DNA of 45,366 nt, taken from assembly GCA_902386205.1 (NCBI GenBank), contig CABMIH010000004.1:1-45366 (forward strand), in the 5' to 3' direction. Origin of the DNA: an uncultured archaeon (GTDB lineage: Archaea; Halobacteriota; Methanosarcinia; Methanosarcinales; Methanoperedenaceae). The notes beneath the pieces are model-generated. The model was not told the origin of the DNA and did not search any database. It was given only the letters and a program-made list of their open reading frames with translations. Shown piece by piece: positions 1-45,366 of the stretch. The position numbers were made by a program, and so were the translations under genes. Positions within the stretch are counted from its first letter, which is position 1. Every line of letters starts with the position of its first letter.

Positions 1-2
1 AA

Positions 3-236
3 ATAGCACGCTTACGCTTTGACAAGAAAAAATACAGAAAGCGAAAACTTGGAGAACGACCATTTGGAAATATCGAAGTCAGAAGAAGTAAATGCTATTA
101 TAAGAAGCAAGAGAACAAATTAAAAGGGGCTATTCTTATCGCTTGTGACCATAACATTACGGCTTATTTCAATAATAAAGCCTGGTGCAGTCTATTTGTA
201 AAGGTGCATAATGACGGGAAGGGAGGGATTAATTAA
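3..236 (+). CDS. C-terminal end of a DDE-type transposase (cut by window edge)
   Basis: An open frame runs in from the left edge and stops at TAA 234-236, giving 77 residues. It is rich in Lys and Arg, with motifs such as KYRKRKLGERPFGNIEVRR and LIACDHNITAYF. A 'GERPFGNIEVRR' stretch followed by a hydrophobic 'C(D/E)HN' helix resembles the C-terminal end of IS4/IS5/IS1182-type DDE transposases, where the first part carries the last catalytic Glu region. The N-terminal catalytic part lies outside the window, so the family and intactness cannot be judged. I could not identify a terminal inverted repeat downstream. The call as a transposase rests on motif resemblance only. Confidence 0.55.
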   Translation: MARLRFDKKKYRKRKLGERPFGNIEVRRSKCYYKKQENKLKGAILIACDHNITAYFNNKAWCSLFVKVHNDGKGGIN

Positions 237-264
237 TGGATCACCTCATGAAAACATAAGGAAC

Positions 265-432
265 CTATTTCGGCATCTTCATCGTGCTTTTCACGCCAAG
301 ATATTTCGAAGGGTCGTTTTCGAACTCGGCCTTGCATTTTAAAGAGCAAAAATAATACGTCTGGCCCGAATACTCTGTACTTATCTTTGAGTCCCTGTCA
401 ACATGCATCCAACATACAGGATCGATTGGCAT
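265..432 (-). CDS. Small YHS-domain metal-binding protein
   Basis: This is a 55-residue protein on the minus strand, ATG at 430-432 and TAG at 265-267. It begins MPIDPVCWMHVD and contains TYYFCSLKCKAEF and DPSKYL, the full YHS signature (Cys7, Cys29, Cys33). YHS domains bind metal ions through such cysteines and occur in copper and heavy-metal handling proteins. The usual Gly after the first Cys (DPVCGM) is Trp here, which is unusual. The second YHS gene at 692 points the other way, so the pair is divergent around a 259-bp AT-rich region. The protein has no signal peptide, so a cytosolic metal chaperone or sensor role is inferred. Confidence 0.8.
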   Translation of the reverse strand: MPIDPVCWMHVDRDSKISTEYSGQTYYFCSLKCKAEFENDPSKYLGVKSTMKMPK

Positions 433-628
433 GAAACCATGTTAGTAATTTTTCTTTTATGTTGTTTTTGGTTTACAAATCATAATATACATGTTGAAAA
501 GAAGGTCTTAATTTATAAAAAGAAAGGAATCGGTATTGATTTCTTTCAGAATTTTAACCACAGTTCTATTAAGAAAAGAAGATTATGAAAAATATTGTGA
601 ATATGGCAATAGACCATATAAAAAAGTG

Positions 629-667
629 GTACTTTACATCTGACGTAAAGTACATATATCTTAAGTT
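629..667 (+). promoter_or_regulatory. Candidate operator TTTAC-N7-GTAAA at the YHS gene promoter
   Basis: Positions 629-653 form a perfect 9-bp inverted repeat, GTACTTTAC and GTAAAGTAC, around the 7-bp spacer 638-644. It lies directly after a TATA-like CATATAAAA (about 614-622), so it would cover the transcription start, the usual position for an archaeal repressor. AAAGTAC 647-653 and CTTAAGT 660-666 follow with 6 bp between them. The same two elements recur at 7233-7263 and 8215-8263. The ribosome binding site GGAGG is at 680-684. Confidence 0.7.
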
Positions 668-691
668 GCATTTAAAAACGGAGGACAAATC

Positions 692-883
692 ATGCAAATA
701 GACCCTATTTGTGGAATGCAGGTAGATGAGAATACAGCACAGTACAAATCAGAATATAAAGGAAAGACATATTATTTCTGCGCGCCCGGATGCAAGAAAG
801 CGTTTGATTCAGAGCCTGAAAAATATATCAAAAGCGGACCTGTGGGTATGGGTGACAAAAAATCCTGGTGGAAGTTCTGGTAA
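692..883 (+). CDS. YHS-domain metal-binding protein
   Basis: This 63-residue protein starts MQIDPICGMQVD and continues with KTYYFCAPGCKKAF and EPEKYI, a complete YHS domain with Cys7, Cys30 and Cys34. The domain fills almost the whole protein, with a short Trp-rich tail. A GGAGG ribosome binding site lies 7 bases before the ATG. It is the first gene of a run of same-strand genes to 5626 and its stop is one base before the ATG of the lipoprotein gene. The operator-like palindrome at 629-653 suggests repression by one of the two nearby regulators. A role in metal (probably copper) sensing or delivery is inferred from the family; the metal itself cannot be read from sequence. Confidence 0.85.
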   Translation: MQIDPICGMQVDENTAQYKSEYKGKTYYFCAPGCKKAFDSEPEKYIKSGPVGMGDKKSWWKFW

Positions 884-884
884 C

Positions 885-1280
885 ATGAGAATTTCCGGGA
901 TTATAATAACGTTATCCATATTGGCCCCAGTCGTTATCAGCGGATGCATATCAGGAGGCGATAACCCTCCTGCCGACCTATTGGAGCCAAGAGAAAATTC
1001 AGAAGCAAATATTAAAATTTCCGCAACTTACCTTCCTGATATTACCGATGCCACTGCTTTTGAAATTAAAGTCACGGCCCATAAAGACTATGACGATGAT
1101 TTTAAGAATAACTCATACCTGCGGGATTCCAGCGGCAAAATATATCAACCCCTTTCATATGAGGGCGGGGGCGGGCATCATGCAGACGGCATACTTCGAT
1201 TCCCCAAGATCGATAGCAAGAGGTTTGACCTTGTGATCAAGGACGTGGGAGAAGTAAACGAGAGAGTCTTTAAGTGGTAG
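885..1280 (+). CDS. Predicted lipoprotein of unknown function
   Basis: The ATG at 885 follows the YHS stop by one base, so translation is probably coupled. The 131-residue product has a basic N-terminus, a hydrophobic segment (residues 3-20) and a lipobox ending VISGC, so it should be exported and anchored by a lipid on Cys21. The rest (EANIKISATYLPDITDATAF..., DSSGKIYQPLSYEGGGGHHADG) looks like a small beta-rich extracytoplasmic domain with a His-His near the Gly run. I do not recognise a family. Its position between a YHS protein and a CC-x-HH membrane protein suggests extracellular metal or redox work, which is inference only. An open frame starting earlier (726) overlaps the YHS gene and is not the real start. 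Confidence 0.7.
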   Translation: MRISGIIITLSILAPVVISGCISGGDNPPADLLEPRENSEANIKISATYLPDITDATAFEIKVTAHKDYDDDFKNNSYLRDSSGKIYQPLSYEGGGGHHADGILRFPKIDSKRFDLVIKDVGEVNERVFKW

Positions 1281-1284
1281 GTGT

Positions 1285-1770
1285 ATGTCAGGTATCAAAA
1301 CTTTTTTGAAAAATCCGTTTGTTTTCGGAGCCGGGATAGGGATACTGGTAGTAATTTTCAATATCTCGATCGCCTCCCTGGCAGAAGGATCAATTCAGAA
1401 AGGATACCAGGTATTCCTGACAAACGGCATATTCGTGTACCTCATCCCCCTGGCAGTCGGTGTCCAGATGGGGCTTTTCAGGTACCACAGGAATCTCATA
1501 TCCGGGCATGGTGTAAGCGGTTCAGAGAAAATGGGCATGGCAAGCTCAGCCACTTCTTCGCTGACGATGGTGGCATGCTGCCTGCACCATGTAAGTGATC
1601 TGTTGCCCGCAGTTGGCTTGATCCTTGCAGCTTCTTCATTCCTTATCCAGTATAAAGATGCCATAATCACAATCGGATTGCTTGCAAACCTGGCCGGGAG
1701 CGCTTATATTGCACGGGCGATCCTGAAAGACAGGTCAATCATTGCGAATGCGGGAAAATCTGCGGTCTAA
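1285..1770 (+). CDS. Four-helix membrane protein with a CC-x-HH motif
   Basis: This 161-residue protein has about four hydrophobic segments (roughly 12-32, 45-65, 88-120, 127-146). The third carries Cys98-Cys99 and His101-His102 in the string MVACCLHHVSDLLP. Neighbouring Cys and His in a membrane helix suggest a metal or thiol-redox site. The protein starts 4 bases after the lipoprotein stop, in the same operon as a YHS protein. I recall similar small CC-x-HH membrane proteins near metal-handling genes but cannot name a family. A metal transport or relay role is therefore an inference from motif and context. The length and helices look complete. Confidence 0.65.
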   Translation: MSGIKTFLKNPFVFGAGIGILVVIFNISIASLAEGSIQKGYQVFLTNGIFVYLIPLAVGVQMGLFRYHRNLISGHGVSGSEKMGMASSATSSLTMVACCLHHVSDLLPAVGLILAASSFLIQYKDAIITIGLLANLAGSAYIARAILKDRSIIANAGKSAV

Positions 1771-1780
1771 CGGGTGAAAT

Positions 1781-2377
1781 ATGAAAAAAGTTTATATTGT
1801 AATCATTATTGCTGTTGTGCTTGCAGTATTTTTTCTAAACTTACCGGCTGCAAAAAAAAGCATCTTCACAGAGAAAGTGGGTGACATGACCCTGATCAGA
1901 TACGAAACTGGAGAGGCGGCAGCACAGCAGATTTCGAGCATGTACGGATTAAAGGATATACCACTGGCAAAAGCTTATTCAGCAGTGTATAAGAGCGGGA
2001 AAGGCACTATGCGCATGTGGGTTGCTGAGGCTCCTGACCATAATGTTGCGAACGATGCCTTTGATTCCATGAATTCGATGCTTGGAGGTTCGACAGGACA
2101 CGAAGAGCATGAATACTCAGGCGATGTTGGACAGACAGACTCACATAAAAGTCACGATGACGCGGGTATGATGAATGGAAACTTCACAAAACCCGTTAAA
2201 CTGGATGTTATGGAATTTGTAAAACCTGAAGTTTTTATGATGAATGCGTACAATACAAATAATTACTATTATTTTAAAATGGATTACAAGATGGGGAGAG
2301 TCTACTGGATAATTTTTGATTCACCTGATATGGACTACCAGATATCAATTGTGAAACAGGCGGTAATGGACATATAG
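1781..2377 (+). CDS. Membrane-anchored extracellular protein with His-rich insert (paralogue 1)
   Basis: The 198-residue protein has one N-terminal hydrophobic segment (residues 4-20) and a soluble remainder. It has no lipobox, so it is likely a signal-anchored extracytoplasmic protein. Residues 104-131 are rich in His and acidic residues (GHEEHEY, DSHKSHDD), a plausible metal-binding loop. The next gene encodes a homologue without this loop: EKVGDMTLIRY matches EKLGDMTMALY, and both keep a Trp in MWVAE/FWVSE, a DSMNS/ESMNS helix and a hydrophobic-aromatic WI-hydrophobic D(S/N)PD near the end. The pair is a tandem duplication. I do not recognise the family. RBS-like sequence before the ATG is weak (CGGGTGAA). 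Confidence 0.7.
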   Translation: MKKVYIVIIIAVVLAVFFLNLPAAKKSIFTEKVGDMTLIRYETGEAAAQQISSMYGLKDIPLAKAYSAVYKSGKGTMRMWVAEAPDHNVANDAFDSMNSMLGGSTGHEEHEYSGDVGQTDSHKSHDDAGMMNGNFTKPVKLDVMEFVKPEVFMMNAYNTNNYYYFKMDYKMGRVYWIIFDSPDMDYQISIVKQAVMDI

Positions 2378-2384
2378 TGAGACC

Positions 2385-2909
2385 ATGAAAAAAAACAGAT
2401 CTGAATTATACCTCGCGATCTTTATAATCGCAGTAGTAGCGATCACCGCATTCCTGTATCAGCAGACGCAGAATCCCTACGGCATTTTTCCTGAAAAACT
2501 GGGCGATATGACAATGGCACTCTACAGGGATAAGGATGCAGCCATGAAGGAAGTAGAAGGACTGCACGGCAATAATCCTGATGTAAAAATCGAGGCTGCC
2601 TATTTAGCGAATTATAGGAGTACACCTGCCAGCAAAGCCAAATTCTGGGTATCCGAGTCAAAAACCAGGGACGAAGCATCATCCCTTCTTGAGTCCATGA
2701 ACAGCAGGGTCGGAAAAACAGGCATGTTCAGCGATTCCATGTCCATGAACATAGAAGGTATCACAGTTTATTTTGTGAGCGGGAAACCGGAAGTTGGCCT
2801 GTATCATTACTTTTATGCCAAAGATAAAAGGGTGTTCTGGATACAAGTAGATAACCCGGATGAAGCTTACAGGATCAACTTCGTGAAAGAATCGATAAAA
2901 CGGATTTAA
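2385..2909 (+). CDS. Membrane-anchored extracellular protein (paralogue 2)
   Basis: The 174-residue product has an N-terminal membrane anchor (about residues 8-26) followed by a soluble domain homologous to the preceding gene. Shared features are the EKLGDMT start of the domain, KFWVSE, LLESMNS and the end motif VFWIQVDNPDEAYRINFVK. It lacks the His-rich insert of its neighbour, so that insert is either a gain in one copy or a loss in the other. It lies 7 bases after the first paralogue and 4 bases before the methyltransferase-like gene, within the same operon. Two related surface proteins next to an archaeosortase could be partners or substrates, but neither has a visible C-terminal sorting signal (no PGF or PEF motif plus helix). 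Confidence 0.7.
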   Translation: MKKNRSELYLAIFIIAVVAITAFLYQQTQNPYGIFPEKLGDMTMALYRDKDAAMKEVEGLHGNNPDVKIEAAYLANYRSTPASKAKFWVSESKTRDEASSLLESMNSRVGKTGMFSDSMSMNIEGITVYFVSGKPEVGLYHYFYAKDKRVFWIQVDNPDEAYRINFVKESIKRI

Positions 2910-2913
2910 CATT

Positions 2914-3687
2914 ATGAGAATAACTTTCAGAGACCTTATTTCGGCTGGATTCGTCATGCTCCTGGTTTTAGTTCTTCTTTCAGGCCTTTCGGTTCTTCTT
3001 GGTTATGAAAAACCTGAAAATATCGAAGGCGGGGATCATCATGACCTGGCGGGATACGCTTACGGCAAATGGGGGGCTACGCTTCTTAGCATCGGGATTT
3101 TTTCGGTATTCGCGTTCAGCTTCCTCACCCCTCTTAAAAAGCAGAACTGGCGGACCCTGGGAATATATGAGGCGTTCATAATCGCCCTGTTCTCGGAAAT
3201 GTACGGTTTCCCGCTGACCATCTATGTGCTCTCCTCGCTGTTCGGGATGGAACTTTCTTTTGGACATGCACAGGGGCACATGCTTGGAGTGCTCCTTGCT
3301 AAAGCAGGTGTGATGAGCATGGAATATGCATGGGCATTTGTGATGGTGACCAGCAACGCTGTCATATTCCTCGGACTGTTCCTGATGTCAAGGGGCTGGA
3401 GCATGATACATGCTTCCCGCGGGGAACTTGTGACTGGAGGCATTTACAGGTATGTCAGGCATCCCCAGTACCTTGGACTTATAATAATAACCGTTGGGCT
3501 GCTCATCCAGTGGCCGACCATAATCACGGTTGCCATGTGGCCTATTCTTATTATAATGTACTACGGGCTTGCGAAAAGAGAAGAAGGGGAGGCAAGAGAG
3601 GCATTTGGCGAAAGATATCAGGAGTATGAACGCCGGACGCCTATGTTCTTTCCTTCCATAATTAAAAAAGGGCAGGCTGTGTCATGA
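2914..3687 (+). CDS. Isoprenylcysteine/phospholipid methyltransferase-like membrane protein (ICMT/PEMT family)
   Basis: This 257-residue polytopic protein carries the ICMT/PEMT signature near its C-terminus: GGIYRYVRHPQYLGL at 175-189 and the basic-acidic tail EGEAREAFGERYQEYERR ending in TPMFFP (224-247). Family members use S-adenosylmethionine to methylate prenylcysteine carboxylates or phosphatidylethanolamine in membranes. The gene overlaps the archaeosortase start by 4 bp. In haloarchaea ArtA cuts surface proteins and a prenyl-derived lipid is attached, and lipid head-group enzymes (PssA, PssD) are needed for this. A methyltransferase of this family beside an archaeosortase could therefore modify the anchor lipid or the lipidated C-terminus. 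The substrate is not shown by the sequence. Confidence 0.75.
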   Translation: MRITFRDLISAGFVMLLVLVLLSGLSVLLGYEKPENIEGGDHHDLAGYAYGKWGATLLSIGIFSVFAFSFLTPLKKQNWRTLGIYEAFIIALFSEMYGFPLTIYVLSSLFGMELSFGHAQGHMLGVLLAKAGVMSMEYAWAFVMVTSNAVIFLGLFLMSRGWSMIHASRGELVTGGIYRYVRHPQYLGLIIITVGLLIQWPTIITVAMWPILIIMYYGLAKREEGEAREAFGERYQEYERRTPMFFPSIIKKGQAVS

Positions 3688-4487
3688 TCGCAGCACTCTG
3701 GATAGCCCTCGGCCTGCTGTCAATAGCATCAGCGCTCCCAAAGGCCTATAATTCAAGATTCATTTTTGGGGGGCTGGGATGGATTTTCCTGTCAGTTTAC
3801 TGGTTTTTGCAGCCTGAAGCGTATATCGGGATACAGGATTATTTTAACGCGTTTTTAGTTATTATCGCTGCCATAGTATCCATTTTCATTGCGAAAATGA
3901 CCCTCCGGGCAAGAAATGGAAACGAAGGAGGCCAGAGAGACATTCTTATCTCTCTATCAAGAGCTGCATCCGTTGGAGGTCTGATTTATTTCCTCTTTGC
4001 AGAAATAGAGCCTTTGAATACAGCAATAATATCAATCGTTACAAATCAGGCAATATGGATCACTGAAACTTTCGGGTTTCCCGTTGTACAGGTAGCATGG
4101 AACCAGCTTGCGGTCAACGGTATGCTTGTTGAAATAATACTTGCCTGTACAGCCATTGAAAGCATTGCCCTATTCACAGGCATTATTTCAGCCGCAGGCG
4201 CGCCTGCTGCACAAAAATTAAGGGCATTTATGATCTCGGTGCCTGTTATTTACGTCCTGAATCTCCTGAGAGTCTTTTTCACGGCTTCAGCGTATGGATT
4301 TGGGTGGTTTGGCACGCCTGATGAGAGTTTTCATATTTCAGAGCACTTTATCACCAAGGCGGGCTCGATACTTGCTTTAATGTTGATATCATACATGGTT
4401 CTTAAATTGCTTCCAGAGGTTTCAGACATGATAGATGGTATTGTGAAGATGATGAAATTGGAATTTCGAAAGTTATCCATGAGGTAA
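3684..4487 (+). CDS. artA: Archaeosortase, ArtA-like
   Basis: The 267-residue protein has 7-8 hydrophobic segments and the exosortase/archaeosortase catalytic triad. These are Cys155 in ACTAIESIALF, Arg196 in VLNLLRV and His221 in HISEHFITKAGS. The N-terminal third (GWIFLSVYWFLQPEAY, DYFNAFL) is like ArtA, the enzyme that cleaves PGF-CTERM proteins and enables their C-terminal lipid anchoring. It is a transpeptidase-like membrane enzyme acting on S-layer and other surface proteins. The start ATG overlaps the end of the methyltransferase-like gene by 4 bp, and a ubiquitin-like gene follows after 2 bases. No PGF-CTERM target was found in this window. The exact subfamily (ArtA or another Art class) is less sure than the enzyme class. 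Confidence 0.85.
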   Translation: MIAALWIALGLLSIASALPKAYNSRFIFGGLGWIFLSVYWFLQPEAYIGIQDYFNAFLVIIAAIVSIFIAKMTLRARNGNEGGQRDILISLSRAASVGGLIYFLFAEIEPLNTAIISIVTNQAIWITETFGFPVVQVAWNQLAVNGMLVEIILACTAIESIALFTGIISAAGAPAAQKLRAFMISVPVIYVLNLLRVFFTASAYGFGWFGTPDESFHISEHFITKAGSILALMLISYMVLKLLPEVSDMIDGIVKMMKLEFRKLSMR

Positions 4488-4489
4488 AA

Positions 4490-4783
4490 TTGAAAATAAA
4501 AATAAATTATGATTTCACACAGCAGGAACTGGTTGGAAAAACGGATATTTTTGAAATTACGGATGGAGCCAGACTTGGAGAGCTATTGCGGATCATAGAC
4601 ACGAGGATAATAGATGCAGGAAAAAATAAGGGCATTGATACTACTTATAAAACTGCATTGACAGACCACCAGTTGAATGGTTGCATGGTCTTTATAAATG
4701 GCCTTGCGCCTGGAAATATGCTTGAAACTGAATTACATGATGGGGATAATATTGAATTTGTCTATGGATTCTGCGGCGGATGA
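4490..4783 (+). CDS. Ubiquitin-like protein ending in Gly-Gly (MoaD/ThiS/SAMP type)
   Basis: The likely start is TTG 4490 with GAGGT at 4480-4484; no in-frame ATG lies near. The 97-residue protein ends in FVYGFCGG. A C-terminal Gly-Gly after a 'hydrophobic-D-x-hydrophobic' strand (LHDGDNIEFVYGF) is the hallmark of MoaD/ThiS and archaeal SAMP proteins. These are adenylated at that Gly by an E1-like enzyme, then used as sulfur carriers or conjugated to lysines. The Cys just before GG is unusual. The gene is in the middle of an archaeosortase operon, 2 bases after artA and 6 before the DUF63 gene, not beside molybdopterin or thiamine genes. Modification of a partner in the cluster is possible but unproved. 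Confidence 0.75.
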   Translation: MKIKINYDFTQQELVGKTDIFEITDGARLGELLRIIDTRIIDAGKNKGIDTTYKTALTDHQLNGCMVFINGLAPGNMLETELHDGDNIEFVYGFCGG

Positions 4784-4789
4784 TTTGAT

Positions 4790-5626
4790 ATGGATTTAAT
4801 AGATTTCATAAAAAGGAATTATATAGAAGGTATCATCAACGATACAAGTTACAACCATATTGACATGATCACCTATGTCATTATTTTATTTGCAGGTGTC
4901 TATGCTGTTCTGAAACTGTTGAATAAATTGAAGATCAAGGTTGATGAAGAATTTGTCATCGCTACCATTCCATATATTTTCATGGGTTCAGTATTCAGGG
5001 TGATCGAGGATGCAAACATTCTAAGCCCGCCTGTCAAATATTTTTTTATTACGCCTCTCATTTACTTCGTGATATTTGCGATATGTTTCGGTATTCTTCT
5101 CTTAACGAAATACCTTGGGAAAATCCGGAAAATAAAAAATTATATCCGCGCATATGCGATCTCCGGCGTGGTATTGTCGTTGGCTGGCATTGTTATCCTT
5201 ATTTATAATAATTCATATGATTGGAATTTCAATATCCTGATATACAGTTTGGTTCCATCTATAGTAGTGACCGAATTCATTAGAAGAGTATCGCCTGTTA
5301 TCAGCATGACCTATCTTCGCAGCAGGATGTATTCATTTGTTATCTTTTCTTTTTTACTTGATTCGTTCACAACATATATAGGCGTGGATATGCTTGGATA
5401 TACGAACAAACACCCTTTCAGCTCCTTCCTTGCTTCTATTTTTGGAACAGGAATCGTGTTGATACCTTTATCCTTGATTTTGGTAGTATTGATAATCCTT
5501 CTGCTTGAAAAAGATTCGAAGACAGATAAAAATAATGATGAGAAGTATATGCTGGCATTAACGCTGATCGTTCTTGGTTTCTCTATGGGCGCAAGGAATT
5601 TGCTGGCTATGGCATTTGGGGTTTAG
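4790..5626 (+). CDS. DUF63-family membrane protein
   Basis: The 278-residue protein has about eight membrane helices and motifs that match archaeal DUF63 proteins: YIFMGSVFRVIEDANIL near the N-terminal third and LLDSFTTYIGVDMLGY near the C-terminal third, where polar or acidic residues sit inside helices. DUF63 has no known function to my knowledge. It is the last gene of the co-directional cluster that starts with the YHS gene. The following genes (5788 on) are convergent, so transcription probably ends in 5627-5787. Acidic residues within membrane segments could form a catalytic or transport site. Confidence in the family is fair; nothing firm can be said about its substrate. Confidence 0.7.
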   Translation: MDLIDFIKRNYIEGIINDTSYNHIDMITYVIILFAGVYAVLKLLNKLKIKVDEEFVIATIPYIFMGSVFRVIEDANILSPPVKYFFITPLIYFVIFAICFGILLLTKYLGKIRKIKNYIRAYAISGVVLSLAGIVILIYNNSYDWNFNILIYSLVPSIVVTEFIRRVSPVISMTYLRSRMYSFVIFSFLLDSFTTYIGVDMLGYTNKHPFSSFLASIFGTGIVLIPLSLILVVLIILLLEKDSKTDKNNDEKYMLALTLIVLGFSMGARNLLAMAFGV

Positions 5627-5678
5627 CTTACTCCCGATTTTTGTAGTATATATAAGCAGAACTGCCGGCAACTGGAAG

Positions 5679-5701
5679 AGGAACTGGGTTTTGCGGTTCC
5701 T
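5679..5701. terminator. Hairpin between convergent operons
   Basis: AGGAAC (5679-5684) and GTTCCT (5696-5701) form a 6-bp stem around an 11-base loop in the 161-bp gap between the convergent DUF63 and second archaeosortase genes. A T-rich stretch (5744-5781) follows on the plus strand. This may help end transcription, but archaeal termination mainly uses T-runs, so the role is tentative. Confidence 0.3.
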
Positions 5702-5787
5702 GAAAAAAGATTTCACCCCATTAAACTCCAGAAGGTCTTTTGCCACGGGATTTTCTTTTTCACTTTCGTTTTTAATTGTCTATATAA

Positions 5788-6621
5788 CTACTTCAGATAA
5801 ACATACGTTACGGGCAGGACTAAAGCTGCAAAGAGTACCCAGCCAAGGAAGGTGTGGAATATCTGCATCGCCTCAAGGCCGTAGTAGTAACCTATATACA
5901 CCAGACCCATGACCCTGAGCAGATTTGCAGAATAGGAAGCCAGGACCAGAATCAAGGTTATCTTTGCGAGGCTGTGGGAATTTCTCCCGGGTGTCGTGAT
6001 CCTGTATGCGACCACAGTACTTATTATAAGGATCATTGAATAAAAGCCAAAACACCCGAGGTCTATTTTATAATAAATATCCTCGATCCCGTATGCATGG
6101 AAGGTAGTCAGGGTATCCGGGTGTAGAGAAAGACCCAGGAGTTCCAGTATGAAAAAAGCCGGTGTTGTCACTGCATAATATCCATAATAATCGTATATAT
6201 TCGAACCCAGGCGGGATGGTATGGCGTACAGTAGTAAGAATAGCGCAAGGGCAATGGAAGAAAAATAAACGCCGAACTCGCCCAGGCTGCTTATGCCTTT
6301 ACTTTTCACGCTAAGTGATATCATGGATATCCCAAGAAACAGGAGCATGGTGTCCAGCGTCTCGATCTCAGAGCTGGTTTTCAGGTTATATAAAATATCG
6401 ACTATTATTATAGCGCTTCCGAGCAGTATGAGTTTTTTTGAAGCTTTCAACCTGGTCTGCTCTGCACCTTTAAGCTTTGAAAGGAGGAATATCGATATAA
6501 TGAAGAAAATAAGGGCTAAGTAGCCGGATCCCCCAAAGCCGCCGAAGGTAAGCTCGACATAGGATGCTATAATAAAAATAATAAAGAGAACAAGAATAAA
6601 CTCTGGCTTTTTAAAATCCAT
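5788..6621 (-). CDS. Second archaeosortase/exosortase-family protein
   Basis: The 277-residue polytopic protein contains a divergent exosortase triad: Cys190 in KIDLGCFGFYSM, Arg236 in SANLLRVMGL and His256 in AMQIFHTFLGW. The conserved order Cys, N-L-L-R, His and their spacing are as in the family, though the context of the Cys (GCFGF, no Ser or Thr next to it) differs from the ArtA copy at 3684. It therefore belongs to another archaeosortase class (ArtC/E-like or uncharacterised). The gene follows the Lrp-TRASH regulator by 2 bases, so the two are co-transcribed and the operator at 7233-7263 should control both. Two archaeosortases tail to tail is notable. Target proteins were not found in the window. 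Confidence 0.75.
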   Translation of the reverse strand: MDFKKPEFILVLFIIFIIASYVELTFGGFGGSGYLALIFFIISIFLLSKLKGAEQTRLKASKKLILLGSAIIIVDILYNLKTSSEIETLDTMLLFLGISMISLSVKSKGISSLGEFGVYFSSIALALFLLLYAIPSRLGSNIYDYYGYYAVTTPAFFILELLGLSLHPDTLTTFHAYGIEDIYYKIDLGCFGFYSMILIISTVVAYRITTPGRNSHSLAKITLILVLASYSANLLRVMGLVYIGYYYGLEAMQIFHTFLGWVLFAALVLPVTYVYLK

Positions 6622-6623
6622 AA

Positions 6624-7223
6624 TCAGGCTTTAGCACTCAATTTCTCGTATTTCTTTTCAAACTCTCCCTGGCATGTGTTGCAGCAGAAGAAATAATCTT
6701 TCTCGTCGAATTTCTTTCTGACCGCATTCCCTGCCACCTTTTTGTCACAATAAGCGCAGGTCAGGGTTATGCTTGAGGAAGCAAGAGGTATGGTTGAGTC
6801 TTTTCGAAACAGGTTTTTAACGGAAATAACGCGGATGTTGTTTATATCTGTGAGGTTTATCCTGTCCTGTATTGAAAGTATGTGCTGCAGGTCCCCTGCG
6901 ATCCTGGATACTATGGCAGCATCAGAATCAGATGTAACGTACAGTTCCTTTACCTCTTCAAGACCCAGGAGCTCCTCTGCTATCCTGTTCACCGCGAGGG
7001 GCTTTGCGTTCACAATGAGTATAGCTTCGGATACACCGAGCTTGCTGTTATCTATATCTAATGTGAATTTCCTGATAACACCGAGTTCGACCAGCCTGTC
7101 CACACGGCTCTTGACCGTGGGAACGCTTGTCAGGCAGTTCCTGGCTATCTCCTGGAACGACTTCCTGCTGTCACTGTGGAGATGTGTCAATATTTTGACA
7201 TCTAGATTGTCCAGTTCTACCAT
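6624..7223 (-). CDS. Lrp/AsnC-type regulator with C-terminal TRASH metal-sensing domain
   Basis: The 199-residue protein has an Lrp-type winged helix at residues 1-60 (LDVKILTHLHSDSRKSFQEI, then PTVKSRVDRLVELGVI). An Lrp ligand/dimerisation region follows to about 138, then a TRASH domain at 154-195 with Cys156/Cys159, Cys180 and Cys184 (CAYCDKKV, FFCCNTC). TRASH domains bind metals; in haloarchaea a similar Lrp-TRASH protein responds to copper and controls a copper ATPase. The 5' region has TTTAC-N7-GTAAA between TATA and ATG, so it may repress itself. It heads a two-gene operon with an archaeosortase. YHS and TRASH are related folds, so the cluster has at least three proteins with this type of metal site. 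Confidence 0.85.
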   Translation of the reverse strand: MVELDNLDVKILTHLHSDSRKSFQEIARNCLTSVPTVKSRVDRLVELGVIRKFTLDIDNSKLGVSEAILIVNAKPLAVNRIAEELLGLEEVKELYVTSDSDAAIVSRIAGDLQHILSIQDRINLTDINNIRVISVKNLFRKDSTIPLASSSITLTCAYCDKKVAGNAVRKKFDEKDYFFCCNTCQGEFEKKYEKLSAKA

Positions 7224-7232
7224 ATTAATAAC

Positions 7233-7263
7233 TTTACATGCGATGTAAACTTAAGTACTTTAC
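7233..7263. promoter_or_regulatory. Candidate operator of the Lrp-TRASH/archaeosortase operon
   Basis: TTTAC 7233-7237 and GTAAA 7245-7249 flank a 7-bp spacer and are extended to 7-bp arms by the neighbouring AT (TTTACAT/ATGTAAA). A third half site, TTTAC at 7259-7263, lies after ACTTAAGTACTTT (7249-7261). On the minus strand a TATA-like ATTTAATATAAAAAT lies just upstream (about 7268-7282), so the sites sit between TATA and the ATG at 7223. The 13-bp ACTTAAGTACTTT is repeated exactly at 8215-8227. Confidence 0.7.
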
Positions 7264-7344
7264 GGTTATTTTTATATTAAATGTTTTTAAAGCACAAACC
7301 ATTTAAGGAGTGAATCCTGTTTGTTTATAAATGAAGTAATAATT

Positions 7345-8157
7345 ATGTATGTCATAAAAGCTAACGGTGAAAAAGAGGAGTTCAATCCCGAAAAAATCCG
7401 AAGTTCTCTTACGAGAGCGAATGTGGACAGGACAATTTCGGATGAGATCATAAAACAGGTAGAAAAAGAAGCATTCGATGGTATAACCACTGCTGCGATT
7501 TTCAGGAGGGTCATGGAGCTCTTGAAAAATCGTTCGCCTGCAAGAGCATCGTGTTACGATCTCAAAGATGCTATCAAGCGTCTTGGGCCTGCGGGATTTC
7601 CTTTTGAGACCTTTATCGCTGAGATACTAAAAGAAAATGGGTTTAAAACTATGCTGCGCACAAGACTCAGGGGTAAATGTGCTGAACATGAAATCGATGT
7701 AATAGCTACCGATAACAACGGCAAACGCTTCCTCATCGAGTGCAAGTTCCATAATTATCCGGGCACCTATATCGATTTGAAAGAAGCGCTCTATACATAT
7801 GCAAGGCTTCTGGATTTGAATAACGGGAATAATTCTTTTGATGGTGTATGGCTTTCATGCAATACGAAAGCATCGATAGAGGCACAGAAATATGCTGAAT
7901 GCATGAATATCAAGCTGCTTTGCTGGAGACATCCCAAAGATAGAAGCCTTGAGAAAATGATAGCTGAAAAAAATCTGTACCCCATAACTATTTTACAGTC
8001 GGCCGGACCTGATATCATCAAACGATTTTCAAAGGCTGGATACATACTGGTAAAAGACCTGCTTCAAGAGGATTTCAGGAATATAGGAAGGAAAACCGGA
8101 TTAAAAGACCGCAAAATCAGGGAACTGGTGGATGAAGCAAGGGAGATTTGCTGTTAA
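7345..8157 (+). CDS. ATP-cone protein fused to a PD-(D/E)xK nuclease domain
   Basis: From ATG 7345 the product has 270 residues. Residues 1-85 are an ATP-cone (MYVIKANGEKEEFNPEKIRSSL), the nucleotide-binding regulatory domain known from ribonucleotide reductases and NrdR. Residues 100-200 are a restriction-endonuclease-like domain with Asp118, Glu132 and Lys134 in EIDVIATDNNGKRFLIECK. The C-terminal 50 residues (IIKRFSKAGYILVKDLL, GLKDRKIRELVDEA) look like a helix-hairpin-helix DNA-binding region. The architecture suggests a DNA-cutting enzyme whose activity or assembly answers to ATP/dATP. Such fusions exist as uncharacterised archaeal and bacterial proteins. A TTG at 7321 could extend it by 8 residues, but the ATP-cone begins at the ATG. 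Confidence 0.75.
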   Translation: MYVIKANGEKEEFNPEKIRSSLTRANVDRTISDEIIKQVEKEAFDGITTAAIFRRVMELLKNRSPARASCYDLKDAIKRLGPAGFPFETFIAEILKENGFKTMLRTRLRGKCAEHEIDVIATDNNGKRFLIECKFHNYPGTYIDLKEALYTYARLLDLNNGNNSFDGVWLSCNTKASIEAQKYAECMNIKLLCWRHPKDRSLEKMIAEKNLYPITILQSAGPDIIKRFSKAGYILVKDLLQEDFRNIGRKTGLKDRKIRELVDEAREICC

Positions 8158-8214
8158 GTCCCGACACATTTTCATGCTCATTGCAGTCCCATCTTATGTT
8201 TTAGCTTTAGGCTC

Positions 8215-8263
8215 ACTTAAGTACTTTTCCGCAAGCTTTAATATCTTTTACGTTAATTGTAAA
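8215..8263 (+). promoter_or_regulatory. Candidate operator/promoter of the blaI-like operon
   Basis: TTTAC 8247-8251, spacer 8252-8258 and GTAAA 8259-8263 end 3 bases before the ATG at 8267. A TATA-like CTTTAATAT lies at 8236-8244, so the transcript would be nearly leaderless and the palindrome would block its start. ACTTAAGTACTTT 8215-8227 is identical to 7249-7261. Confidence 0.65.
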
Positions 8264-8266
8264 CAC

Positions 8267-8626
8267 ATGGTTAAGCTTGACCAGATCAATATTTCAAATG
8301 AAGGCCTCACGAAGTTCTTCAGCCCCATCGAATCTACGATAATGAAGACTTTATGGAGCGAAGGCGAAATGATGACCTCGGAGCTGACTGAAAAGACAAA
8401 GATACCCCTTACAAGCGTGGCAGGTACTCTTGACAGGCTTGTAAAAGCAGGATATGCAATGCGGCGTGTGGAAACTGTAAATGGAAGGGTAAGATATGTG
8501 TATGCACCGGTCTCTTCCGAGGAAGAGGCGGCTTCTGAGATAACAACGAGGGTGCTTGACAGCCTTGTGGACGCATTCGGCCCTCTTGCGCTTGAAAATT
8601 TCTCAAAATACAGTGGTAAGAAATGA
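8267..8626 (+). CDS. BlaI/MecI/CopY-family transcriptional repressor
   Basis: From ATG 8267 the product has 119 residues, the usual size for this family; a longer frame back to 8132 would run through the previous gene and the operator. The winged helix is clear: SPIESTIMKTLWSEGEMM, TSELTEKTKIPLTSVAGTLDRL and GYAMRRVETVNGRVRYVYAP match BlaI/PenI. Such repressors form dimers on palindromes and are removed by partner-driven proteolysis (BlaR1) or metal (CopY). The next gene, a membrane M48 peptidase, overlaps it by 4 bp, recalling blaI-blaR1. There is no penicillin-sensing domain, so the signal here is unknown. A palindrome at the start site suggests autorepression. Confidence 0.85.
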   Translation: MVKLDQINISNEGLTKFFSPIESTIMKTLWSEGEMMTSELTEKTKIPLTSVAGTLDRLVKAGYAMRRVETVNGRVRYVYAPVSSEEEAASEITTRVLDSLVDAFGPLALENFSKYSGKK

Positions 8627-9303
8627 AACTCCTGGGTGAAATAAACTGTTTTGGCCAGTGTTTGAGACTGTCTGAGTTTGCCCCTTTTATAGCCCTTCTA
8701 ATAGTTGTTTCAATAGCTATGCTGGCAGCAAGCCTGATGCTGCGGAATCCGAAACAAAGGATTATGACATTCGTTTCAGCCCAGATTTGTGTTCTCCTGG
8801 CCATAGCTGCGACATTTTACGTGATGAATTGCAGCGAGATGCTCTCGATTTACCTGTACTTTGGTTATGTGGCTGTATCAACAATCATTATATTCGGCGT
8901 GCTCAGGCATTACGACAGGGTAATGATCAGGCGCCTTGGGGCAAGGCCCATAGCGCCCCTTATGAAATGGACGCAGGATTTTGTTGACAGGCTTACATCA
9001 GCCACAATATATTATTATGATTCTGCCGTGCCCCGTGCTTTTGCATCAGGAAGGTCGATCTTCGTATCGCTCGGGCTTCTTGAGGCCTTAAATGAGGATG
9101 AACTGAAGGCAGTCCTGGCGCATGAGGCATGGCACATCCGCAATAACTCAAGGACGCCATATTTAAAGCAGCTTGCGTTGATGACTTTTTCGCCACCCAA
9201 GGAATCCGAGCTTGAAAAACTGGCAGACGTTTTTGCGGCTGAGATAGCCGGCAGTGAAGCTCTTTATTCTGCGCGTGATAAATTGGATAAAGTATTTACC
9301 TGA
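8623..9303 (+). CDS. Membrane-bound M48-family metallopeptidase (BlaR1-like partner of BlaI)
   Basis: The 226-residue protein has three N-terminal hydrophobic segments (about 20-40, 48-68, 75-95) and a zinc peptidase motif HEAWH at 167-171, with the downstream ESELEKLADVFAAE supplying the third ligand. AFASGRSIFVSLGLLEALNEDELKAVLAHE is the M48 consensus. ATGA overlap with the repressor gene indicates translational coupling, and the pair resembles the BlaI-BlaR1 or MecI-MecR1 signal pair. In that model the peptidase, once activated, cuts or triggers cutting of the repressor. The protein is shorter than BlaR1 and lacks any sensor domain outside the membrane, so the trigger may be membrane stress or an interacting protein. 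Confidence 0.8.
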   Translation: MKLLGEINCFGQCLRLSEFAPFIALLIVVSIAMLAASLMLRNPKQRIMTFVSAQICVLLAIAATFYVMNCSEMLSIYLYFGYVAVSTIIIFGVLRHYDRVMIRRLGARPIAPLMKWTQDFVDRLTSATIYYYDSAVPRAFASGRSIFVSLGLLEALNEDELKAVLAHEAWHIRNNSRTPYLKQLALMTFSPPKESELEKLADVFAAEIAGSEALYSARDKLDKVFT

Positions 9304-9312
9304 AAAGGTAAA
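9295..9312. repeat. Inverted repeat at end of M48 gene
   Basis: TTTACC 9295-9300 and GGTAAA 9307-9312 pair perfectly across TGAAAA. The arms resemble the TTTAC/GTAAA operators, but the spacer between the five-base cores is 8 instead of 7 and the site spans a stop codon. It could be a weak related operator for htpX or a simple hairpin. Confidence 0.3.
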
Positions 9313-9364
9313 CAATAGTAAGATTTGACTGTTATAAGATAATAATCAAGAGGTAAGAAAACAA

Positions 9365-10225
9365 ATGAAAAGCATGTTCAAAACGACGGTGCTGTTAGCT
9401 GCACTGACCGGACTGTTAGTGATCATAGGCAGTTTCTGGGGACCCGGAGGCATGACAATAGCATTGATCTTTGCGCTAATCATGAATTTCGGGTCATACT
9501 GGTTCAGTGATAAGATAGTGCTTGCAATGTACCATGCGAGGGAGGTCACTGAATCCGAATTCCCTAATCTCTACAGGGTTGTGCGCGGCCTCACTTATAA
9601 GGCGAGCCTGCCCATGCCCAAAGTCTATATTGTGGATTCACCGATGGCGAACGCTTTTGCAACAGGCAGGAATCCCGAGCATGCAGCAGTTGCAGTGACC
9701 ACAGGAATAATGCAGATCCTGACGCCTGAGGAACTTGAAGGCGTGCTGGCCCATGAATTGGCCCATGTTTCGAACCGCGATACTTTGATAAGCGCGGTAG
9801 CAGCAACTATTGCCGGGGTCATAACCATGGTAGCTTCGATGGCGCAGTGGGCTGCCATATTCGGGGGTTTCGGCGGGCGTGATGATAATGATAGGGGCGG
9901 GGGCATAATAGGTTTCCTTGCTCTTGTAATAATTGCGCCGATTGCGGCAACGCTTATCCAGCTTGCGATTTCAAGATCCCGTGAGTTCGTAGCTGATGAG
10001 AGCGGCGCAAAAATGTGCGGAAAACCCTGGGCTCTTGCCAATGCTCTTGGGAAATTGCATCGTTCAGCCGACATATCAGCTGCGAATGGCCGCCCGGCGG
10101 ATATTAACCCTTCGACTGCTCACATGATGATAGTCAACCCGCTTCGCGGGAGCGCGTTAATGTCTCTCTTCTCGACCCATCCCCCAACAGAAGAGAGAAT
10201 TGCAAGACTTAACAGGATGATTTAA
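9365..10225 (+). CDS. htpX: HtpX, membrane M48 zinc protease
   Basis: The 286-residue protein matches HtpX throughout. It has two N-terminal helices, [21 protein letters not shown], the HELAH zinc motif at 130-134, two more hydrophobic segments, [11 protein letters not shown] with the third ligand Glu207, and the C-terminal [10 protein letters not shown]. HtpX degrades misfolded membrane proteins during envelope stress. A GAGGT sequence lies about 11 bases before the ATG and a TATA-like TTATAAG at 9331, so it probably has its own promoter although it follows the BlaI/M48 pair by only 61 bp. Two M48 peptidases in a row with a BlaI repressor fit a membrane-protein quality control response. Confidence 0.95.
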
Positions 10226-10227
10226 GG

Positions 10228-10258
10228 AAATAAAAAAAGTTCCCGGCTTTTTTTATTT
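10228..10258. terminator. Bidirectional terminator between convergent genes
   Basis: AAATAAAAAAAG (10228-10239) and CTTTTTTTATTT (10247-10258) form a perfect 12-bp inverted repeat around seven bases. It gives a T-run at the 3' end on both strands, right after htpX and right after the convergent gene at 10261, as expected for archaeal T-tract termination. Confidence 0.75.
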
Positions 10259-10260
10259 TT

Positions 10261-10728
10261 TCAGTTCCGGCTGTATATTTCCTGTATATCTTTGATGCAG
10301 TTCCATGCATTGTCAAAAACGTATTGGGGGATTTCCCAGGGATTTTCTTTGCCCTTCTTAATAGCATCAACGTCTTTTTTGACAGTAAGCCCGATATAAA
10401 CAGAAAACGGCTTGTTGGCAAGTTTGGGTTTAACGAAGAAATGGAACAGGTACACCCTCCTGTCATCGGTTGATAAATATATCGTCCTGGGGGCAGTATT
10501 GTCATCGATCCTTATATTTTTCAGGAATCCTTTCGTAATGGCTGCAAACTCAGTTATATATTCTGTCAATTGCTCAAGGGAAAGCACGACCTCAGGAGTC
10601 TTGACTCCCGCTATCTCCGAGGCTTCTCCCTTAAGATATGTCGGATCAAGAAGTATTACTGCCCTTGCGTTCAATTTTTCTTTAAGTTTTAATATGCTTG
10701 CTTGAAGCTGGCCGCTTAAATTCTCCAT
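10261..10728 (-). CDS. Conserved hypothetical protein, roadblock-like size
   Basis: Starting at ATG 10726-10728 the product has 155 residues (MENLSGQLQASILKLKEKL...). A longer frame would extend into the promoter region of the divergent nitroreductase gene and is unlikely. The string RAVILLDPTYLKGEAS followed by alternating strands (RTIYLSTDDRRVYLFHFFV, KPFSVYIGLTVKKD) suggests a small alpha/beta fold, possibly like roadblock/LC7 or profilin-type domains. I cannot assign it. There are no membrane segments. It is transcribed alone, divergent from the nitroreductase with about 90 bp between, and ends at the bidirectional terminator shared with htpX. Confidence 0.6.
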   Translation of the reverse strand: MENLSGQLQASILKLKEKLNARAVILLDPTYLKGEASEIAGVKTPEVVLSLEQLTEYITEFAAITKGFLKNIRIDDNTAPRTIYLSTDDRRVYLFHFFVKPKLANKPFSVYIGLTVKKDVDAIKKGKENPWEIPQYVFDNAWNCIKDIQEIYSRN

Positions 10729-10820
10729 AATTATATATATTGTAAAAATACATATTAAATTCTTACGGTATACCAAAAAGCTTAAATTTGCTGTGGACTT
10801 ATCCTGACAAAGGGAATTGT

Positions 10821-11363
10821 ATGGAAGTCCTGGAAGCAATAAGGTACAGATGCAGTGTGCGGGAGTTCAAACCGGATATCATTCCTGACGAAGTCCTTCG
10901 GAAAATACTGGAAGCTGCCAGGTGGGCCCCCAGCCCGTTCAATACCCAGCCATGGGAATTCATAATCATCAAAGATAAAGCTACACTTAAATCTATTTCC
11001 AGGCTTGCAAGGTATTCGGGTTATCTTGAGTTTGCCCCGATGGCGATTGCTGTAGTCGTGCCGCCTGTAAACAGTAAATTTTCATGGATCGAAAGCATAG
11101 GCGAACCCAGGTTTGCTGCTGCAATGGCTGTCCAGAACATGATGCTTGCAGCCTGGGACGCAGGGATCGGGACATGCTGGGTGAGTATTGAAAGGGAAAA
11201 AGCCCGCGAAATCCTGAAAGTACCTGACACCCACTTTATTTTGACCGTTATTCCGATCGGGTATCCCGCGACCGAACCAATGAAACATGATGAGAATTCC
11301 AGGAAAAAGCTCAGTGATATGATATCCTATGAAACTTTTGGGGAAAATACCGGATCAATATGA
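10821..11363 (+). CDS. Nitroreductase-family FMN flavoprotein
   Basis: From ATG 10821 the product has 180 residues. Signature pieces are MEVLEAIRYRCSVREFKPD at the N-terminus (the Arg-Ser-x-Arg FMN phosphate site), ARWAPSPFNTQPWEFIII, and AAWDAGIGTCWVS with the FMN-binding Gly-Ile-Gly. IPIGYPA near the end is also typical. The family uses NAD(P)H or F420-type donors to reduce nitro groups, quinones, enones or flavins, and sometimes dehalogenates iodotyrosine. The physiological substrate cannot be told. A TusA-like gene overlaps its end by 4 bp, so the two are co-translated and might act on sulfur or redox cofactors together. Confidence 0.85.
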   Translation: MEVLEAIRYRCSVREFKPDIIPDEVLRKILEAARWAPSPFNTQPWEFIIIKDKATLKSISRLARYSGYLEFAPMAIAVVVPPVNSKFSWIESIGEPRFAAAMAVQNMMLAAWDAGIGTCWVSIEREKAREILKVPDTHFILTVIPIGYPATEPMKHDENSRKKLSDMISYETFGENTGSI

Positions 11364-11605
11364 GCGAGCAAGATAACATTAAACCTGAAAGAACCCTTGA
11401 CTGCGTGGGACTCTATTGTCCTATACCTATATTCAATACAACGCAGGAAATGGAAAAAATGGAACCGGGCCAGGTACTGGAGATGGTCACTGATGACCCG
11501 GCTGCAGTGCAGGATATTCCGCGCTGGGCGAAAAGGGCAGGGCACCAGTTTTTAAAGCTTTTTAAAGAAGGCGAACATTATCATTTCCTTATAAAGAAAG
11601 GATAG
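11360..11605 (+). CDS. TusA/SirA-like sulfur carrier protein
   Basis: The 81-residue protein has the TusA fold signature LDCVGLYCPIPIF, with the CPxP motif at Cys20-Pro23, and VLEMVTDDPAAVQDIPRWAKRAGHQFL, the usual second half. TusA-like proteins carry a persulfide on the CPxP Cys and pass it to tRNA thiolation, molybdopterin or sulfur oxidation and reduction systems. ATGA overlap with the nitroreductase gene makes them an operon. Whether this copy serves tRNA, cofactor or energy sulfur metabolism is not visible. It is followed by a 612-bp non-coding region. Confidence 0.85.
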   Translation: MSEQDNIKPERTLDCVGLYCPIPIFNTTQEMEKMEPGQVLEMVTDDPAAVQDIPRWAKRAGHQFLKLFKEGEHYHFLIKKG

Positions 11606-11662
11606 TCTATCTTGGTACTTGAATAATACAACATTACAATGACGTTATTTTGACTAAAAACT

Positions 11663-11926
11663 GTGAATAACTGTTTTTAACCCAAAAAGACAACCCCTTT
11701 GTTTCAAGTGGAAACCTGGGATTAACGATCGGATGGGTTTTTGGGTAGTTTTTTGTGATAATAATAGTTTAATTTGCTTTATGCTTCTTACTATAACTTA
11801 TTTTTAGAAATGACGTTTCATAAATTGTATTTTCAATGTATGCAGTAAAAAACCTGTATTTCAAATAGAAGTTGTAAATAACTGTTTTTAACTGAAATTA
11901 ACCAACCCCTTTGTTTCTACTGGAAA
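11663..11926 (+). repeat. Two imperfect direct repeats in a 612-bp gene-free region
   Basis: Unit A (11663-11714) and unit B (11874-11926) share AATAACTGTTTTTAAC, then CAACCCCTTTGTTTC and TGGAAA, and are 211 bp apart. Each ends in an imperfect palindrome TTTC-N5-GAAA. A third, more diverged unit (about 12037-12083) ends in TTTCAACTGAAA, which forms part of the promoter of the gene at 12218. The whole stretch 11606-12217 has no credible open frame. The repeats look like regulator-binding units stacked upstream of that promoter. Confidence 0.55.
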
Positions 11927-12070
11927 ATTAATCCTGGCTATTAAATGAATTATTGATGACAACTGGGCATCAAAAAACATTTTAATCACTAAACACCTTT
12001 TAAAAGGCTATATTTTTTGATTTTGCTGTATTAAACACTGTTTTTTGTATATAACTTATATTAACCTTTA

Positions 12071-12092
12071 TTTCAACTGAAAAGTTTATATA
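12071..12092 (+). promoter_or_regulatory. Strong BRE/TATA promoter with overlapping palindrome
   Basis: GAAAAG (12079-12084) followed by TTTATATA (12085-12092) is a near-ideal archaeal BRE plus TATA box. The perfect palindrome TTTCA-AC-TGAAA (12071-12082) overlaps the BRE. A transcript would begin near 12115-12120, leaving a leader of about 100 bases before the ATG at 12218. Confidence 0.75.
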
Positions 12093-12168
12093 AGAATACT
12101 TCTATTTATTACCTGTTCACAACATTTCACCCGGAAAGGAGACATCGGAGGGGAAATCCGGATGCCTC

Positions 12169-12194
12169 GCTGTTCGCCTGTATTGGCGAACAGC
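12169..12194 (+). promoter_or_regulatory. Perfect 10-bp hairpin in the mRNA leader
   Basis: GCTGTTCGCC (12169-12178) and GGCGAACAGC (12185-12194) pair perfectly around the six-base loop TGTATT. It lies in the predicted leader, 14 bases before the GAGGT ribosome binding site (12209-12213). It is not followed by a T-run, so it is not a terminator. It may stabilise the message or be a binding site for a protein or RNA that controls translation. Confidence 0.6.
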
Positions 12195-12217
12195 CTTCCA
12201 ATGATGTGTGAGGTATC

Positions 12218-12745
12218 ATGAAAATACGGCTTGAAATCGAAGGAAAAAATGCGGGCAGTATAAATTACAGAGGGCCCGATTCAGCTGAAATGGCTATTGC
12301 TTATCTTAACTCGATAGATGCCGAAGAGATACAGGTTAATTTAGTGAATGATGACGGTACGAAGGCTTTTGCAGAATTCGAGGGTGAAGTCCCGGCCATG
12401 TCGGCATCCAGGTTCATACTTTCAGCTGCAAAAAGCAAATTCACCTTGCAGGAATCCTCCCTTGCCTCGCAAGTCGGAGAAAATGGATCACAGCTCACTT
12501 TGAAAGAGCGGCTTGAGATGTTCTTGAAGTTTGAGTTTTCTCGAATATGGTTCTCATCCCTTGATGTGCAAAAAAGATACGAAGATGTATATGGAAATAT
12601 CAATCTCTCAACAGTGTCCACCTACCTGGCAAGAATGTACCGGGATAATTTGCTTGAGAGGAGAGGAAACCGCAACCAGAGGGAATATCATATCAGGGAT
12701 GAAACTAATCCCCTGATGAATATTGAGTATGCTGCATCAAAATGA
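12218..12745 (+). CDS. Unknown protein with C-terminal winged-helix domain
   Basis: The 175-residue protein starts at ATG 12218 behind GAGGT. Residues 1-60 form a small alpha/beta region (MKIRLEIEGKNAGSINY, EEIQVNLVNDDGTKAFAEF). Residues 90-175 read as a winged helix: TLKERLEMFLKFEFSRIWFSS, then VQKRYEDVYGNINLSTVSTYLARMYRDNLLERRGN and an Arg/Asn-rich wing. That suggests a DNA- or RNA-binding regulator. I do not recognise the N-terminal domain. A strong promoter, repeated upstream boxes and a structured leader point to high and regulated expression, so it may control its own message. It stands alone; the gap after it has no clear gene. Confidence 0.65.
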   Translation: MKIRLEIEGKNAGSINYRGPDSAEMAIAYLNSIDAEEIQVNLVNDDGTKAFAEFEGEVPAMSASRFILSAAKSKFTLQESSLASQVGENGSQLTLKERLEMFLKFEFSRIWFSSLDVQKRYEDVYGNINLSTVSTYLARMYRDNLLERRGNRNQREYHIRDETNPLMNIEYAASK

Positions 12746-13101
12746 TGGGCGGGTTGATGAGCCGACCCCTTCGGGGCATACAGCACCCTCGCAACACTTG
12801 TATTGTGTTGTCTTCGCTGTAAATTGCACTTCTTGCGCTTTCTTATAACACCCTTTCGGAAGAAATCCCAGTCGAACCACCTTCCTTTTAAGACCTTGGT
12901 TGGTCTTTCAGTAATTACACCATGGAAGCCTGGATTTATATTTCCAATGTGGTTTTTCTGCCGATCTCTTGCTAGCTCATCGTAGCATGTACTTTATTCA
13001 CACTTATATGGATAAAGCAAATAACTATGTTGTTTTATCATGATTAATAGTTTTCGATAACAAAATAGATACCAACTAAGATAACCGATCAGGATAACAA
13101 A
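12746..13101. other. 356-bp intergenic region with serial hairpins and a possible coding relic
   Basis: No gene with a start and ribosome binding site is visible. Four hairpins occur: CCCC-TTC-GGGG 12766-12776, CAACAC/GTGTTG 12792-12810, AAGACC/GGTCTT 12890-12907, and GCTA/TAGC 12971-12986. On the minus strand a frame is open from about 12991 into the previous gene with no stop, reading like a basic protein (RWFDWDFFRKG, IRKRKKC). It has no ATG, GTG or TTG near its beginning and a TAA just upstream. It could be a gene remnant or a structured RNA; neither can be settled here. Confidence 0.4.
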
Positions 13102-13332
13102 TCACACATTATTAATGGTTTCAAGCTTGAACATCACATTCAGACCCCTAAGTGTCACCTGGACCTTATCGCCAAAACGCAAAATCTCTTCAACATCAAC
13201 ATTCTTTCCCCACTCATAGACGAAATCATGTGTCCCGCGCATGGGTTTGAAACCCAGGGACAGGAGGCGCTGATTGATTTCAGAAGGTTTTGCGCCTTCG
13301 CTGTTAAACCAGATAATTAGATAGCTCTTCAT
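13102..13332 (-). CDS. Small conserved hypothetical protein, 76 residues
   Basis: The product starts MKSYLIIWFNSEGAKPSEI and contains GFKPMRGTHDFVYEWG, VEEILRFGDKVQVTLRGLNVMFKLETI. A ferredoxin-like beta-alpha-beta plan (strand, helix, strand with FVYEW, helix, strand) is suggested by the pattern. The 'P-M-R/K-G-x-H/x-D-F-V-Y-x-W' block looks conserved and I believe similar small archaeal proteins exist, but I cannot name one. No membrane segment or metal motif is seen. It is on the minus strand 21 bp downstream of the TBP-like small protein gene, so the two may be co-transcribed. Confidence 0.65.
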   Translation of the reverse strand: MKSYLIIWFNSEGAKPSEINQRLLSLGFKPMRGTHDFVYEWGKNVDVEEILRFGDKVQVTLRGLNVMFKLETINNV

Positions 13333-13353
13333 GTTTAATAATTATTTTTATTA

Positions 13354-13629
13354 TTATATCACTGTTTTGGTCATGGTTTTTTCACTAAATCCAAGCTCAG
13401 CCAATAGATTTTTTGCTATATCCAGCGATTCTTCCCGACTCCCTGCTTTGATTATCATCCTCCCGCTTGGATACATTGAGATTTCCACACCCATATAATT
13501 TATCAACAATATATGTTTTGTGGCGACTTTTGTTTCAATTATCCTGCTTGCCCTTATAAGATCCATTTTGATATTGGTGGTCACCTCAAATGCAGTCCTG
13601 CCTGAACAAAGCCTGGATGAAATTGTCAT
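13354..13629 (-). CDS. Small protein resembling one half of TATA-binding protein
   Basis: From the ATG at 13627-13629 the product has 91 residues. Earlier in-frame starts would overlap the promoter of the divergent S-layer-type gene. The stretch KHILLINYMGVEISMYPSGRMIIKAGSREESLDIAKNLLAEL follows the TBP repeat plan: strands, 'hydrophobic-x-SG-hydrophobic' turn, then a helix. Each TBP has two such repeats of about 90 residues; here only one is present, so the protein would need to dimerise to bind DNA like TBP. The canonical TBP phenylalanine pairs are not visible, so DNA bending is doubtful. Either a TBP-fold relative with another job or a diverged regulator. Confidence 0.6.
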   Translation of the reverse strand: MTISSRLCSGRTAFEVTTNIKMDLIRASRIIETKVATKHILLINYMGVEISMYPSGRMIIKAGSREESLDIAKNLLAELGFSEKTMTKTVI

Positions 13630-13687
13630 GGTTCTTTGAGATGCAATGGAAATATATAAGCATGCGCACAAACTCAATGAAACTGTT

Positions 13688-14209
13688 ATGGTGAGAATGA
13701 AGGTATCAATTTTTCCTTTATTAGTATTACTATTATTTTCAATAATTATAGGCACAGCCGCCGAAGAAACGTTGATGAATGGGACTAATATTTATATTGC
13801 CACAGGCGAGCCCACGGAACTTGGGCAGGGATATGTACTGATCGCCAAAAGCGTGAGCAACGACGGTTCTGTCTGGCTCCAGTTGATAGATAACAATAAG
13901 ATACTAAAAAGTGAAATTGTACGGGATTACGGGTATTTCATGTACAATAAATCCAACAGGACAATCCTTTCAATTAAACTTGAAAAAATATATTCCGGTT
14001 CTATTGAAAATCTTGTAGCCCTCTCTGTTTACCAGTTTTCTGACCCTGATAAGCTGGTGCCTGATCAAACGAAAATAAAAGAGAATCCGAAGGATCTGGG
14101 AAATGACAGTTCTCTTCGAAGAGAGGTGTCTCAGGGTGAGACTGTAATCTGGGCACTTGGTATTGCTCTTATTCTAATTCTTTTTTATACCCTGCGTAAA
14201 TTATGGTGA
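13688..14209 (+). CDS. S-layer-domain-like surface protein with C-terminal membrane anchor
   Basis: Starting at ATG 13688 (13697 is an alternative), the 173-residue product has a signal peptide (VSIFPLLVLLLFSIIIGTAAEE), a beta-rich domain and a C-terminal hydrophobic segment (VIWALGIALILILFYTLRKLW). The core LGQGYVLIAKSVSNDGSVWL followed by QLIDNNKILKSEIVRDYGYFMY matches the S-layer family duplication domain of Methanosarcinales surface proteins, in a single truncated copy. The C-terminal helix plus basic end could be a simple anchor; no PGF or PEF sorting motif precedes it. N-glycosylation sequons (NGT, NKS, NRT, NDS) support an extracellular location. It is transcribed towards pelota with 3 bp between. 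Confidence 0.7.
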   Translation: MVRMKVSIFPLLVLLLFSIIIGTAAEETLMNGTNIYIATGEPTELGQGYVLIAKSVSNDGSVWLQLIDNNKILKSEIVRDYGYFMYNKSNRTILSIKLEKIYSGSIENLVALSVYQFSDPDKLVPDQTKIKENPKDLGNDSSLRREVSQGETVIWALGIALILILFYTLRKLW

Positions 14210-14212
14210 AGT

Positions 14213-15259
14213 ATGAAGGTCTTGAAAAAGGAACTTAGGTTGAATGAGGGTGAAATTTCACTTATAACCGAATCGCTGGATGATCTCTGGCATTTGAAAT
14301 ATATCCTTGAGCCGATGGACTTGGTGTATGCATTTACAAAAAGGAGAATAGAAGGCGCAACTGATAAATTAAGGCCTGAAAAAGCGGATAAGAAAACCGT
14401 CCGCCTCGGAATACAGGTCGAGAAGGTCGAGTTCCATAAATTCTCAAACCGCCTGCGGGTGCATGGGACTATCGTCGATGGGATAGATGCCGGGGCTTAC
14501 CATACCCTGAATATCGAAGAAGGAACCGATATTTCAATAATCAAGAGATGGAAGAACGACCAGCTTGAAAGAATAAGGGAAGCAGAAATAGCAGCCAGGC
14601 GCCCGAAGGTGATAATCGCCACGATCGAGGAAGGTGAGGCATGCATCGGGGTCGTTCGCCAATTCGGGGTCGAGGAATCCTCAAGCCTCAGGCAGTCTCT
14701 TGGAAAAGGCGAAGGCAATAAACGAAACGAGTTCTTCGGGGAACTGGCGTCACAGTTGAAATGGGCAGCCGAAAAAGTCGATGCTGTGATACTGGCAGGG
14801 CCGGGATTCACGAAAGAGGATTTCCTTGAGTTCATAAGGACAAGGGAGCCCGAACTTTCAAAAAAAGTCGTTCTTGAAGATACTTCATCCATAGGGGTCT
14901 CAGGTTTCCAGGAAGTCCTGCGCCGCGGGGCCGTGGACAGGATAATGCAGGAATCCAGGATCGGCAGGGAAGCAAAGCTCATCGAGGAATTGATGAAGGA
15001 AATTTCCATCAATGGAAAAGCCTCTTACGGCATGGCCGATGTCAGGAATGCGCAAAGCCTCGGCGCGATCGAGACACTGCTGATCACGGATGAACTGCTT
15101 CGCACAGAGCGCGAGAGCGACTCGATAGATGATTTTTTAAAGGATGTTGAGCATTCGCAGGGAAGGATCGTGGTATTCAGCACGGAATTCGAACCTGGAA
15201 ATAAGCTTGACTCCCTGGGAGGGATCGCGGCCCTCCTGAGATTCAGGATCACTTCATGA
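14213..15259 (+). CDS. pelA: aPelota, archaeal ribosome-rescue factor
   Basis: The 348-residue protein matches archaeal pelota along its length. The N-terminal Sm-like domain includes EGEISLITESLDDLWHLKYI and VRLGIQVEKVEFHKFSNRLRVHGTI. The central eRF1-like domain 2 includes KVIIATIEEGEACIGVVRQFGV. Domain 3 includes DAVILAGPGFTKEDFLEFI and the C-terminal ALLRFRI. Pelota enters the empty A site of stalled ribosomes, mimicking eRF1 but without a GGQ peptide-release motif, and works with ABCE1 to split subunits. It overlaps the next gene by 4 bp (ATGA). Placement directly after a surface-protein gene is likely incidental. Confidence 0.95.
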   Translation: MKVLKKELRLNEGEISLITESLDDLWHLKYILEPMDLVYAFTKRRIEGATDKLRPEKADKKTVRLGIQVEKVEFHKFSNRLRVHGTIVDGIDAGAYHTLNIEEGTDISIIKRWKNDQLERIREAEIAARRPKVIIATIEEGEACIGVVRQFGVEESSSLRQSLGKGEGNKRNEFFGELASQLKWAAEKVDAVILAGPGFTKEDFLEFIRTREPELSKKVVLEDTSSIGVSGFQEVLRRGAVDRIMQESRIGREAKLIEELMKEISINGKASYGMADVRNAQSLGAIETLLITDELLRTERESDSIDDFLKDVEHSQGRIVVFSTEFEPGNKLDSLGGIAALLRFRITS

Positions 15260-15912
15260 ATTTAAAGGATGCCGCTACCGATATAAGATATCTTCTTGAC
15301 AGGGGTTATCCGCAAAAGGGTGTTATCGGATTTGTCTGCGATCATTACAGGCTTGATGAGGAATCAAGGCACATTCTTTCAAGAACCATACTCTCACAGG
15401 AGGTTTCCGGGAAAAGGCGGGCAAAGTTCCTGCCATGTGAAAGTATAAAAGGCAACAATATAATCATTGACGGTTATAATATTATTATCGGGATGGAGAG
15501 CATCCTTGAAAAAAAGGCATATTTTTGCGATGACGGCGTTATAAGGGATACGAGGGGCGTTTTCAGGAGCTTTAAAATATCCAATAACGCGGAAAAAGCG
15601 ATCGGTTTGATAATGTTGTTTTTAAAAGAGATGAATCCTGCTTATGTTGTTTTTCTCCTTGATTCACAGATAAGCAAAAGCGGCCTGCTTGCAAAGATGC
15701 TGCGGGAAACGATCAGTTATTACGGCTTTAAAGGAGATGCAAAGACTTCAAAACATGTAGATTTTGATTTGAAGAATTCAGAAGACATTGTTGCATCAAG
15801 CGATGGCGTGATAATAGATGAAGCTCCAAAAGTGGTGAATTTCCTGTACTGCCTTGTATCAAGATTTAAGCATCTGGAGGCGGGGGTTGTGCGAGAGTTG
15901 CCTTCATTTTAG
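15256..15912 (+). CDS. DUF434/DUF5616-type protein
   Basis: The 218-residue protein begins MNLKDAATDIRYLLDRGYPQKGVIGFVCDHYRL, the DUF434 signature. It continues with NNIIIDGYNIIIGMESIL, in which 'IDGYNxII' followed later by VVFLLDSQISKSG and SEDIVASSDGVIID recalls a PIN/NYN-like arrangement of acidic residues (Asp, Asp, Asp). A nuclease role for the second half is a structural guess. The start overlaps pelota by 4 bp, so the products are probably made together, which would fit a role in RNA surveillance. Its 3' end overlaps the convergent recQ gene by 47 bp. Confidence 0.7.
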   Translation: MNLKDAATDIRYLLDRGYPQKGVIGFVCDHYRLDEESRHILSRTILSQEVSGKRRAKFLPCESIKGNNIIIDGYNIIIGMESILEKKAYFCDDGVIRDTRGVFRSFKISNNAEKAIGLIMLFLKEMNPAYVVFLLDSQISKSGLLAKMLRETISYYGFKGDAKTSKHVDFDLKNSEDIVASSDGVIIDEAPKVVNFLYCLVSRFKHLEAGVVRELPSF

Positions 15913-18136
15913 CTCTCACAAGCCTGATTTCCCCATACGAAAAATTATCCCCCAGTCTTTCCTTTATCGGCTTCAGGGTCTCTCCGCCAATTTCAAGTAT
16001 GGCACAAGAAATCACTTCGATCTTTTCCTTCTTGATGAACTTCTCGATATTGATATTTTCACCTGTCAGGATCAATTTTTCAATGTGGCCATAGACAGTA
16101 TTCAAAGACAAATTCCTTTTTAATGTGATCTCATCAAGGTCCATATCCTTATTCAGCATTTCAAGGGTCACATACTCGCTTGACTGCTTTTTGAGAGGCT
16201 GGCCGGTAGGGTTAAGTCTCTCGCAGAACCTGCGTATCTCGCTTATGAATATGGCGCCATATCTCTCAAGCTTCTTATCTCCCACACCTGTTATCTTCCG
16301 GAAATCTTCGGGAGTGCATGGGCGCCGCAGAGCCATCTGTTTCAGGCTGGCGTCATTGAAGACCATGTATGGGGGATAATTCTCAGCATCAGCCAGTGTT
16401 TTCCTTAACGTCCGAAGCGCTTCGAACAATCCCTCGTCATCAGAAGCGTGCTCTATTATAGCCGGTTTTTCGACAACCTCGGGTTTTACAAGGAATATTT
16501 TTTCAACCCTCTCCCCGCTCCCTGACAGCATATCCCTGCTCTTCTGGCACAATTTCAGGACGGGATATTCGCCTTCCAGCATGAGATAGCTGCGCCTGAG
16601 GAGTTCTCTTATGAACCCATGCCATATTTTCTTTGGGAGGTTTTTCCCGGCGCCGTATGATCTCAGTGAGGTATGACCGTTATCCAGGATGCGGCTGCTT
16701 TTACTTGCAGTAAGCACATCTATGCAATAATTTATCCCGAACTTCTCATCCAGTTCTTCAATGCAGGAAAGGATGGCCAGTATCTCGCCTGTTGCTTCCA
16801 TCTCATCCTTTGGCATGAGGCAGTTATCGCAGCCGCTGCACTTTTCCTCTGTATAGTCTTCGCCAAAATAACCCAGGAGCAGCTTTCGCCGGCATACATT
16901 CGTTTCACAAAAATTTATTATGTCCATCAATTTATTATGCGCTATTTGCCTTTCTTTTTCATTTGCCATCTGGTTTATAAAATACTCTATCTTTTGCCTG
17001 TCTCCGTAGCTATAGAAAAGCACGCAATCGCTCCTCAGCCCGTCCCTGCCTGCGCGCCCTGTTTCCTGGTAATAGGCTTCAAGGTTTTTGGGGAGGTCAT
17101 GATGTATCACAAAACGAATGTTTGGTTTATCGATGCCCATTCCGAAAGCGATGGTTGCGACAAGTATTTCCACATCGTCTTTTATGAACTTTTCCTGGTT
17201 CGTTGACCTTACGCTTGCGGACAGGCCCGCATGATATGGAAGCGCCCGGAACCCGGCATGCTTTAAGTTTTCTGCAAGAGAATCCACGCTCTTTTTGCTG
17301 TAGCAGTAAATAATGCCTGATTCCCTGGGCTTTGTTCTTAGGAACTCAACGATCTGCCTGAATGCTTCCTGCTTGGGTCTGACATGATATACAAGGTTCC
17401 CCCTGTTGAAGCTGGCAACATATTTTTTGCAGTCTTTGAGGGCAAGCTGGTTTATTATATCCTCCCTTACTTTCGTGGTTGCGGTGGCGGTAAGGGCGAT
17501 TATGGGAACATCAGGAAATGACGAGCCTATTATCTTTAACTGCCTGTATTCCGGCCTGAAATCATGTCCCCATTCCGAGATGCAGTGGGCTTCGTCAATT
17601 GCGAAAAGGCTTATTTTTAATCCTTTCAGGAAGGAGAGGAACGAAGGGATTGTCAGTCTTTCTGGCGCTATATAGAGCAGCCTGACCTTATTCTGCAAAA
17701 GAGAAGATTTTATTTTTACGATTTCCTCGTATTTCAATGAACTGTTGATATATTCAGCGGCGATCCCATTTGACCTGAGGCTGTCCACCTGGTTTTTCAT
17801 CAGGGAAATGAGGGGTGAGACGACTATCGTCAATCCCTTAAGAAGCAGGGACGGATACTGGTAGCACAGGGACTTTCCACCGCCTGTGGGCATGAGCACA
17901 AGTACATCGTTCCCATTCAGGACATCGAGTATTATATCCTGCTGGAGCTGTCTGAATTCGGAATAGCCGAAATATCTCCTGAGGACTTCTTTATCAATGA
18001 CCGCAGCCGTGGCTTCTTTTTTCACTTCAGGTTTTACCGTTTTTTCAACGGTTTTGATTTTTGGGCACAAATCAAAAAGCCCTTCATCTTTTAACCCGCA
18101 CCTGGTGGATGCTTCGCATGTGCTGCAAACCTGCAT
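15866..18136 (-). CDS. recQ: RecQ-family DNA helicase with N-terminal Cys cluster
   Basis: From ATG 18134-18136 the product has 756 residues (a TTG at 18157 would add 7). Domains in order are an N-terminal Cys cluster C4, C7, C13, C24; helicase core with Walker A PTGGGKS (about 83-89) and DEAH (181-184) followed by CISEWGHDFRPEY; motif VI QETGRAGRDG; RecQ zinc region CRRKLLLGYFGE and CSGCDNC; winged RQC region; HRDC-like domain (LRKTLADAENYPPYMVFND, DFRKITGVGDKKLERYG); and a final HTH. RecQ unwinds DNA 3' to 5' in recombination and repair. The N-terminal cluster C-x2-C-x5-C-x10-C is not part of bacterial RecQ and may hold zinc or an iron-sulfur cluster. RecQ in archaea is often regarded as acquired from bacteria. 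Confidence 0.93.
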   Translation of the reverse strand: MQVCSTCEASTRCGLKDEGLFDLCPKIKTVEKTVKPEVKKEATAAVIDKEVLRRYFGYSEFRQLQQDIILDVLNGNDVLVLMPTGGGKSLCYQYPSLLLKGLTIVVSPLISLMKNQVDSLRSNGIAAEYINSSLKYEEIVKIKSSLLQNKVRLLYIAPERLTIPSFLSFLKGLKISLFAIDEAHCISEWGHDFRPEYRQLKIIGSSFPDVPIIALTATATTKVREDIINQLALKDCKKYVASFNRGNLVYHVRPKQEAFRQIVEFLRTKPRESGIIYCYSKKSVDSLAENLKHAGFRALPYHAGLSASVRSTNQEKFIKDDVEILVATIAFGMGIDKPNIRFVIHHDLPKNLEAYYQETGRAGRDGLRSDCVLFYSYGDRQKIEYFINQMANEKERQIAHNKLMDIINFCETNVCRRKLLLGYFGEDYTEEKCSGCDNCLMPKDEMEATGEILAILSCIEELDEKFGINYCIDVLTASKSSRILDNGHTSLRSYGAGKNLPKKIWHGFIRELLRRSYLMLEGEYPVLKLCQKSRDMLSGSGERVEKIFLVKPEVVEKPAIIEHASDDEGLFEALRTLRKTLADAENYPPYMVFNDASLKQMALRRPCTPEDFRKITGVGDKKLERYGAIFISEIRRFCERLNPTGQPLKKQSSEYVTLEMLNKDMDLDEITLKRNLSLNTVYGHIEKLILTGENINIEKFIKKEKIEVISCAILEIGGETLKPIKERLGDNFSYGEIRLVRAKMKATLAQPPPPDA

Positions 18137-18278
18137 GAAGGCTATTGACAATTGCAATCAGGATAACGGTTTCCATTTGATTTTTTTAAAAACAAAAGTT
18201 TTTAGCTCTTCATGTGTTATATAAAGATAGTTTCATTGATATCATAAAAATAAACAATATAGTAGGAGATATGAAATT

Positions 18279-18458
18279 ATGAAGAACGTAGAAATGTCGG
18301 TGGATGGAAACATTTTGACGATTAAAGTGGATTTAACAAAAGATTTTGGACCTTCCTCATCTGGGAAAACGATCATTATCGCATCGAGTGAAGGCAATCA
18401 GTCCGTTCCTGGGAAGGAAGCGGTCAAAATTGGGCTGAATGTGTATAAGAAAAAATGA
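18279..18458 (+). CDS. Small conserved protein, 59 residues
   Basis: ATG 18279 follows GGAGAT (18265-18270) at proper spacing and the frame stops at TGA 18456. The product reads MKNVEMSVDGNILTIKVDL, then KDFGPSSSGKTIIIASSEGNQ and KEAVKIGLNVYKKK. This plan of beta strands with an 'SSSGKTxxIAS(S/T)EGN' block is one I recall from small uncharacterised proteins spread across bacteria and some archaea. No function is known to me. SGKT here is not a P-loop (no preceding GxxxxG). It stands alone between divergent recQ and the restriction locus. Confidence 0.8.
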   Translation: MKNVEMSVDGNILTIKVDLTKDFGPSSSGKTIIIASSEGNQSVPGKEAVKIGLNVYKKK

Positions 18459-18520
18459 CTTATGTTTTAAGAATTAATGAACAATGTATAGAGTAATTTT
18501 TATGGGAACGTTCTTTTAAA

Positions 18521-20874
18521 ATGGGACTTAATGAAGCAGATACAAGATCGAAATTAATTGATCCGGCATTGCATAAAATTGGCTGGACTGAAGACCTGAT
18601 CAGAAGAGAGATTACAGCAGGCACTATTGAAATAATTAATGGAAAAACAAAGAGAAAGAAGGGAAGAACGGACTATCTTTTGTGCCTTCCCGTAATAGAA
18701 AGGGAGAATCCGTTATCAATAGGCATATTGGAAGCTAAGAATGAAGGAGAGCATGCAACTCTCGGATTGGGACAGGCCAAAGAATACGCAAAGACTCTTA
18801 ATGTTCCATTTGTTTTCTCGACGAATGGTCATCTATTTGTTGCTTATGACTCTTTTAGCGAGAAAGTCACTGAAGAGCTTCCTATAGACAGCTTCCCTAA
18901 ACCGGAATTATTAAAAAAGTTATATGAAGAGAGGAGAGGTTTTTCACTTGCAGATGATAATGCTAAACCACTATTTGTTCCATACAGGGGAGGACAATCT
19001 GAAAGACGATATTATCAGGATGCTGCAATCAGGGCGGCGCTTGAGAAAATTGCAGGAAAGAAGGAAGGCTGGAACAGGGTTTTGCTCTCTCTGGCTACGG
19101 GTTCGGGAAAGACGCGAATAGCAGTCCAGCTTTTGCATAAACTGGCTGAAGCTGGACATTTGAGAAGGGCTTTATTTGTTTGCGACAGGAATGAACTCAG
19201 GAAGCAGGGGTTCGGTCAAATGTTCTCTGTTTTCGGCGATAATGCGGCGTTTGTTGAGAATAAGGACCCTAAAAAGAATGCCAGGATTATTGTGTCAACT
19301 TACCAGGCGCTGGGTATTGATGAAGATGGAGACCAATCATTCTTTCTGCAAAATTATCCCAGGAATTATTTCAGCCATATCATTATTGATGAATGCCACA
19401 GGAGCGCATGGGATAAGTGGAGTGTCGTTCTCACAAATAATCCTGATGCTGTTCAGGTAGGATTGACTGCGACTCCAAGGAAGATAACTGGCGAGAAATC
19501 CCCTGAAAAAGATAAGGATGAGAAAATCAGCAGGAACAATCTCAGGTATTTTGGCGAGCCTGTGTATGAATATCCCTATGCCAAGGGATGGGAGGACGGT
19601 TATCTGGCTGCATGTGAGATTGTTAGAAGGAGCGCCAGCATCGATGAGCGCCTGTTAACCAGGGAAGAACTGCTGAAAAAAGGGATTTATGACTCAAAAA
19701 CGGGGGAGCAAATGGGCACAGGCGATGTTAAAGAAGTGTACAGCAAAGAAGATTTTGATAAGCTGCTGATACTTCCCGACAGAAGAAAGGCTATGTGTAA
19801 GGATGTGCTGGAGCAGTTCGAAAAAACAGGGGGCTTGAGACAGAAGACGATTATTTTTTGTGCGAATGACAAACACGCTGAGGATGTGGAAATCGAACTG
19901 AACAATATTTATATGGATAAAGGACTGCCAGATTGTGAGAAGTTTGCATTCAAATGCACGCAAAAAGGAATAGCAAGCGGTTCTTTAGGAGAGAGCCAGG
20001 AGGTTCTGATTGCAAACATGCGCGGGAGCAAGAATTCCCATTTCATAGCGACAACCGTTGATTTGCTGACAACGGGTGTGGATATCCCCTGCGTCCAGAA
20101 CATCGTGTTTTTCACTTATGTAAAATCGCCGATTCTCTTTTACCAGATGGTCGGGCGCGGGATGAGAATCGATGAAGCCTTCGGCAAGTTCATGTTCAGG
20201 ATTTATGATTATACGAATGCAACAAGGTTATTTGGAAAGGAGTTCATTTCAACTCCAACGACTGAGCCTTCAAGACCTCCCATAGAAGGAGAAAAAAGGA
20301 AGATTGCCAGGGTTCGTGGATATTATGTTGAGATCAGGGACGAAGGGACATTTATTTTAATGAAAGACGAAATACAGGCAAAGAGCGACCATTCACGGTT
20401 GAAGAGTACAGGCAAAAGCTGGCAGCCTCACTGGTCGAGCATGCCGATAACATTGAATTGCTGCGCGAAATGTGGGTCAATCCAGAGGAGAGGAGGCACC
20501 TGATTATGGCGCTACCGGGCGGTGAGAAAGGCGCACTGCTGCTTCGGGATTTATTGAAGCTGAAAGATTGCGATCTATTTGACCTGTTTGCCGAGATTGG
20601 CTTTGGCATGACTGCAAAAACAAGGGGGGAAAGGGTTCTTGCTTTTGATTATAAGAATAAGGACTGGCTGTTATCGTTACCCGGAGATTCGGTGAATGTC
20701 ATCAAGGCGCTGGCGAGACAATTTGAAGAGAACGGCATCGAGGAGCTTGAAAGCCCGGAGGTTTTTGATGTGGCCGAGATAAAAAGGGCTGGCGGGATTA
20801 AGGCTCTGGCTAAGATCAGCCTGATGTCTGGCGATGTGGTATCTAAGGTTAAGATGGGGCTGCTGGCGGGATGA
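18521..20874 (+). pseudogene. hsdR: Type I restriction endonuclease HsdR (R subunit), frameshifted
   Basis: The first frame (18521-20503) encodes the HsdR N-terminal nuclease (Asp51, Glu71, Lys73 in DYLL...GILEAK), Walker A ATGSGKT (192-198), DECHRS (290-295) and later helicase motifs (VGLTATP, FYQMVGRGMR). Near 20370-20390 the reading moves to another frame, where PFTVEEYRQKL and EMWVNPEERR continue the C-terminal domain to the stop at 20874. The first frame runs on as nonsense to 20503. One missing base (for example a G in GGCAAAGAGCG at about 20378-20388) explains it. The full product would have about 784 residues. It could be a real inactivation, which would leave only methylation, or an assembly error. 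The rest of the sequence shows no decay. Confidence 0.85.
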
Positions 20875-20887
20875 GAGGGATGCGAGT

Positions 20888-22045
20888 ATGAAGAGCAAGG
20901 AACTGCCGGAAGGAGGGCAAATTAAAAAGATTTCAGAACTTATTATAGATCAGCTATCTGGTTTTGCATGTGCGATAGATACAATGGTCGAGAAAGATGG
21001 TTATGTCCAATTAAGACCTTTCAATTTTGGGGACAATGGGAGATTGAAACTGGATACATTATATCAAATTCCAATAGACCAGGTTGATAAAAATTTATAT
21101 TCCCTAAGAAAAGGAGATATTCTATTTAATAATACCAATAGTATTGAACTTGTGGGCAAATCGGTTTTGGTTGATAAAGAATATCCATTCGCTTTCAGCA
21201 ATCATATAAACAGATTAAGAGTTGATACGAATTCAGTTATACCAGCTTATTTTCAATACCAGTTGCGTCATATGTGGATAAAAGAGCATTTTGCTTTAAA
21301 TTGCAAAAAATGGATTGGACAAGCTGGTTACACATTCAATAAGTTAGCTGAACAAATGATTTTTTTACCTTCACTTGAAAATCAACAAAAAATTGTTGAA
21401 AAACTGGATAATCAAATGGCTCAAATCGAGATGATGAAAAAAGAAGCAGAAAAGGAAAAAGAAGCAGTTGAAATATTTTTTTTACCTTTTATTAATGAAA
21501 TATTGACACGGTATTCCTCAAATTCAAAAGCAAAAAAAATAAAAGATGTTATTGAAATTAATTATGGAAAAAGTTTATCTGGATGGGTCAGGAAAAAAGG
21601 GAGTGTTCCTGTTTATGGTTCGAACGGTGTTGTCGGCTATCACACTGAACATTTAATAGATTTTAATACAATAATAATTGGTAGAAAAGGTTCTGCTGGA
21701 GAAATAACTTATGTAGACGAGCCCTCATGGCCAATTGACACTACATACTATATAAAAACAAGATATAATTTAAAATATATATACTATTTATTGATGTCAC
21801 TTGGATTATCTAAAATCAAACAAAGAGGTGTTAAGCCTGGATTGAATAGAGATGATGCATATGATTTACCAATAAATTTTGTTGATAACCTATCAGAACA
21901 AGAGGAGATAGCAAGAATTTTGAATAATAAATCAAAAGAAATTGAAATGTTAACTCATCAAATAGTTGATCAACTTAACGCCATCAACCAGCTCCCCGCC
22001 TCCATCCTCAACGAAGTCTTCGGGCAATATCAAATCAATAGCTGA
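20888..22045 (+). CDS. hsdS: Type I restriction-modification specificity subunit HsdS
   Basis: From ATG 20888, behind GAGGGATG, the product has 385 residues. It has two half-repeats, each with a target recognition domain followed by a coiled spacer. The first ends in FLPSLENQQKIVEKLDNQMAQIEMMKKEAEKE, the second in LSEQEEIARILNNKSKEIEMLTHQIVDQLNAINQLPASIL. The second TRD carries PVYGSNGVVGYHTEHLI, IIIGRKGSAGEITYVDEPSWPIDTTYYI, typical of Methylase_S domains. HsdS reads a two-part DNA sequence and assembles with two HsdM and HsdR. The target site cannot be predicted. The TRD DNA is markedly AT-rich compared with the flanks, as often seen for exchanged specificity domains. Confidence 0.92.
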   Translation: MKSKELPEGGQIKKISELIIDQLSGFACAIDTMVEKDGYVQLRPFNFGDNGRLKLDTLYQIPIDQVDKNLYSLRKGDILFNNTNSIELVGKSVLVDKEYPFAFSNHINRLRVDTNSVIPAYFQYQLRHMWIKEHFALNCKKWIGQAGYTFNKLAEQMIFLPSLENQQKIVEKLDNQMAQIEMMKKEAEKEKEAVEIFFLPFINEILTRYSSNSKAKKIKDVIEINYGKSLSGWVRKKGSVPVYGSNGVVGYHTEHLIDFNTIIIGRKGSAGEITYVDEPSWPIDTTYYIKTRYNLKYIYYLLMSLGLSKIKQRGVKPGLNRDDAYDLPINFVDNLSEQEEIARILNNKSKEIEMLTHQIVDQLNAINQLPASILNEVFGQYQINS

Positions 22046-22052
22046 TGATATT

Positions 22053-22400
22053 ATGAAAAGAGACCATCAAATGACAGCGCCACTTGAAAAAGTAATAAAA
22101 ATCATATTAACCTCAATTGAACGCGGATACCATGCATTAAATCTGCGTTCATCTGCGTTTATCTGCGGTTCGTTTCTAATTTGTGTATCAGAATATAATT
22201 ACTCTCTCCGCTTATTGAAAAAAAGGCTTATAGATGAAGGTTTTGAGTTGTCCGATAAAATCGTACAACTGAAAGTAGAATCAACAGACGGCAAGAACAT
22301 GAAGTCATACGCAAAAAATCACTTTCACGCCGCTTTCCAAATCCTTTTTTACTTAACTGACTTCTTCGCCCTGCAAGAAATACCCAATGAGGGGGGATAA
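22053..22400 (+). CDS. Doubtful small ORF within the restriction locus
   Basis: From ATG 22053 there is a 115-codon frame starting 7 bases after hsdS and ending 2 bases before the BRO-N gene. Residues 30-42 (ALNLRSSAFICGS) are translated from a 3 x 10-bp tandem repeat (22141-22170). This repeat type, with 'NLRSSAFICG' translations, recurs in many unrelated bacterial and archaeal proteins of doubtful annotation, so this part is probably not native protein. The second half (SEYNYSLRLLKKRLIDEGF... HFHAAFQILFYLTDFFAL) is helical. Close packing between neighbours argues that something is read here, but it may be a fragment of a longer gene broken by the repeat. Confidence 0.35.
   Translation: MKRDHQMTAPLEKVIKIILTSIERGYHALNLRSSAFICGSFLICVSEYNYSLRLLKKRLIDEGFELSDKIVQLKVESTDGKNMKSYAKNHFHAAFQILFYLTDFFALQEIPNEGG
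22141..22170 (+). repeat. Three tandem 10-bp units ATCTGCGTTY
   Basis: ATCTGCGTTC, ATCTGCGTTT and ATCTGCGGTT follow each other exactly. The preceding GAACGCGGATACC resembles the same word inverted. I have seen this phrase widely in prokaryotic genomes, often inside small questionable ORFs, so it may be a mobile or slippage-prone intergenic repeat. Confidence 0.7.
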
Positions 22401-22402
22401 TT

Positions 22403-23248
22403 ATGGATTCAAAAGATGCACTTGTTGTTTTCGAGGGAACCAAAATCAGAAGAACATGGCATGAAGACCAGTGGTATTTTTCAGTGGTTGATGTTGTAAG
22501 GATTTTGACCGACAGCACTGATCCAAAAGATTACTGGTACAGACTTAAAAAACGTGAAGCCGAGTCAAGCGGTATAGAGTTATCGACATTTTGTCGACAA
22601 CTGAAATTGCCATCTGCTGACGGCAAGAAATACGAAACCGACTGCGCCAATACCGAATCAATGTTCAGGATAATCCAGTCCATCCCATCCCCAAAAGCCG
22701 AACCCTTCAAAAGATGGCTCGCAAAAGTCGGCTATGAACGGGTGCAGGAGATAGAAGACCCGGAACTCGCCCAAAAACGCATGAAAGAGATATATAAATT
22801 GAAAGGGTATTCTGATGACTGGATTGAAAAAAGAGCAAGGGGAATAGCGATAAGGGATGAACTGACTGACGAATGGGGTAAAAGAGGCATCAAAACAAAC
22901 AGTGAATACTCCATCTTAACGGCTGAAATCTCTAAAGCCACATTTGGATTAACGCCTGGTGAATACAAAAAGGTCAAGGGACTGAAGCAGCAGAATCTCA
23001 GGGATCATATGAATGACCTTGAATTGATATTTACCATGCTTGGAGAGGCTTCAACTACAAAAATAGCCCGAAATAAAGATGCAATAGGATTTGATGAGAA
23101 TAAGGATGCTGCGAAAGAAGGGGGGACAGTTGCGGGAATAGCAAGAGAAGAATTGGAAAAAAGAAGCGGCGAGAAAGTCGTTTCTAAGGAGAATTATATT
23201 AATGAACCCCAATCCAGGAAAAAGCTTGAGAATAAGAAGGAGAAATGA
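22403..23248 (+). CDS. BRO-N/antirepressor-family protein in the restriction locus
   Basis: The 281-residue protein has a BRO-N domain at the N-terminus (IRRTWHEDQWYFSVVDVVRILTD, then LKLPSADGKKYETDCANTESMFRIIQSIPSPKAEPFKRWLAKVG). The middle-to-end region KRMKEIYKLKGYSDDWIEKRARGIAIRDELTDEW is typical of a DinD-like set often found beside type I systems. BRO-N proteins bind DNA; relatives come from phages (antirepressors) and large viruses. The C-terminal region is helical and basic, with EKRSGEKVVSKENY like DinD. Its place between hsdS and hsdM suggests control of the locus or a damage response. It overlaps no coding sequence, and hsdM begins 10 bases after its stop. Substrate or target genes are unknown. 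Confidence 0.8.
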   Translation: MDSKDALVVFEGTKIRRTWHEDQWYFSVVDVVRILTDSTDPKDYWYRLKKREAESSGIELSTFCRQLKLPSADGKKYETDCANTESMFRIIQSIPSPKAEPFKRWLAKVGYERVQEIEDPELAQKRMKEIYKLKGYSDDWIEKRARGIAIRDELTDEWGKRGIKTNSEYSILTAEISKATFGLTPGEYKKVKGLKQQNLRDHMNDLELIFTMLGEASTTKIARNKDAIGFDENKDAAKEGGTVAGIAREELEKRSGEKVVSKENYINEPQSRKKLENKKEK

Positions 23249-23258
23249 GAATGTTGTC

Positions 23259-24806
23259 ATGGTAAAAAACAATAACGGAAGAATGGTAAACGGTCAGTCC
23301 AGCATGAACGCATACATCAAATCAGTCTGTGACATCATGCGCCGCGACAGGACAAAAGGCGCCCTGGAGTACATCCCCGAACTTACCTGGATGATGTTCC
23401 TGCGAATACTGGACGAAAAAGAGCAGGAAGAGGAGCTGAAATGCCAGGCAGTAGGAAAGTCATTCACTCCCTCGCTCAAAGAACCGTACAGGTGGCGGGA
23501 TTGGGGCAATCCCTATGGTAAAAAGAGAGTGGAACTGCAAAACAACAAAATGGGAAACTTCCTGGATTTTGTAAATAACGAGCTGATCCCTTATCTGAAA
23601 TCATTCCAGAACAAACCATCAGCAAACATAAAACAAAAGCTCATCTCGCAAATCTTCAGGAACATCAACCAGACAAAACTTGCAAGCGAGAGGAACCTGC
23701 TGGACGTGCTGGACAAAATCGACCATCTCACCTCGGAAAATATTGACGAAACCCACCAGTTCCCGCTCTCGCAAATCTACGAAGGCTTGCTGTTAAAGAT
23801 GGGTGAAAAAAACAATGACGGCGGGCAGTTCTTTACTCCCAGAGAAGTTATCAGGGCAATGATAAGGGGAGTTATGCCTGAAATAATCAAAGACGGCGCG
23901 CTCGTAACGATCTATGACCCGTGCTGCGGGACAGGCGGCTTTCTCGCCGAAAGTTATGCTTATTTTACTAACCCCGAACTATCAGGCAGGGAACTGAACG
24001 CAACCGAAATCGAACATTTAAAGCATGATGCTTTCTGGGGTCTGGACAACAGCGACACAGCTTTCCCGATCGCGCTTGCGAATTTAGTCCTTCACGGGAT
24101 AGATTATCCCCATATCGGCCTGAAAAACACGTTAAGCGGCAGGGATACATATATGGAATTATTCGAAGGCGCCCGGAGTAAATTTGACTATATCTTTACA
24201 AATCCCCCCTTTGGCGGCAAAGAAGGGGAAGACGCCAGGACAAACTTTGTATTCAAGACAAGCAATACCCAGATTTTGTTCATCCAGCATATTATAGACC
24301 ACCTTACGGATGGTGGAACATGTTCAATGGTTATCGATGAAGGGGTACTTTTCAGGACAAATGAACTGGCTTTTGTCCAGACAAAGAAAAAGCTGCTGGA
24401 AGAATGTAATTTGTGGTGTATCATAAGCTTGCCGCAAAACGCTTTCTTAAATGCCGGCGCAGGGGTCAAGACGAACCTGTTATTCTTCACGAAAGGAAAG
24501 CCAACGCAAAAAATCTGGTATTACGACATGTCTGATATCAAGATACTGAAGAAAGACCCTCTGACGCTCAATAAATTCGATGACTTCCTGCGCAGGCGCC
24601 ATTCTCCGAAAGAAGAAGATAAGATCAGTGAAAAAAGCTGGTTTATCGATATAGAGACAATAAAAAGTAAGAATTATGACATAAAAGCTGTCAATCCCAA
24701 TGTCAAAGAAAAAGTCATACCCAAACCAGAGGAGCTTATCAAGATTATCGAGGATTCTCAGATTAAAATAAACGAAGGTTTGAGAAAATTGAAAGAGATT
24801 AGTTGA
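23259..24806 (+). CDS. hsdM: Type I DNA N6-adenine methyltransferase HsdM
   Basis: From ATG 23259 the product has 515 residues; GGAG at 23239-23242 is a bit far (16 bases), and ATG 23283 (M9) is an alternative. The N-terminal HsdM_N domain (NAYIKSVCDIMRRDRTKGALEYIPELTWMMFLRILDEKE) is followed by the SAM motif YDPCCGTGGFL (219-229) and the catalytic NPPF (315-318). C-terminal VKTNLLFFTKGKPTQKIWYYDM is also standard. It modifies adenine at the site read by HsdS and forms the core of the type I complex. The locus order R, S, small ORF, BRO-N, M is unusual; M, S, R is more common. With HsdR frameshifted, the system may be methylation-only. Confidence 0.95.
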   Translation: MVKNNNGRMVNGQSSMNAYIKSVCDIMRRDRTKGALEYIPELTWMMFLRILDEKEQEEELKCQAVGKSFTPSLKEPYRWRDWGNPYGKKRVELQNNKMGNFLDFVNNELIPYLKSFQNKPSANIKQKLISQIFRNINQTKLASERNLLDVLDKIDHLTSENIDETHQFPLSQIYEGLLLKMGEKNNDGGQFFTPREVIRAMIRGVMPEIIKDGALVTIYDPCCGTGGFLAESYAYFTNPELSGRELNATEIEHLKHDAFWGLDNSDTAFPIALANLVLHGIDYPHIGLKNTLSGRDTYMELFEGARSKFDYIFTNPPFGGKEGEDARTNFVFKTSNTQILFIQHIIDHLTDGGTCSMVIDEGVLFRTNELAFVQTKKKLLEECNLWCIISLPQNAFLNAGAGVKTNLLFFTKGKPTQKIWYYDMSDIKILKKDPLTLNKFDDFLRRRHSPKEEDKISEKSWFIDIETIKSKNYDIKAVNPNVKEKVIPKPEELIKIIEDSQIKINEGLRKLKEIS

Positions 24807-24871
24807 AAATTCCTTAAACTAATGGGAAAAGGCCGCGGTGCATATTATGAGAAATGCTAAACAAATCCTCA

Positions 24872-25288
24872 TTAACTCAATTTTTTCAAAGCATCTCCGG
24901 GTGTTCCGCACTCGATATATTTCCTGGCATCTTCCACAAGCAAAGCATCTTCAGTTACAAGAAAAGCCGATTCATTCGCCGCGCCTGCTATGATAGGTCT
25001 ATCGTTTTTATCCTGGATGTTGTATTTCAAAAGCTCTGATTTTGGAGCATTCTTCCGGACTTTGCAGCATTCCATAACATAAACAATTCCATAATTTATT
25101 CTTTCTTGTGAAATACGAAATTCCTTTAATGTCCTTCGTATCTCTTTTATGACAAAGTCATTTACAAAAAGCAAAACAAGTCCACGCCTTTCGCTCTCAA
25201 GCAACACCCATGCCTCGTCGTTTCTTCCTGTTAACGCAGAAACAGCAACAGTCGTATCTACAAAAAATCTAAGTATCGTATTCTTCAT
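24872..25288 (-). CDS. PIN-domain toxin of a VapBC-like pair
   Basis: The 138-residue protein has a PIN plan: FFVDTTVAVSALTG with Asp11 at the first strand, an acidic residue in FVIKEIRRTL (Glu), and DRPIIAGAANESAFLVTEDALL with the later Asp/Glu residues. PIN toxins are Mg-dependent ribonucleases that cut tRNA or rRNA. Its start overlaps the end of the AbrB-type antitoxin gene by 20 bp, a strong toxin-antitoxin sign. It is convergent with hsdM, 65 bp away. A pair of this kind next to a restriction system is common in mobile defence regions. Confidence 0.85.
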   Translation of the reverse strand: MKNTILRFFVDTTVAVSALTGRNDEAWVLLESERRGLVLLFVNDFVIKEIRRTLKEFRISQERINYGIVYVMECCKVRKNAPKSELLKYNIQDKNDRPIIAGAANESAFLVTEDALLVEDARKYIECGTPGDALKKLS

Positions 25289-25556
25289 TATATACTTTTG
25301 ACCGTACTTTTCGTACTTTTTCCACTATTTCTTTAACGCTGATTTTTTTCCTGCCGGCTTCGTCCCATATCTCTTTTATTCCCGGGGGGATGCTCGTAAG
25401 TTCGGCAGGAACAATCTCTATCCCTTTATTCGTATCAGTATATTTCACTATATCACCGACATTAATATGGTATTTCGTTCTTAATTTTTTAGGCAGGGTT
25501 ATTGTTCCGGCTTTTGTTACCTTTCCAAATAGAACCTGTTCGCTCAATTTGATCAC
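25269..25556 (-). CDS. AbrB/MazE-type antitoxin
   Basis: The 95-residue protein has the swapped-hairpin AbrB core FGKVTKAGTITLPKKLRTKYHINVGDIVKY followed by a helical tail that should wrap the PIN toxin. The start is uncertain: GTG at 25554-25556 or TTG at 25545-25547. The sequence GGTGATCA (25550-25557 read on the minus strand) would be the ribosome binding site of the TTG start, giving 92 residues, and the first residues (IKL) are not part of the domain. The perfect palindrome just upstream (25562-25578) is the likely operator of this self-repressing antitoxin. Confidence 0.85.
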   Translation of the reverse strand: MIKLSEQVLFGKVTKAGTITLPKKLRTKYHINVGDIVKYTDTNKGIEIVPAELTSIPPGIKEIWDEAGRKKISVKEIVEKVRKVRSKVYNEEYDT

Positions 25557-25561
25557 CTTAG

Positions 25562-25578
25562 TTTAAGATAATCTTAAA
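25562..25578. promoter_or_regulatory. Perfect palindrome, antitoxin operator
   Basis: TTTAAGAT (25562-25569), A, ATCTTAAA (25571-25578) is a perfect 8-bp inverted repeat with a 1-bp centre. It lies between a TATA-like ATATAAGAAT on the minus strand (25585-25597) and the antitoxin start, so a bound AbrB dimer would block transcription. Confidence 0.75.
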
Positions 25579-25678
25579 TTTGTATATTCTTATATTAAGG
25601 TTATTGCTATTATCAATAGATTTATTTGACAACGAACTATACAAACTTGTACGAAATCACCGAGCATTACGATAATTC

Positions 25679-26560
25679 ATGGCAAAAAACAAAAAAATCG
25701 GAATCGCAGTAACAGACCCTGGCGACTGGACTGGGGTTGCCCTGAGGAACGCTATCCGGCGCATCGGTATGCAGCCCATTAAATTCAGCTTCAGCAACGC
25801 AACTTCGGATATCCCGTCAGGCAAGTTATACGCAGGCAACATCGACCTGTCAGCGCTTGATGCTGTCATTGTGAGAGACATGGGGCCAAGCACAAAAAAG
25901 GACATATCCTTCAGGTTCGACATACTCTGCCAGCTCAAAGAGCTCGGGATAGAGGTGATCAATTCACCTGAATCCATCGCGCGGGCCGCAAATAAGTACG
26001 TCTCAAGCTATCTGTTCAGGAAAAATGGCATCAATACGCCCGGAACAGTGGTGACCAACAACCCGGATGAAGCCATAAAAGCGCTATCCACCTTCGGATG
26101 TGCTGTGGTGAAGCCTGTTTTTGGATATAAAGGGATTGGCGTGGAGCGCATTGAAAACAACGAGGAGGGAGTAAAGAAGCTCAAGGAGCTGCTTGAAAAA
26201 AATAACCTGCTCTACCTTCAGGAATTCATACCTAACCCCGGAAGGGACATAAGGGTATTTGTGGTGGATAATAATGTGGCAGGTTCCATATACAGGATAG
26301 CGCCGCCCGGATCTTGGATAAATAACCTGAGTCAGGGCGGCAGCGCCAAACCCTGCATATTGACAGGCGAGCAGGAAGATCTGGCCCTGAGAGCTGCGCG
26401 GGCAACAGGTACGGTTTATGCCGGGGTGGACATTATCGAGGGCGACAGGGACTATGTTATAGAGATTAACGGGACGCCATCAGGGAAAGGTATTTTTGAA
26501 GCCAGCGGGGTTGATGTTGCCATGAAGATCGCCGGATATTTGAAAGATATGGTGGTATAA
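25679..26560 (+). CDS. RimK-like ATP-grasp ligase, candidate tetrahydromethanopterin:glutamate ligase
   Basis: The 293-residue protein is of the RimK family. It has an N-terminal domain (KKIGIAVTDPGDWTGVALRNA), then the ATP-grasp: FGCAVVKPVFGYKGIGVERI with the nucleotide Lys and Gly loop, LYLQEFIPNPGRDIRVFVVD, and the metal site DIIEGDRDYVIEINGTPSGKG. Family members join glutamate or other amino acids to carboxylates. In methanogen relatives the RimK-like MptN adds Glu to tetrahydromethanopterin (forming sarcinapterin) and CofF adds Glu to F420. Which of these applies is not separable here. It stands alone, with a TATA-like sequence before 25650. Confidence 0.75.
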   Translation: MAKNKKIGIAVTDPGDWTGVALRNAIRRIGMQPIKFSFSNATSDIPSGKLYAGNIDLSALDAVIVRDMGPSTKKDISFRFDILCQLKELGIEVINSPESIARAANKYVSSYLFRKNGINTPGTVVTNNPDEAIKALSTFGCAVVKPVFGYKGIGVERIENNEEGVKKLKELLEKNNLLYLQEFIPNPGRDIRVFVVDNNVAGSIYRIAPPGSWINNLSQGGSAKPCILTGEQEDLALRAARATGTVYAGVDIIEGDRDYVIEINGTPSGKGIFEASGVDVAMKIAGYLKDMVV

Positions 26561-26762
26561 CCCTAATCATTTCCCGAAATAATTTTCTCTTTCTTAACTT
26601 CTTTTACCTTTTGTACTGTTTTCATAAAATTCACCATCCAAACATCTTGAAAGCAAAACCCAACCAGACCTCTGGGTGCATCTTTCTTATGAAAGCCTGA
26701 TTTGGGAAAAGATATTTGCGGCGAATGAGAAAAAAACAGAATCCATCAAAACTTTTTTAAGC

Positions 26763-26769
26763 TATATAT
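26763..26769 (+). promoter_or_regulatory. TATA box of gmd
   Basis: AACTTTTTTAAGC followed by TATATAT (26763-26769) fits an archaeal TATA region, about 49 bases before the ATG at 26812. The 251-bp gap before gmd otherwise has an imperfect palindrome CCAGA-CC-TCTGG (26664-26675) and no gene. Confidence 0.5.
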
Positions 26770-26811
26770 GAGTATTGGTTCCAATAAACCCGAATCCAAT
26801 GTGAGATACAT

Positions 26812-27846
26812 ATGACTAAAACAGCCCTGATAACAGGAATTACAGGACAGGACGGCGCATATCTTGCAGAGTTCCTCCTGGACAAAGGATATATCGTACA
26901 CGGGATAAAGCGCCGATCTTCCTCCTTCAATACAGAACGCATCGACCATTTATATAAAGACCCGCACGACAGGAACGTGAATTTCTTTTTACATTATGGG
27001 GACCTGACTGATTCAACAAATCTTATCAGGATAATCCAGGAAACGCAGCCTGATGAAATATACAATCTTGCTGCCCAGAGCCATGTACAGGTTTCTTTTG
27101 AAACTCCTGAATATACTGCTAATTCAGATGCACTCGGTACTTTGAGACTCCTTGAGGCCATACGGATACTTGGTCTTGAGAAAAAAACCAGGTTCTACCA
27201 GGCATCTACCAGCGAATTATATGGAAAAGCTCAGGAGATCCCCCAGAAGGAGACCACGCCTTTCTACCCGAGAAGCCCGTACGGCGCGGCAAAGTTGTAC
27301 GCCTACTGGATTACCATAAACTACCGCGAAGCCTATGATATGTTCGCATGCAATGGGATCCTGTTCAACCACGAATCCCCTATCCGGGGCGAAACGTTCG
27401 TAACGAGAAAGATAAGTATGGCTGCGGCAAAGATAAAGAAAGGGTTGCAGAGAAAACTATATCTTGGCAATCTGGACGCCAAGAGGGACTGGGGTTATGC
27501 AGGGGATTATGTGGAAGCTATGTGGCTGATGCTTCAGCAGGACGAACCTGAAGATTATGTGATCGCGACCGGGGAAACGCATTCCGTGAGAGAGTTCGCA
27601 GAACTTGCGTTTAAGGAAGCGGGGATTGAGATTAAGTGGAGAGGAACAGGTGTGGACGAGGTAGGTGTAAACCCGGCGAACGGCGATATTTTGATAGAGA
27701 TCGATCCGCGTTATTTCAGGCCGACTGAAGTTGATATACTGGTAGGAGACCCTTCTAAAGCCAGGGATAAGCTGGGCTGGGAGGCTAAGGTAAGGTTTGA
27801 GGAGATGGTAAAGATTATGATAGACGGTGATCTGGAGAATATATGA
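26812..27846 (+). CDS. gmd: GDP-mannose 4,6-dehydratase
   Basis: The 344-residue short-chain dehydrogenase has [17 protein letters not shown] (NADP Rossmann), [20 protein letters not shown] and the catalytic Tyr-x3-Lys in SPYGAAK, followed by [18 protein letters not shown], diagnostic for Gmd. It turns GDP-mannose into GDP-4-keto-6-deoxymannose, the precursor of GDP-fucose, GDP-rhamnose or GDP-perosamine. No GDP-fucose synthase or perosamine aminotransferase follows directly, so the final sugar is not known. It heads the surface-glycan region. Its GC-rich codon use contrasts with the AT-rich flippase that follows. Confidence 0.95.
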
Positions 27847-27889
27847 CATTCCCAACTCACCATTGATGCCGGATTGATATGATATCATT

Positions 27890-29377
27890 ATGCCCAGGAT
27901 ATTACAGATGAATACTTTTTTTTCGCGAATAATGGGAATTGAGGCAGTTAAGCGACAGAGCATCGTTAATTTCTTCTCACAAATCGGGCTTACTCTTATT
28001 GGTTCTTTAAGTACTGTGTATTTTGCTCATGCCGTAGGTGCAGGGGTTCTGGGTGAATATTTCCTGTTTATAGCATATTACGGTATCATTGGAATGGTGA
28101 CTGATGGTGGATTTGGCGGAGCTGCAGTCAAACGCATTAGCGAGGGAGAAGAGCCTGATGCCTATTTTAGCGCATTCTTTGCGCTACGTTCTTTATTTGT
28201 GGCTATAGTTTTAATTGCTTTGGTTTTTTTCCGTAACTATTTTGTAGATCTGAACAATGCTGGTATTTTCAACTGGCTATTGATTGCATTAATTGTCTCG
28301 CTTTTTCTTGGAGGAATTCATATCGGCCTCATGGGTAGTGGAAAACTGGGGATACATGCGATATGCGGTCTCCTTAACGATGTTGTACGTATTATTGTCC
28401 AGATTATTGCAATTTTTCTGGGTTTCGGTATTGGTGGTCTTGTTGGAGGGTATATCGCAGGATTACTCATTGCCGCAATAGCAGGGTTACATTTTTTCGA
28501 TATTCATTTTGTACGTTTTAGCTGGAGGCATATAAAGAGTCTCTCAACATTTTCTTTCTGGCTGTTTTTGACCTCAAGCGGGTCACTGGTGTTTTCATAT
28601 GCGGATACTGTCATGATAGGTTATTATCTTGATAATGTGAATGTAGGAGTGTATCGGGTAGTGTTGCAGTTTACTTCCATAGCGGCTTTTACAGCTATTG
28701 CATTACAAGCAACATTATGGCCAAGGGTTAGCCGATGGGGCAAGACTGGTGAGACCGGATCAATCGAGAAGTCGCTTTCACGTGCATGTAGCTATTCCTT
28801 GCTACTGGCTCTGCCTATATTAGCCGGTGGAGTTCTGTTAGGTGACAGACTATTGTATTTCCTCTATGGCCAGGAATTCGTATCCGGCTATACCACACTC
28901 ATAATATTATTAATCGTACAGGTTGTAAATGTTTTCCAGTATTTTTTCACGATGTATCTTGGTGCATTGAACCACCAGAAAAAAGCCTTTAAAGTAACTA
29001 TTGTTTCAGTTGCTGCAAACGTTATATTGAATTTAATGCTGATTCCTGTATATGGGATTGCAGGAGCTGCATCTGCAACTCTGGCAACTATGCTATTGAA
29101 CGCCATCCTGGCGCGACATGTATTATCTAATATAATAAATATACAAATAGAATATAATAGTTTATTTAATATATTAAAAGCGCTAATGGCGATGTCCATA
29201 TTTGTGGGGGCGTATCGCCTGTTTATACCGCTATCCAGTGTATGGTTGACAGTGGTACCGGTTATTCTGGGCGGATTGGTATATGCAATTCTTATATTGA
29301 AATTTGATAGGGAAACATGCGATGAATTAAGAGGCATTTTTACACAGATGAATTTATCATGGCCTAGCTGGCTATGA
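27890..29377 (+). CDS. Wzx-type polysaccharide flippase
   Basis: The 495-residue protein has about 14 membrane helices and the start SIVNFFSQIGLTLIGSLSTVYFAHAVGAGVLGEYFL of the polysaccharide-export (MOP) family. Such flippases move lipid-linked sugars across the membrane for S-layer or cell-surface glycan assembly. Starts at 27890, 27908 and 27932 are all possible; the family's first helix begins near residue 20, so the later ATGs remain likely. The gene is AT-rich compared with gmd, a sign of separate origin. An insertion sequence lies between its stop and the next glycan gene. Confidence 0.88.
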   Translation: MPRILQMNTFFSRIMGIEAVKRQSIVNFFSQIGLTLIGSLSTVYFAHAVGAGVLGEYFLFIAYYGIIGMVTDGGFGGAAVKRISEGEEPDAYFSAFFALRSLFVAIVLIALVFFRNYFVDLNNAGIFNWLLIALIVSLFLGGIHIGLMGSGKLGIHAICGLLNDVVRIIVQIIAIFLGFGIGGLVGGYIAGLLIAAIAGLHFFDIHFVRFSWRHIKSLSTFSFWLFLTSSGSLVFSYADTVMIGYYLDNVNVGVYRVVLQFTSIAAFTAIALQATLWPRVSRWGKTGETGSIEKSLSRACSYSLLLALPILAGGVLLGDRLLYFLYGQEFVSGYTTLIILLIVQVVNVFQYFFTMYLGALNHQKKAFKVTIVSVAANVILNLMLIPVYGIAGAASATLATMLLNAILARHVLSNIINIQIEYNSLFNILKALMAMSIFVGAYRLFIPLSSVWLTVVPVILGGLVYAILILKFDRETCDELRGIFTQMNLSWPSWL

Positions 29378-29388
29378 AGATGAGACTA

Positions 29389-29397
29389 TTCGGTACG
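29389..29397 (+). repeat. Target site duplication, left copy (right copy 30459-30467)
   Basis: TTCGGTACG flanks the insertion sequence as an exact direct repeat. Nine bases is typical for IS1-like elements, whereas IS6 elements usually make eight. Confidence 0.85.
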
Positions 29398-30458
29398 GGT
29401 ATTCCTTTGATTTCGTAACGTTTATAAGTAGGGTTTATTATACTATATGCCACTATAATTTTAGTAGAGTCAAAAATGATTTGTCCGTACTGTAAAGAAG
29501 AAAATAATGTAATAAAGCGTGGAATTCGTAAGAATAAATTTGTCAAAAAGCAGCAATACTGGTGCAATAAATGTAATAAATATTTTGTAGAGCATGATGG
29601 TTTTGAGGGCATGACCTATCCCAAAGAGATCATAGCAAAAACCCTCCATTTGTATGTGGAAGGTTTATCGCTCAGCAAAATCAGGGATTACATAAATCAG
29701 CATGAGGGATACTATCTTTATGATGGTACAATACTGTACTGGGTGAAAAAGTATGCAAATTTACTTTCAAAGTTTGAATATAACTTGAAACCAAAAGTAA
29801 AGGGCAGAATACACACAGATGAGGTTTATGTAAAAGTGAAAGGCAAAGGTTACTACTCAATCAATTCAATTGACAGTAAAACCAAATATAATCTCGCCAC
29901 TACTTTCACAAAGCACAGAAGCAAACAAAAATGCAGAGCACATTTCAAGAAATTGAAGAATAAAATAGGAAGCCAGGTTAAAGAGATATGGGAAAATGAG
30001 AAAGATAAGCCAGTAAATGAGAGAAAATTGATAACCTTTATCTCTGACGGTTTTGAAGGCTATAAGATCGGTTTCAATTATCATTTTTATAGAACTGCAA
30101 AATTGACCTTTGGGGTTCCAATAGCATGTAAGAAGCACGGGCTAAATTATAACAATAACGCTATTGAGAGACATAATGAGGACTTCAAACAAAGAAGTAA
30201 TGTCATGAGAGGTTTCAAAAGTAAAAATTCTGGAAGTGCCTTTACAGAACTGAGAAGAATTGTTTACAACTTTGTCAGAACACATATGGGACTTGGCAAA
30301 ACACCTGCAGATGAGGCTGGATTAAAGATGCCTCTTGATAACAATAGGTTGTTAAATCTCATATCTTTATCTAATTCTCCGTTAGCATGGCCTTTTCCGA
30401 CTCTATCTGTAGATGATGCATTCAAAAATCCTATGTGTTACGGATTTTGAGGAATACC
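29398..30458 (+). mobile_element. 1061-bp insertion sequence with 9-bp target duplication
   Basis: The left end GGTATTCCTTTGATTTCG (continuing TAACG, 29398-29420) and the right end (30436-30458, inverse of GGTATTCCTCAAAATCCG...) match at 17 of 23 positions, forming terminal inverted repeats. The 9-bp TTCGGTACG occurs directly outside both ends (29389-29397, 30459-30467), a perfect target duplication, so insertion is recent or well kept. One transposase gene fills it. TATA-like GTTTATAAG just inside the left end should drive it. Confidence 0.88.
29476..30450 (+). CDS. DDE transposase with N-terminal zinc ribbon (IS1/IS6-like)
   Basis: The 324-residue protein begins with a zinc ribbon (Cys3, Cys6, Cys30, Cys33) and a helix-turn-helix (YVEGLSLSKIRDYINQHEG). 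A DDE catalytic core follows: Asp115 in HTDEVYVKVKGK, Asp191 in ISDGFEGYK and Glu231 in NNNAIERHNEDFKQRSNVMRGFKS, ending with VRTHMGLGKTPADEAG. The DEVYVKVKG and GFKS strings recall IS6/IS240, while the zinc ribbon in the same chain and the 9-bp duplication recall single-ORF IS1 relatives. I leave the family open. The gene is intact, so the element may still move. Confidence 0.88.
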   Translation: MICPYCKEENNVIKRGIRKNKFVKKQQYWCNKCNKYFVEHDGFEGMTYPKEIIAKTLHLYVEGLSLSKIRDYINQHEGYYLYDGTILYWVKKYANLLSKFEYNLKPKVKGRIHTDEVYVKVKGKGYYSINSIDSKTKYNLATTFTKHRSKQKCRAHFKKLKNKIGSQVKEIWENEKDKPVNERKLITFISDGFEGYKIGFNYHFYRTAKLTFGVPIACKKHGLNYNNNAIERHNEDFKQRSNVMRGFKSKNSGSAFTELRRIVYNFVRTHMGLGKTPADEAGLKMPLDNNRLLNLISLSNSPLAWPFPTLSVDDAFKNPMCYGF

Positions 30459-30465
30459 TTCGGTA

Positions 30466-30480
30466 CGAAACATTTAAATC
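30466..30480 (+). promoter_or_regulatory. BRE/TATA promoter of the sugar-epimerase operon
   Basis: CGAAA (30466-30470) and CATTTAAATC (30471-30480) form a BRE and TATA box; ATG 30532 lies 52 bases on. The CG of the BRE is the last part of the IS target duplication (30459-30467), so insertion left this promoter complete. Confidence 0.65.
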
Positions 30481-30531
30481 AACGCTTATTTATTAGTGAA
30501 ATAAAAAATTAGATTAACCGGGTCCCTTAAA

Positions 30532-30981
30532 ATGATCAAAGATGTTTATATTATACCTCTTAAACAGATTCCAGACGAACGCGGTAAAATTATGCATATG
30601 CTGCGGTCAGATGATCCGTATTTTGAACAGTTTGGCGAGATTTATTTCTCAATCGTTTATCCCGACGTAATCAAGGGATGGCATCTGCATACCAAAATGA
30701 TGCTCAACTATGCGGTTGTCTCAGGTATGGTAAAATTAGTCCTTTTTGATGCAAGAGAAGGCTCTCCTACAAAAGGAGAACTTCAGGAATTGTTCATTGG
30801 TGAAGACAATTATGTGCTGGTAAAAATCGCACCCGGAATCTATAATGGGTTTAAGGGGATTGGAGTAAAACCTGCCATTCTTGCGAATTGTTCTACTATT
30901 CCTCATGATCCCGAAGAAATTATCAGGGTTGACCCCTTTACAAAAGATATTCCTTATGACTGGAATTTAAAACACAGGTAG
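30532..30981 (+). CDS. RmlC-like cupin sugar epimerase
   Basis: The 149-residue protein has the RmlC/dTDP-4-dehydrorhamnose 3,5-epimerase-like pattern: PDERGKIMHMLRSDDPYFEQFGEIYFS, VIKGWHLHTKMMLNYAVVSGMVKLVLFDAR, then YVLVKIAPGIYNGFKGIG. HLHTK holds the conserved His-x-His used in the cupin core. Relatives epimerise 4-keto-6-deoxy nucleotide sugars at C3 or C5. Given the rfbF and rfbG genes downstream, the substrate may be a CDP-linked ketosugar instead of dTDP. It is 3 bases before the reductase gene in an operon. Confidence 0.8.
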   Translation: MIKDVYIIPLKQIPDERGKIMHMLRSDDPYFEQFGEIYFSIVYPDVIKGWHLHTKMMLNYAVVSGMVKLVLFDAREGSPTKGELQELFIGEDNYVLVKIAPGIYNGFKGIGVKPAILANCSTIPHDPEEIIRVDPFTKDIPYDWNLKHR

Positions 30982-30984
30982 GAA

Positions 30985-31851
30985 ATGCGTATTTTTATTG
31001 CTGGTGGATCAGGTTTTATTGGAAATATATTGTTAGATTATTTCTCCAAAGAACACGAAACCCACGGTAGTTTTTATGCCAATCCCGCACCCGGATTGAC
31101 TTATTTTGACATGGCAGACAGAGAAAATGTGAAAAAAACCATAACTCGATTAAAGCCGGACGTAATCATTCATCCTGCCTTCAATTCTAATGTTGAATAT
31201 TGCGAAGAAAATCCCAAAGAAACCTGGCATATGAATGTTGAAGGTAGCAAAAATGTTATCGAGGCTGCGCGAGATATCGGATCAAAGTTTGTATTTTTCT
31301 CATCGGATTATGTATTTGACGGATCCAATGGCCCGTATTCCGAAGAAGATGCACCAAATCCGATAAACGAATACGGTAAGCAGAAACTTGCTGTGGAAAA
31401 TATTATTAACGATTATTTGAGCGATCATTTAATAATACGTACTACTGTTGTTTATGGATGGGAAATCGCCGGAAAAAATTTTTGCATTCGACTTATTAAA
31501 AATTTAAAAGAAAATAAATCCATGAAAGTACCATTCGACCAGATCGGCTCACCTACCTATGCACTAAATATGGTTCAAGCTGTTAAGGATCTTGTTGAAA
31601 CGGATAAAAGGGGGATTTATCATGTAGTAGGAAGCGACCTGATGGATCGTTATACTTTTGCCAGGAATGTGGCAGAAGTATTCGAACTCGATGAATGTTT
31701 TTTGATACCTGTTTCAACCTCTGAACTTAGACAGAAAGCAAGACGACCCCTGCACGCCGGGATGAAAAACGATAAAGTTCAAAAGGAAATTTCAACAAAA
31801 TTAATGGGAGTGAAAGATGGACTGGAAGAGATGAAAAGGAATAGGAGGTAG
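30985..31851 (+). CDS. RmlD-like NDP-4-keto-sugar reductase
   Basis: The 288-residue SDR protein has IFIAGGSGFIGNILLDYF (NAD(P) Gly motif), DVIIHPAFNSNVEYCEENPKETW and FFSSDYVFDGSNGPYSEEDAPNPINEYGKQK, which contain the Ser, Tyr-x3-Lys catalytic set and the RmlD-typical 'SSDYVFDG'. It should reduce the 4-keto group of a 6-deoxyhexose after the epimerase acts. It follows the epimerase by 3 bases and precedes a glycosyltransferase by 6. Product sugar unknown. Confidence 0.85.
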   Translation: MRIFIAGGSGFIGNILLDYFSKEHETHGSFYANPAPGLTYFDMADRENVKKTITRLKPDVIIHPAFNSNVEYCEENPKETWHMNVEGSKNVIEAARDIGSKFVFFSSDYVFDGSNGPYSEEDAPNPINEYGKQKLAVENIINDYLSDHLIIRTTVVYGWEIAGKNFCIRLIKNLKENKSMKVPFDQIGSPTYALNMVQAVKDLVETDKRGIYHVVGSDLMDRYTFARNVAEVFELDECFLIPVSTSELRQKARRPLHAGMKNDKVQKEISTKLMGVKDGLEEMKRNRR

Positions 31852-31857
31852 TAATGC

Positions 31858-32925
31858 ATGAGTGAAGAAAATCAAACGCAAAAGAAACTATTGAGTATAT
31901 GTATTCCAACATATAACCGGCCAAATAAATTAAAAAGGCTTTATGATTTTTTTTTAAGGCGTGCTCTAAACGAATATTCTAATCAAATAGAGATAGTGGT
32001 TTGTGATAATTCAGATAACAAGAATGCGCAGTTGAATCAAACCACACTTGGAAATTCAGTACATTATTCTAAAAATGAGATAAATCTTGGTTTCAGCGGG
32101 AATCTGGTGCGTTGTGCCGAAGAAGCCACAGGGCAATTTATATGGTTTATTTCGGATGATGATCTGGTTGATTGGAATGGGTTCAGGCGCCTGATCGATT
32201 ATTTGCCATATGCTGCAGAGCAAGGTATAGATTGTATCATGTTGCCATATTTTACTAAGAATAATTCTGGTGAGGTTAAGATTTATAATGATAGTAATTC
32301 CTGGGGTAAAGGGAGAGATGTAGATATTGCAACTTTTGTGACTCCATTGCGTCAGCTCCCATTCGTGCTTTTTTCGAGTGTGGTCGTTCGGTTGGATAAA
32401 AAAAACCTGAATCAGATAGCAAAAGAATTTTCTGGTAATTTTCTTATACAGATTCCGTTTTTTTTTAGCATGCTAAAAATGGAATCAAAACTGCATTTTT
32501 TGGATGATTGTGTCATAGAATTTATTTCGGATTCTTCGGATGGGGATTGGAGACTCGCTTTGATGTATCGTTACAAAATTGATGTATTTTTGTTTTTAAA
32601 AAGATATGGTATTGATGTGGCTACGCTAATGGATAATGGATATAAGGAAATGTTGCTGTGCATGTTGAGCCATCGCGGAGGAATTGCCAATATCGAATAC
32701 GCAGATAAAGATCGCTGGTCTGTACTGGCTGACCTTGGTCATCATCTCAACATGAAAACTATTCTTTTGGCTTTTGCACTCATTGTTCCAAAGGTTTTGA
32801 TCAGGCAACCCTATATATTTTACCAGAGTATTAAATATGCACAGGATAACAGGAACCTTTCGATTAAGACGGTTGTATCCCGATATAAAACATTACAACA
32901 TCATACCCCGACCAATAACTCATGA
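31858..32925 (+). CDS. Family 2 glycosyltransferase
   Basis: The 355-residue protein opens with LLSICIPTYNRPNKLKRLYDFF and carries QIEIVVCDNSD and FIWFISDDDLVDW, the GT-A fold nucleotide-sugar and Asp-x-Asp metal sites of GT2. It lacks membrane segments except a weak hydrophobic stretch near the C-terminus (TILLAFALIVPKVLI). It should transfer a sugar onto a lipid-linked glycan at the cytosolic membrane face. GGAGGT lies 8 bases before the ATG at 31858. Acceptor and donor are not shown; the co-transcribed deoxysugar genes suggest a 6-deoxyhexose donor. Confidence 0.88.
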   Translation: MSEENQTQKKLLSICIPTYNRPNKLKRLYDFFLRRALNEYSNQIEIVVCDNSDNKNAQLNQTTLGNSVHYSKNEINLGFSGNLVRCAEEATGQFIWFISDDDLVDWNGFRRLIDYLPYAAEQGIDCIMLPYFTKNNSGEVKIYNDSNSWGKGRDVDIATFVTPLRQLPFVLFSSVVVRLDKKNLNQIAKEFSGNFLIQIPFFFSMLKMESKLHFLDDCVIEFISDSSDGDWRLALMYRYKIDVFLFLKRYGIDVATLMDNGYKEMLLCMLSHRGGIANIEYADKDRWSVLADLGHHLNMKTILLAFALIVPKVLIRQPYIFYQSIKYAQDNRNLSIKTVVSRYKTLQHHTPTNNS

Positions 32926-32995
32926 AAAAATTGATATGCTCGGCTATGAATAGGAATAAATAAGAATCCAGAGTGATGTAAGGAGAATGATTAAA

Positions 32996-33775
32996 ATGAA
33001 GGTAGTAATATTATGCGGCGGTCTTGGAACCCGTCTGCGTGAAGAAACAGAATACCGTCCAAAGCCTATGGTGAATATCGGAACCAGGCCGATTCTGTGG
33101 CACATAATGAAATTATATAGTCATTTTGGCTATAATGATTTTGTGTTGTGCCTGGGATATAAAGGCAATATCATAAAAGAGTATTTTTATAACTACGAAG
33201 TATTGAACAGTGATTTCACAATAGAATTAGGCCGACGCAGTGAAATAAAAATCCATAACTCACACGATGAAGATGGATGGAGAATAACATTAGCCGACAC
33301 CGGGGAGAAGGCTTTAAAGGGCGCGAGGTTAAAAAAGATAGAAAAATACATCGATACCGACACATTCATGGTAACTTATGGTGACGGGCTTGCCAATATA
33401 AATATCAAAAATCTCGTAAATTTTCACAAACAGCACGGCAAAATCGCCACTCTCACCGGTATCCTGCCACCTTCCCGCTTTGGCACTTTTTCTTTGAAGG
33501 ATAACGTAATCGAGAAATTTACTGAAAAGCCCCATACTGCAGGAAATTACGTCAACGGGGGTTTTTTCGTCCTGGAACGGGAAATATTTGATCATATGAC
33601 ATTTGAGGATTCGTGTGATTTTGAAATAGGGGTCCTGGATAAACTTGCAGAGAAAGGCGAATTAATGATGTTCAGGCATTCTAATGAATGGATGTGTATG
33701 GACACAATGAGGGATGTTGAATATCTAAACAATCTCTGGTCATCAAATCAGGCATTCTGGAAGATATGGGAATAA
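32996..33775 (+). CDS. rfbF: Glucose-1-phosphate cytidylyltransferase
   Basis: AGGAG at 32981-32985 lies 10 bases before ATG 32996, which I choose over ATG 32987 that touches the ribosome binding site. The 259-residue product begins MKVVILCGGLGTRLREETEYRPKPMVNIG, with the nucleotidyltransferase signature GGLGTRL and KPMV. Later motifs FMVTYGDGLANINI and YVNGGFFVLEREIFD match RfbF. It forms CDP-glucose from CTP and glucose-1-phosphate. The next gene makes CDP-4-keto-6-deoxyglucose, so the two define a CDP-deoxysugar route. Confidence 0.93.
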   Translation: MKVVILCGGLGTRLREETEYRPKPMVNIGTRPILWHIMKLYSHFGYNDFVLCLGYKGNIIKEYFYNYEVLNSDFTIELGRRSEIKIHNSHDEDGWRITLADTGEKALKGARLKKIEKYIDTDTFMVTYGDGLANINIKNLVNFHKQHGKIATLTGILPPSRFGTFSLKDNVIEKFTEKPHTAGNYVNGGFFVLEREIFDHMTFEDSCDFEIGVLDKLAEKGELMMFRHSNEWMCMDTMRDVEYLNNLWSSNQAFWKIWE

Positions 33776-33781
33776 TTTAAT

Positions 33782-34774
33782 ATGATTAATCCGGATTGGA
33801 AAAATAAGAACGTTTTTATAACAGGCGCAACAGGCCTGCTCGGATCATGGCTCACAAGGCTCGTGGTTGATGAAGGGGCTAATGTCATCGCTTTAAATCG
33901 TGATATTGTGCCCAGGTCCATATTATGGAGCAGTTCCAAAGAATTTGGTTATATTAAAGATGAACTGACAGTTGTCCATGGCTGCCTGGAAGATTACAGC
34001 TTTCTTGAAAGAGTGCTTAATGAATACGAAATAGAAGTCGTTTTCCATCTTGGTGCGCAGACCATAGTAGGAACCGCCAACCGGAACCCCTTATCCACGT
34101 TCGAATCAAACATCAGGGGAACGTATAATCTCCTTGAGGCATGCAGGAGGAACAGGGAATTAATAAAAGCGATAATAGTAGCGTCAAGCGACAAGGCTTA
34201 CGGAGTCCAGGAAAAATTGCCTTATGATGAAAAAACCCCGCTGCGTGGCACCCACCCATATGATGTGTCTAAAAGCTGTGCAGACCTGATCTCGCATACG
34301 TATTTCAATACATACAGGCTCCCTGTGTGCATAACAAGATGCGGTAACCTGTATGGGCCCGGTGACCTGAATTTCAACAGGATTATTCCCGGGACTATAC
34401 GATCCCTGCTCAAAGGAGAAAATCCAATAATCAGAAGCGATGGAAGTTATATCCGGGATTATTTTTATGTAAGGGACGGGGCGATGGCATATAAGACGCT
34501 GGCAGAAAGAATGACCGCGAGTGAAATCTTTGGGGAGAGCTTCAATTTCAGTAATGAAATGCATATTACCGTCCTGGAACTTGTGAGAAAGATAATTGAT
34601 ATTATGGAAGTCGATCTTGAGCCGGTAATCCTTGGAAAAGCCACGAATGAAATAAAACACCAGTACCTTTCTGCAGGGAAAGCTAAATCAATGCTGAACT
34701 GGCGCCCCTATTTTACCTTGGATGAAGGTTTGAAAGAAACTATTGACTGGTATAAAATGTTTTTAAAAATATGA
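33782..34774 (+). CDS. rfbG: CDP-glucose 4,6-dehydratase
   Basis: The 330-residue SDR protein has [48 protein letters not shown] and VASSDKAYG with [12 protein letters not shown] (Tyr-x3-Lys), matching RfbG, which removes water from CDP-glucose to give CDP-4-keto-6-deoxyglucose. That intermediate leads to 3,6-dideoxyhexoses in bacteria through RfbH, which is not in the window. The RmlC- and RmlD-like genes upstream could instead give CDP-6-deoxyhexoses. It follows rfbF by 6 bases and ends the glycan operon. Confidence 0.9.
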
Positions 34775-34795
34775 TGGATCAAGTTTAGATATTTT

Positions 34796-35545
34796 TCATA
34801 TTTCCATGCACATATTATCAATTGCTGCAAACGTGTTATTAAAAATTTTCCTTGCTTTTTCCTCAGCTTGTTTTCTGTTCTGTAAAGTCCTGTATCTGTT
34901 AGCATCGAAGTGGATCAGGGCCAGTTTTTTAGCGTTTGCTTCTTTTGCGATCTGTGCAGCGCCTTCAGGATTTAAATGAGGCCATTCTTTATTAAATTGT
35001 CCGCTATTGAATGAACATTCTGTAATTAATAAATCGGCATCCCTGCCAAGTTTCTTTGCATTATCACATATCCCGGTATCGGGACAATAAGCAATTATCT
35101 TATCATCCATTTCAAACCGGTAGCCCATACAGGGCGACGAGTGAAGCAGGAACCTGCATTCTACCGGAAATGGAATGGTATGAAGTCCTTCTGATAGTTC
35201 ATGAATATCAACTTTAAAAGGCAATCTGGTAACCGGGACTGTGAAAGGGGTATTAATTATCCTGTCCAGTATCCCTTTTGTACCCGTTTGTCCGTAAATA
35301 CCCATTGCCTGGCTGAACCTGAATTTGCTGAGGATATGCAGCCCTGCGATGTGGTCAAGATGGAAATGACTGATAAAGAGATAAATCGGTTTCCTGCTTG
35401 TGTCCGCAACATACTGATCCAGTTTATAAATTCCATTGCCGGCATCAAGAATAATAAAATACTTTTCTGTCTCAATAAGTGTGCATGTCGTATTCCCAAT
35501 TTGCGTATCATACCATCCGTTAGTGCCAAGGAAGATAATTTTCAT
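34796..35545 (-). CDS. MBL-fold metallo-hydrolase (RNase Z-like)
   Basis: From ATG 35543-35545 the product has 249 residues; a GTG at 35552-35554 overlapping the purQ stop is possible. MKIIFLGTNGWYDTQIGNTTC, ILDAGNGIY and SHFHLDH (59-65) are the metallo-beta-lactamase zinc motifs. Later ITECSF and ALIHFDANRYR complete the site. Relatives include RNase Z and phosphodiesterases; the ELAC exosite arm of true tRNase Z is absent, so a tRNA role is uncertain. It sits directly after purQ in the same direction. Confidence 0.82.
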   Translation of the reverse strand: MKIIFLGTNGWYDTQIGNTTCTLIETEKYFIILDAGNGIYKLDQYVADTSRKPIYLFISHFHLDHIAGLHILSKFRFSQAMGIYGQTGTKGILDRIINTPFTVPVTRLPFKVDIHELSEGLHTIPFPVECRFLLHSSPCMGYRFEMDDKIIAYCPDTGICDNAKKLGRDADLLITECSFNSGQFNKEWPHLNPEGAAQIAKEANAKKLALIHFDANRYRTLQNRKQAEEKARKIFNNTFAAIDNMCMEI

Positions 35546-35550
35546 TAAAT

Positions 35551-36336
35551 TCACAATCTTTCCTTCGCATACTCGACCGCATTTCTGAATATCGCGACCC
35601 CGGCCCCTTCCTCAGGCAGCTCTTCCCTCGTCCACCTCGGATGGTTCGTCCTGTGCTGGAAAGCTTCGGGGTGTGGCATCATTCCGAAAACCCTGCCTGT
35701 CTCATCGCATATCCCTGCGATGTTATCAACCGAACCGTTGGGGTTATAAGGGTATCCTGCACTTTTTCCTTCCCTGTCCACATACCGGAATACGATATGG
35801 TTACCTTTCCTCAATCCTGCAAGCACTTGCGGGTTCCTGGTCACGAACTTCCCTTCCCCGTGGCGCACAGGCAGGTATATGCTGTCTATTCCCTTTGTAA
35901 ATACACATTTTGATCTCTGGTTTGATTTCAGGCAAACCCACCTGTCCTCGAACCTCCCGGAATCATTAAAAGTCAGGGTAACATCCTGGGTGGCATAATT
36001 GCCATTAAAGGCCGGCAATAGCCCCATTTTTACCATCGCCTGGAAACCGTTGCAGATGCCGATGACCAATTTGCCTGCATCGATAAACTTCTGCATTCCT
36101 TCACCCAGGTTATATTTTATCATGTTCGCAAGCACCTTGCCTGAGGCGATATCATCCCCGAACGAGAAACCGCCGGGAAGCGCAAGAACCTGGAAATCCT
36201 CGAGTTTCCTTGTGCCATTTATCAGGTCCGTGAGATGGACACGCTCTGCATCGGCCCCTGCAAGTTTGAAGGCATGCTGGGTTTCAATATCGCAGTTTAT
36301 ACCGTAGCCCGTGAGGATCAGTACTTTAGGGGTCAT
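35551..36336 (-). CDS. purQ: Phosphoribosylformylglycinamidine synthase subunit PurQ
   Basis: The 261-residue class I glutamine amidotransferase has Cys95 in GICNGFQ and His222 with Glu224 in MPHPEAFQ as the triad, preceded by LALPGGFSFGDDIASG, diagnostic for PurQ. It supplies ammonia to PurL in step four of purine synthesis. It is slightly longer than bacterial PurQ (about 225), as in archaea that use the PurS-PurQ-PurL type. purS and purL are not in the window. An upstream small gene and this one are on the same strand, 42 bp apart. Confidence 0.95.
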   Translation of the reverse strand: MTPKVLILTGYGINCDIETQHAFKLAGADAERVHLTDLINGTRKLEDFQVLALPGGFSFGDDIASGKVLANMIKYNLGEGMQKFIDAGKLVIGICNGFQAMVKMGLLPAFNGNYATQDVTLTFNDSGRFEDRWVCLKSNQRSKCVFTKGIDSIYLPVRHGEGKFVTRNPQVLAGLRKGNHIVFRYVDREGKSAGYPYNPNGSVDNIAGICDETGRVFGMMPHPEAFQHRTNHPRWTREELPEEGAGVAIFRNAVEYAKERL

Positions 36337-36378
36337 ATTTTCGAATGAATACCCTTAAGTGTTTTAATTTTACTTATA

Positions 36379-36612
36379 TTAATCTGTGATAGGTTTTATA
36401 CAATGAATTTCTTCTTTTGTTGATGCTTCAACATTAAAATCCATGTCTTGCGATTCATTGTATGTACAAGTGTAGTACATTTCATCGGGCTTGAAAAGTA
36501 CAGGTATCTGTATGAACCTGAAATTATTGTATATTAAATAAAGTTTTTCTATTGTTGTGTTATTGATGCCTGCTTTTAATAATTTCACTCTTTCTTGAGG
36601 TGTCTCTAACAT
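36379..36612 (-). CDS. Small hypothetical protein, 77 residues
   Basis: A very good ribosome binding site, GGAGGGTGATCA on the minus strand, precedes the ATG at 36610-36612, so the frame is likely real. The protein (MLETPQERVKLLKAGINNTTIEKLYLIYNNFRFIQIPVLF) is helical at first, then beta, with a single acidic Asn-rich stretch and Cys49 and Cys72. The 'TPQERVKLLKAGI' start is reminiscent of small archaeal proteins of unknown role. No motif lets me name a function. It is in front of purQ on the same strand, and divergent from the Hdr-glutamate synthase operon with 259 bp between. Confidence 0.7.
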   Translation of the reverse strand: MLETPQERVKLLKAGINNTTIEKLYLIYNNFRFIQIPVLFKPDEMYYTCTYNESQDMDFNVEASTKEEIHCIKPITD

Positions 36613-36799
36613 TGATCACCCTCCCGCTCATAACATTTTTTTCTTTATTAATATTATTCGCTAATAAATGTTTGGGTTATATTGTCATATTGTCAAAATC
36701 ATTATTTTATTTATAATATATTATTTATTGTTTTTTTAAATTCGCCTCGCGCGGTTGGCCCGGATGTAGAAATAATTATATATGTCCAATCACCAGCCA

Positions 36800-36828
36800 A
36801 TTGCCTATTTCTGGGCAATGTTTAAATA
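36800..36828 (+). promoter_or_regulatory. Inverted repeat and TATA box of the Hdr/glutamate synthase operon
   Basis: ATTGCC (36800-36805) and GGCAAT (36814-36819) form a 6-bp inverted repeat with an 8-bp gap, immediately followed by TTTAAATA (36821-36828). An activator or repressor at this place would touch the BRE. It does not match the known NrpR site types (GGAA-N6-TTCC, GGTA-N6-TACC). Confidence 0.5.
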
Positions 36829-36871
36829 GTATCATAGCTATAGCGTACTTCCCTGATGAGGGAGAAAAAAA

Positions 36872-38209
36872 ATGTCTGAATATACTTTATTCTTAGGCTG
36901 TATAATCCCGGCGCGTTTTCCCTTCATGGAAAAATCCACAAGGCTTGTTCTGTCAAAGCTTGGATGCGTTCTCCACGACCTGCCCGAAGCCACATGCTGC
37001 CCAACGAAAAGCATAATCAAACCGATGGGAGATATGGAATGGTATGTGACAGCGGCAAGGAACCTCGCCCTGGCAGAAAAAACAGGTCTTGACCTGATAG
37101 TACCCTGCAACGGATGTTACAGCACTTTGAAATCTGTCGAGGCGGAACTCCTGGTAAATCCCAATCTCAGGACGAAAGTCAATTCCATCCTTTCATCTGC
37201 GGGGCTGGAATACAGGGGAAGCATAGCGGTAAAGCACCTTGTTGAAGCGCTGCATGATGATATCGGCATCCCGAAAATAAAAGAGCAAATCATCAAACCA
37301 TTTGACGGCATGAAAATAGCATCGCATTATGGCTGCCACATGCTGCGCCCCAGCTCATCCATATTCTTTGACGACCCGAACAAACCCAAAAAATTCGATG
37401 CGTTGATAGAGGCCCTCGGGGCAAAGAGCATTGAATATGAAACCAAGATGTTATGCTGCGGCGGCAACCTGAATTCAGCAGATGAACCTGATGATGCCAC
37501 GGCCATGGCAAGAATGAAACTCCTTGAGGTCTCAAAAAAAGCAGATGCGATCGCCCTTACCTGCCCGTCATGTTTCATGCAATACGATTCACGCCAATAT
37601 CTCATGCAAAAAAGCGGTGAAAAATTGAACGTGCCCATTCTTTACTATCCGGAATTACTGGGACTTGCCATGGGTTTCACGGCAGAAGAACTGGGAATGG
37701 ATATGCACAGGATAGATGTGGCAGAATTCCTTTCAAAATGGGATTCAAAATATGATTATTTCAACACCCTTAAAACGATATTTGATTTGAACTCTGTCCG
37801 CAAATGTTACGAGTGCGCCGCATGCGTTAACGATTGTCCGGTGGTGAAAATAACACCTGAATTCAATCCCAGCGATATCATAAGCAGGCTGCTGTCCGGG
37901 GAACTTGATGCTGTGATAGGATCCCATGATATATGGCGGTGCGTGGACTGTTACACATGCTACGAACTCTGCCCGCAGAAACTGGGCATGAATAAGATAT
38001 TTGATAAGCTAAAACACATCGCTCTTGAAAAAGGAAAGGGCCCGAAAGGTTTTTGTGCAAGCATCGAGATGTTTCGGAAAGAAGGGAGACTGGGAGAACC
38101 TACTTCTGTCAGGAAAAAGCTGAAACTGGGAGAACCGCCCAGGTGCGGGGCCGATGAGTTAAAAAAATTACTACTTACGATTCAAAAAGGTGAAGAAAAT
38201 GAAAGTTGA
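36872..38209 (+). CDS. HdrB-HdrC fusion protein linked to glutamate synthase
   Basis: The 445-residue protein has two CCG domains of heterodisulfide reductase B: Cys10, Cys42-Cys43, Cys79, Cys82; then Cys155, Cys195-Cys196, Cys231, Cys234. C-terminal to these is an HdrC-like segment with two ferredoxin-type clusters: Cys312, 315, 318, 322 (CYECAACVNDCP) and Cys357, 360, 363, 367 (CVDCYTCYELCP). HdrB splits disulfides at noncubane [4Fe-4S] centres; HdrC passes electrons. Usually they are separate subunits. Here one chain heads an operon with all glutamate synthase domains (overlap 11 bp), so it may feed electrons from a thiol/disulfide or ferredoxin pool to glutamate synthase. The substrate is not shown. 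Confidence 0.9.
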   Translation: MSEYTLFLGCIIPARFPFMEKSTRLVLSKLGCVLHDLPEATCCPTKSIIKPMGDMEWYVTAARNLALAEKTGLDLIVPCNGCYSTLKSVEAELLVNPNLRTKVNSILSSAGLEYRGSIAVKHLVEALHDDIGIPKIKEQIIKPFDGMKIASHYGCHMLRPSSSIFFDDPNKPKKFDALIEALGAKSIEYETKMLCCGGNLNSADEPDDATAMARMKLLEVSKKADAIALTCPSCFMQYDSRQYLMQKSGEKLNVPILYYPELLGLAMGFTAEELGMDMHRIDVAEFLSKWDSKYDYFNTLKTIFDLNSVRKCYECAACVNDCPVVKITPEFNPSDIISRLLSGELDAVIGSHDIWRCVDCYTCYELCPQKLGMNKIFDKLKHIALEKGKGPKGFCASIEMFRKEGRLGEPTSVRKKLKLGEPPRCGADELKKLLLTIQKGEENES

Positions 38210-39272
38210 CGGAATACCATCCGGGTGTGCGATATCCGGAATGATGAGCGAAGATGGAAGACGTATTGATGGCAGGGTTATAATAAAATCAATCGCCTGC
38301 ATGCACGACCGCTCAAACGGGCTTGGAGGAGGTTTTGCAGCCTATGGTATTTATCCGAAACGGAAAGACCAGTATGCTTTCCATATGATGTATGATAATA
38401 TCGAATCAAAAGAAGCTACTGAAGAATTCTTCAAGGATGCCTTCAACGTGGACAAGGATGAACCGATCCCGACTTTCAGGGAGAACGGCATCTCGAACCC
38501 CCCAATACTCTGGAGGTATTTCCTTGAGGTGCCAGAGAATAAGCTTGAGTTCATATCAGAGCGGGATTACGTCATGAAGACCGTAATGAAGGTCAATTCC
38601 GACATTGAAGGTGCTTTTGTGGCATCAAGCGGCAAAAACATGGGCGCATTCAAGGGTGTCGGGTATCCAGAGGATATCGGCAAGTTCTATAAACTTGAGG
38701 ATTACAGCGCGTACATCTGGACCGCCCACGGTAGGTTCCCCACAAACACGCCGGGCTGGTGGGGAGGCGCACATCCGTTCACGCTCCTTGACTGGTCAGT
38801 GGTGCACAATGGGGAGATCTCCTCATACGGGATAAACAAGCGCTACCTTGAGATGTTCGGGTACAGGCTTGAACTGAGGACTGACACTGAGGTGATAGCT
38901 TATCTTTTTGACCTGCTGGTCAGGAGGCATAAATTCCGGACAGACAGGGCCATTATGGCTCTTGCAACGCCTTTCTGGAAGGATATTGACCGCATGGAGC
39001 CGGAACAAAAGAAAATCGCCATTGCGATAAGGCAGGTGTACGGGAGCACTCTTTTGAACGGCCCTTTCAGCATTATCATAGGGCATAGCAACGGCATGAT
39101 AGGATTGAACGACAGGATAAAACTGCGGCCCATGACCGCTGCCCGAAAGGACGACATGCTTTACATGGCTTCAGAGGAGTCTGCAATAAGGGAGATAGCC
39201 CCCGACCTTGACGAAGTGTGGAGCCCAAGAGCCGGGACGGCAGTGATCGGAACTCTCAGGGATGTGGAATAA
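38199..39272 (+). CDS. Glutamate synthase glutaminase domain (class II amidotransferase)
   Basis: ATG 38199 is preceded by GGTGA at 38189-38193. The 357-residue product has the Ntn-type amidotransferase: Cys10 in GIPSGCAISGMM, HGRFPTNTPGWWGGAHPF, VVHNGEISSYG and LRTDTEVIAYLFDLL. It frees ammonia from glutamine. Class II enzymes need Cys at the mature N-terminus; here nine residues (MKVDGIPSG) must be removed, as in GltB precursors. It overlaps the HdrBC gene by 11 bp and its stop overlaps the next start (TAATG). It is the separate first part of bacterial GltB. Confidence 0.92.
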   Translation: MKVDGIPSGCAISGMMSEDGRRIDGRVIIKSIACMHDRSNGLGGGFAAYGIYPKRKDQYAFHMMYDNIESKEATEEFFKDAFNVDKDEPIPTFRENGISNPPILWRYFLEVPENKLEFISERDYVMKTVMKVNSDIEGAFVASSGKNMGAFKGVGYPEDIGKFYKLEDYSAYIWTAHGRFPTNTPGWWGGAHPFTLLDWSVVHNGEISSYGINKRYLEMFGYRLELRTDTEVIAYLFDLLVRRHKFRTDRAIMALATPFWKDIDRMEPEQKKIAIAIRQVYGSTLLNGPFSIIIGHSNGMIGLNDRIKLRPMTAARKDDMLYMASEESAIREIAPDLDEVWSPRAGTAVIGTLRDVE

Positions 39273-40771
39273 TGGAATCGCAACTACCCGCCGAATTCGT
39301 CGTGAACGTGGACTATGAGAAGTGCCGAAGGTGCAAACGGTGTGTGATGAACTGCAGTTTTTCGGCGATCGAATTCAAAGACAAGGTCACCCCAAACCAC
39401 AGGCAGTGCGTTGCCTGCCACAGGTGCGCAACATTCTGTCCTGAGAGCGCGATCACTATCACCGAAAATCCTCTTGCCTACAGGTACGGTTATAACTGGA
39501 CGCCGGAGATCAGGAAAAACATATTAAAGCAGGCAGAGAGCGGCGGCATCATACTTACTGGCATGGGGAACCCGAAGCCTTACCCTATCTACTGGGACCA
39601 TATGCTGATTGACGCCTGCCAGGTGACGAACCCGTCCATAGACCCGCTTCGTGAGCCCATGGAACTTCGCACGTATCTCGGAGCGAAACCCGAATGCCTG
39701 GAGTTCAATAGCGATTCCAGCCTGAAAACAGAACTTGCACCGCAGGTGAAAATCGACATACCCGTGGTATTTGCGGCAATGTCATACGGCGCTATAAGCC
39801 TGAATGCCCACAAAGCCCTTGCAATGGCTGCAAAGCGCATGGGAACCCTGATGAATACGGGTGAGGGGGGCCTCCATGAAGACCTTGCAGGCTATACTGA
39901 TAATATAATAGTGCAGGTGGCATCCGGGAGATTCGGTGTAACCAGCAAATACCTGAATAACAGCGCCATAGTTGAGATCAAGATCGGGCAGGGTGCAAAA
40001 CCCGGAATAGGGGGGCATCTGCCCGGAGAGAAGGTAGGCGAGGATATTTCAAAGACACGGATGATCCCCGTGGGCACGGATGCCTTGTCCCCGGCCCCGC
40101 ACCACGATATTTATTCCATAGAAGACCTCTCCCAGTTGATATACGCCATAAAGGAGGCGACAGATTACAAGAAACCCGTATCAGTCAAGATAGCCGCCGT
40201 GCACAACGTTGCTGCCATCGCAAGCGGGATAGTGCGGGCGGGTGCAGACATTGTAGTGATAGACGGCTTCCGCGGAGGGACAGGAGCGGCCCCTATGATT
40301 ATTAGGGACCACGTAGGGATACCGGTTGAACTGGCACTTGCGGCGGTGGACGACAGGCTGAGGCAGGAAGGCATACGCAACAGGGCCTCCATCCTTGTCG
40401 GAGGGAGCATCAGGCAGAGCGCGGATGTAGTGAAGGCAATAGCGCTGGGCGCGGATGCCTGCATCATAGGTACGGCGTCTCTCATAGCCATGGGATGCAG
40501 GGTGTGCCAGAAATGCTACACCGGCAATTGCGCCTGGGGCATCGCGACACAGAAGCCAGAGCTTGTGCGCCGCCTGAACCCCGAGGTAGGGGCTGACAGG
40601 TTATGCAACCTCCTTTCGGCATGGGGGCATGAAATACAGGAAGTGCTCGGATCGCTTGGCATAAACGCCATAGAATCGTTGCGCGGAAGCCGCGAACGAT
40701 TACGCGGTGTCGGGCTTGGCCAGGAGACGCTTGACATCCTGGGAATCAAACATGCGGGAATAGGACAGTGA
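39272..40771 (+). CDS. Glutamate synthase FMN domain with ferredoxin domain
   Basis: ATG 39272 overlaps the previous stop. The 499-residue protein begins with two [4Fe-4S] sites: Cys18, 21, 24, 28 and Cys46, 49, 52, 56. The archaeal-type GltB FMN barrel follows: SYGAISLNAHKALAMAAKRMGTLMNTGEGG, KIGQGAKPGIGGHLPG, DGFRGGTGAAP, and a Cys-rich end GCRVCQKCYTGNCAWGIATQ for the [3Fe-4S] centre. It turns 2-oxoglutarate and ammonia into glutamate. Electrons must come from the ferredoxin domain or a partner, since no GltD-type flavoprotein is present. Confidence 0.93.
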   Translation: MESQLPAEFVVNVDYEKCRRCKRCVMNCSFSAIEFKDKVTPNHRQCVACHRCATFCPESAITITENPLAYRYGYNWTPEIRKNILKQAESGGIILTGMGNPKPYPIYWDHMLIDACQVTNPSIDPLREPMELRTYLGAKPECLEFNSDSSLKTELAPQVKIDIPVVFAAMSYGAISLNAHKALAMAAKRMGTLMNTGEGGLHEDLAGYTDNIIVQVASGRFGVTSKYLNNSAIVEIKIGQGAKPGIGGHLPGEKVGEDISKTRMIPVGTDALSPAPHHDIYSIEDLSQLIYAIKEATDYKKPVSVKIAAVHNVAAIASGIVRAGADIVVIDGFRGGTGAAPMIIRDHVGIPVELALAAVDDRLRQEGIRNRASILVGGSIRQSADVVKAIALGADACIIGTASLIAMGCRVCQKCYTGNCAWGIATQKPELVRRLNPEVGADRLCNLLSAWGHEIQEVLGSLGINAIESLRGSRERLRGVGLGQETLDILGIKHAGIGQ

Positions 40772-40776
40772 TACTG

Positions 40777-41505
40777 ATGAGAATCGATGCAAAAGGCATT
40801 CATTACAGGCCGTTGAACAAGATAATCCGGATAGCTGCCGCATCCGGCGAGAAGGAATTCGAGCTTGATAACGTTGGCGGTCAGAGGTATATAGGTACGG
40901 GATTGAATGACAGCATAAAGATAACCATCAACGGCACACCGGGAAACGACCTGGGCGCCTTCATGAACGGGCCGAAAATCATCGTCAATGCGAACGCGCA
41001 GGACGGCATAGCAAACACCATGAACGCGGGGGAGATCATAGTTCACGGCAGCGTGGGCGATATCATTGGTTACGGCATGCGTGGCGGCAAACTGTACATC
41101 AAGGGAGATGCCGGCTACCGGGTGGGTATCCACATGAAGGAGTACAAGAAACAGGTGCCCATCATCATAGCAGGGGGCACGGCAGGCGACTTTTTCGGCG
41201 AATACATGGCAGGCGGGATAATGATACTGCTTGGATTGAACGGGAAAAGCCCGCTTGTGGGCGACTATGTGGGGACGGGCATGCACGGCGGGGTCATATA
41301 CATCCGCGGGAAGGTTGACCCGTATCATCTCGGGAAAGAGGTTAGCTGCCTTGAGTTGGGTGAAGAGGATATGAAGCTTTTAGGGTCTTATCTTAAGGAG
41401 TACTGTGAGCATTTCGGGTTCGATTTCAACGAAGTGGTGGGCGGGAAGTTCACGAAGCTGGTGCCGCTGTCGCACCGGCCGTATGGGAATTTGTATGTGT
41501 ATTGA
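40777..41505 (+). CDS. Glutamate synthase GXGXG (C-terminal) domain
   Basis: I choose ATG 40777; GTG 40768 overlaps the previous stop and would add three residues. The 242-residue protein is a right-handed beta-helix with repeated Gly motifs (YIGTGLNDSIKITINGTPG, GYGMRGGKLYIKGDAGYRVG, GTGMHGGVIYIRG). In bacterial GltB this domain joins the glutaminase and FMN parts. A split into separate chains is typical for archaea. C-terminal residues (GGKFTKLVPLSHRPYGNLY) are also conserved. End of the operon; the convergent PIN gene follows after 60 bp. Confidence 0.92.
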   Translation: MRIDAKGIHYRPLNKIIRIAAASGEKEFELDNVGGQRYIGTGLNDSIKITINGTPGNDLGAFMNGPKIIVNANAQDGIANTMNAGEIIVHGSVGDIIGYGMRGGKLYIKGDAGYRVGIHMKEYKKQVPIIIAGGTAGDFFGEYMAGGIMILLGLNGKSPLVGDYVGTGMHGGVIYIRGKVDPYHLGKEVSCLELGEEDMKLLGSYLKEYCEHFGFDFNEVVGGKFTKLVPLSHRPYGNLYVY

Positions 41506-41565
41506 ATCAATGGAATGTTCAGAATCGGATGAGAAATCCGTAGGCATCCCCGATGTTCATGGATT

Positions 41566-41976
41566 TTATATTAGCTCTAAAAGTTGTTTTGTAGTGTATA
41601 CTTTTACGTGATTTTGTTCTTGGAATCCTTTATCCTCGCTCCATATCCCATCAACTTTGGTTTTCATAGCAAGCGCCAGGAAAGGCGCATCATCAGGATC
41701 GGTATCTTTCATGATATCTTTAGCCTGAACATAGCAATCGGCATATTCATCTTTTGGATAAATGGCGATTCGGGAGAATAGCATATCCATTACATATTGC
41801 AGATCCTCTGTTGCGAGTTTTGACTTCTTTTTAATAATATCGGCATGCTTTAAAATTTCAGTAAAAGTGTATTCTGGAGCTATGAATTCTATATTTGAAT
41901 TCATTAGAATATAACGCCGTGTAGAGTTAGATATGAGAGAGGATATTATAATATTGGTGTCTATCACCAGTCTCAT
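41566..41976 (-). CDS. PIN-domain toxin (VapC-like)
   Basis: The 136-residue protein begins MRLVIDTNIIISSLIS with the first PIN Asp, then FTEILKHADII (Glu) and DTDPDDAPFLALAMKTKVDGIWSEDKGF with the remaining acidic residues. This is the VapC-type subfamily in which the second acidic stretch is DPDD. It should be a Mg-dependent RNase. The antitoxin gene lies 9 bases upstream on the same strand. The two form the second toxin-antitoxin pair in the window, and flank the TPR-ATPase island. Confidence 0.88.
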   Translation of the reverse strand: MRLVIDTNIIISSLISNSTRRYILMNSNIEFIAPEYTFTEILKHADIIKKKSKLATEDLQYVMDMLFSRIAIYPKDEYADCYVQAKDIMKDTDPDDAPFLALAMKTKVDGIWSEDKGFQEQNHVKVYTTKQLLELI

Positions 41977-41985
41977 TTTCCCATC

Positions 41986-42210
41986 TCACTCGATGTCGTG
42001 TTGTTCTCGTATGGACTTTTTTATAAGTTTCCCTATCTCTGCGGCATCCTTCTCTGTCAATTTACTTCTTTCCAGTATGCTATCAACTAACTGGATCTTT
42101 CGGGCATACTCCCACATGGCATTTCTTGCGATGACGCTCCATTTTATTTCATTATGATGTTTGATAACGGCGTAAAGATCATCTGGAACGGATAAAGTCA
42201 TGGTTGGCAT
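41986..42210 (-). CDS. Antitoxin of the VapBC-like pair, ribbon-helix-helix type
   Basis: The 74-residue protein starts MPTMTLSVPDDLYAVIKHHNEIKWSVIARNAMWEYARK, an RHH plan with a strand (MTLSVP) and two helices for operator binding, followed by a helical, Lys/Glu-rich tail for the toxin. It precedes the PIN gene by 9 bases. The 18-bp palindrome at 42219-42236 is 8 bases upstream of its ATG, as expected for self-repression. Confidence 0.85.
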   Translation of the reverse strand: MPTMTLSVPDDLYAVIKHHNEIKWSVIARNAMWEYARKIQLVDSILERSKLTEKDAAEIGKLIKKSIREQHDIE

Positions 42211-42218
42211 GTTTGATT

Positions 42219-42236
42219 ATATGTGCTTACACATAT
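42219..42236. promoter_or_regulatory. Palindrome, likely antitoxin operator
   Basis: ATATGTG (42219-42225), CTTA, CACATAT (42230-42236) is a perfect 7-bp inverted repeat with a 4-bp gap, directly upstream of the antitoxin ATG on the minus strand. Confidence 0.7.
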
Positions 42237-42356
42237 TTATGTTTATCCATATTCTTATTTTTCAAAAATTTATTATAAATACAGATGACGCGCCAGAGGT
42301 TTAGTATTTCAGGGGAGTTTTGGGCTTCTATTACTTTAAGAGAACATGATAATGAG

Positions 42357-42411
42357 CGCGGAGAGCAGTCACGGACTCCGCACCAAGGTGCGAAGCATCC
42401 TTGAGGATGCT
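42357..42411. other. Overlapping and tandem hairpins upstream of the TPR-ATPase gene
   Basis: The 333-bp gap 42211-42543 has no gene. It holds the antitoxin operator, then GCGGAG/CTCCGC (42358-42363, 42376-42381), CGCACC/GGTGCG (42379-42384, 42387-42392) and GCATCC-TTGA-GGATGC (42395-42410). The first two share CGC at 42379-42381, so they cannot form at once, as in attenuators. A TATA-like TTTTTATATT (42441-42450) and GAGGGATGA (42533-42541) belong to the gene at 42544. The hairpins lie before that TATA, so they may be a small RNA, a REP-like repeat or the end of an old transcript. Confidence 0.45.
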
Positions 42412-42543
42412 CATGGTTTAGCATTTCTATCGGTTTGGTCTTTTTATATTTTACTTCAGGCGCATATCTTAATAATTGAAACTGAGAGTAGCGTTATTCG
42501 ATATGTTTATTAATTCTTTAAGCTTCTTACTCTGAGGGATGAA

Positions 42544-45264
42544 ATGAAGATTTCAGAGCTGCGATATGGAGATAATTTTGTAGGTAGAGACTACGAGATT
42601 CAGGAACTTAAAACAAAAATCAGAAATAATGGACTTGTTGTTGTAACGGGAGATAGGGGAATTGGAAAGACAAGTCTGATGATAATCTTAAATAACTTTT
42701 TTGAGAGAGAAAAGGAGTGTTACTCTATTGAATATGGATCATTGTTCTCTGAGGAGATGAGTCGAATTTTCTTGCCTGAGCAGATAACAACAGGTTTTTC
42801 ATCATCAATTAGTCTTCTTGGTGTTGGCAGCGGTGCCGGGAAAAGTTGGAAGCCAAGAGAACGTTCTATTTTGGAATATATGGAACAATCAAAAGAAAAG
42901 ATAATTTTTATAGAAAACGCGCAAGAACTGATGAAAACAGAAATTGAAATTATTCTTGTAGCTATTCGTAGGAATGAGCATTTGAAATTTGTTCTTGAAA
43001 TTGCCACCCCTTATATGCCCGATATCAATCTGAAAATCAATTCTGACCAAGTGATTGAATTAAAAGAATTGAATAATAATGATATTGAAAAAATAGTAAA
43101 AAAAGAATTTTCAAATTTTTCTGAACCCGTTGTTAGGAAGATGATTTCTCTTTCAAAAGGTAATCCCTATGTTGCAAGGTCACTTGCGTATATCTGCAAT
43201 GAAAAAAACGAAGAAAACAGTATGCTTGGATTTCTAAATACTTTGAGAGACGATAGTCTGAGATATAATATAAATCAGATTCATAAAGAAATTTTAAAGA
43301 TATTGAAAGAAGATTCACAAGAACTTATAAGGAAGCTGGCAATAGCCCCTCCAATTTTAACCTTAAAATTAATGGAAGCTTTTTATGATAAAGGAATAGA
43401 TGCCCCTTTAAATGATATTATTGAGAGAGGAATTTTAAAAAATAAAAAGAAATTCTACTGGATTTATCATCCTCTTTTTAGGGATTATTTAAGACATGAA
43501 CAACGAGTTGCATTGACAAATAAAGGAAGAATATATTCCGAAGCCATGGAAAGGGTAAAATCAGAAGTTGATTCGTTTTATATACTTTTTGAAACGCTTA
43601 ACGACCCGAATATCTCTGAAGCACTGATAGAAATCGCGGAGAATTATGATGCTATTTATGAGATTGGAATTCAAAGTTACATATGGGGAGAATTAGATAA
43701 ATCGAATTTTGCTTGGTCTCGTATTATTGAAATATCAAAAGAATCAAAAAACAAAAGGTGGGAATCAATTGCGATGGGACAAATTGGTATGATCTATAAG
43801 ACTAAAGGAGATCTTGATAGATCTATAGAATATTATAAGAGAGCATTGGAATTGAATGAAGAGTTGGGAAGAAAAGAAGGAATAGCTGGAAATTATTCAG
43901 CCATGAGTAACATCTATAGGGTTAAAGGAGAACTTGATAAAGCTCTTAAGTATTGCGAAAAAGCATTGGAATTAAACGAGGAGCTTGGGAATAAGGAAGG
44001 AATCGCAATAGACTGTAATGCTATAGCTACCGTTTATCAAATCAAAGAGGAACATGATAAAGCTATAGAATTTTACGAAAAATCATTGAAATTGGATGAG
44101 GAGTTAGGCAGAAAAGAAGGAATGTCAATAACTTATGGAAATATGGGTAATATCTTTATTATCAAGAGAAAACTTGATAAAGCTCTTGAATATTGTGAAA
44201 AATCATTAAAATTGAGTGAGGAGTTAGGATTCAAAGAAGGGTTGAGTCAAAATTATGGAAATCTGGGGAATATCTACAAGAATAAAGGAGAACTTGATAA
44301 AGCTTTGGGATATTATGAAAAGTCACTAAAATTGAATGAAAAATTAGAGAATAAGCTGGGGATAGGATCGGATTATGGGGATATGGCCAATATCTATCGA
44401 GAAAAAGGCGAATTTGATAAAGCTATAGAATATTGCGAAAAGGGAGTGAAATTATATGAGGATGTGAAGGGTAAAGAAGGGATGATACCTGGATACGTAA
44501 TCATGGGTAGTATCTATGAGAAAAAAGGGGAATTTAATAAAGCTATAGAATATTACGAAAAAGCATTGAAATTAAATGAGGAGTTGGGTAGGAAAAAAGG
44601 GGTGGCTAGAAACTACTGCAGAATCGGAAATGCTTACCTGCACAAAGTAGAACTTGAAAAAGCTATAGAAAGTTATGAGAAAGCATTAAAATTGAATGAG
44701 GAATTGGATAGAAAAGTCAGCATAGCGGGAAATTACGGAAAAATAGGTCTTATCTACAAGATAAAAGGAGAACTCGATAAAGCCATAGAATGTTACGAAA
44801 AAGCCTCAAAATTGAATGAGGAGCTAGGAAAAAAAGAAGAATTGGCGGAAAATTATGGATTTACAGGGGAGATTTATTTTAATAATAGAGAATTCGATAA
44901 AGCCATAGGATTTTTTGAAAAATCGTTGAATTTATATGAAAATTTAGGAAATAGGAATGGAATGTTTTTAAATTATGGATCCATAGGTCAATCCTACAGA
45001 ATGAAAGGAGATTTTGATAAAGCCCTTTGGTATTTTGAAAAAACAATAGCAATATTTAGGGAGATGGGAATCGATGAACAAGAATCCCAAAATGATCACG
45101 AAGCTCAAACTTTGATGGAAATGGGAGTTATTTTTTTGGAGAAAGGCGAGAATGAGCGTGCACTTAATGTCTATTTGGAAGCTCAGGGTCTTGCCATGGA
45201 TAGACCTTTCATTTTTAGAGAAATAAGTAGGATGATAAATAGGGAGTGTAACCGTTTTTGCTGA
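42544..45264 (+). CDS. STAND-like ATPase with TPR array
   Basis: The 906-residue protein has an N-terminal P-loop ATPase of AAA/STAND type: FVGRDYEIQELKTKI, Walker A GDRGIGKT (36-43), Walker B IIFIENAQEL (120-129; Asn after Glu) and sensor-like region KFVLEIATPYM. A winged-helix-like region follows (ELIRKLAIAPPILTLKLMEAF, RGILKNKKKFYWIYHPLFRDYL, about 265-325). From residue 406 to about 849 there are eleven 40-residue TPRs (consensus Y..MG.IY..KGE.DKAIEYYEKALKLNEELG.KEG) plus a degenerate twelfth. STAND proteins assemble on ligand binding to TPRs or other repeats and act in signalling or defence. No effector domain is fused. It sits between a toxin-antitoxin pair and a likely transposase. Confidence 0.85.
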   Translation: MKISELRYGDNFVGRDYEIQELKTKIRNNGLVVVTGDRGIGKTSLMIILNNFFEREKECYSIEYGSLFSEEMSRIFLPEQITTGFSSSISLLGVGSGAGKSWKPRERSILEYMEQSKEKIIFIENAQELMKTEIEIILVAIRRNEHLKFVLEIATPYMPDINLKINSDQVIELKELNNNDIEKIVKKEFSNFSEPVVRKMISLSKGNPYVARSLAYICNEKNEENSMLGFLNTLRDDSLRYNINQIHKEILKILKEDSQELIRKLAIAPPILTLKLMEAFYDKGIDAPLNDIIERGILKNKKKFYWIYHPLFRDYLRHEQRVALTNKGRIYSEAMERVKSEVDSFYILFETLNDPNISEALIEIAENYDAIYEIGIQSYIWGELDKSNFAWSRIIEISKESKNKRWESIAMGQIGMIYKTKGDLDRSIEYYKRALELNEELGRKEGIAGNYSAMSNIYRVKGELDKALKYCEKALELNEELGNKEGIAIDCNAIATVYQIKEEHDKAIEFYEKSLKLDEELGRKEGMSITYGNMGNIFIIKRKLDKALEYCEKSLKLSEELGFKEGLSQNYGNLGNIYKNKGELDKALGYYEKSLKLNEKLENKLGIGSDYGDMANIYREKGEFDKAIEYCEKGVKLYEDVKGKEGMIPGYVIMGSIYEKKGEFNKAIEYYEKALKLNEELGRKKGVARNYCRIGNAYLHKVELEKAIESYEKALKLNEELDRKVSIAGNYGKIGLIYKIKGELDKAIECYEKASKLNEELGKKEELAENYGFTGEIYFNNREFDKAIGFFEKSLNLYENLGNRNGMFLNYGSIGQSYRMKGDFDKALWYFEKTIAIFREMGIDEQESQNDHEAQTLMEMGVIFLEKGENERALNVYLEAQGLAMDRPFIFREISRMINRECNRFC
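43759..45089 (+). repeat. 120-bp tandem repeats encoding TPRs
   Basis: About eleven units of 120 bp encode the TPRs of the ATPase. Some neighbouring units, for example with GATAAAGCTATAGAATATTA, are nearly identical at DNA level, so copy number could change by recombination. The period and the coding frame exclude CRISPR. Confidence 0.85.
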
Positions 45265-45303
45265 AACTTCAAATACAAGAGACACTATAGGAGTTTCGCA
45301 AAA

Positions 45304-45366
45304 ATGGCACAACTATTAACAAAACAGCAAATAAGGACATGGCTTAGGGAGAATAATCTGAAAACT
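45304..45366 (+). CDS. Start of a gene, possibly an IS256-type transposase (cut by window edge)
   Basis: ATG 45304 has AGGAG at 45289-45293, ten bases upstream, and the frame is open to the end (21 residues: MAQLLTKQQIRTWLRENNLK...). N-termini of this style, a short helix ending in 'LRENNLKT', are known from IS256/Mutator transposases, but 21 residues are too few to be sure. Confidence 0.4.
   Translation, partial: MAQLLTKQQIRTWLRENNLKT

Follow-up and report, generated by a model that had tools for sequence, protein, structure and literature searches.

Why does one locus in a methane-oxidizing archaeon encode two archaeosortases, and which exported proteins might they serve? Archaeosortases are cysteine transpeptidases that remove protein tails and fasten the trimmed proteins to the membrane. 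‘Candidatus Methanoperedens’ oxidizes methane and exports the electrons via many membrane- and S-layer-bound cytochromes, and we know of no account of how these cytochromes are anchored in the archaeal envelope. We analyzed contig CABMIH010000004.1 of this organism (45,366 nt, hereafter the window), in which a first reading of the sequence had placed two archaeosortases tail to tail. Both open reading frames were confirmed, at 3684–4487 on the plus strand and 5788–6621 on the minus strand, with scores of 55.5 and 56.3 bits against TIGR04178, the exosortase/archaeosortase superfamily model (cut-off 23). The genes are indeed convergent, but they are not directly adjacent, as a ThiS/MoaD-like ubiquitin-fold protein (4490–4783, +; PF02597) and a DUF63 membrane protein (4790–5626, +; PF01889, 233 bits) intervene. 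The genome also encodes three archaeosortase-family genes rather than the two originally supposed, the additional one being an ordinary ArtA outside the window. Each of the two window enzymes belongs to a known family and is an unusual branch of it with an altered active site.

The plus-strand enzyme scores 232 bits against the ArtA model TIGR04125 (curated cut-off 75). Given that the third archaeosortase of the genome is an ordinary ArtA (ArtA1) encoded in an artA-pssD-pssA operon, the window copy is a paralog, which we call ArtA2. The tree recovered ArtA2 as monophyletic (21 ArtA2 sequences in the clade; SH-aLRT 100), and on this phylogenetic evidence it is an old clade of ancient divergence from ArtA1. 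Cys155 and Arg196 are kept in the alignment columns of all 22 ArtA2 sequences, as the predicted Cys155/Arg196/His221 triad requires, but His221 is adjacent to the column of the family's third residue. That column, position 220, holds Glu in 22/22 ArtA2 and His in all 56 other ArtA sampled (31/31 for ArtA1; 25/25 for the remaining Methanosarcinales ArtA), and for this reason we describe the enzyme as an ArtA-like paralog rather than as ArtA. The surrounding HxxEH motif comprises His217 (21/22), Glu220 and His221 (both 22/22); His221 is not specific to ArtA2, since 14 of 25 canonical ArtA have it too. The original prediction had overlooked this unusual active site. The dN/dS of ArtA2 is about 0.17, indicating purifying selection. 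In Haloferax ArtA the third active-site residue is Arg253 (residues named in PMC9263693). ArtA2 shares Cys155/Arg196, length and the presence of PGF-CTERM clients in the genome with ArtA (TIGR04125; H. volcanii HVO_0915, M. acetivorans ArtA). It differs in the Glu carried by every member, in its linkage to DUF63, ICMT and Ccm genes instead of PssA and PssD, and in its coexistence with the housekeeping ArtA1.

The operon of ArtA2 begins in the window with a predicted lipoprotein (LipoP, 726–1280, +), followed by a small membrane protein with a CCLHH motif (TMcchh, 1285–1770, +), both from families found in 13/22 ArtA2 loci. Next come a secreted protein without known function (SecP, 1781–2377, +; family in 17/22 loci), a second SecP paralog (2385–2909, +) and an ICMT/PEMT-like membrane methyltransferase (2914–3687, +; PF04191 and PF04140) that overlaps ArtA2 by 4 bp. 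On the other side, the ThiS/MoaD-like gene recurs in 13 of the 22 loci, and in 20 of them the neighboring DUF63 gene follows ArtA2 at a distance of at most two genes. Across loci, the conserved company of ArtA2 consists of Ccm, cupredoxin, DsbD-like, methyltransferase, DUF63 and NosR/NapH-like genes, and genes for CcmF, CcmH, CcmC, CcdA-like and CYCXC proteins and a TRASH sensor are also found. The ICMT-like methyltransferase co-occurs with ArtA2 (22/25 versus 0/9 genomes, p = 4e-6). The locus is variable, however, and some copies (for example G014:C20 and G003:C45) are without most of these neighbors. ArtA1 adjoins PssD and PssA, as does artA in Methanosarcina (PMC7157517). The System I Ccm loci described in ANME-2d include CcmH (PMC9012536); similarly, CcmE, CcmF, CcmH and CcmC accompany ArtA2 and some of the divergent ArtC-like genes considered below. 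Our literature search found no published mention of archaeosortases as part of ANME-2d Ccm loci.

Clients were identified by family searches of the genome, and these revealed no dedicated client of ArtA2. PGF-CTERM proteins gave 12 matches, two of them over the cut-off, with tripartite tails recognized by eye, and all of these may belong to ArtA1. Cytochromes with PGF-CTERM signals persist in genomes without ArtA2 (G009, G028 and G029), and ArtA2 is thus not required for those cytochromes. An acidic residue follows PGF in 1/22 haem proteins versus 28/52 others, counts in which homologous clients are not independent. A division of labor in which ArtA2 takes cytochromes with PGF[G/T/A] tails and ArtA1 takes PGFE was rejected: the bias also appears in genomes without ArtA2 and so does not separate the two enzymes. 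The F9 beta-propeller protein, which has a C-terminal helix and a basic end, was found only alongside ArtA2; it was rejected as the dedicated client since the window genome and several further genomes with ArtA2 lack it.

It is possible, if rather unlikely, that ArtA2 is merely a second general PGF-CTERM sortase, a matter of gene dosage, whose place in the locus reflects co-expression and which has no clients of its own. ArtA2 and ArtA1 share TIGR04125 (232 versus 259 bits), PGF clients are plentiful in the genome, and the ArtA2 locus yielded no further class of C-terminal signal. Such a role fits less well with the clade-wide replacement of His by Glu, with the age of the split from ArtA1 and with a fixed company of DUF63 and ICMT rather than PssA and PssD. 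A more radical departure, in which ArtA2 is no longer a sortase and HxxEH forms a metal- or haem-handling site, or the protein acts as a chaperone of the maturation locus, seems to us improbable. The conservation of HxxEH within a copper/haem maturation locus would suit it; alanine at the third residue of Haloferax ArtA reportedly leaves some processing (Abdul Halim and colleagues, 2018). Nevertheless, every ArtA2 retains Cys155 and Arg196, on which activity depends most, the gene is under purifying selection, and His221 recurs in canonical ArtA.

We lean toward a sortase role, in which ArtA2, an ancient ArtA paralog standing beside the housekeeping ArtA1-PssD-PssA set, would most likely process or anchor a single exported redox protein, or a few, that the Ccm/copper locus produces. 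Its chemistry would use Cys155 and Arg196, with Glu220 (or the neighboring His221) standing in for the usual His, although Glu at the third position could lower activity. Taken to its full extent, this becomes a rather unlikely proposal: ArtA2 may be an archaeosortase of distinct function, with an active site of the Cys-Arg-Glu (or shifted-His) kind, that, in the haem/copper maturation locus of Methanoperedenaceae, attaches exported redox proteins to lipid during their maturation, with DUF63 and the ICMT-like protein as partners, by a route separate from ArtA1-PssA-PssD.

The minus-strand enzyme scores 136 bits against the ArtC model TIGR03762, a weak match given a curated cut-off of 100 and canonical members at 212–464. 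Its predicted triad Cys190/Arg236/His256 proved correct, being invariant in 38 homologs, and none of the close homologs has lost a catalytic residue, a loss that would have counted against the original assignment. The sequence belongs to a clade of nine copies in five genomes, all Methanoperedens, with up to three copies per genome. The catalytic Cys lies within DLGCFGFYS in 9/9 of these and within GGPCSG[LI]YS in 40/40 canonical ArtC; the latter pattern is a feature of every canonical sequence that we compared rather than a published criterion. Because these surroundings differ, we call the enzyme ArtC-like rather than ArtC. The clade falls outside canonical ArtC (support 95/99; 99), yet a tree joining it to the canonical ArtC of Methanoperedens is not rejected (AU p = 0.104). 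Its dN/dS is 0.07–0.14, again indicating purifying selection. The AlphaFold2 model has a pLDDT of 84 and a pTM of 0.82; searches for solved-structure relatives found none by sequence for either enzyme and none by fold for the ArtC-like model. As in the ArtC of the PEF-CTERM system of Methanosarcinales, the family cut-off is passed, the triad is kept and PEF-CTERM proteins are present in the genome. Beyond its separate clade and motif, the divergent type differs in its identity of about 30% to canonical ArtC, its restriction to five Methanoperedens genomes and its client number (7 to 12, mostly dispersed, versus 0 to 3 for ArtC).

PEF-CTERM signals co-occur with ArtC-type enzymes (11/12 versus 3/22 genomes, p = 1.3e-5). 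The genome studied here contains six PEF-CTERM proteins over the cut-off, one just below it and two weaker IPEFQWIGLPV forms. As originally noted, the window itself holds no client with a sorting signal: neither a PEF-CTERM tail nor a tripartite PGF- or PEF-motif tail was found. The idea that two enzymes imply two signal classes holds insofar as PGF-CTERM and PEF-CTERM both exist; the three enzymes include two of the ArtA type, however, which would share PGF. Only the divergent type exceeds the ArtC cut-off in G000, G003 and G007, which encode 7, 11 and 7 PEF proteins, respectively. In MnB_21 (G007:C57, L066), a PEF client (7317–8222, +) lies 22 bp upstream of a divergent ArtC (8245–9114, +). 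Sequence comparison thus suggests that the second enzyme is most likely a PEF-CTERM sortase. It would cut PEF-CTERM tails at the outer membrane face via Cys190/Arg236/His256 and then transfer the cut protein to a membrane lipid, by analogy with Haloferax ArtA, which does so for PGF-CTERM proteins. Recognition of a non-PEF signal, to which the DLGCFGFYS surroundings and the position outside canonical ArtC might point, is highly improbable given the PEF proteins of the three genomes without canonical ArtC and the copy directly behind a PEF gene. In G003:C35 and G012:C155 (L065 and L068), a row of CcmE, CcmF and CcmH genes closely follows the divergent gene. PEF clients are almost never cytochromes (2/67 with CxxCH) and hence do not explain this Ccm linkage.

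The minus-strand gene is preceded by a regulator (6624–7223, −) with the CopR-like combination of an Lrp/AsnC-type HTH and a C-terminal TRASH domain, predicted to sense metal (PF13404, PF24273 and PF08394 over cut-off); 2 nt separate its end from the start codon (ATG) of the divergent ArtC. The proposed co-transcription fits this spacing here and in MnB_21, but the regulator is absent from the other seven of nine divergent ArtC loci. A promoter/terminator scan across 5500–7400 stayed near chance level. Specific, metal-responsive control of the second sorting system by the TRASH sensor is in our view unlikely. The TRASH gene does occur close to one canonical ArtC, in G024:C84 (L073), but the other canonical ArtC loci examined have none. 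Since TRASH accompanies ArtA2 in 11/22 loci, it fits better as a component of the copper/cytochrome locus than in the role of an ArtC regulator.

On balance, we give somewhat better than even credence to a joint explanation in which the minus-strand enzyme is a PEF-CTERM ArtC-like sortase and ArtA2 a processor or anchor in a Ccm/copper maturation locus. What appears new, from comparative genomics, is an ArtA2 with a clade-wide Glu and a conserved maturation locus, a divergent ArtC clade with DLGCFGFYS found only in Methanoperedens, and a TRASH regulator that tracks the ArtA2 locus and not ArtC. With Phe beside its catalytic Cys and several copies in a single genome, the divergent ArtC clade offers a natural experiment on sortase specificity. 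If our reading of ArtA2 is true, DUF63 and the ICMT-like methyltransferase would gain a testable role, and a dedicated archaeosortase with an altered active site in a cytochrome/copper locus would tie protein tethering to cofactor insertion.

The window (contig C4; genome size 2.79 Mb) encodes an ArtA-like archaeosortase (3684-4487, +; TIGR04125, 232 bits, cut-off 75) and an ArtC-like archaeosortase (5788-6621, -; TIGR03762, 136 bits, cut-off 100), separated by a ThiS-like gene and a DUF63 gene. A TRASH-Lrp gene (6624-7223, -) ends two bases ahead of the ArtC-like start codon. Because the ArtC-like enzyme shares 93% identity with a Methanoperedens sp. MnB_21 counterpart, and its whole clade is confined to named Methanoperedens records, M. 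nitroreducens ANME-2d among them, we assign the genome to Candidatus Methanoperedens. A genome-wide search identified a third archaeosortase (C75:30798-31586), whose gene is followed by those for phosphatidylserine decarboxylase and CDP-alcohol phosphatidyltransferase, as in the artA/pssA/pssD grouping known from Methanosarcina (PMC7157517). We name this housekeeping enzyme ArtA1 and the window copy ArtA2.

ArtA occurs in all 34 family genomes searched, most of which have a second copy, and phylogenetic analysis resolved a 21-member ArtA2 clade (SH-aLRT 100) distinct from 30 ArtA1 sequences (97). Each of the 27 genomes with a match from other Methanosarcinales families has a single ArtA, which one assembly shows as two pieces. 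In Methanosarcinales ArtA, the third active-site residue sits in SF(x)(I/V)(A/S)H; the window segment reads SFHISEHFITK. The alignment, gap-free between SF and the following K, places Glu in this column in 22/22 ArtA2 sequences versus His in all ArtA1 (31/31) and outgroup (25/25) sequences. Of the originally predicted triad, Cys155 and Arg196 are retained, but His221 falls in the adjacent column, which is occupied by His, Asn, Gln or Thr in canonical enzymes. In Haloferax, Cys173, Arg214 and Arg253 have been shown to be important (PMC9263693). The dN/dS of ~0.17 among near relatives counts against decay of ArtA2. HISEH (residues 217-221) also fits the HxxEH pattern of inverse zinc sites, kept in 21 of the 22 sequences, a likeness that may be due to chance.

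We compared 22 ArtA2 loci in this and the sister genus. DUF63 is no more than two genes downstream of ArtA2 in 20, the secreted protein SecP is encoded in 17, and an ICMT-like methyltransferase in 16, directly upstream of ArtA2 in 14. The predicted lipoprotein LipoP, the small membrane protein TMcchh and ThiS each occur in 13, and a TRASH gene in 11. Further out are genes for CcmH, CcmC, a cupredoxin, and DsbD/CcdA-like, CYCXC, NapH/NosR-like and beta-propeller proteins. As LipoP (726-1280, +) begins only 725 bases from the window start, the Ccm part of this genome's locus is not seen in the window. Orthologous ICMT is present in 22/25 genomes with ArtA2 versus 0/9 without it (p = 4e-6). CopR-type TRASH-Lrp proteins are copper sensors (PMC7830388), in keeping with a copper/haem locus. 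We infer the role of ArtA2 only from this neighbourhood; testing for dedicated cytochrome clients gave a negative result. Among PGF-CTERM clients of ten Methanoperedens genomes, an acidic residue follows PGF in 1/22 haem proteins versus 28/52 others, with or without ArtA2. Adjoining the regulator, 8132-10225 encodes a BlaI-like repressor and M48/M56-like and HtpX-like peptidases in a row, with relatives near ArtA2 in two other genomes (loci L183 and L188).

When 238 genomes of the class were searched with TIGR03762, scores were 212-464 bits for canonical ArtC and 135-154 for the divergent group, below which are only partial or distant matches (64-68 bits). Five Methanoperedens genomes carry the nine copies of the divergent group, all of which read DLGCFGFYS at the Cys versus GGPCSG[LI]YS in 40/40 canonical sequences, with an invariant catalytic triad. 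The clade (support 100/99) is placed outside canonical ArtC, although the AU test does not reject a shared origin with same-genus canonical ArtC (p = 0.104). AlphaFold2 modelled the window enzyme with confidence (pLDDT 84, pTM 0.82); sequence and fold searches found no solved relative.

This genome contains 12 PGF-CTERM matches, among them cytochromes bearing 11, 7, 5 and 1 haem motifs, together with seven PEF-CTERM matches (E < 0.001) plus two weaker IPEFQWIGLPV forms. A window S-layer-domain protein (13646-14209) terminates in a helix and a short basic stretch but lacks a PGF or PEF motif. Across the family, PEF signals co-occur with ArtC-type enzymes (11/12 versus 3/22 genomes, p = 1.3e-5), and genomes with divergent ArtC encode 7 to 12 PEF proteins versus 0 to 3 in those with canonical ArtC only (p = 0.004). 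Three genomes lacking canonical ArtC (G000, G003, G007) still encode 7 to 11, and in MnB_21 one divergent ArtC gene starts 22 bases after a PEF gene. Together, these observations point to PEF as the likely signal for the divergent enzyme, an assignment we regard as fairly secure. Of the 67 PEF clients, just 2 have a haem motif.

Other archaeosortase-type genes were also identified. Seven family genomes encode a group that reads CSG[AS]AS around the Cys (L044 259-1158, L048 1360-2226, L049 1453-2295; also L045, L046, L047, L057) and is possibly an unnamed class; the members scanned (L044, L048, L049) passed the general signature and reached no specific NCBIfam cut-off. At L195 (G023:C34:1-17500; also L043 and L058), two tandem archaeosortase-like genes under the ArtC cut-off share a contig with three consecutive PEF tails of identical sequence and further PEF pieces. 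In M. nitroreducens and BE2012_43_12, a bacterial-type, XrtA-like exosortase (L061 2027-3600, L062 2406-3979; 193 bits, cut-off 208) and a DUF3485 (EpsI-like) protein lie ~7 kb from divergent ArtC. Canonical ArtC is convergent with genes for large DUF1616 proteins (L071 4422-7859, L074 5142-8066), one of which has an S-layer domain, and a DUF1616 piece adjoins some divergent ArtC genes (L061 11091-11459).

In the window and in MnB_21 (L067), divergent ArtC comes immediately after the TRASH gene, which is absent at the other seven divergent loci; canonical ArtC lies near a TRASH gene in G024:C84 (L073). In G003:C35 and G012:C155, divergent ArtC instead lies shortly ahead of a CcmE-CcmF-CcmH row in the same orientation. 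Thus on more than one occasion ArtC genes have come to neighbour the ArtA2/Ccm locus, an association that we consider more interesting than the TRASH link. Both archaeosortase classes and both signals were already tabulated for ANME-2d (PMC5244752), and its PGF-CTERM cytochromes and CcmH were noted (PMC9012536). The largely open-access papers searched contained no report of ArtA2, of its Glu substitution, of its place in a maturation locus, or of a divergent ArtC clade. The window enzymes are two unusual variants of known enzyme kinds.
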